Of a stretch of DNA of 22,899 bases, positions 1-22,899 are shown piece by piece. The position numbers and the translations under genes were made by a program. Location of the stretch: the IMG/VR virus record IMGVR_UViG_3300032291_002670, positions 1 to 22,899 of that record; one strand, written 5' to 3'. Source of the DNA: a virus. A model generated the notes under the pieces. It was not told the DNA's origin, searched no databases, and saw only the letters and a list, made by a program, of their open reading frames with translations. How positions within the stretch are numbered: the stretch's first letter is position 1; the number at the start of each line of letters is the position of its first letter.

Positions 1-387
1 CCAACGGTGCGGCTCCCGCATGTTTTTGCGCTAGCTCAAGACCCGCATGACTCGCTTGTGCTGGTTGTTTACGACACACTAGGCCGTATACACACAGTGT
101 TTACACGCGACGAGACAAAGAAGTCATGGGAGAAGCGAGAGATCGCCGACGAGCATGCCGGGAAGACTGTCAAGCAGTTTTCTATCCGGTACTTCTTCGG
201 GTCAGAACACTCTCGCGACCAGTTCATGACCTGCGTAGAAAGCATCATCGCTGCTATCCAGCACAACGAGACGCCGCCAGAAAAAGAGGTTACACTGGCG
301 TTCAACTTGTTATCTAGGGCTCGCACGGGTCCTGTCGTGCTGCCTATGGCTGTTGCTAAGGCCGGCAGGAAAGAGATGAAGATATAG
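1..387 (+). CDS. Unknown protein, 5' end probably cut by window edge
   Basis: The frame is open from the first base and ends at TAG 385-387. A GTG at position 7 would give 126 residues, but no ribosome binding site can be seen before it, so the protein probably begins outside the window. The visible part is a mixed alpha/beta, soluble-looking protein: a hydrophobic strand-like segment (LVLVVYDTLG), a charged middle rich in Lys/Glu/Arg, a helix around CVESIIAAI and a basic C terminus (KAGRKEMKI). There is no signal peptide, membrane segment or motif I recognise. About 30 bases separate it from the next frame. Function unknown. Confidence 0.6.
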   Translation, partial: PTVRLPHVFALAQDPHDSLVLVVYDTLGRIHTVFTRDETKKSWEKREIADEHAGKTVKQFSIRYFFGSEHSRDQFMTCVESIIAAIQHNETPPEKEVTLAFNLLSRARTGPVVLPMAVAKAGRKEMKI

Positions 388-416
388 TGTAGCCCTGCAG
401 CTAGAATGGATTCGCT

Positions 417-509
417 ATGGCGGATGGAGCCGCCGCTTGTATCTGTATTTTGTTTTACGGTGCAGGCGAAAAATAACTGAAGCTGGCTAAACGCGTACTG
501 AACGCGCCG
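417..509 (+). pseudogene. Probable 5' segment of the following glycosyltransferase, interrupted by an in-frame TAA
   Basis: An ATG at 417 lies in the same frame as the glycosyltransferase reading frame that begins at 510. It reads 19 codons (CICILFYGAGEK at its end), meets TAA at 474-476, and continues in frame with LKLAKRVLNAP into that gene. The piece supplies what the downstream frame lacks for a GT-A fold: the first hydrophobic beta strand (ICILFYG) and the first helix. The TAA sits where related glycosyltransferases, as I remember them, often carry an aromatic residue (type DYPxLARR), and TAA is one base from both Tyr codons. It may be a nonsense mutation, an assembly or sequencing error, or a leaky stop. 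No good ribosome binding site is visible before 417. Confidence 0.5.
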
Positions 510-1106
510 ATGCAGTTGCTTGCCGAGCGGAATATTGAATTCCGTTTTGGCTGCAATGCTGTCGGGACTTCTACGCTTAATTTTCTTCAGCAGCAGCGCG
601 CCGACCATTTTAGGTCAGCGTTACTTATTGAGCAGGAAACAAACCTGTTCAAATACCCGATGATGCGGCACATGTTTAAATTTGCGCCGCTGACGGCTCC
701 GGTTACCATGTGGTTCGACCACGACTCGCACATTGACCCGGACATCGATGTAGACAACTGGTTTAGCCGTGTTGCACGGCAACTGTCTGCCTGCGACATG
801 ATCGGTTCAGTACACCGAAACTGTTTATCAGCAGATCAAACTTCGTGGGTCGAAAACCAGTCGTGGGCGAACACCAGCGTGTCGCGTTACGTGCAGTACG
901 TAAACGGCAGCTGGTGGGCCGTGAATACGCCCGTGCTTTACGAGTACGATTGGCCGCCGACAAATCTGCAGCAGAAGGGCGGCGACATATTGCTGGGCGA
1001 ACTGTTTAAACAGCAAAACAAAAGGCTGTGTCATTTTCGCGATGGCGTGCGTATTAACGTAAACGAAGCTGGAGTCGAAGGCGCAGAATCAAGGACGATG
1101 GTGTAA
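510..1106 (+). CDS. GT-A type glycosyltransferase, N-terminally incomplete
   Basis: The 198-residue frame carries the core of a family-2-like GT-A glycosyltransferase. A DxD-type motif, FDHDSHI, has Asp70 and Asp72 placed to bind the metal and nucleotide sugar, after a hydrophobic strand (APVTMW). An acceptor-side region follows (VNGSWWAVNTPVL, then DWPP and KGGDILLGELFKQQ), a pattern I associate with phage and bacterial family-2 enzymes. If ATG 510 is the true start, the first Rossmann strand is missing and the protein is probably inactive. That strand is encoded just upstream in the same frame, behind a TAA at 474-476. ATG 510 has no ribosome binding site. The stop overlaps the next start (TAATG). 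Confidence 0.7.
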   Translation: MQLLAERNIEFRFGCNAVGTSTLNFLQQQRADHFRSALLIEQETNLFKYPMMRHMFKFAPLTAPVTMWFDHDSHIDPDIDVDNWFSRVARQLSACDMIGSVHRNCLSADQTSWVENQSWANTSVSRYVQYVNGSWWAVNTPVLYEYDWPPTNLQQKGGDILLGELFKQQNKRLCHFRDGVRINVNEAGVEGAESRTMV

Positions 1107-1513
1107 TGGAACTCAGAGTCTCGCGGGTAGATTTGGCGCTTACTAGAAAAACATGGCCAGCGGAGCTACCGTTTGCGCCAGCGTATATCTATAAGCGGCC
1201 AACAGACTTTGTTGAGCGCTGGCGTGTCGTGGACTCGGCTATCGTGCCGGGCAACGCGCCGGTAATAATTGACTCATATCAAGACCCGTACGTCCGTATA
1301 CCGTTATTTGAATACGCTTTAAATCCGGAGGCAGACTTGGCGTTTGCCTACATGATTCAGCTGGGCTTGTCGTGCGCCGCACACGTCCCGAGCACCGTCA
1401 AAAAGCTGCATATCGTCACTGGTTTTCCGGTTGACCTTTTGTACGACGATGCTATAAAGAAGCCCAATGGTTTGCGGTATTGGTTTGGATTCGCATATTT
1501 ACTGGGAGATTAA
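1106..1513 (+). CDS. Unknown 135-aa protein
   Basis: The start overlaps the stop of the glycosyltransferase by one base (TAATG), suggesting coupled translation. The product has a basic N-terminal third (ELRVSRVDLALTRK, then YIYKRPTDFVERWR), a central strand-like segment (APVIIDSY) and a hydrophobic helix (AFAYMIQLGLSCAAHV). The C-terminal half contains KKLHIVTGFP and RYWFGFAYLLGD. No catalytic motif, signal peptide or clear membrane span is seen. I do not recognise the family. Its position before a run of unknown, probably virion-related genes gives no firm clue. Confidence 0.65.
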   Translation: MELRVSRVDLALTRKTWPAELPFAPAYIYKRPTDFVERWRVVDSAIVPGNAPVIIDSYQDPYVRIPLFEYALNPEADLAFAYMIQLGLSCAAHVPSTVKKLHIVTGFPVDLLYDDAIKKPNGLRYWFGFAYLLGD

Positions 1514-1516
1514 ACT

Positions 1517-2113
1517 ATGGCTTTACAGAACAAAACTTGTAAGGTTGTTGACGGTACCGTAGAGGCCCCGAACATGACCACCGCGAAGATAGATACGTCC
1601 GGGTTGGCGAAGGCGCTGCAGAGCATCATCGGCTCCAACATGCCGCAGCAAGCTGCAGTAACAACTGTTAACCCTGCAAAGTTTGTAAATGAGGCGAGCA
1701 CACGTATGCTCGAACTTTACGACGCGTACGACAAGCTGCGCCTAATCGGGAAGCAGCTGAATGGCCGGCTTGTGTCCGACCCTATTCCTGAGACGTTGAA
1801 GATTGAAAAGCTGCAGATTGCTTTCCGCACTGTAGAGGACGGCAAGGAGTCTGAACTCCAGACAGCAGACATTCGTTACATCTCCAGCGTAGGCGACATC
1901 TCAAACCTTATCTCTACGGAGATTGGCGCGATTATCATGTTCCTCCAGCAGGAGAGCCTGTCGGTCCTAGATATCATTACCAAAACTAAGGAACAGGTAG
2001 AGAAGGCTCGCAAGGCTTGGGAAGAGGCGAACAAGGATAAAAAGATTCAGGAGTTCACTGCCGAGAATCCAACTGAAGAAGCCTCTACCGCCCCAGCGCC
2101 TGCGTCCGCGTAA
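1517..2113 (+). CDS. Unknown 198-aa protein with C-terminal coiled coil and Ala/Pro tail
   Basis: The ATG is preceded by a purine-rich ribosome binding site (GGGAG at 1504-1508) 8 bases away. Residues 1-60 are polar and Thr/Ala-rich. Residues 60-160 are mostly helical, with regular hydrophobic spacing (MLELYDAYDKLRLIGKQL; DISNLISTEIGAIIMFL). The next stretch is strongly charged and likely a coiled coil (TKEQVEKARKAWEEANKDKK), followed by an acidic, low-complexity tail ending APAPASA. Such a helical protein with a disordered tail could be a structural or scaffold-like component, but nothing identifies it. It ends one base before the next ATG. Confidence 0.65.
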   Translation: MALQNKTCKVVDGTVEAPNMTTAKIDTSGLAKALQSIIGSNMPQQAAVTTVNPAKFVNEASTRMLELYDAYDKLRLIGKQLNGRLVSDPIPETLKIEKLQIAFRTVEDGKESELQTADIRYISSVGDISNLISTEIGAIIMFLQQESLSVLDIITKTKEQVEKARKAWEEANKDKKIQEFTAENPTEEASTAPAPASA

Positions 2114-2114
2114 C

Positions 2115-2963
2115 ATGGCCAAAAAGAAGTTCAACTTTTCGTCGATCAAGAAACGCCGCAACAACATCGCGGCGTTTCTGCTAGAAGAATATGTAGATGT
2201 ACCGCTAGTGGGCGATGTGCTGCACGGAATTACGAGCGGCTTGCTAGACATCTTGCCCTCAACGGTAGTAGCGACGGCTGTGTTTGAAACTGTGCGCGTG
2301 CTCGCCGGCACGACTCTTGACCGTAAAAAGATTCAGGAGTTCGCGTGGCGTGTTGCTGGCAACGTAGACAAGCTTGTAGACGGCGAACCGGTATTGCCGT
2401 GGACACGACAAGCTGAGAACGAGATCGTTCCTGTTAGAGTGGAACAAGTCGTTACTTCTCGCCGGAAGAACGATTTCGGTTTTGTTTTTACGTGCCGCGC
2501 GCTGGCGGGAACGTCGTGCCCTATGTCGTTCTCTCAGTTCTTTTCGGCGCGCAGCTGCAAAGCGCTAGCCCGAGCAGTCGGCTTCTCTAACACACCGTGG
2601 GGACTACACCAGTACGGGGGTATTGCGCAGCACTTTACCAACCTGATGTTCTTCGCTCACGTGGAGGCAGAGAAGAGCAGGGACAAGCCGGTGTTCCGCA
2701 CGATCAGCGTCAGCAGCGGCATGCTGCGCGCTAACAAAGTACTGATCGAAGTCCGATGCCGTACAAAACCATGTCCTCGCGGCTTTCAGGGCGATTGCCT
2801 TCATTGCCACGTTGGATACTCAGAATGCAGCTACGCTGTGCATCCCAAGACATTCTTGGAAGCCCACTGCCAGAACTGCGACAAAAATTCGTTTTTCGAT
2901 CCGGATTCTCCGGGTATCATGTGTGTCAACTGTCAGCAGAAAAACAACTGCGCCTTGTCTTAA
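2115..2963 (+). CDS. Unknown 282-aa protein with Cys-rich, probably zinc-binding C terminus
   Basis: The N terminus is very basic (MAKKKFNFSSIKKRRN). Two amphipathic segments follow (PLVGDVLHGITSGLLDILP, then STVVATAVFETVRVLAG). The middle, about residues 100-200, looks like a folded alpha/beta domain. The last 70 residues hold about ten cysteines with histidines: CPRGF, CLHCHVGYSEC, HCQNC and CVNCQ. The paired CxxC-type spacing suggests one or two zinc ribbons, pointing to nucleic-acid or protein binding. No catalytic motif is seen. It begins one base after the previous stop. The role is unknown; a DNA-binding or structural role would both fit. Confidence 0.6.
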   Translation: MAKKKFNFSSIKKRRNNIAAFLLEEYVDVPLVGDVLHGITSGLLDILPSTVVATAVFETVRVLAGTTLDRKKIQEFAWRVAGNVDKLVDGEPVLPWTRQAENEIVPVRVEQVVTSRRKNDFGFVFTCRALAGTSCPMSFSQFFSARSCKALARAVGFSNTPWGLHQYGGIAQHFTNLMFFAHVEAEKSRDKPVFRTISVSSGMLRANKVLIEVRCRTKPCPRGFQGDCLHCHVGYSECSYAVHPKTFLEAHCQNCDKNSFFDPDSPGIMCVNCQQKNNCALS

Positions 2964-2977
2964 ATAACTCTATCCAC

Positions 2978-2984
2978 GGAGGGA
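2978..2984 (+). promoter_or_regulatory. Strong ribosome binding site
   Basis: GGAGGGA lies 3-9 bases before ATG 2988, in a 24-base gap after the preceding gene. It is one of the clearest Shine-Dalgarno sequences in the window and fixes the start of the next gene. Confidence 0.7.
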
Positions 2985-2987
2985 ACC

Positions 2988-3665
2988 ATGGGAGATATCG
3001 GCTATCGCCGCAAAGGCGACAACACACCGCACTACCACCCGGAGCGCGACTACGCGTACATTACACCGACGCTCATGCGGATTGCTATTGAGCAACTAGA
3101 CGCGAAAGACCCGCCAGAGCGCGCCCGTTGGCGCCTTGATCACGGCGTCACTCAAATGGAAATCGTAAAACTTGCCGAAACGCTGGCAAAAGCCCAAAAC
3201 GATTTTGTCAACAGCGTTGACCCGGTGACAAGTTTTAATGCTGCACTTGAGCGGCACGGCTTTTTTAATTTTAACTATGACGTGCGGCAGTATCTGTTTT
3301 CGACTATCGGCGAAGTGTTTTGCGCAGCGTGGTTTACAGCCGTACGAGAAGTTTCTGTCGTGAACGAGGAGTCGCCCGCTGCAATTGACATGGCCCGCTT
3401 CACGGCGGCGGTCAGCGAGTTTGCTGAGCATAAAGGTATGCCGGCTTTAGACGCCAAGTATGTTTCCGAGTACCGGCAGACACAGAATAGAATCTTAGAA
3501 GCCCGGCTTACTGATATCAGCGCACAACTGCAGAAGCAGCACGAGGCATACTACAAATTGTTGAGCGAGTTTAACGCGTTAAAGAAGGCGCCCGAAGAAA
3601 CGGTACAACCTAAGACCGGTTTTATTTCCTTTTTCCGCAATCTATTCAGGATGAATAATGCCTAA
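2988..3665 (+). CDS. Unknown 225-aa helical protein with C-terminal coiled coil
   Basis: The start is set by a strong ribosome binding site just upstream. The N-terminal 30 residues are polar (RRKGDNTPHYHPERDYAY). The centre is alpha-helical with aromatic clusters (HGFFNFNYDVRQYLF; EVFCAAWFTAVREV). Residues about 160-205 form a likely coiled coil (QTQNRILEARLTDISAQLQ, then HEAYYKLLSEFNALKK). The tail is short, aromatic and basic (FISFFRNLFRMNNA) and could act as a docking peptide or amphipathic helix. No enzyme motif is visible. It overlaps the RuvC-like gene by 8 bases, so the two are probably translated together. Function unknown. Confidence 0.65.
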   Translation: MGDIGYRRKGDNTPHYHPERDYAYITPTLMRIAIEQLDAKDPPERARWRLDHGVTQMEIVKLAETLAKAQNDFVNSVDPVTSFNAALERHGFFNFNYDVRQYLFSTIGEVFCAAWFTAVREVSVVNEESPAAIDMARFTAAVSEFAEHKGMPALDAKYVSEYRQTQNRILEARLTDISAQLQKQHEAYYKLLSEFNALKKAPEETVQPKTGFISFFRNLFRMNNA

Positions 3666-4284
3666 GTACAGAATGTATAAAGACCCGGAGGAGTTTGCCA
3701 AAAAGCTCCCCCCGCAGCCGGCGAACTCGACGCGCTATCTGGGTCTCGACCTTGGCAGCAATTGCGGAGTGGCGATCTATGACTACGTCCCCAAAGCGAA
3801 TCTGCTTCAAGAGAACCTGAAGCTATTTCAGTGGGACTTGTCTACGCAGGGCTTGGAGTCTGGCGCAGCGCGCTTTGTGCGTTTACGTGCGTTCTTGAAC
3901 GTCACTAAACCGGAAGTGCTGGCCTACGAAGACGTGAAGTACTCGCCGCCGAAAGAGTTCTTTATGAACAAGAAATTCGGTATTCCGGCGGTGCTGTCTC
4001 GGGTAGCTACCGCGTCTGAAGTGTTAGGCGGTATGAAAGTCACGGTAGCGACGTGGGCCGAAGAAGAGAATAAAATATCTAACGGCTTTGCGATCTCGAC
4101 TATCAAGAAGTACGCGACCGGTAACGGCAAGGCAAGTAAGGAAGACATGATTGCCGCGGCAAACCGCCAACTTGGAATCGCGTTTGATGCCAGCAAGTAT
4201 AAATCAACCGGTATCGACAACGTTGTCGACGCCGCGTTCGTTTTGCTGCTGCTTATACAGAAGGTCTCTGCTGGTATGCCGTAA
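3658..4284 (+). CDS. RuvC-like Holliday-junction resolvase
   Basis: The 208-residue protein shows the RNase H-like RuvC pattern in order: strand 1 with the first acidic residue (YLGLDLGSNCGVAIYD, Asp31), a middle strand ending in Glu91 (PEVLAYEDVKY), a Lys-rich segment (IKKYATGNGKASKEDMI, residues 149-165) and the C-terminal D-x3-D (GIDNVVDAAFVLL, Asp187 and Asp191). These four acidic residues would bind the two metal ions that cut branched DNA. In phages such enzymes resolve recombination and replication branches before packaging. About 25 residues precede the fold. It overlaps the previous gene by 8 bases. A related nuclease of the same fold cannot be excluded, but the motif set is complete. 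Confidence 0.85.
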   Translation: MPKYRMYKDPEEFAKKLPPQPANSTRYLGLDLGSNCGVAIYDYVPKANLLQENLKLFQWDLSTQGLESGAARFVRLRAFLNVTKPEVLAYEDVKYSPPKEFFMNKKFGIPAVLSRVATASEVLGGMKVTVATWAEEENKISNGFAISTIKKYATGNGKASKEDMIAAANRQLGIAFDASKYKSTGIDNVVDAAFVLLLLIQKVSAGMP

Positions 4285-4298
4285 AATTGTGTGACGCC

Positions 4299-4940
4299 AT
4301 GGATCGGCCAAAACAATTTAAGCAAGTCGAAGAGATCAGCAACGCCGACGCTATTGTGCAGCGGTCGTTGTCTGATGTTCTCCATTCGCGCGAGCAGCCG
4401 GTTTCTCTTTTTACGCCGGCGCTGCTTGTCACGCACGGCGGATTTGACCGCGACCCTGTACGAGAGTTTGACGCTAGGTTTCCGGCGCCTAATCGTGACT
4501 TGCGCCCGTTCTGTACCGAGCTACAGCGCGACCACGAGATGTTCTTCTCCGGGCTTGGCGTTTCTCCTGTTCCCGGCATGACTCGGCCTGTGCAGTGGGA
4601 CAAGAGGTTGTATTGTATCGATCAGTCACGCGCAGAAGAGTGTTTTGCGTTCATCGGCGGCATTGCGTTTTCAGACCCACGCAATGGGTTTTTTGCCAAT
4701 GTCTTTTCGTACGACTTGCTGATACCGGACCCGACGTCGCTCAGCGCGCAGTTCTTATCTGTGACTGTGTTCGGCGTCATCGCTAACACCTTTGTTGCTA
4801 TGCTGGAGGGTAGGTTAAATAAACCACCTAAAGCGCGGCGTATAGCAATGCCGTCTGCTCAAGCCGCGGCACAATTTGTAAATAATAACGGCGTACAAAC
4901 TATCTTTACTGGCGAAAACCCGCTAGACATGCGAGAGTGA
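4299..4940 (+). CDS. Unknown 213-aa protein
   Basis: ATG 4299 gives MDRPKQFKQVEEI. A TTG at 4287 in the same frame would add four residues. Neither start has a clear ribosome binding site, and I prefer the ATG. The protein is soluble-looking with many aromatic and Pro residues (FDARFPAPNRDLRPFC). It has a stretch resembling an alpha/beta core (CFAFIGGIAFSDPRNGFFANVFSYDLLIP) and a hydrophobic helix (TVFGVIANTFVAMLEG). The C-terminal part is basic, then Ala/Gln-rich. No motif matches a family I know. It sits between the RuvC-like gene and a small acidic protein, one base before the latter. Confidence 0.65.
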   Translation: MDRPKQFKQVEEISNADAIVQRSLSDVLHSREQPVSLFTPALLVTHGGFDRDPVREFDARFPAPNRDLRPFCTELQRDHEMFFSGLGVSPVPGMTRPVQWDKRLYCIDQSRAEECFAFIGGIAFSDPRNGFFANVFSYDLLIPDPTSLSAQFLSVTVFGVIANTFVAMLEGRLNKPPKARRIAMPSAQAAAQFVNNNGVQTIFTGENPLDMRE

Positions 4941-4941
4941 C

Positions 4942-5349
4942 ATGGAAGAAAACAAAGAAGAACCGCAGTATCACGTAGTCATTCTTCATGCGAACGGAGA
5001 CTTCGCCACGGAGTCGTTTCCGTCAGCTGCGGCCCTCGCGCTTCGTTTACGCGAACTAATAGACAGAGACGTCTCTGTGTCATGCTTCAAAGGCGCGCGG
5101 CTTAAGCTATCTAAACCGCCGTATCGCTATTTGCTGACGCCCGACGCTAACATCGCCCTATACGACGTGCCAGAAAACCCAGAGCCGGACGATACTGGTT
5201 ATTTGGGCGTAGACCCTATTCATCTAGAGGGCCCGCCGCAGATAAAGTCGGCCACAATTAACACGGCGCAACCAGACGAATTCTTTTCGGACGATACGCA
5301 CGAGATTCGTAATATTTTTGATGACGCGCTGCCGGACCCTGACGCCTAA
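4942..5349 (+). CDS. Unknown 135-aa acidic protein
   Basis: The start is one base after the preceding stop. The first 70 residues look folded: a strand (YHVVILHANGDF), a helix (SAAALALRLRELIDR) and two further strands (VSVSCFKGARLKLS; YRYLLTPDANIALYDV). From about residue 75 on, the chain is Pro- and Asp/Glu-rich and probably disordered, ending DALPDPDA. An acidic tail of this sort suits a binding partner or regulator, but no family is recognised. It is the last gene before an 88-base intergenic stretch and may end a transcription unit. Confidence 0.65.
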   Translation: MEENKEEPQYHVVILHANGDFATESFPSAAALALRLRELIDRDVSVSCFKGARLKLSKPPYRYLLTPDANIALYDVPENPEPDDTGYLGVDPIHLEGPPQIKSATINTAQPDEFFSDDTHEIRNIFDDALPDPDA

Positions 5350-5382
5350 ATTTTGGCGCATAACGCGGCATATTTATTGCTC

Positions 5383-5402
5383 CATCTCTGCGATCAGAGA
5401 TG
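5383..5402 (+). promoter_or_regulatory. Perfect 8-bp inverted repeat in an intergenic gap
   Basis: CATCTCTG and CAGAGATG pair perfectly around a CGAT loop, inside the 88-base gap between the acidic protein and the next small gene. No T-run follows, so it is not a typical intrinsic terminator. An operator or an RNA hairpin in the leader of the next gene are both possible. The rest of the gap is AT-rich (TATTTATT near 5371), and no convincing -35/-10 pair is seen. Confidence 0.4.
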
Positions 5403-5437
5403 CATACTCTATAGGGCAATAATGAAAGTTTGGAACG

Positions 5438-5623
5438 ATGCGAGTCGTGACGTTTGAAGGCCATGCAGTAAAGCGGCAGAAGAAAATTGGAGACAACAAA
5501 ATTCTCCTTGTCTTTTACAGTCGCGCAGCCATGGTCGTAACCCCAGAGCAGTGGGAAGCTGGGAAGAAGAATAACTATTATGACGCTGAAGTAAAGCGTT
5601 GTGATATCGTCCGCACACTCTAA
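5438..5623 (+). CDS. Unknown 61-aa protein
   Basis: This small frame fills the space between two better-supported genes. The product is basic and beta-rich in pattern (MRVVTFEGHAVKRQ, KILLVFYSRAAMVVTPEQW, YYDAEVKRCDIV), compatible with a small SH3- or beta-barrel-like fold. There is no signal peptide or membrane span. The ATG at 5438 lies 36 bases after an 8-bp hairpin, and the nearby ribosome binding site is weak. The stop is 13 bases before the preferred start of the next gene. Function unknown. Confidence 0.6.
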   Translation: MRVVTFEGHAVKRQKKIGDNKILLVFYSRAAMVVTPEQWEAGKKNNYYDAEVKRCDIVRTL

Positions 5624-5636
5624 GAAAGCCAATACA

Positions 5637-6647
5637 ATGACTAATGCAGTACAAAACACACCGGTTGTTAATAACGTCCAATCTGTCATCGCCCAGCAGC
5701 GTAGACTCCTCAAGCGCTTGGAGTCCACCTTGCATTACCTAGACGGCATTGTCGCCGGTCTGTGGTTGCCGGGCATCGACAGCACCTTTGACAACCCTGT
5801 GAAGAAGATCACAGGACGCCGGCCGGTATTTCTCACGGTCGAGGTAGCTGGTGAGAAGTTGAACTTTACCGGCGCCATCAGCCGGCTTCGGAACGACAAG
5901 ATGGTTTTCTCGCCTATCTTCGCGTATGACGTCTCGATGCCGATGACGCCCCGCGGCGGTGGTAGGGTCTTGCCGGCGAACAACCTCGTGCTGGCACGCC
6001 GCTCTAACGAGCTTCTGAATTCGTTGGCTGTGTACGGCCGTGACGTTTCTTTTGGCGTGCATACGGACCTGCAGGCGGCGATCTTCCCGGAGATCATCTG
6101 CGACGCTAGTGGGACGATTTTTGAGGACTACACGTCTGTCCTCGGGTATCGCGTGCCGAACCCGGCAAAGACGGTAAAGACTGTCACGCTGCGCCGGCTA
6201 AACCCCGCAGCAAAAATTCTTGCCCGACACGGGCTGGAAACGGCGGAGGGCTGCGGCCCCCAGATGCTTGAGCAGCTGGTGACGGAGTTCCGCGCTGAGT
6301 TTTCCAACTTCTCGTTGGACGTGCAGGATATTTATCCGGCACTCAGTAGCCCCGAAACGCAGTTCTTCACCATCACGGTGTCGTTCGATGACGCGGTGGC
6401 TTTTGAACCGCAGGCTGCTGTTAACGCGCTGCGTGATGCTCTTCCCAGCAAGTATGTACTTGACCCCGGGTATAACGATTTGCTGATGGCGGCAAAGCAC
6501 CCTGAGAAGGACCTGCGCATCAGCCGCTTCTCGGCCCTGCAGGTTTTCCCGGTTGAGACTGTACAAACTCTCCCAGAGAGTTATGCTGGTACCGTGCTCG
6601 CACCGGTGAACTGGGCTCCCAAGCCGGTCATTAATCCGGCCGACTGA
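5637..6647 (+). CDS. Unknown 336-aa protein, possibly structural
   Basis: ATG 5637 (MTNAVQNTPVVNN) is preferred because it follows the preceding stop by 13 bases. A GTG at 5601 in frame would add 12 residues but overlap the previous gene. Residues 15-40 form a basic helix (IAQQRRLLKRLESTLHYLD). Most of the remainder alternates strands and turns with few charged runs (PVFLTVEVAGEKLNFTGAI; TQFFTITVSFDDAVAFEP). Codon use is GC-richer than in the flanking genes, as expected of a highly expressed gene. Size and beta character would fit a virion protein, but no family is recognised and this is only a guess. It ends one base before the next start. Confidence 0.65.
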   Translation: MTNAVQNTPVVNNVQSVIAQQRRLLKRLESTLHYLDGIVAGLWLPGIDSTFDNPVKKITGRRPVFLTVEVAGEKLNFTGAISRLRNDKMVFSPIFAYDVSMPMTPRGGGRVLPANNLVLARRSNELLNSLAVYGRDVSFGVHTDLQAAIFPEIICDASGTIFEDYTSVLGYRVPNPAKTVKTVTLRRLNPAAKILARHGLETAEGCGPQMLEQLVTEFRAEFSNFSLDVQDIYPALSSPETQFFTITVSFDDAVAFEPQAAVNALRDALPSKYVLDPGYNDLLMAAKHPEKDLRISRFSALQVFPVETVQTLPESYAGTVLAPVNWAPKPVINPAD

Positions 6648-6648
6648 A

Positions 6649-6942
6649 ATGACGCGCTATTTCATTAAATCCGAGTCGTCTGTTTTGCCGTGGCTATTAA
6701 GTCACGACGAAAAGCCACATGTCCTACCGGTCTTCCCGGTGGATGAGACTCGCGGTTTAGTAGTAGCGCACTTGCTTTCAGGTGGAGTTTTCGCGGAGGT
6801 GATTCCCTCGCCGCAGCACATCCCAGAAGCGTGCGGCGAGGGTTTGCCACTTGGTCGCTTGTATTTTCAGGTTTCAAAAAAGCTGTTATACGGCGTCTGC
6901 GAGAATTTACACCCGGAAGATTTTGGGGGCGACGCTATGTAG
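6649..6942 (+). CDS. Unknown 97-aa protein ending inside a terminator hairpin
   Basis: The start follows the previous stop by one base. The product has a beta-rich centre (HVLPVFPVDETRGLVVAHLL; GGVFAEVIPSP), then GEGLPLGRLYFQVSKKLLYG and a Gly/Asp end (EDFGGDAM). No family is recognised. Its last six codons and the TAG stop form the 5' arm and loop of a strong intrinsic terminator. The gene therefore closes a transcription unit, and translation to the end should interfere with hairpin formation. Confidence 0.65.
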   Translation: MTRYFIKSESSVLPWLLSHDEKPHVLPVFPVDETRGLVVAHLLSGGVFAEVIPSPQHIPEACGEGLPLGRLYFQVSKKLLYGVCENLHPEDFGGDAM

Positions 6943-6958
6943 CGCGCCCCCTTTTTTT
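6925..6958 (+). terminator. Rho-independent terminator
   Basis: A GC-rich stem GGGGGCG/CGCCCCC continues as CGCT/AGCG after one bulged A, closes on an ATGT loop, and is followed at once by seven T residues (6952-6958). This is a textbook intrinsic terminator. It overlaps the 3' end and stop codon of the 97-aa gene and ends 17 bases before the next ATG, so the next gene needs read-through or a promoter lying upstream inside coding DNA. Confidence 0.88.
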
Positions 6959-6975
6959 AGCTATCAGAGGTTGCT

Positions 6976-7869
6976 ATGGCTGACTACAAGAATCCGAATG
7001 ATATCCGCATGGAAAACGGCCGGCCGATGTCCGACTACATCCGCCGCGGCCCGGCCGGTTTGCAGGGCGTCGTTGTGGCGAAGGCTACGGCTGGCGGCAC
7101 ACCTGTAAACTTTAATCCGCACGACATGTCAAAGACTCGAATTAACATCGTCGACCAAACCGGCACCAGCGTAAAAGATTTCACACTGGATAAGATAACT
7201 CAGTCACGTGTTTCTGAAGCTTTTGCCGTTGCCAGTGCGGCCCATCCCGGAGATGATATTGATTCCATTCGAGAGCGTGCCGCCATGATATTTGAAGAGA
7301 TTGCCAAAAACGTAAACGCAAGCGTGCAGCGCGTACCTGTTAAACAGTCGCGCGCCGCTGTAGCGATGCTCCCGCCCGACGAAGAAGAAATCGTAGAAGA
7401 GCTAGAACAAGAAGTGCGCCAACCACCTATCGAGAAGGTGGACAGAAACTACAGCCCTATGGCGGCATTTGGTCTTAAGAAAAAATCAAACGCGCCGTTA
7501 GCTGTTAGCGGCGGTGTAAGCGGCGGTAAAGCCGGTCCGCCGCAAAAGCTAACGTATTTCGAGAAGGAAGGTATCGGCACAGTCCCGGCATTCTTTCACG
7601 ACATTATGATATCAGTGGCGCCAATTGATGAAGACGACAGATTTGAAGAGTCTGGCTTCATGGTGTTAATTTACGATCTGCGTTTTGAGCAGAATGCCGC
7701 GCGCTGGTTTCCACCGTCAAACGACCCATACGGGCGTCCGTGGGCTGTTAAAATAAACGACGATAACAGGCTATACCTTGTGCATACGACCGGTTTTCAG
7801 TATGTTTATGATAGCCGCGAATACTGCATTTTGTCGGTCGAACGGGCGGTTATGACGGGTGGAGATTGA
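6976..7869 (+). CDS. Unknown 297-aa protein
   Basis: AGAGG at 6966-6970 precedes the ATG by 5 bases. The N-terminal 60 residues are Gly/Pro/Arg-rich and probably flexible. A helical region follows (ERAAMIFEEIAKNVNASVQR), then a very acidic segment (PPDEEEIVEELEQEV) and a linker rich in Gly/Ser (SGGVSGGKAGPP). From about residue 190 to the end is a likely folded domain with many aromatics (GFMVLIYDLRFEQNAARWFP; LYLVHTTGFQYVYDSREYC). The layout resembles a phage structural or assembly protein, but I recognise no family. It is the first gene after the terminator and lies two genes before the portal gene. Confidence 0.65.
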   Translation: MADYKNPNDIRMENGRPMSDYIRRGPAGLQGVVVAKATAGGTPVNFNPHDMSKTRINIVDQTGTSVKDFTLDKITQSRVSEAFAVASAAHPGDDIDSIRERAAMIFEEIAKNVNASVQRVPVKQSRAAVAMLPPDEEEIVEELEQEVRQPPIEKVDRNYSPMAAFGLKKKSNAPLAVSGGVSGGKAGPPQKLTYFEKEGIGTVPAFFHDIMISVAPIDEDDRFEESGFMVLIYDLRFEQNAARWFPPSNDPYGRPWAVKINDDNRLYLVHTTGFQYVYDSREYCILSVERAVMTGGD

Positions 7870-7871
7870 AA

Positions 7872-8030
7872 ATGGAAAAACGCGCTATTATCGAGCCCGG
7901 CAGAACGCTGCCCGAAAACGACGAAGAGCACACAGACGTAAAAGAGGCGGCAGACAAAGTAGCGGAACTCGACGCTGACTTCCGTAAACGCGCTGCTGAA
8001 TCAGTTGTTAAAACCACGCGCGTAAAGTAG
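7872..8030 (+). CDS. Small highly charged 52-aa protein before the portal gene
   Basis: GGAG at 7861-7864 lies 7 bases before ATG 7872. The frame runs to TAG 8028-8030 and fills the whole gap between its neighbours. The product is almost entirely charged and helix-forming: MEKRAIIEPGRTLPENDEE, then VKEAADKVAELDADFRKRAA and a basic end (VVKTTRVK). No family is recognised. A small helical protein directly before a portal gene could be an assembly helper, but that rests on position alone. Confidence 0.6.
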   Translation: MEKRAIIEPGRTLPENDEEHTDVKEAADKVAELDADFRKRAAESVVKTTRVK

Positions 8031-8040
8031 GGAACACCGC

Positions 8041-9972
8041 ATGACGCTTACTCCTACAGCGCAGGCCGGCTACAACTCTCTTGGCAAAGGCGTGACAGCC
8101 GACGAACGGTTCCCCGACCCGTTCTGCGACATTGCTAGTCTGTCGATGCCCGAGAGCATCCAGACGGCACTGCGGTGGACCGAGTACGTAATGAACGCTA
8201 ACGGCCCGTATCGGCAGGCTGTTGATCGCGTTGTGTCGTACTTCATTACCGACGTCGAAGTAGGCGATGCGGGCGAGAACACAATCGGCAGGGAAGAGAA
8301 AGAAAAATTTCGTGTCTTTTTAGAAGATACAATTAGCATTAAGAACGTGCTGCACTCCGTTGCTATGGACTACATGGCGTACGGCAACTCGTTTACTAGC
8401 CTGCTCGTGCCATTCCGGCGTTATCTGTCGTGCAAAAAGTGCGGCCTCGAAATGCCGTTGGACAGAGTCTACAACGCACCGCAGTGCGAGTTTAAATGGC
8501 AGGACTTCAAGTTCCACGCCAAGTGCCCGAAGTGTCAATACGTCGGTGAGTGGCGCCATATTGACCGCCGCAGCGGTGACACGGACAAGATTAACATAAA
8601 GCGTTGGAGCCCTCACGAGATGGATATCTTGTGGGACCCGTATACCAACGAGTGCTCGTACGTCTGGAAGATTCCGCAAGACTACCGAGCGTTAATCAAA
8701 GCCGGACATCTTCATCATCTTGAGCGCGCTAGTTGGGAAGTGATTCAGGCGATCAAGAACGAGCAGAACCTGATGTTCGACAAAGGCGTTATTTACCACC
8801 TTAAGGAAGATGCGCTGGCTGGTATGCGCAACAGAGGTTGGGGTATATCGCGCATCCTCACGAATTTCCGGCAGGCGTGGTACGTGCAGATTCTGCACCG
8901 CTACAACGAAGCGATTGCGCTGGACTACGTTATTCCGTTCCGCGTTATCACGCCTATGCCCCGTGGTGGTGACGCCCAGTCTTCAGACCCGGTGCACACG
9001 ATTAACCTGTCGAGCTTTAGCTCTCGTGTGTCGGCTATGCTTCGTGCCCGCCGCACTGACCCGGCGCGGTGGAATGTATTGCCGTTCCCCGTGCAGTATC
9101 AGGCTCTCGGCGGCGACGCTACGCAACTCGCCCCTAAAGACCTAATGGATCAGGCGCTCGATACACTGCTCAAATGTATAGGTATGCCGGTTGAGCTATT
9201 CAACGGCACGCTTACGTTTCAGGCGGCGCCCGCTGCCTTGCGGTTGTTTGAGGCAAACTGGAGCCACCTTCCGCATAACTTGAATCGGTTCCTTACCGAT
9301 TTATCTAACAATATCGCGCGGGTTATGTCGTGGGAGCCTGTTGGCGTTAAGTTGCAGCGAGTCACCCATGCTGACGACCTCAACCGCCAGATGGCCAAGC
9401 TGCAGCTTATGCAGGGTCAGCAGATCAGCAAGACGACGGGACTTAAGAGCGTCGGCCTCGATTACGAGGAAGAGACAAAGCGTATGCTCGAAGAGGAGCG
9501 CATTTACGCCGAAGAGCAAGAGCGCATGCAGAAGGAGATGGAGCAGTCTCAGCAGATGAAGGACCTGTCTCAGTCTCCAGACATGATGAGCGGTATGGGC
9601 AATACTGGCGCAAGTGCCACAGGACAGCCGCCACAGCAAGGCGGTGCACCGCCGGCTCCAGCTGGTGGCCCGCCGGCTCCGGGTCAGCCCACCGCTGTCG
9701 ACCAGTTCCTCATGCAGCGGCAGAACGCGCCGAATATTCCGCGTACACCAGAAGACATGCAACAGCAGGCGCAGCTTGTTGCTAATCAACTACTGTCGAT
9801 GCCAGAGCCGCAGAAAGACTCCGAGCTTATCAAGCTCAAGCGCGGCGACGCCACGATGCACGCGCTGGTTACGAGCATTATTGACGACATTCGTCAGCAA
9901 GCTCGTTCGCAGGGCGGCGCGATGGTGATGCAACAGCAATTCGGCCAAGGGCAACCCGCCCCTCCGCAATAA
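8041..9972 (+). CDS. Portal protein with inserted zinc ribbon
   Basis: This 643-residue protein has the look of a phage portal, the ring at the head vertex through which DNA is pumped and to which the tail attaches. The portal-type order is present: an N-terminal helix region (GPYRQAVDRVVSYFITDVEV), a strand-helix core (VAMDYMAYGNSFTSLLVPF), a wing-like middle, and a stem/crown region (LLKCIGMPVELFNGTLTFQA) followed by a long helix. Residues 131-165 form an inserted zinc ribbon (C131-x2-C134 and C162-x2-C165). The final 180 residues are a Met/Gln/Glu-rich coiled coil, then a Pro/Gly/Gln-rich flexible tail. AGGGA lies 7 bases before the start. No terminase or capsid gene adjoins it here. Confidence 0.8.
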   Translation: MTLTPTAQAGYNSLGKGVTADERFPDPFCDIASLSMPESIQTALRWTEYVMNANGPYRQAVDRVVSYFITDVEVGDAGENTIGREEKEKFRVFLEDTISIKNVLHSVAMDYMAYGNSFTSLLVPFRRYLSCKKCGLEMPLDRVYNAPQCEFKWQDFKFHAKCPKCQYVGEWRHIDRRSGDTDKINIKRWSPHEMDILWDPYTNECSYVWKIPQDYRALIKAGHLHHLERASWEVIQAIKNEQNLMFDKGVIYHLKEDALAGMRNRGWGISRILTNFRQAWYVQILHRYNEAIALDYVIPFRVITPMPRGGDAQSSDPVHTINLSSFSSRVSAMLRARRTDPARWNVLPFPVQYQALGGDATQLAPKDLMDQALDTLLKCIGMPVELFNGTLTFQAAPAALRLFEANWSHLPHNLNRFLTDLSNNIARVMSWEPVGVKLQRVTHADDLNRQMAKLQLMQGQQISKTTGLKSVGLDYEEETKRMLEEERIYAEEQERMQKEMEQSQQMKDLSQSPDMMSGMGNTGASATGQPPQQGGAPPAPAGGPPAPGQPTAVDQFLMQRQNAPNIPRTPEDMQQQAQLVANQLLSMPEPQKDSELIKLKRGDATMHALVTSIIDDIRQQARSQGGAMVMQQQFGQGQPAPPQ

Positions 9973-9975
9973 ACT

Positions 9976-11016
9976 ATGAGCATCGGCATTTATACGCACT
10001 ACGCCCAGTGCGACGAAACGTACTTTGCCATTCGGCTCGCCAATTTCCTTCGGGACATTGGCGAGAGCTTTTCTGTTTATTCAAACTGTGCGCCGGCTAA
10101 GCTTAAAACGGTATATGACAACAGAATCCACCACCGTAAAAAGATCAAGTACACAGATTGGGTGAAAAAACATAACGTTGTTATCTGGACTCATGTACCC
10201 AAGATTGAGCAGATCAATTACGCGAAGCGCAACAACATAATCACAATCGTCGTGCCTATGTGGCAGGATTTGACGTCGCCGTTCCGTAAGAGCATCAAGA
10301 ACGCCGACCACGTTGTCGCAATGTCCACAGACTGCCGAGACTTGTATCACGCTGTTTACAAGTTTCGGAACGTCAGCATGATCCCGTTTGATACGGGGTT
10401 ACCCGTGACGAAAAAAGAGAGTCGTGTAGACCCGCGAAAGATAAAAGTCTTCTTGCCGTGGTTCGACCGCAACGCGCGCTGCACGCAGTCTGAGTTCTTA
10501 GCGCATCTAGAGTATCTTGTCTTGCGGATGGAAGAACTGTACCTGACTGTAGCTATCTCTTCCAGTAAATTTGCCCCCGCGATCGCGAAGTTCTTTCAGA
10601 AGCGTGGCCTGCAAACAAACCGCGTTACAGTACTGCGCAACGTTAAAATCTCTGATCGTCCGGCCCTGTACGCCGCACATGACCTGACGATTTTCCCGGC
10701 AGAATGTGACAATTACGGCTTCTGTAATTTAACTTCTATTACCTGCGGTACACCCGTTTTAACGTTTGCTGTAGGCCCGCAGGCCGATTTTGTATACCCA
10801 GACTCAAACGGCGTAGCGGTAAAAACAGAGGTGGATTACGATGAGAACGGCGTACCGCACGCCAACCCCGACTACGACCGCTATATTTCGACGCTGCAGA
10901 CGCTAATTGCTGAGCCGCATCATATAGATAGCTTAAACAGAAAGGTCAACTACAATCTCAACTCACGACGTAAATCGTTTGAGAGTGGTTGGCGGGCTCT
11001 TCTGCGCCTCGTATAG
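9976..11016 (+). CDS. GT-B fold glycosyltransferase (GT4-like)
   Basis: The 346-residue protein starts with a Rossmann-type strand and loop (MSIGIYTHYAQCDE). Its C-terminal half carries the nucleotide-sugar-binding signature of GT4-like enzymes: LTIFPAECDNYGFCNLTSI, where an acidic residue, Gly and the segment SITCGTPVLTF match the usual E-x7-E/GTPV pattern. It should move a sugar from a nucleotide donor to an unknown acceptor. It begins three bases after the portal gene, so it is probably made with virion proteins. There is no signal peptide or membrane span, so it acts in the cytoplasm. Targets could be virion proteins, DNA or host glycans; the sequence does not decide. Confidence 0.75.
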   Translation: MSIGIYTHYAQCDETYFAIRLANFLRDIGESFSVYSNCAPAKLKTVYDNRIHHRKKIKYTDWVKKHNVVIWTHVPKIEQINYAKRNNIITIVVPMWQDLTSPFRKSIKNADHVVAMSTDCRDLYHAVYKFRNVSMIPFDTGLPVTKKESRVDPRKIKVFLPWFDRNARCTQSEFLAHLEYLVLRMEELYLTVAISSSKFAPAIAKFFQKRGLQTNRVTVLRNVKISDRPALYAAHDLTIFPAECDNYGFCNLTSITCGTPVLTFAVGPQADFVYPDSNGVAVKTEVDYDENGVPHANPDYDRYISTLQTLIAEPHHIDSLNRKVNYNLNSRRKSFESGWRALLRLV

Positions 11017-11049
11017 GGAGCCATAAAAACAACAAAACACCGAGTGCAT

Positions 11050-11054
11050 GGAGG
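11050..11054 (+). promoter_or_regulatory. Ribosome binding site that decides the start at 11060
   Basis: GGAGG sits 5 bases before ATG 11060 and overlaps an alternative in-frame ATG at 11048. The spacing favours 11060 as the true start. The 43-base gap before it is A-rich and shows no hairpin or clear promoter. Confidence 0.6.
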
Positions 11055-11059
11055 CACCG

Positions 11060-11836
11060 ATGAAAAAGGTAGACGAACTATCCTTGGCGAAAACACTGGA
11101 ATTCGCCGCACAGTGCTACGAAAACAGGAAGACAGCGACGGGCGTAGACGTTTTCGTATTCTGCAAACAGGTGGCGCGGCAGTCGGAGCACATAGCCCGC
11201 AGGCTGTATCTCGACATGCGACCGGAATATCTGTCGGAAAGCGCTAAAGACAGCATTACTACAATTGTGCATTGCGCAGTTCTGCACGACGTACTGAATG
11301 TCAGTGCGTGCGCGTTCGAGAATATTGCAGAAGTTACTAACGTACAGATCGCCGCTATGGTTGCCGCAATGAGCCGAGATTACCGGCTTGTCGAGACTAA
11401 GCGCGACATGGAGTTTCGTGGACGGCTGAGCCAGAGTCCGGTAGGCGCACAAATAGTTGCAACTTCTGCAATTATTTGTTCAGCCAAAGCAGCGCTGGGC
11501 ATACTGGAGACAGTCGGCGTAGCCGGTATTCCAAAGTCCAAGAAAATGCTCGCGCAAATGGACGGTGATTTGCTGGCAATTCGCGCGGCCGATAAGTATT
11601 ATGCGCTGCGGCTGTACACCCACGCCGCGCGAAACTGTCTCAGCACCATAAGCCAAAAGATCAAAGCATGTCGACAGCAGGCAAAAATCGACAAGCTGAT
11701 ATTGCAAAATACGCAGAATCTGAGAGAATCCCGCGGTGAAAAATCAAGCCCAGAGCCAGAAGCGGTAAAACCCAAGAAGCAGAAACGGGAAAAACGCTAT
11801 GCCACAAAACGAGCTATTGAAGACGATCCTGAGTGA
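11060..11836 (+). CDS. HD-domain-like protein (RelA/SpoT hydrolase-type fold), probably degenerate
   Basis: The start at 11060 is supported by GGAGG. The first 150 residues follow the plan of the HD fold seen in (p)ppGpp hydrolases: a first His (SEHIARRLY, His44), then HCAVLHDVLN with His76-Asp77, then a long helix (VQIAAMVAAMSRDYRL) and KRDMEFR. The final metal-binding Asp, expected in a segment like LADIICN, appears as TSAIICS, Ala137, so the site looks incomplete and the protein may bind rather than cleave nucleotides. The C terminus is highly basic and disordered (PKKQKREKRYATKR). The last 38 bases overlap the next gene. The family assignment is by pattern only. Confidence 0.5.
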   Translation: MKKVDELSLAKTLEFAAQCYENRKTATGVDVFVFCKQVARQSEHIARRLYLDMRPEYLSESAKDSITTIVHCAVLHDVLNVSACAFENIAEVTNVQIAAMVAAMSRDYRLVETKRDMEFRGRLSQSPVGAQIVATSAIICSAKAALGILETVGVAGIPKSKKMLAQMDGDLLAIRAADKYYALRLYTHAARNCLSTISQKIKACRQQAKIDKLILQNTQNLRESRGEKSSPEPEAVKPKKQKREKRYATKRAIEDDPE

Positions 11837-12128
11837 TTACGTCGAACTTAATCCGCCAAGCGTTGAGGACAAAGCAACGCTTGATGCGTTTTGCGCATAT
11901 GTCAACGAGTGGTTTCAGAAAACCAAACCTGTAGGCCTTGGGCACACGATTGCTGAAGGCATTTCAATCCGATTCTCGGACGGCAAAGAGTTTCCGCTCT
12001 ACGTACCGGAAGAAATTTTCCAGCCGTTCGCTCCGCAGGCTGTCGGTATCACAACTGGCGCCGGTGGTAGCGTCCGCGGTGCTGGCGCTGTACTTGACTC
12101 TTCTCTAAGCATTACAGGAAATACCTGA
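11799..12128 (+). CDS. Unknown 109-aa protein
   Basis: The ATG lies inside the end of the HD-like gene (38-base overlap). The N-terminal 80 residues look folded: helices (NELLKTILSDYVEL; ATLDAFCAYVNEWFQKTK) then strands (GISIRFSDGKEFPLYVPEEI). The C-terminal 30 residues are Gly/Ala/Ser-rich and probably flexible (GAGGSVRGAGAVLDSS). No motif I know is present. It ends 5 bases before the thymidylate kinase start, so the three genes are likely on one transcript. Confidence 0.6.
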   Translation: MPQNELLKTILSDYVELNPPSVEDKATLDAFCAYVNEWFQKTKPVGLGHTIAEGISIRFSDGKEFPLYVPEEIFQPFAPQAVGITTGAGGSVRGAGAVLDSSLSITGNT

Positions 12129-12133
12129 TACCG

Positions 12134-12817
12134 ATGTTCATTTGCTTTGAGGGCATTGATGGCGCCGGCAAAAGCACGCAGGCGCGCATGCTGCACCAGC
12201 ATCTTCTCGACGAAGATTACCCGGCGGTGCTTGTTTCTGATCCCGGTACGACGCGCATCGGGACAGCTATACGGCAGATATTGTTGAACAACGATGAGCC
12301 AATCTCGGCGGCTTCTCAAATGCTTTTGTTCTCTGCGGCTCGCGCAGAGTTGGCTAACTATATCGCAGAGAATTTACGGGTTGGACACGCGGTTATCTGT
12401 GACCGCTGGCTGCTATCCACGCTGGTCTATCAGGGCGAGATAAATAACATAAGCGTCGATCTTATTACGCACATATTTCGCGAAACTTCTTTTCTCCAGC
12501 CAGACATCTGCTTCCTTCTCGACATCGCGCCTGACGACGCGGCGGTCAGAATGGGCGCGCCCAGTGACAGGTATGAGCGCCGATGCGCGGAAGAGCGCCA
12601 CCTTATGCGCTCTGCCTATCTTCGTCACGCGCATGAGCGGCCAAACGCAAAACGAGTTTGTGTTATTTCTGCCGACCAAGCGCCGGAAGAAACACATGAA
12701 CAGGTGTACGGGTTTGTTCGGTCATTTCTATGTGAAAATATGAGGGAGCAAAAGCATGGATGCGACGCTAGAGACGCCGATTCAGCAATTACGCGAAAAG
12801 GCTGTTTTCACCGCTAA
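12134..12817 (+). CDS. tmk: Thymidylate kinase
   Basis: The enzyme phosphorylates dTMP to dTDP with ATP and would raise dTTP supply for phage replication. The Walker A loop is exact (FEGIDGAGKST, residues 5-15). It is followed by DPGTTRIGTAIRQIL (family EPGGTxxGExIR), LLFSAARAEL, CDRWLLSTLVYQG (family DRYxxSxxAYQG) and PDICFLLDI with a later DRYE. The 227 residues are slightly long for the family, about 205-215. The last 25 or so (REQKHGCDARDADS) do not look like kinase sequence and overlap the next gene by 62 bases. Asp for Glu and Trp for Tyr in two core motifs are unusual. Confident overall. Confidence 0.88.
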   Translation: MFICFEGIDGAGKSTQARMLHQHLLDEDYPAVLVSDPGTTRIGTAIRQILLNNDEPISAASQMLLFSAARAELANYIAENLRVGHAVICDRWLLSTLVYQGEINNISVDLITHIFRETSFLQPDICFLLDIAPDDAAVRMGAPSDRYERRCAEERHLMRSAYLRHAHERPNAKRVCVISADQAPEETHEQVYGFVRSFLCENMREQKHGCDARDADSAITRKGCFHR

Positions 12818-13253
12818 GAAAGAGGCGCAAAGGTTAGAGCGCCGCCTGCTAGTCTGCGACGAGCACCGGACAGTAAACGCCGCTTTCCGCCGTATCTGCT
12901 ACATGTTGCACTCGATGGCGCAGAAGTACGTCCCAGACTCCGCGACTACTTTCTCTGACTACAAAGCGCTGCTGTACTGCACCAAGCTGCTGCAGTCCAT
13001 GGGTTTTAAACCGCCGCTAAGTCCCGAGATGGACGCGTCCGCCGAAGACGTTAGCCTTGAAATAGTAAGAAACTCCTTTGAATACCGCCATTTGCGCAAT
13101 AAAATAATGGCTAGCTTGTCAATCATTGCCGACCTCACAGAGCGACCAGCTGGCATGGGGTCTCTGGACTATCAACGTGGTATGAGAGAAGGCTATAGAC
13201 GCGCAAGCGATATCGCCATTATGTTTCTTGACGACATTTCTTCGCGAGGTTAA
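12756..13253 (+). CDS. Unknown 165-aa helical protein
   Basis: AGGGAG at 12743-12748, 7 bases before ATG 12756, supports this start although it lies within the end of the thymidylate kinase gene. The product is mostly helical and charged: REKAVFTAKKEAQRLERRL, FRRICYMLHSMAQKY, and a C-terminal part GSLDYQRGMREGYRRASDI followed by AIMFLDDI. It is soluble and Lys/Arg-rich, with no enzyme motif. I do not recognise the family. It ends two bases before the next gene. Confidence 0.65.
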   Translation: MDATLETPIQQLREKAVFTAKKEAQRLERRLLVCDEHRTVNAAFRRICYMLHSMAQKYVPDSATTFSDYKALLYCTKLLQSMGFKPPLSPEMDASAEDVSLEIVRNSFEYRHLRNKIMASLSIIADLTERPAGMGSLDYQRGMREGYRRASDIAIMFLDDISSRG

Positions 13254-13255
13254 TC

Positions 13256-13516
13256 ATGCAAATAGACGTCATTCTTGCCGAACTAAACGACCGCAATCCT
13301 GACGCGGTGCTGCTCGACAACATGCGCGACGCCATTGTTGGCCTCGGTACTGTTGGGCATCACGACCCAGTGGCTGTGTATAGTCGCCGCCGCATTATTG
13401 AAAAGCTTTGTGCTGACGGATTTTCTGCCGAAGATGCAGAAGAATACGTCTCTAAGTTTTCGAATCTCTGGGCGGCTGAGAATACGCCAGTCATTTTAGA
13501 CGACATTTTGGAGTAA
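13256..13516 (+). CDS. Unknown 86-aa protein
   Basis: The ATG is two bases after the previous stop, with GAGGT just upstream. The product is small, acidic and helical: IDVILAELNDRNPDAVLLDN, SRRRIIEKLCADGFSAEDAE, and a C-terminal NTPVILDDILE. A hydrophobic heptad-like spacing is visible, but there is no known motif. It ends five bases before the next start and belongs to the same operon-like run as its neighbours. Confidence 0.6.
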   Translation: MQIDVILAELNDRNPDAVLLDNMRDAIVGLGTVGHHDPVAVYSRRRIIEKLCADGFSAEDAEEYVSKFSNLWAAENTPVILDDILE

Positions 13517-13521
13517 CTTCA

Positions 13522-13830
13522 GTGGCGACAATTGCGGTAAACGAAGCTGACAACATTCAATTTGTAAACGTCGGCGCCAATGCAAAAGAATCACCGACGT
13601 TGATTATTCAAGCCGGCGACTGGGAAAATGGCGGGACGATGGAGCCCGGAGTTGTGTTCGACGTCTTTGGCGCACAGGCGCCGATCTTGACCACGAACGA
13701 CGCGCGCAAACTAGCCAAGTGGTTGACTCGCGCCGCTGATTCTTTAGACGGCGTGAAAAACAACGATAAAAAGCGCAAAACAAGAAGTCACTACGAGACT
13801 GACGAAAACGAGTTTGACAAGTATTCGTAG
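13522..13830 (+). CDS. Unknown 102-aa protein with GTG start
   Basis: GGAG at 13510-13513 lies 8 bases before GTG 13522, making this the likely start (no ATG is available near the N terminus). The first 80 residues look like a small beta-rich domain (TLIIQAGDWENGGTMEPGVV; FDVFGAQAPILTT) with a closing helix (DARKLAKWLTRAADSLD). The tail is charged and probably disordered (KKRKTRSHYETDENEFDKYS). Function unknown. It is the last gene before the intergenic region that leads into the tail-fibre genes. Confidence 0.6.
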   Translation: MATIAVNEADNIQFVNVGANAKESPTLIIQAGDWENGGTMEPGVVFDVFGAQAPILTTNDARKLAKWLTRAADSLDGVKNNDKKRKTRSHYETDENEFDKYS

Positions 13831-13860
13831 TCTTCGTTTTTCGCCCACGCCCGACTGAAC

Positions 13861-13890
13861 TATAATTAAACGGCCGGCATACGTTTAATT
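13861..13890 (+). promoter_or_regulatory. TATAAT box overlapping a perfect 9-bp inverted repeat
   Basis: In the 82-base gap before the fibre genes, TATAAT at 13861-13866 overlaps AATTAAACG (13864-13872), which pairs perfectly with CGTTTAATT (13882-13890) around a 9-base loop. No good -35 hexamer lies 16-18 bases upstream; TTTTCG is the nearest. The AT-rich dyad on a -10-like box suggests a regulated promoter/operator. A weak, GC-poor terminator is the alternative, but no T-run follows. Confidence 0.45.
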
Positions 13891-13912
13891 CGTTCTTGCT
13901 CACGGGCGCGCT

Positions 13913-15133
13913 ATGGCCACTAAAAAGATTTCTGAACTGCCGGAGAAGCTCGACCCAGCGGTTGAGGACATCCTCCCGCTCGTTGACGCGACCGACCCAA
14001 ATAACTTAATCACTAAGCGCACGACCGTGGGTGCGCTAGTTGCTTTGATTCCGGGTGGCGGCGGTGGCGGTGGTGGCGGCATAGGTGCCACCGGTTTACG
14101 CGGCCCGACTGGCGTACAGGGAGCGACAGGGCCCTCTGGCCCGACTGGCGCCGCTGGTGTGCGCGGCGTAACAGGTGTCGCTGGTCCAACGGGCGCCGTC
14201 GGTCCGACAGGCGCAGCTGGTCCGACAGGCGTCGGCATCACCGGTATGACTGGCGCCACGGGCTTGTTTGGCCCGACCGGTGTTCTAGGCGCGACTGGGC
14301 CCACGGGCCCAGTTGGTATTTTTGGCGCGACGGGCGCCATCGGTACGACTGGCGTGACAGGACCCACCGGTCCGCAGGGCAATGCCGGCCCGACAGGTTT
14401 AGCTGGTCCTTCTGGCGTTGTCGGCACTGTCAGAGCAGCTGACGTTGTATTTACATACTCAGGCACCAGCTACACAACAGCTGACGATGCGTTGCGCGGG
14501 CTTATTGCCGGCGGGACTGGCGGAGGTGGAGGAGGTGGCGGCGGCGGTATCGTAACGCCAAAAGCTTCGCTTACGAGCAACGTGCGGCAAGTCGAGTACG
14601 GGGCTACAGTTACGAGCGTGACTTTGAATTGGGTGTGGTCAAGCGTGCCGACAATCGTGTCGCTCTCGCTATCTGGAGTGGGCGCAATTGACCCAGCACT
14701 CGCCAGCTACACGCTTAATGACTTAAATATCACAACCGATACAACGTACGCGTTAACTTATGGCGTTACCGTAGAGGGCATTGACGGCACGATAATCAAC
14801 ACGGCTACGACAAGTATTTCGTTTTTACCCAGACGGTACTGGGGCTACTCCGCGGCTGCCGAACTTGACGATGCAGGTATTTTGGCACTATTCTCGGAGC
14901 TTGCAATAAACAGGCTGCAAACCCGAACACTTAACCCGGCTAACCAATATCTCTATTTTGTTTGGCCGGAAGCGTACGGCACTCCTACTTTTAAGTTCAA
15001 CGGCATAGCGAATTCGGCGTGGATTTTGACGATGCGTACTGTTATAAATGCGTATGGCGCGGCTGCGCCGTGCAACATCTACCGCAGCGAATATAAACAG
15101 AGTGGCGCAAACATCGTGATTGAGGTGCTGTAA
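13913..15133 (+). CDS. Collagen-like tail fibre / adhesin
   Basis: This 406-residue protein is modular. Residues 1-47 resemble a phage fibre attachment domain ([10 protein letters not shown], then [17 protein letters not shown]). Nine Gly (48-56) form a hinge. Residues 58-173 are 38 Gly-X-Y triplets (GAT, GPT, GPQ types) that should form a collagen-like triple helix, so the fibre is trimeric. A second ten-Gly hinge lies near residue 205. The C-terminal half is beta-rich ([38 protein letters not shown]) and is probably the receptor-binding or tip region. Thr fills the third place in 19 of the 38 triplets. It is the first gene after the intergenic dyad, and its stop overlaps the next start. Confidence 0.82.
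14084..14431 (+). repeat. Gly-X-Y triplet array (collagen-like)
   Basis: There are sixteen triplets, then a two-residue Gly-Val interruption (residues 106-107), then 22 triplets. At DNA level the array is a degenerate 9-base period (GGC/GGT-N3-N3) with frequent CCGAC(A/T) blocks. Thr is the most common third residue. The codons vary, so the array is not a recent exact tandem duplication. Confidence 0.85.
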
Positions 15134-15390
15134 TGTCGGCTATTCGCGGGACAAATGTCGGCGCGCCTATTGTCCCCGGCGCGGAAGCGGATCAGTTTCC
15201 TACGCACATTGATAAATACGGCTCTGGCGGTTACAGGGCGGTGCTCAACAACGCCGCCCGCGACGCCATTCCAGTGGCTCGGCGGCAGGCGGGTATGGTA
15301 GTATTAGTTACCGAAACTCAGCAGTCTTGGGTGCTATCAGACGACTTAACTACGTGGATTGAACAAGTTTTAGACGGCGGTAATTTTTGA
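15133..15390 (+). CDS. Small accessory tail/fibre protein, 85 aa
   Basis: The start shares one base with the fibre stop (TAATG). The N terminus is Gly/Pro-rich (GTNVGAPIVPGAEADQFP). The following RAVLNNAARDAIPVARRQ, then AGMVVLVTE and SWVLSDDLTTWIEQ, resembles a short domain I know from phage fibre operons and from the attachment parts of larger adhesins (type R..IP..RR..GM.V.V......Y.L...T.W). It is probably a structural or connector piece of the distal tail. It lies between two fibre genes, and its TGA stop is part of the ribosome binding site of the next gene. Confidence 0.65.
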   Translation: MSAIRGTNVGAPIVPGAEADQFPTHIDKYGSGGYRAVLNNAARDAIPVARRQAGMVVLVTETQQSWVLSDDLTTWIEQVLDGGNF

Positions 15391-15403
15391 GGTGAAATAT
15401 GGC
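15387..15403 (+). promoter_or_regulatory. Ribosome binding site leader shared with 17422-17438
   Basis: TTGAGGTGAAATATGGC holds the stop codon of the previous gene (TGA), the AGGTG ribosome binding site and the next ATG. The same 17 bases with one change stand before the gene at 17434. Confidence 0.6.
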
Positions 15404-16781
15404 TAGTATTTTACGTATTCGTCGGCGGATTACAGGCGCCGCCGGGGCGCCATCGTCGTTAAAAAACGCAGAATTGGCATACAATGAAATTGAAAATGTC
15501 CTTTACTATGGAAAAGGCGATAACGGCAGCGGCACCGCTACGAGCATTATTCAGATCGCCGGCTCCGGCGTGTATGCCACTACGTCATACGTTGACCAGA
15601 CGTTTTCGAAGCTAGGCGCCAGCAATACGTTTGTAGCGGGTTTTACAAACACGTTTGCCGGCACGTTAAATATTTCTGGCACGTTCCAGATTGGCGGCAC
15701 AGCAGTCAATAGCACAGCCGCTGAGCTTAATACGTTGAACAGCGTGACGGCTGGTACAGCCGCTGCGAGTAAAGCGCTCGTTCTTGATAGTTCCCGCAAC
15801 ATCGAAAACATCAACAGGCTGACGGCGACGAGCCTGCAGAATGCCGCATCTAACCCAACGTTCACAGTGAGCAGTGCTGGTGCAGTGGTAGGCGCAAGCC
15901 TGACGTCGGCCACAATTAATATCGGCAGCAGCGCGTTTACCGCCAGTAGCTCGGCTGCCGCGTTTACGACCTCGCTACAATCGGCCTCGTTCTCGACAAG
16001 CGGTTCTGGCAATATTACTGCTGGCGGCGATCTTATCGCGACGGGCAACGCCTATGCCTCGACCAACAAAAAGTTGGCGACAGAAGAGTACGTAAACTCT
16101 GTGCAGCAGGGCTTAGACGTCAAGCAGTCCGTGCGCGTGGCCACGACTGAAAACATTACGCTGAGCGGCACACAGACGATTGACGGTGTAGCCGTAGTCG
16201 CCGGCGACCGCGTGCTGGTCAAAAACCAGACTAACGGAATTAACAATGGTATCTATGTTGTTGCCGCCGGGGCGTGGACGCGTTCCACAGACGCAGACGT
16301 TAACGCCGACGTCACAGCTGGGCTATTCACGTTTGTTTCAGAGGGTACGCAGAACGCGGACTCCGGCTGGATTCTGACGGCTGACGACGCAATTGCAGTT
16401 GGTACAACCAGTTTGACTTTTGTGCAGTTCAGCGGCGCGGGCATGATCACGATTGATAGTGCGTCTACTGCCAACGTGACGAGCGGGCTTGAAAAAGACG
16501 GGAACTATCTGCGCCTCGACGTGCGCTTGAAGCGGATTGCCAATCTTACCGGCGTCACCGCTGACAAGCTCATCTATGTGAGCGGCACAGATACGTTTTC
16601 CACGACAAATTTTACAGCCAAGGGTCGTGATCTCGTAGCCGGCGTTGACGCGGCTGCCATGCGGACGACCTTGGGACTCGGGTCTATTGCGACGCAAGAG
16701 TCCAACAACGTCTCAATTTCGGGCGGCAGTATTTCAAGCGTAACGTTAGATTTGGTAACGCTTGACGGCGGCGTGTTTTAA
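15399..16781 (+). CDS. Long tail fibre protein
   Basis: The 460-residue protein begins with an attachment module (MASILRIRRRITGAAGAPSS, then LKNAELAYNEIENVLYYG) common at the N terminus of phage fibres. Residues about 60-200 are Ala/Ser/Thr-rich, with the fibre repeat TAAELNTLNSVTAG and ASKALVLDSSRNI, likely a trimeric beta-helical shaft. Residues about 225-350 match a widespread fibre domain (LATEEYVNSVQQGLDVK; QTNGINNGIYVVAAGAWTR; SGWILTADDAIAVGTTSLTF). The rest is another shaft-like part, ending SSVTLDLVTLDGGVF without a recognisable chaperone or depolymerase domain. It probably forms part of the distal tail that contacts the host. Confidence 0.82.
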   Translation: MASILRIRRRITGAAGAPSSLKNAELAYNEIENVLYYGKGDNGSGTATSIIQIAGSGVYATTSYVDQTFSKLGASNTFVAGFTNTFAGTLNISGTFQIGGTAVNSTAAELNTLNSVTAGTAAASKALVLDSSRNIENINRLTATSLQNAASNPTFTVSSAGAVVGASLTSATINIGSSAFTASSSAAAFTTSLQSASFSTSGSGNITAGGDLIATGNAYASTNKKLATEEYVNSVQQGLDVKQSVRVATTENITLSGTQTIDGVAVVAGDRVLVKNQTNGINNGIYVVAAGAWTRSTDADVNADVTAGLFTFVSEGTQNADSGWILTADDAIAVGTTSLTFVQFSGAGMITIDSASTANVTSGLEKDGNYLRLDVRLKRIANLTGVTADKLIYVSGTDTFSTTNFTAKGRDLVAGVDAAAMRTTLGLGSIATQESNNVSISGGSISSVTLDLVTLDGGVF

Positions 16782-16787
16782 GCAAAA

Positions 16788-17069
16788 ATGGCTGTCACAC
16801 TTCGACATAAACGGAGCACGACCCCGGGCGCAGTGCCGCAGCCGGCAGACCTGCTGCCGGGTGAGCTAGCGGTCAACGTCGCTGACAAAAAGTGGTTTAC
16901 AAAAACAGCTGCTGGCGCTATTGTTTGTTTGAACTTTTTGACGGTGTTGGACGGCGGCGAGATTACTAGCGGTGACAGCGGTGGTAGTGGTGGCGGAGGT
17001 GGTGGAATCAGCGGGCTGTCAAACTGGGTGGCCGCGAGCAGAGAATTTAACTATAGCTGGAGCAACTAA
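16788..17069 (+). CDS. Short fibre-like protein: anchor domain plus Gly hinge only
   Basis: The first 50 residues (TLRHKRSTTPGAVPQPADLL, then PGELAVNVADKKWFTKT) are the same sort of anchor as in the preceding long fibre. A Gly/Ser run follows (GDSGGSGGGGGGIS) and then only 20 residues to the stop (SNWVAASREFNYSWSN). Usual fibres continue for hundreds of residues. This is either a remnant that lost its tip or a small adaptor. No frame in the next kilobase extends it, because the next genes start on their own. It begins six bases after the previous stop. Confidence 0.7.
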   Translation: MAVTLRHKRSTTPGAVPQPADLLPGELAVNVADKKWFTKTAAGAIVCLNFLTVLDGGEITSGDSGGSGGGGGGISGLSNWVAASREFNYSWSN

Positions 17070-17071
17070 TT

Positions 17072-17425
17072 ATGCCCGCCCCAAATCTAAATAGCCCAAC
17101 ACGCGTTGAAGGTAAGGTTGCCGCGCTGGCCATTACCGCGACGCCGACAAGTATTGTGGCTAATGCCGCGGACAGCAATACTGTAGTGCGTATTAACACG
17201 TTAATGGTAAGCAACGTAAATGGCGCAACCGCTGGTAGCCTAAATGTTGACTTGTACCGCGGCGGAGTGGCGTATTTTTTCGCAAAAACAGTTAGTATCA
17301 ACCCAGATGAAAGTCTGAGCATATTTGATCGGTACGTGTATTTGGAGCCCGGCGACAGCTTACGTTTAACAGCAGATGCGGCAGAAAAAATGCACGCTGT
17401 GTGCACGTACGAAATAATCTCTTGA
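17072..17425 (+). CDS. Small virion structural protein, 117 aa
   Basis: The ATG is two bases after the stop of the short fibre gene. After a 15-residue polar start the chain is a run of strands: VAALAITATPTSIVANAADS, VVRINTLMVSNVNG, AYFFAKTVSINPDESLSIF, and DRYVYLEPGDSLRLTADAAE. The central pattern (contact residues, then YLEPGDSL) resembles a compact beta-sandwich protein often found among phage tail and neck genes, although I cannot name the family. Its stop lies in the shared TTGAGGTGAAAC leader of the next gene. Confidence 0.65.
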   Translation: MPAPNLNSPTRVEGKVAALAITATPTSIVANAADSNTVVRINTLMVSNVNGATAGSLNVDLYRGGVAYFFAKTVSINPDESLSIFDRYVYLEPGDSLRLTADAAEKMHAVCTYEIIS

Positions 17426-17438
17426 GGTGAAACATGGC
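17422..17438 (+). promoter_or_regulatory. Ribosome binding site leader, near copy of 15387-15403
   Basis: TTGAGGTGAAACATGGC differs from the leader at 15387 by a single base. It contains the upstream TGA stop, AGGTG and the ATG at 17434. Confidence 0.6.
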
Positions 17439-18825
17439 GCTTATTGCGTATGAAGGTTTTGAAAACTACAGTTCGTTTAATGACGTAAAATCGTTTCTAG
17501 GTTTTGCAAACTATCAGACTGCCAGCATTATCAACATTACGGACAATGTCATCACTGCGCGTAATAGCTTGAGTTGCCTGAAGATGGTGAGCAGCCGAAC
17601 CTACAACACCGGCTCAGAAATCAATACTGCGCGCGACTACTATCCAAAATTCACCATCGCGTCGCCGACAAACGAGACGTACACAAATGGCGTTGTTGGT
17701 TTTGCTTTCTATCCCCGCTTACCGTCTGGTGGTGGCTGGGGTCCGTTTACGCCAATTGCGGCAATCGTAGGCTCGGATAACAAACCGCATTTCTACATTT
17801 GCTTAAACGCCACATACCAGATTGAGATTCGTCGCTGGAACACTGCCGCGACGATGTCTGGGCGTAATTCTGTAACGGCGGCAAATTATACGTGGAATCA
17901 AGACCACGTTGCGGTTGGTTATAACGAAGGTCAGTACTGCAACGAAGGTCGTACGGGTTATGAACATCACGTCACCGCGCCTTACACGTATTCTTGCAAC
18001 AGCATCAACGCGTCTTGGCCAAGCGCGGCAGCGTCTAGTACAAAATTTGAACTAGTCGGCGCAGCAAGTAATGTTGCGGGCAATTTGATCGTTCCAAATC
18101 AGTGGAATTACATTGAGATCAAATTCGTGTTAGATAACGCCGCGTCGTCTAATACGGGTAGCGTGCAAGTCAAAATCAATCGTAACGCCGAAGACAACAC
18201 CTTTGATCTAGACCTGAGCAACGTGCGCACAAGTACACAGGCGACAAATACATATCAAAAATTGATGTTTGGCATTGTCTGGGCGCACACGTCAGCCGGT
18301 ACAAATGGCGCCGCAAATCTTGGCTGGACGACTTACATTGACGACATCTATTGGCTTGATACAACAACAAGCACGCTCAACAATTTTCTTGGCCGCGTCA
18401 GCTGTCAAAAAATAAACTACACCACAAACGTAAGCAACACTGCGTTCACTGGCGGTTTGTCTGCTATTCAAGAACCGTTTTCGGGTCCACTGAGTTATAC
18501 GCTGCCCGCAGGTTCTGGTGGCGTTATAGCGTTTAACGCCACTAATCAAGATATCACTTTTTCTGTGTCGGCCGCGCCTATTGCGTTTAAACCGTTGGCG
18601 GTACAGCAGTTTGTTTACGGCCATAAAGATGGCGGCAACAACGTTGTACGCTGTCGCGGAAACTATCTTGGCGCCGTGTCCGCAACTACTGATTTAACGC
18701 TAACAACAGATTCGACAAACGGCGGTATTCGGTACGCTACTTACACTACGGCGCCAGACGGCACCGAGTGGACAGCCGACAAGCTTAAAAACACACAATT
18801 TTCACACACAATTGTGACGCCATAA
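17434..18825 (+). CDS. Large tail protein with jelly-roll (LamG/ConA-like) fold
   Basis: The 463 residues start with LIAYEGFENYSSFNDVKSF and continue as a beta-sandwich-like domain: GVVGFAFYPRLP, HFYICLNATYQIEIRRW, YIEIKFVLDNAASSN, GSVQVKINRNAEDN, and TTYIDDIYWLD. The order (folded front, WNYIEIKF strand, then IDDIYW and NNFLGRV) is one I know from phage tail proteins with LamG-like, glycan-binding character. The last 100 residues are a separate beta-rich part ending EWTADKLKNTQFSHTIV. It should sit on the distal tail and may bind sugars. There is no enzyme motif. Its stop overlaps the next start (TAATG). Confidence 0.72.
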   Translation: MALIAYEGFENYSSFNDVKSFLGFANYQTASIINITDNVITARNSLSCLKMVSSRTYNTGSEINTARDYYPKFTIASPTNETYTNGVVGFAFYPRLPSGGGWGPFTPIAAIVGSDNKPHFYICLNATYQIEIRRWNTAATMSGRNSVTAANYTWNQDHVAVGYNEGQYCNEGRTGYEHHVTAPYTYSCNSINASWPSAAASSTKFELVGAASNVAGNLIVPNQWNYIEIKFVLDNAASSNTGSVQVKINRNAEDNTFDLDLSNVRTSTQATNTYQKLMFGIVWAHTSAGTNGAANLGWTTYIDDIYWLDTTTSTLNNFLGRVSCQKINYTTNVSNTAFTGGLSAIQEPFSGPLSYTLPAGSGGVIAFNATNQDITFSVSAAPIAFKPLAVQQFVYGHKDGGNNVVRCRGNYLGAVSATTDLTLTTDSTNGGIRYATYTTAPDGTEWTADKLKNTQFSHTIVTP

Positions 18826-20447
18826 TGCCGATAAAACGCACTAGCACACGTCTTACGGCTAAGTCCACGCAAGATTACAAACAAGTCTTGCGCGCCGCCG
18901 CTGCCGACCCCCTATCTGCGGCGGGGTCGCAAGTGAGTACTTTTGCCAGTAATTTGTTATTTTTTAGCCGCGACTTACCGTCGAGCGTAATCGTAGCGGC
19001 GGGCGTTCCGCTTGTTCTTTCTGTCAACGCGGAAGCAATTAATAGCCGTGCCGTTTTGAGTTATCAGTGGCAGCGCTCAACAGACGGCGTGACGTGGGTC
19101 AATGAGCAGCAGACAACAGCACGATACTCAAACACGTTCAACCTTGCAGATAACAATTTGCGGCTACGAGTACTAGTAACGCAAGATTTACGTACAATTG
19201 CGAGCGCTGTTTGCCAGCTTACTGTTCTAGCTGCGCCGGCGGCTGTTTCTGGCCTATCCAACTTTGACGACTCTACAATTAGCGGCGCGTATTTAAACGG
19301 GCTATTTTCTGATCAGCCGCTCGACCCGATGAGTGTAACAAAAACTTATTTCAGCGCCGTGTGCGCTGCTGTAATGTTTTCTGAGCCTGTAAGTGGCGCC
19401 GGCATTCCAACGATTAATCTTGCAACTACGCGGCTTTCGGTGCTACTAAGCCAACCAAACGATGTCACAAATTCGATACTGTCTTCTTTTGGTAAGGCGC
19501 AACTAACAGGCCTATTCGTCGATGCCGCAGACCCATCTGGTGCGTTTAGCGAGTCTAATAACGCAAGTCTGTTTTCTGTAGCCGGCCAGCCGTGTACTGC
19601 AAACATCGGCGGAACATCGTCTGCTAATTACACGTACACGGCAAATAATTTTCCAGCAAACTTAGTGTGCTCCGCTGCTGGACAAATATCTGGTTCCGTG
19701 GCGAGCGACGTTAATTTTGAGCGGCAGATCAGTGTAACTGCGACGCATAAAACAACCGGGCAGCAGTATAATCTCAATCTACTTTTGCGGCATGCGATGT
19801 TTTCGCCGCCAGCCACAGCAACTACTTCAGCGCTTGTGCGCCCGAGCACTGACGCCTCGCCCAGCGGTGTAAGTTACAGCGGTAATGCGCGGCAGTTATC
19901 TGCAACAGAGTTTTTACTAACGCCAAATCAAAACAACACGTACGGCACTGCAAGTTTCCCCAACGCTGCAATACAAAATCCGCGCGCATACAAATACAAC
20001 ACAAACGTAATTCGGTTTTCTTTTCAGTATCGTATTTGGGACGGAAACGGCGCAGACGGCTTGAGTTTTGAGTTTGCCCGAGGGTCGGAGAATCCTAGAT
20101 TGTCTACTGGGCCCGTATACGTTTCTGCCGGCATACGGATTGTATTTGACACGTATAACAATAGCGGCAATGACCGGGGCGTACGGATATACGTCGACGG
20201 CAACGCGCCCACACAAATCGTTTCTGGTTCTATACGGTCATCTACGTACAGAACTGTCGTGCTTGAACTTGATCTAACTGCAAACACGCTGTATTACTAT
20301 GTTGAAGGCTACATCGAGGGCACGCTTTCTATTGCCAATGCCGCAGTAATTACGCAAAAAAATGACTGGTCTGTATTTTTTACTGGCGCTTGCGGCGGCG
20401 CAAATGATACCCACTCTATTAACAATTTTACAATCACCTACAGTTAA
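18825..20447 (+). CDS. Ig-domain and lectin-like adhesin
   Basis: The 540-residue protein is built from beta domains. About residues 60-135 form a bacterial Ig-like domain (LSYQWQRSTDGVTWVNEQ, then RLRVLVTQD). A middle region contains GLFSDQPLDPMSV. Near residues 265-325 lies a putative-Ig/cadherin-like part (FPANLVCSAAGQISGSVAS). The C-terminal 170 residues resemble an L-type (legume) lectin sandwich: RFSFQYRIWDGNGADGLSFE, GIRIVFDTYNNSG, RGVRIYVDGN, then FTGACGGANDTHSI. The whole looks like a glycan-binding tail adhesin. The start overlaps the preceding stop by one base, and no ribosome binding site is visible, so translation is likely coupled. Confidence 0.72.
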   Translation: MPIKRTSTRLTAKSTQDYKQVLRAAAADPLSAAGSQVSTFASNLLFFSRDLPSSVIVAAGVPLVLSVNAEAINSRAVLSYQWQRSTDGVTWVNEQQTTARYSNTFNLADNNLRLRVLVTQDLRTIASAVCQLTVLAAPAAVSGLSNFDDSTISGAYLNGLFSDQPLDPMSVTKTYFSAVCAAVMFSEPVSGAGIPTINLATTRLSVLLSQPNDVTNSILSSFGKAQLTGLFVDAADPSGAFSESNNASLFSVAGQPCTANIGGTSSANYTYTANNFPANLVCSAAGQISGSVASDVNFERQISVTATHKTTGQQYNLNLLLRHAMFSPPATATTSALVRPSTDASPSGVSYSGNARQLSATEFLLTPNQNNTYGTASFPNAAIQNPRAYKYNTNVIRFSFQYRIWDGNGADGLSFEFARGSENPRLSTGPVYVSAGIRIVFDTYNNSGNDRGVRIYVDGNAPTQIVSGSIRSSTYRTVVLELDLTANTLYYYVEGYIEGTLSIANAAVITQKNDWSVFFTGACGGANDTHSINNFTITYS

Positions 20448-20450
20448 CCT

Positions 20451-21080
20451 ATGTACACACAAATTGTTGGATGCTACGGCCCGCAGGCTGGTGTTATTGC
20501 GCATCTTTTGAAACTTAGCGGCGTGTTTTTTAACGACGCTACAGATGACACAGCTGCAGATACGTTTACGCACAATTCGTTATTTGAAGACTACTATCGC
20601 CCGTACCTCGACACGCCTGCGCAACCACTGCCGGCTGACGTCACTAAAGAGTTTTACAGCTTTTTACGGCAAACTGATTTGTCGAATACCGCGTCGGTCA
20701 ATAAGACAGACTGGGTTGTGTTTGGCCAAGTAGCGACGCGTATTCGTGGCCGCCTGATTTTTGTGGCGTATTCAGTTGCCGGCTTAGAGAATGAATTTCC
20801 TGCGCCTGTTGACGCAGCGCAGTACGCCGTCGACCACGAGCGCGCATTAAATATGCTAGCCGCGGCCAAAGAAAACGGTTGGGAAACAGTCACGCTGGAC
20901 TATGACAAGTTTATAGCGCAGCCTAAGTATCGCGTTGCTACGTTTAACCAGCTGGGCTACGCACTGCCCGATACAGTTGATACTGTCATGCAGCTGTACC
21001 ATGACCAGCACGCACTGCTTGCTACGAAACAACATCTTGCTGCATTTACAGATGAAAATCCTGCTGACGGGCTATCCTAA
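20451..21080 (+). CDS. Sulfotransferase-like protein lacking the PAPS loop
   Basis: It begins three bases after the adhesin stop. The outline follows phage sulfotransferase-like proteins: an N-terminal strand and helix (IVGCYGPQAGVIAHLLKLSG), an NSLFEDYYRPYL segment like the ENPLFED of that family, and a C-terminal part HERALNMLAAAKENGWETVT followed by LDYDKFI. Where active enzymes carry SGTT/SGTS for the PAPS 5'-phosphosulfate, this one has GPQAG, and the Arg/Ser pair for the 3'-phosphate (cf. YRDFRDVLVS in the next gene) is absent. It is thus probably inactive, regulatory or of altered function. It overlaps the intact sulfotransferase by 29 bases. The assignment is tentative. Confidence 0.45.
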   Translation: MYTQIVGCYGPQAGVIAHLLKLSGVFFNDATDDTAADTFTHNSLFEDYYRPYLDTPAQPLPADVTKEFYSFLRQTDLSNTASVNKTDWVVFGQVATRIRGRLIFVAYSVAGLENEFPAPVDAAQYAVDHERALNMLAAAKENGWETVTLDYDKFIAQPKYRVATFNQLGYALPDTVDTVMQLYHDQHALLATKQHLAAFTDENPADGLS

Positions 21081-21798
21081 GTCCGGCACGACATATTTGT
21101 GCCGCCTTCTTGACTGCCTGTTGCAGGACACGCACCAGATATCTAAACAGCTTTCTTCTGATCTGAAGCGCGCATACCGCCGTGACGACCAGCGCGTTTA
21201 TTTCTCGTATCTCAATAACCCGCTCTACAATAAGCATCAGGTCGTCCCTACGTTTGCGCAGGCAATCGTTCTGTACCGCGATTTCAGGGACGTGCTTGTA
21301 AGCTGCTATTTCCAGCAGAAGTACCGCGAGGATACGAAATACTCTGGTACGCTGTCCGAGTTTATTGACTTTGACTTTGGCGGAATTCGCAGCATTGTGC
21401 GGTTCTACAACGCAGTCGAACACGCGCAGCCAAACATACTGGCTGTGTCATATGAGACACTAGCCGAAAGCTTGCCGGCTATACTCTCTGCGCTCGCTGT
21501 AGAAACCGACAGCGCGTTTATTCGGCGGTGTTTAGCCCAGAACTCGTTTGAGAATATGCGCAAACTCGAAGTCCAAAACTATGGCACCAGCGACATAGCA
21601 GAGCGCATAGAACTCGCGCCCAAAGACCTGACGAACATTGACACGTACAAAACACGCCGCGGCAAAATTGGCGGCTATGTAGACTATCTGACTCCAGACG
21701 ACATAGCTAAAATAAACGCCGTCGTGTTGGCTGAGTACAAGGACGCAGCAAGCAACAGGTGGTGCTATGCCGATTGCAATTCCAAGCCTGAGCATTGA
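21052..21798 (+). CDS. Sulfotransferase (PAPS-dependent)
   Basis: From ATG 21052 the 248 residues open with the phosphosulfate-binding loop at once (LLTGYPKSGTTYLCRLL, Lys10 and Thr13/14), which supports this start over an in-frame TTG at 20935. The 3'-phosphate site follows (IVLYRDFRDVLVSCYFQ, Arg76 and Ser84), then SFENMRKLE and the C-terminal TRRGKIGGYVDYL (residues 201-213), equivalent to the family's RKGxxGxW. All core parts are present, so it should move sulfate from PAPS to a hydroxyl group, most likely on a carbohydrate given its neighbours. It overlaps the genes on both sides by about 30 bases. It is cytoplasmic, with no membrane anchor. Confidence 0.85.
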   Translation: MKILLTGYPKSGTTYLCRLLDCLLQDTHQISKQLSSDLKRAYRRDDQRVYFSYLNNPLYNKHQVVPTFAQAIVLYRDFRDVLVSCYFQQKYREDTKYSGTLSEFIDFDFGGIRSIVRFYNAVEHAQPNILAVSYETLAESLPAILSALAVETDSAFIRRCLAQNSFENMRKLEVQNYGTSDIAERIELAPKDLTNIDTYKTRRGKIGGYVDYLTPDDIAKINAVVLAEYKDAASNRWCYADCNSKPEH

Positions 21799-22549
21799 AG
21801 TAGCAAAAAGCTGCAACCTAGCCTGCGATGGCTGTAATCACTTTAGCAACCTGTCTGGGCTAAAGGGCGCGCTCACAGCTGACGACGTAGCCGAGAACAT
21901 TGACCCGTGGGCGGCACATCTGGCGCCGGCTATATTCCGCATAGTCGGCGGCGAGCCCTTTATCTGCCCAGATATACTGGCCAGCCTTGCAGTCGTCCGC
22001 AAGGCGTTTCCCGACTCGCGCATTGATATTTTTACCAACGGCCTGCTGCTCAAGAACGACAAGTTTGATGATTACTTTGGCGCGTCACTGGCGGCCCTAG
22101 GTGCGCGGGTTCGGGTGTCCGTGCACTCTTTGGAGCCGGCGTTCTTAGACAGGCTGAAACCCGTGCGCGACAAGCTGAAACACTGGCGGGCGCAATACAA
22201 GCTGGACTTCGAGTTCGCTGACGCTGTGACTACATGGACATGGCCCTACAAACACATTGACGGCAAGATTCACCCCTACACCGACGACGACCAGACGAAG
22301 TCGTGGGATAAATGTGTCGGTAAGTGGTGCAAGCAAATTTACAAGGGCAAGATTTACAAGTGCCAATTAACGGCGTATTTGCAAGACGTCATAGACAAGC
22401 TGGATGACTCTTTTCTGCCGTATCTGAACTACACGCCGATCGCCTATACAGCCACGCCCGAAGAAATGGCGGAGTTCTTTTCCCGCAGAGACGAGTGGGT
22501 GTGCGCAGCTTGCCCGGCTAATCCACAGAAGTTTATCAAGGCTGTATGA
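21767..22549 (+). CDS. Radical SAM enzyme
   Basis: The 260-residue protein carries the radical SAM cluster motif C16-x3-C20-x2-C23 (VAKSCNLACDGCNHFS), the GGEPF segment at 61-65 and IFTNGLLL. Five more cysteines near the C terminus (C183, C188, C199, C246, C249; KCVGKWCKQ, YKCQLT, VCAACPAN) could hold an auxiliary cluster, as in SPASM-type enzymes. It would use S-adenosylmethionine to start a radical reaction on an unknown substrate. Relatives, as I remember them, occur in glycan and surface-modification clusters. Its start lies 32 bases inside the sulfotransferase gene, and its stop overlaps the next start (ATGA), so it is tied to the sulfate and sugar genes. Confidence 0.85.
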   Translation: MPIAIPSLSIEVAKSCNLACDGCNHFSNLSGLKGALTADDVAENIDPWAAHLAPAIFRIVGGEPFICPDILASLAVVRKAFPDSRIDIFTNGLLLKNDKFDDYFGASLAALGARVRVSVHSLEPAFLDRLKPVRDKLKHWRAQYKLDFEFADAVTTWTWPYKHIDGKIHPYTDDDQTKSWDKCVGKWCKQIYKGKIYKCQLTAYLQDVIDKLDDSFLPYLNYTPIAYTATPEEMAEFFSRRDEWVCAACPANPQKFIKAV

Positions 22550-22899
22550 TCACGCTCGTCGGCATGGTGCGGGATGAGGCTAAATATCTGGCTGAGTGGC
22601 TGACATACCACTGGCTGATTGGCGTCACTGATTTTGTTATCTATTTGCACAACTGCGCCGACGACTCCGCGCGCGTTATCAGCCAGTTGCCGTTTCCTGT
22701 AACGGCTGTCGCTGTCACTAGCGCCGAGATTGGCTGGGAGTTCAAAAACCGGATTTACAGGGCGGGCCTAAACGCCGCTAAAACCCCGTGGGCGGTGTGC
22801 TTAGACATCGACGAGTTCCTGTGTCTGCCCGGGCACGACAATCTAGCTGATTTTCTCGCGCAGGCTAAATTTGACTCCGCTAGCGGTATTGCCGTGCAC
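22546..22899 (+). CDS. GT92/GT2-like glycosyltransferase, 3' end cut by window
   Basis: ATG 22546 overlaps the radical SAM stop (ATGA), and the frame stays open for 118 codons to the window end. The N terminus is typical of family-92/family-2-like enzymes: MITLVGMVRDEAKYLAEWL, then FVIYLHNCADDSARV, and a DxD motif in AVCLDIDEFLCLP with Asp87 and Asp89. It should add a sugar from a nucleotide donor. Only about the first third to half of the protein is visible. The tight coupling to radical SAM and sulfotransferase genes suggests a joint pathway building a modified, perhaps sulfated, glycan. Confidence 0.75.
   Translation, partial: MITLVGMVRDEAKYLAEWLTYHWLIGVTDFVIYLHNCADDSARVISQLPFPVTAVAVTSAEIGWEFKNRIYRAGLNAAKTPWAVCLDIDEFLCLPGHDNLADFLAQAKFDSASGIAVH

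Follow-up and report, generated by a model that had tools for sequence, protein, structure and literature searches.

A recurrent phage gene cassette of sulfotransferase-like, radical SAM and glycosyltransferase genes located behind fibre-like genes

Sulfotransferases are known to be encoded by phages, where their role has been called unclear (PMC10580990). Glycosylation of virions is known as well, namely by the glycosyltransferases of mycobacteriophages (Freeman et al. 2023, cited in PMC12619734). Among radical SAM enzymes, BtrN carries an auxiliary cluster ligated by four cysteines (PMC9012708). The viral fragment of 22.9 kb that was analysed here as a whole, hereafter the window, comes from an uncultured tailed phage and brings members of these enzyme groups together, as its last 2.4 kb are filled by four overlapping genes. 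These code for degST, which is sulfotransferase-like and degenerate; ST, an intact sulfotransferase; a radical SAM enzyme; and GT, a glycosyltransferase. The sequence-only reading of this DNA knew of no described phage system of such make-up, and in the literature searched, mostly without subscription journals, no paper describing the degST/ST/radical SAM/GT combination was found. Likewise, no named phages close to ST, degST, the upstream EGFENYSS gene or the first 12 kb of the window were found.

Gene layout and protein families of the cassette

The features of the cassette and of the two genes preceding it are listed in Table 1. The ORF coordinates reproduce exactly the overlaps claimed earlier, which amount to 29 bp between degST and ST, 32 bp between ST and the radical SAM gene and 4 bp between the latter and GT. 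The upstream adhesin gene is separated from degST by 3 bases, which bears out the claim that the cassette follows receptor-binding genes without a gap as far as the spacing is concerned, while the label "receptor-binding" itself stems from a weak lectin match below the family cut-off. The GT gene is truncated by the end of the window and contig, with full copies available in L002, L003 and L004. An alternative TTG start at 20935 was listed for ST by the ORF program and was not accepted because the relatives start at MKILxTGxPKSGTT. Matches to the T4-type late promoter TATAAATA with at most one mismatch are scattered over the window, and none is found just before the cassette. Elsewhere in the window, a separate GT1-type glycosyltransferase (9976-11016) lies 3′ of a 643 aa protein without a family, and a thymidylate kinase gene (12134-12817, PF02223 at 4.6e-39) is located in the region preceding the fibre genes.

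Table 1 Positions of the cassette genes, their motifs and the two preceding genes in the window.
Feature	Position	Strand	Basis
EGFENYSS fibre-like virion protein (putative), 463 aa	17434..18825	+	Weak PHROG 2448; virion role suggested by neighbours
Second adhesin candidate, 540 aa, L-type-lectin-like C-terminal domain	18825..20447	+	PF18483 1.3e-8, below family cut-off
degST, degenerate sulfotransferase-like, 209 aa	20451..21080	+	Sulfotransferase-like by predicted fold only
ST, intact PAPS-type sulfotransferase, 248 aa, ATG start	21052..21798	+	Sulfotransfer_1 4.9e-18
ST motif PKSGTT, 5′-phosphosulfate-binding	21076..21093	+	Invariant in 7 sequences
Twitch-type radical SAM enzyme, 260 aa	21767..22549	+	Radical_SAM 2e-8
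CX3CX2C of SAM cluster (C16, C20, C23)	21812..21835	+	Invariant in 28 sequences
Auxiliary-cluster cysteines C183-x10-G-x4-C199 ... C246-x2-C249	22313..22513	+	All four invariant in 28 sequences
GT, GT2_4/GT92 type, first 118 of ~272 aa	22546..22899 (contig end)	+	PF13704 + PF01697

The degST protein has no family match in Pfam, PHROG or NCBIfam. Its predicted model (pLDDT 87.9) matches in Foldseek a phage sulfotransferase (probability 1.00, E 0.0066, rank 2 in the viral library), adenylate kinase (probability 0.97) and human TPST1 (probability 0.89), and the model looks like the P-loop kinase/sulfotransferase fold, with no fold match at E 0.001 or below. The loop is GxxGPQxxV-like and has no conserved Lys/Arg or Ser/Thr, so that the phosphate-holding residues are missing in all nine sequences, and the profile comparison with ST gives an hhalign probability of 0.1. 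An ordinary sulfotransferase is ruled out by both the loop without P-loop residues and the profile comparison. The earlier description of degST as degenerate sulfotransferase-like thus stands with respect to the lost cofactor loop and a predicted fold that looks sulfotransferase-like, while neither a family match nor a profile relation was found. Weak Piwi-like PDB matches (E 0.004) were judged to be chance because they are absent from the fold search.

In contrast to degST, ST belongs clearly to a known family, with a PF00685 score of 65.9 bits against a cut-off of 22, as had been proposed for an intact PAPS sulfotransferase. Its profile matches SULT1B1 at 2e-12 with both PAPS-binding segments aligned, and the PKSGTT, YRDFRDVLVS and RRGKIGGY segments, which align to SULT1B1, are invariant or nearly so among the relatives, while the segment where the cytosolic enzymes hold the catalytic His gives no alignment. 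Eight related contigs, which may be incomplete, revealed no APS kinase; on this basis PAPS made by the phage was rejected, and the sulfate must therefore arrive activated from the host.

The radical SAM enzyme matches its family above the cut-off, and the extra cysteines pointed out in the sequence-only reading are four invariant residues which fit a twitch domain with one auxiliary iron-sulfur cluster held by four cysteine ligands. In the profile search SpeY comes first at 8e-17, and in the fold search with the predicted model (pLDDT 92) SpeY is again at rank 1 (E 1.1e-12, TM 0.72), followed by MoaA, BlsE, EpeE and BtrN. SpeY is a twitch radical SAM sugar-ring dehydrogenase. As the twitch enzyme is nearest to SpeY in predicted fold, its unusual chemistry is most likely the oxidation of a sugar hydroxyl. 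The neighbours of the wider viral radical SAM family, among which DegT aminotransferases make up 10 of 109 genes (about 40 loci) and several are sugar-nucleotide enzymes, also fit an oxidation of sugar alcohols. Finally, the GT92/GT2-like assignment of the last gene holds, as both PF13704 (Glyco_tranf_2_4, 1.7e-15) and PF01697 (GT92, 3.4e-7) are above their cut-offs, and the D87-I-D89 residues of the DXD motif at 22804-22812 are invariant.

Recurrence, pairing with fibre-like genes and recombination

In viral contig scans, degST, the radical SAM gene and GT are found in one run in nine contigs including the window, which speaks against the possibility raised earlier that such genes are scattered and unlinked in other phages. 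ST is present in seven of the nine. All four genes are found in G001 (L002), G002 (L003), G003 (L004) and L021; in L009 and L010 the content is kept in the rearranged order degST, radical SAM, GT, ST; and L022 and L028 have degST, the radical SAM gene and GT and lack ST. In L022 extra sugar genes, GT32-like by look, are interspersed and an epimerase lies behind, and in L028 two additional radical SAM genes and a DegT-like aminotransferase follow the core. In a further contig, L008, just GT and ST, the end of the set, are present at the contig edge. The core of the cassette is therefore degST, the radical SAM gene and GT, with ST a frequent addition. Identities among the relatives range from 95% down to about 30%, and the overlaps are mostly the same in independent contigs with the same gene set. 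Past GT, the cassette does not run on into a longer pathway in L004 and L003: virion-like genes resume directly 3′ of GT in L004 and also after GT in L003, so the cassette consists of four genes. Of the phage-encoded glycan pathway proposed earlier, what remains is a set of linked sugar-type enzymes tied to adhesin genes, not a large pathway, and with an optional ST. A bacterial origin was rejected, as a pattern search of genome contigs with the degST and ST profiles, which could miss distant relatives, found no relatives of either.

The genes are under purifying selection, with dN/dS of at most 0.26 across genes in the computable comparisons outside the L002/L003 pair, which is nearly identical, has few changes to count and was set apart. 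The same set in independent contigs together with these values argues that the cassette is not a chance arrangement. For degST, which is open in ten contigs, dN/dS is 0.12-0.22 outside the same pair, and therefore it is not a dying gene; a decaying pseudogene is ruled out.

The EGFENYSS gene lies upstream of degST in all nine contigs with the core, five of the degST loci having come from a search independent of EGFENYSS, while the lectin-like adhesin (540 aa) is limited to the four close contigs. A scan for EGFENYSS genes of the closer kind gave 16 with readable downstream sequence on 15 contigs, the three tandem copies of L122 being taken as one, and the gene that follows is degST in 10 and a short sulfotransferase-like gene in 6. 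The partner gene comes directly after EGFENYSS or, in the four close contigs, next but one past the lectin-like gene. This rule is broken by EGFENYSS copies that are more distant (L129-L132 and the second copy in L010). Neither a solved-structure match nor a named relative was found for the EGFENYSS protein, and its location in the virion is therefore presumed.

In the reverse scan, the gene preceding the short sulfotransferase is EGFENYSS in part of the contigs and another large fibre-like gene in the rest, mostly overlapping or abutting it, and a 2OG-oxygenase-like gene comes next; the more divergent matches of the short sulfotransferase (L157-L166) are mostly without the oxygenase. Since it follows several kinds of fibre genes, the strict pairing is kept for degST only. 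No sequence relation was found between degST and the short sulfotransferase (hhalign probability 0.1). The pattern of a fibre gene, a sulfotransferase-like gene and an oxidising enzyme is therefore wider than the cassette, which is part of it.

Several further loci were noted during the scans. Short sulfotransferase-like (about 180 aa) and 2OG-oxygenase-like (about 195 aa, HxD and a distal H) pairs lie directly behind fibre genes in L120:3140-4259, L123:5348-6467, L125:8326-9511 and L126:8283-9390, and such pairs occur in many viral contigs. In L122:4476-10704, the three tandem EGFENYSS genes are followed by a pair of short sulfotransferase-like genes, a gene for a 2OG oxygenase and one of the Sulfotransfer_4 type. 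A degST homologue lies behind EGFENYSS without a radical SAM gene, GT or ST in L127:8407-9015, and another sulfotransferase-like ORF with a PRSGST motif is found among the fibre genes of L009 (9431-10285). In G001, a second sugar gene set (L111:1646-5487 and 12631-18393) comprises a GlcNAc-type GT, an FkbM methyltransferase, UDP-galactopyranose mutase and a mannosyltransferase/methyltransferase fusion, and a 1482 aa chain (L112:11217-15665, G001 31217-35665) with matched Rpb2 and then Rpb1 domains may be a phage RNA polymerase in which beta and beta′ are fused.

The block is mobile, with recombination at gene borders. With 17 kb of upstream sequence available in the window and 44 kb in G001, the two share at E 1e-4 the stretch that begins with EGFENYSS and ends with GT; outside it, only 65 residues of a fibre gene match. 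DNA identity between the window and L002 is 52% in the lectin-like gene and 58% in degST, and rises to 94% in ST and 91% in the radical SAM gene and GT, with the jump from 58% to 94% falling at the ST start codon within the degST/ST overlap. In L003, identity shifts again going from ST to the radical SAM gene and GT. The jump at the degST/ST border indicates that degST travels with the adhesins, while ST, the radical SAM gene and GT are swapped; the degST-adhesin pairing could, however, merely reflect recombination stopping at the end of degST.

Proposed function and alternatives

Going beyond the observed families, motifs, linkage, selection and border recombination, we infer the acceptor, the order of the steps, the role of degST and the purpose. 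The reading that we prefer, giving it about an even chance, is an adhesin-tailoring cassette in which GT adds a sugar, the radical SAM enzyme oxidises it, ST sulfates and degST binds the adhesin. The cassette would be made together with the phage adhesins. GT would put a sugar on an acceptor, most likely the neighbouring EGFENYSS or lectin-like fibre protein, the radical SAM enzyme would take two electrons and two hydrogens off a sugar hydroxyl to give a keto-sugar in the manner of SpeY and BtrN, and ST would transfer sulfate from host-supplied PAPS onto the sugar or the protein. The degST protein, whose binding of PAPS, if any, would be unusual, may serve the adhesin to which it is matched as a scaffold or by binding the acceptor. 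A decoration with negative charge would change how the host is bound or protect the fibre.

It appears unlikely that the cassette instead alters the surface polysaccharide of the infected cell, with masking of receptors or exclusion of competing phages, and that its position behind the adhesins reflects co-evolution with receptor choice. The same enzyme families do occur in phage clusters resembling polysaccharide pathways, namely in Synechococcus phage S-SCSM2R and in L022 with its epimerase and additional GTs, and recombination swaps adhesins as well as parts of the cassette. However, the cassette sits inside the virion gene block with overlaps of a few bases, it gives way to virion-like genes in L004, and no flippase, polymerase or lipid-carrier transferase is seen in the module.

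Quite improbable is a direct modification of the adhesin polypeptide, with ST sulfating, for example, tyrosine, the radical SAM enzyme oxidising or epimerising residues and GT adding a separate sugar. Human tyrosylprotein sulfotransferase is among the fold matches of degST, and the peptide epimerase EpeE and SuiB are among those of the radical SAM enzyme; 2OG oxygenases, which often hydroxylate residues, form the parallel fibre-linked pair with the short sulfotransferase. On the other hand, sequence and fold searches with the radical SAM enzyme both put a small-molecule sugar dehydrogenase first, and none of the peptide-maturase families reached the NCBIfam cut-off for it. That the genes are loose cargo of unrelated purpose, united by chance or co-transcription, is very unlikely, for while ST is optional, the gene order variable and sulfotransferases with unclear roles are scattered in other phages (PMC10580990), the three-gene core is found in nine contigs down to about 30% identity, always in the same place and with low dN/dS.

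Returning to adhesin tailoring, we consider, as somewhat less likely than not, a general phage system in which a fibre-paired gene of sulfotransferase fold is combined with enzymes for oxidation (radical SAM or 2OG) and for sugar transfer that can replace one another, to yield a sulfated, oxidised adhesin, with degST a new class of sulfotransferase-derived adaptor. The recurrence in otherwise different phages suggests that phages may chemically decorate their host-contact parts. If adhesins are indeed tailored with sulfate and keto-sugars, the sequence of an adhesin would not suffice to predict receptor binding, and adhesins produced recombinantly would miss an important part. The fixed link between a sulfotransferase-like gene and one fibre gene also offers a concrete, testable target for the role of phage sulfotransferases.

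Comparison with known systems

ST resembles the cytosolic-type sulfotransferases (SULT1B1, Sulfotransfer_1) in the PKSGTT loop, the R...S segment and the C-terminal RRG-type segment, and differs from them in being shorter and phage-encoded. The radical SAM enzyme shares with SpeY (7wzx/7wzv) and BtrN the CX3CX2C motif, one predicted four-cysteine auxiliary cluster, the predicted fold and the small size; in contrast, it is only 17% identical to SpeY and linked to a phage adhesin, whereas SpeY and BtrN are linked to an antibiotic pathway. In Synechococcus phage S-SCSM2R (PQ898602), a radical SAM enzyme of the same subfamily (28% identity) likewise stands beside GTs, but the cluster is larger and has a DegT-type aminotransferase and an amidinotransferase, with no ST, degST or EGFENYSS gene seen. 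These two enzymes make it more like an amino-sugar pathway. One run in that phage (L011:9408-13075) holds the DegT-type aminotransferase, the radical SAM enzyme, a glycosyltransferase, a 2OG oxygenase and the amidinotransferase; the DegT gene is annotated as 3-amino-5-hydroxybenzoic acid synthase, and the run resembles aminocyclitol (streptidine-like) chemistry.

The pairs in L120, L123, L125 and L126 have in common with the cassette a sulfotransferase-like gene that overlaps or abuts a fibre gene and is accompanied by an oxidising enzyme, while a 2OG oxygenase replaces the radical SAM enzyme, GT is lacking and the short sulfotransferase is unrelated to degST in sequence. Mycobacteriophage virion glycosylation (Freeman et al. 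2023, cited in PMC12619734) is similar in that a phage-encoded GT is expected to decorate virion proteins; the cassette adds a sulfotransferase, a putative sugar-type dehydrogenase and degST, and is located behind the adhesins.
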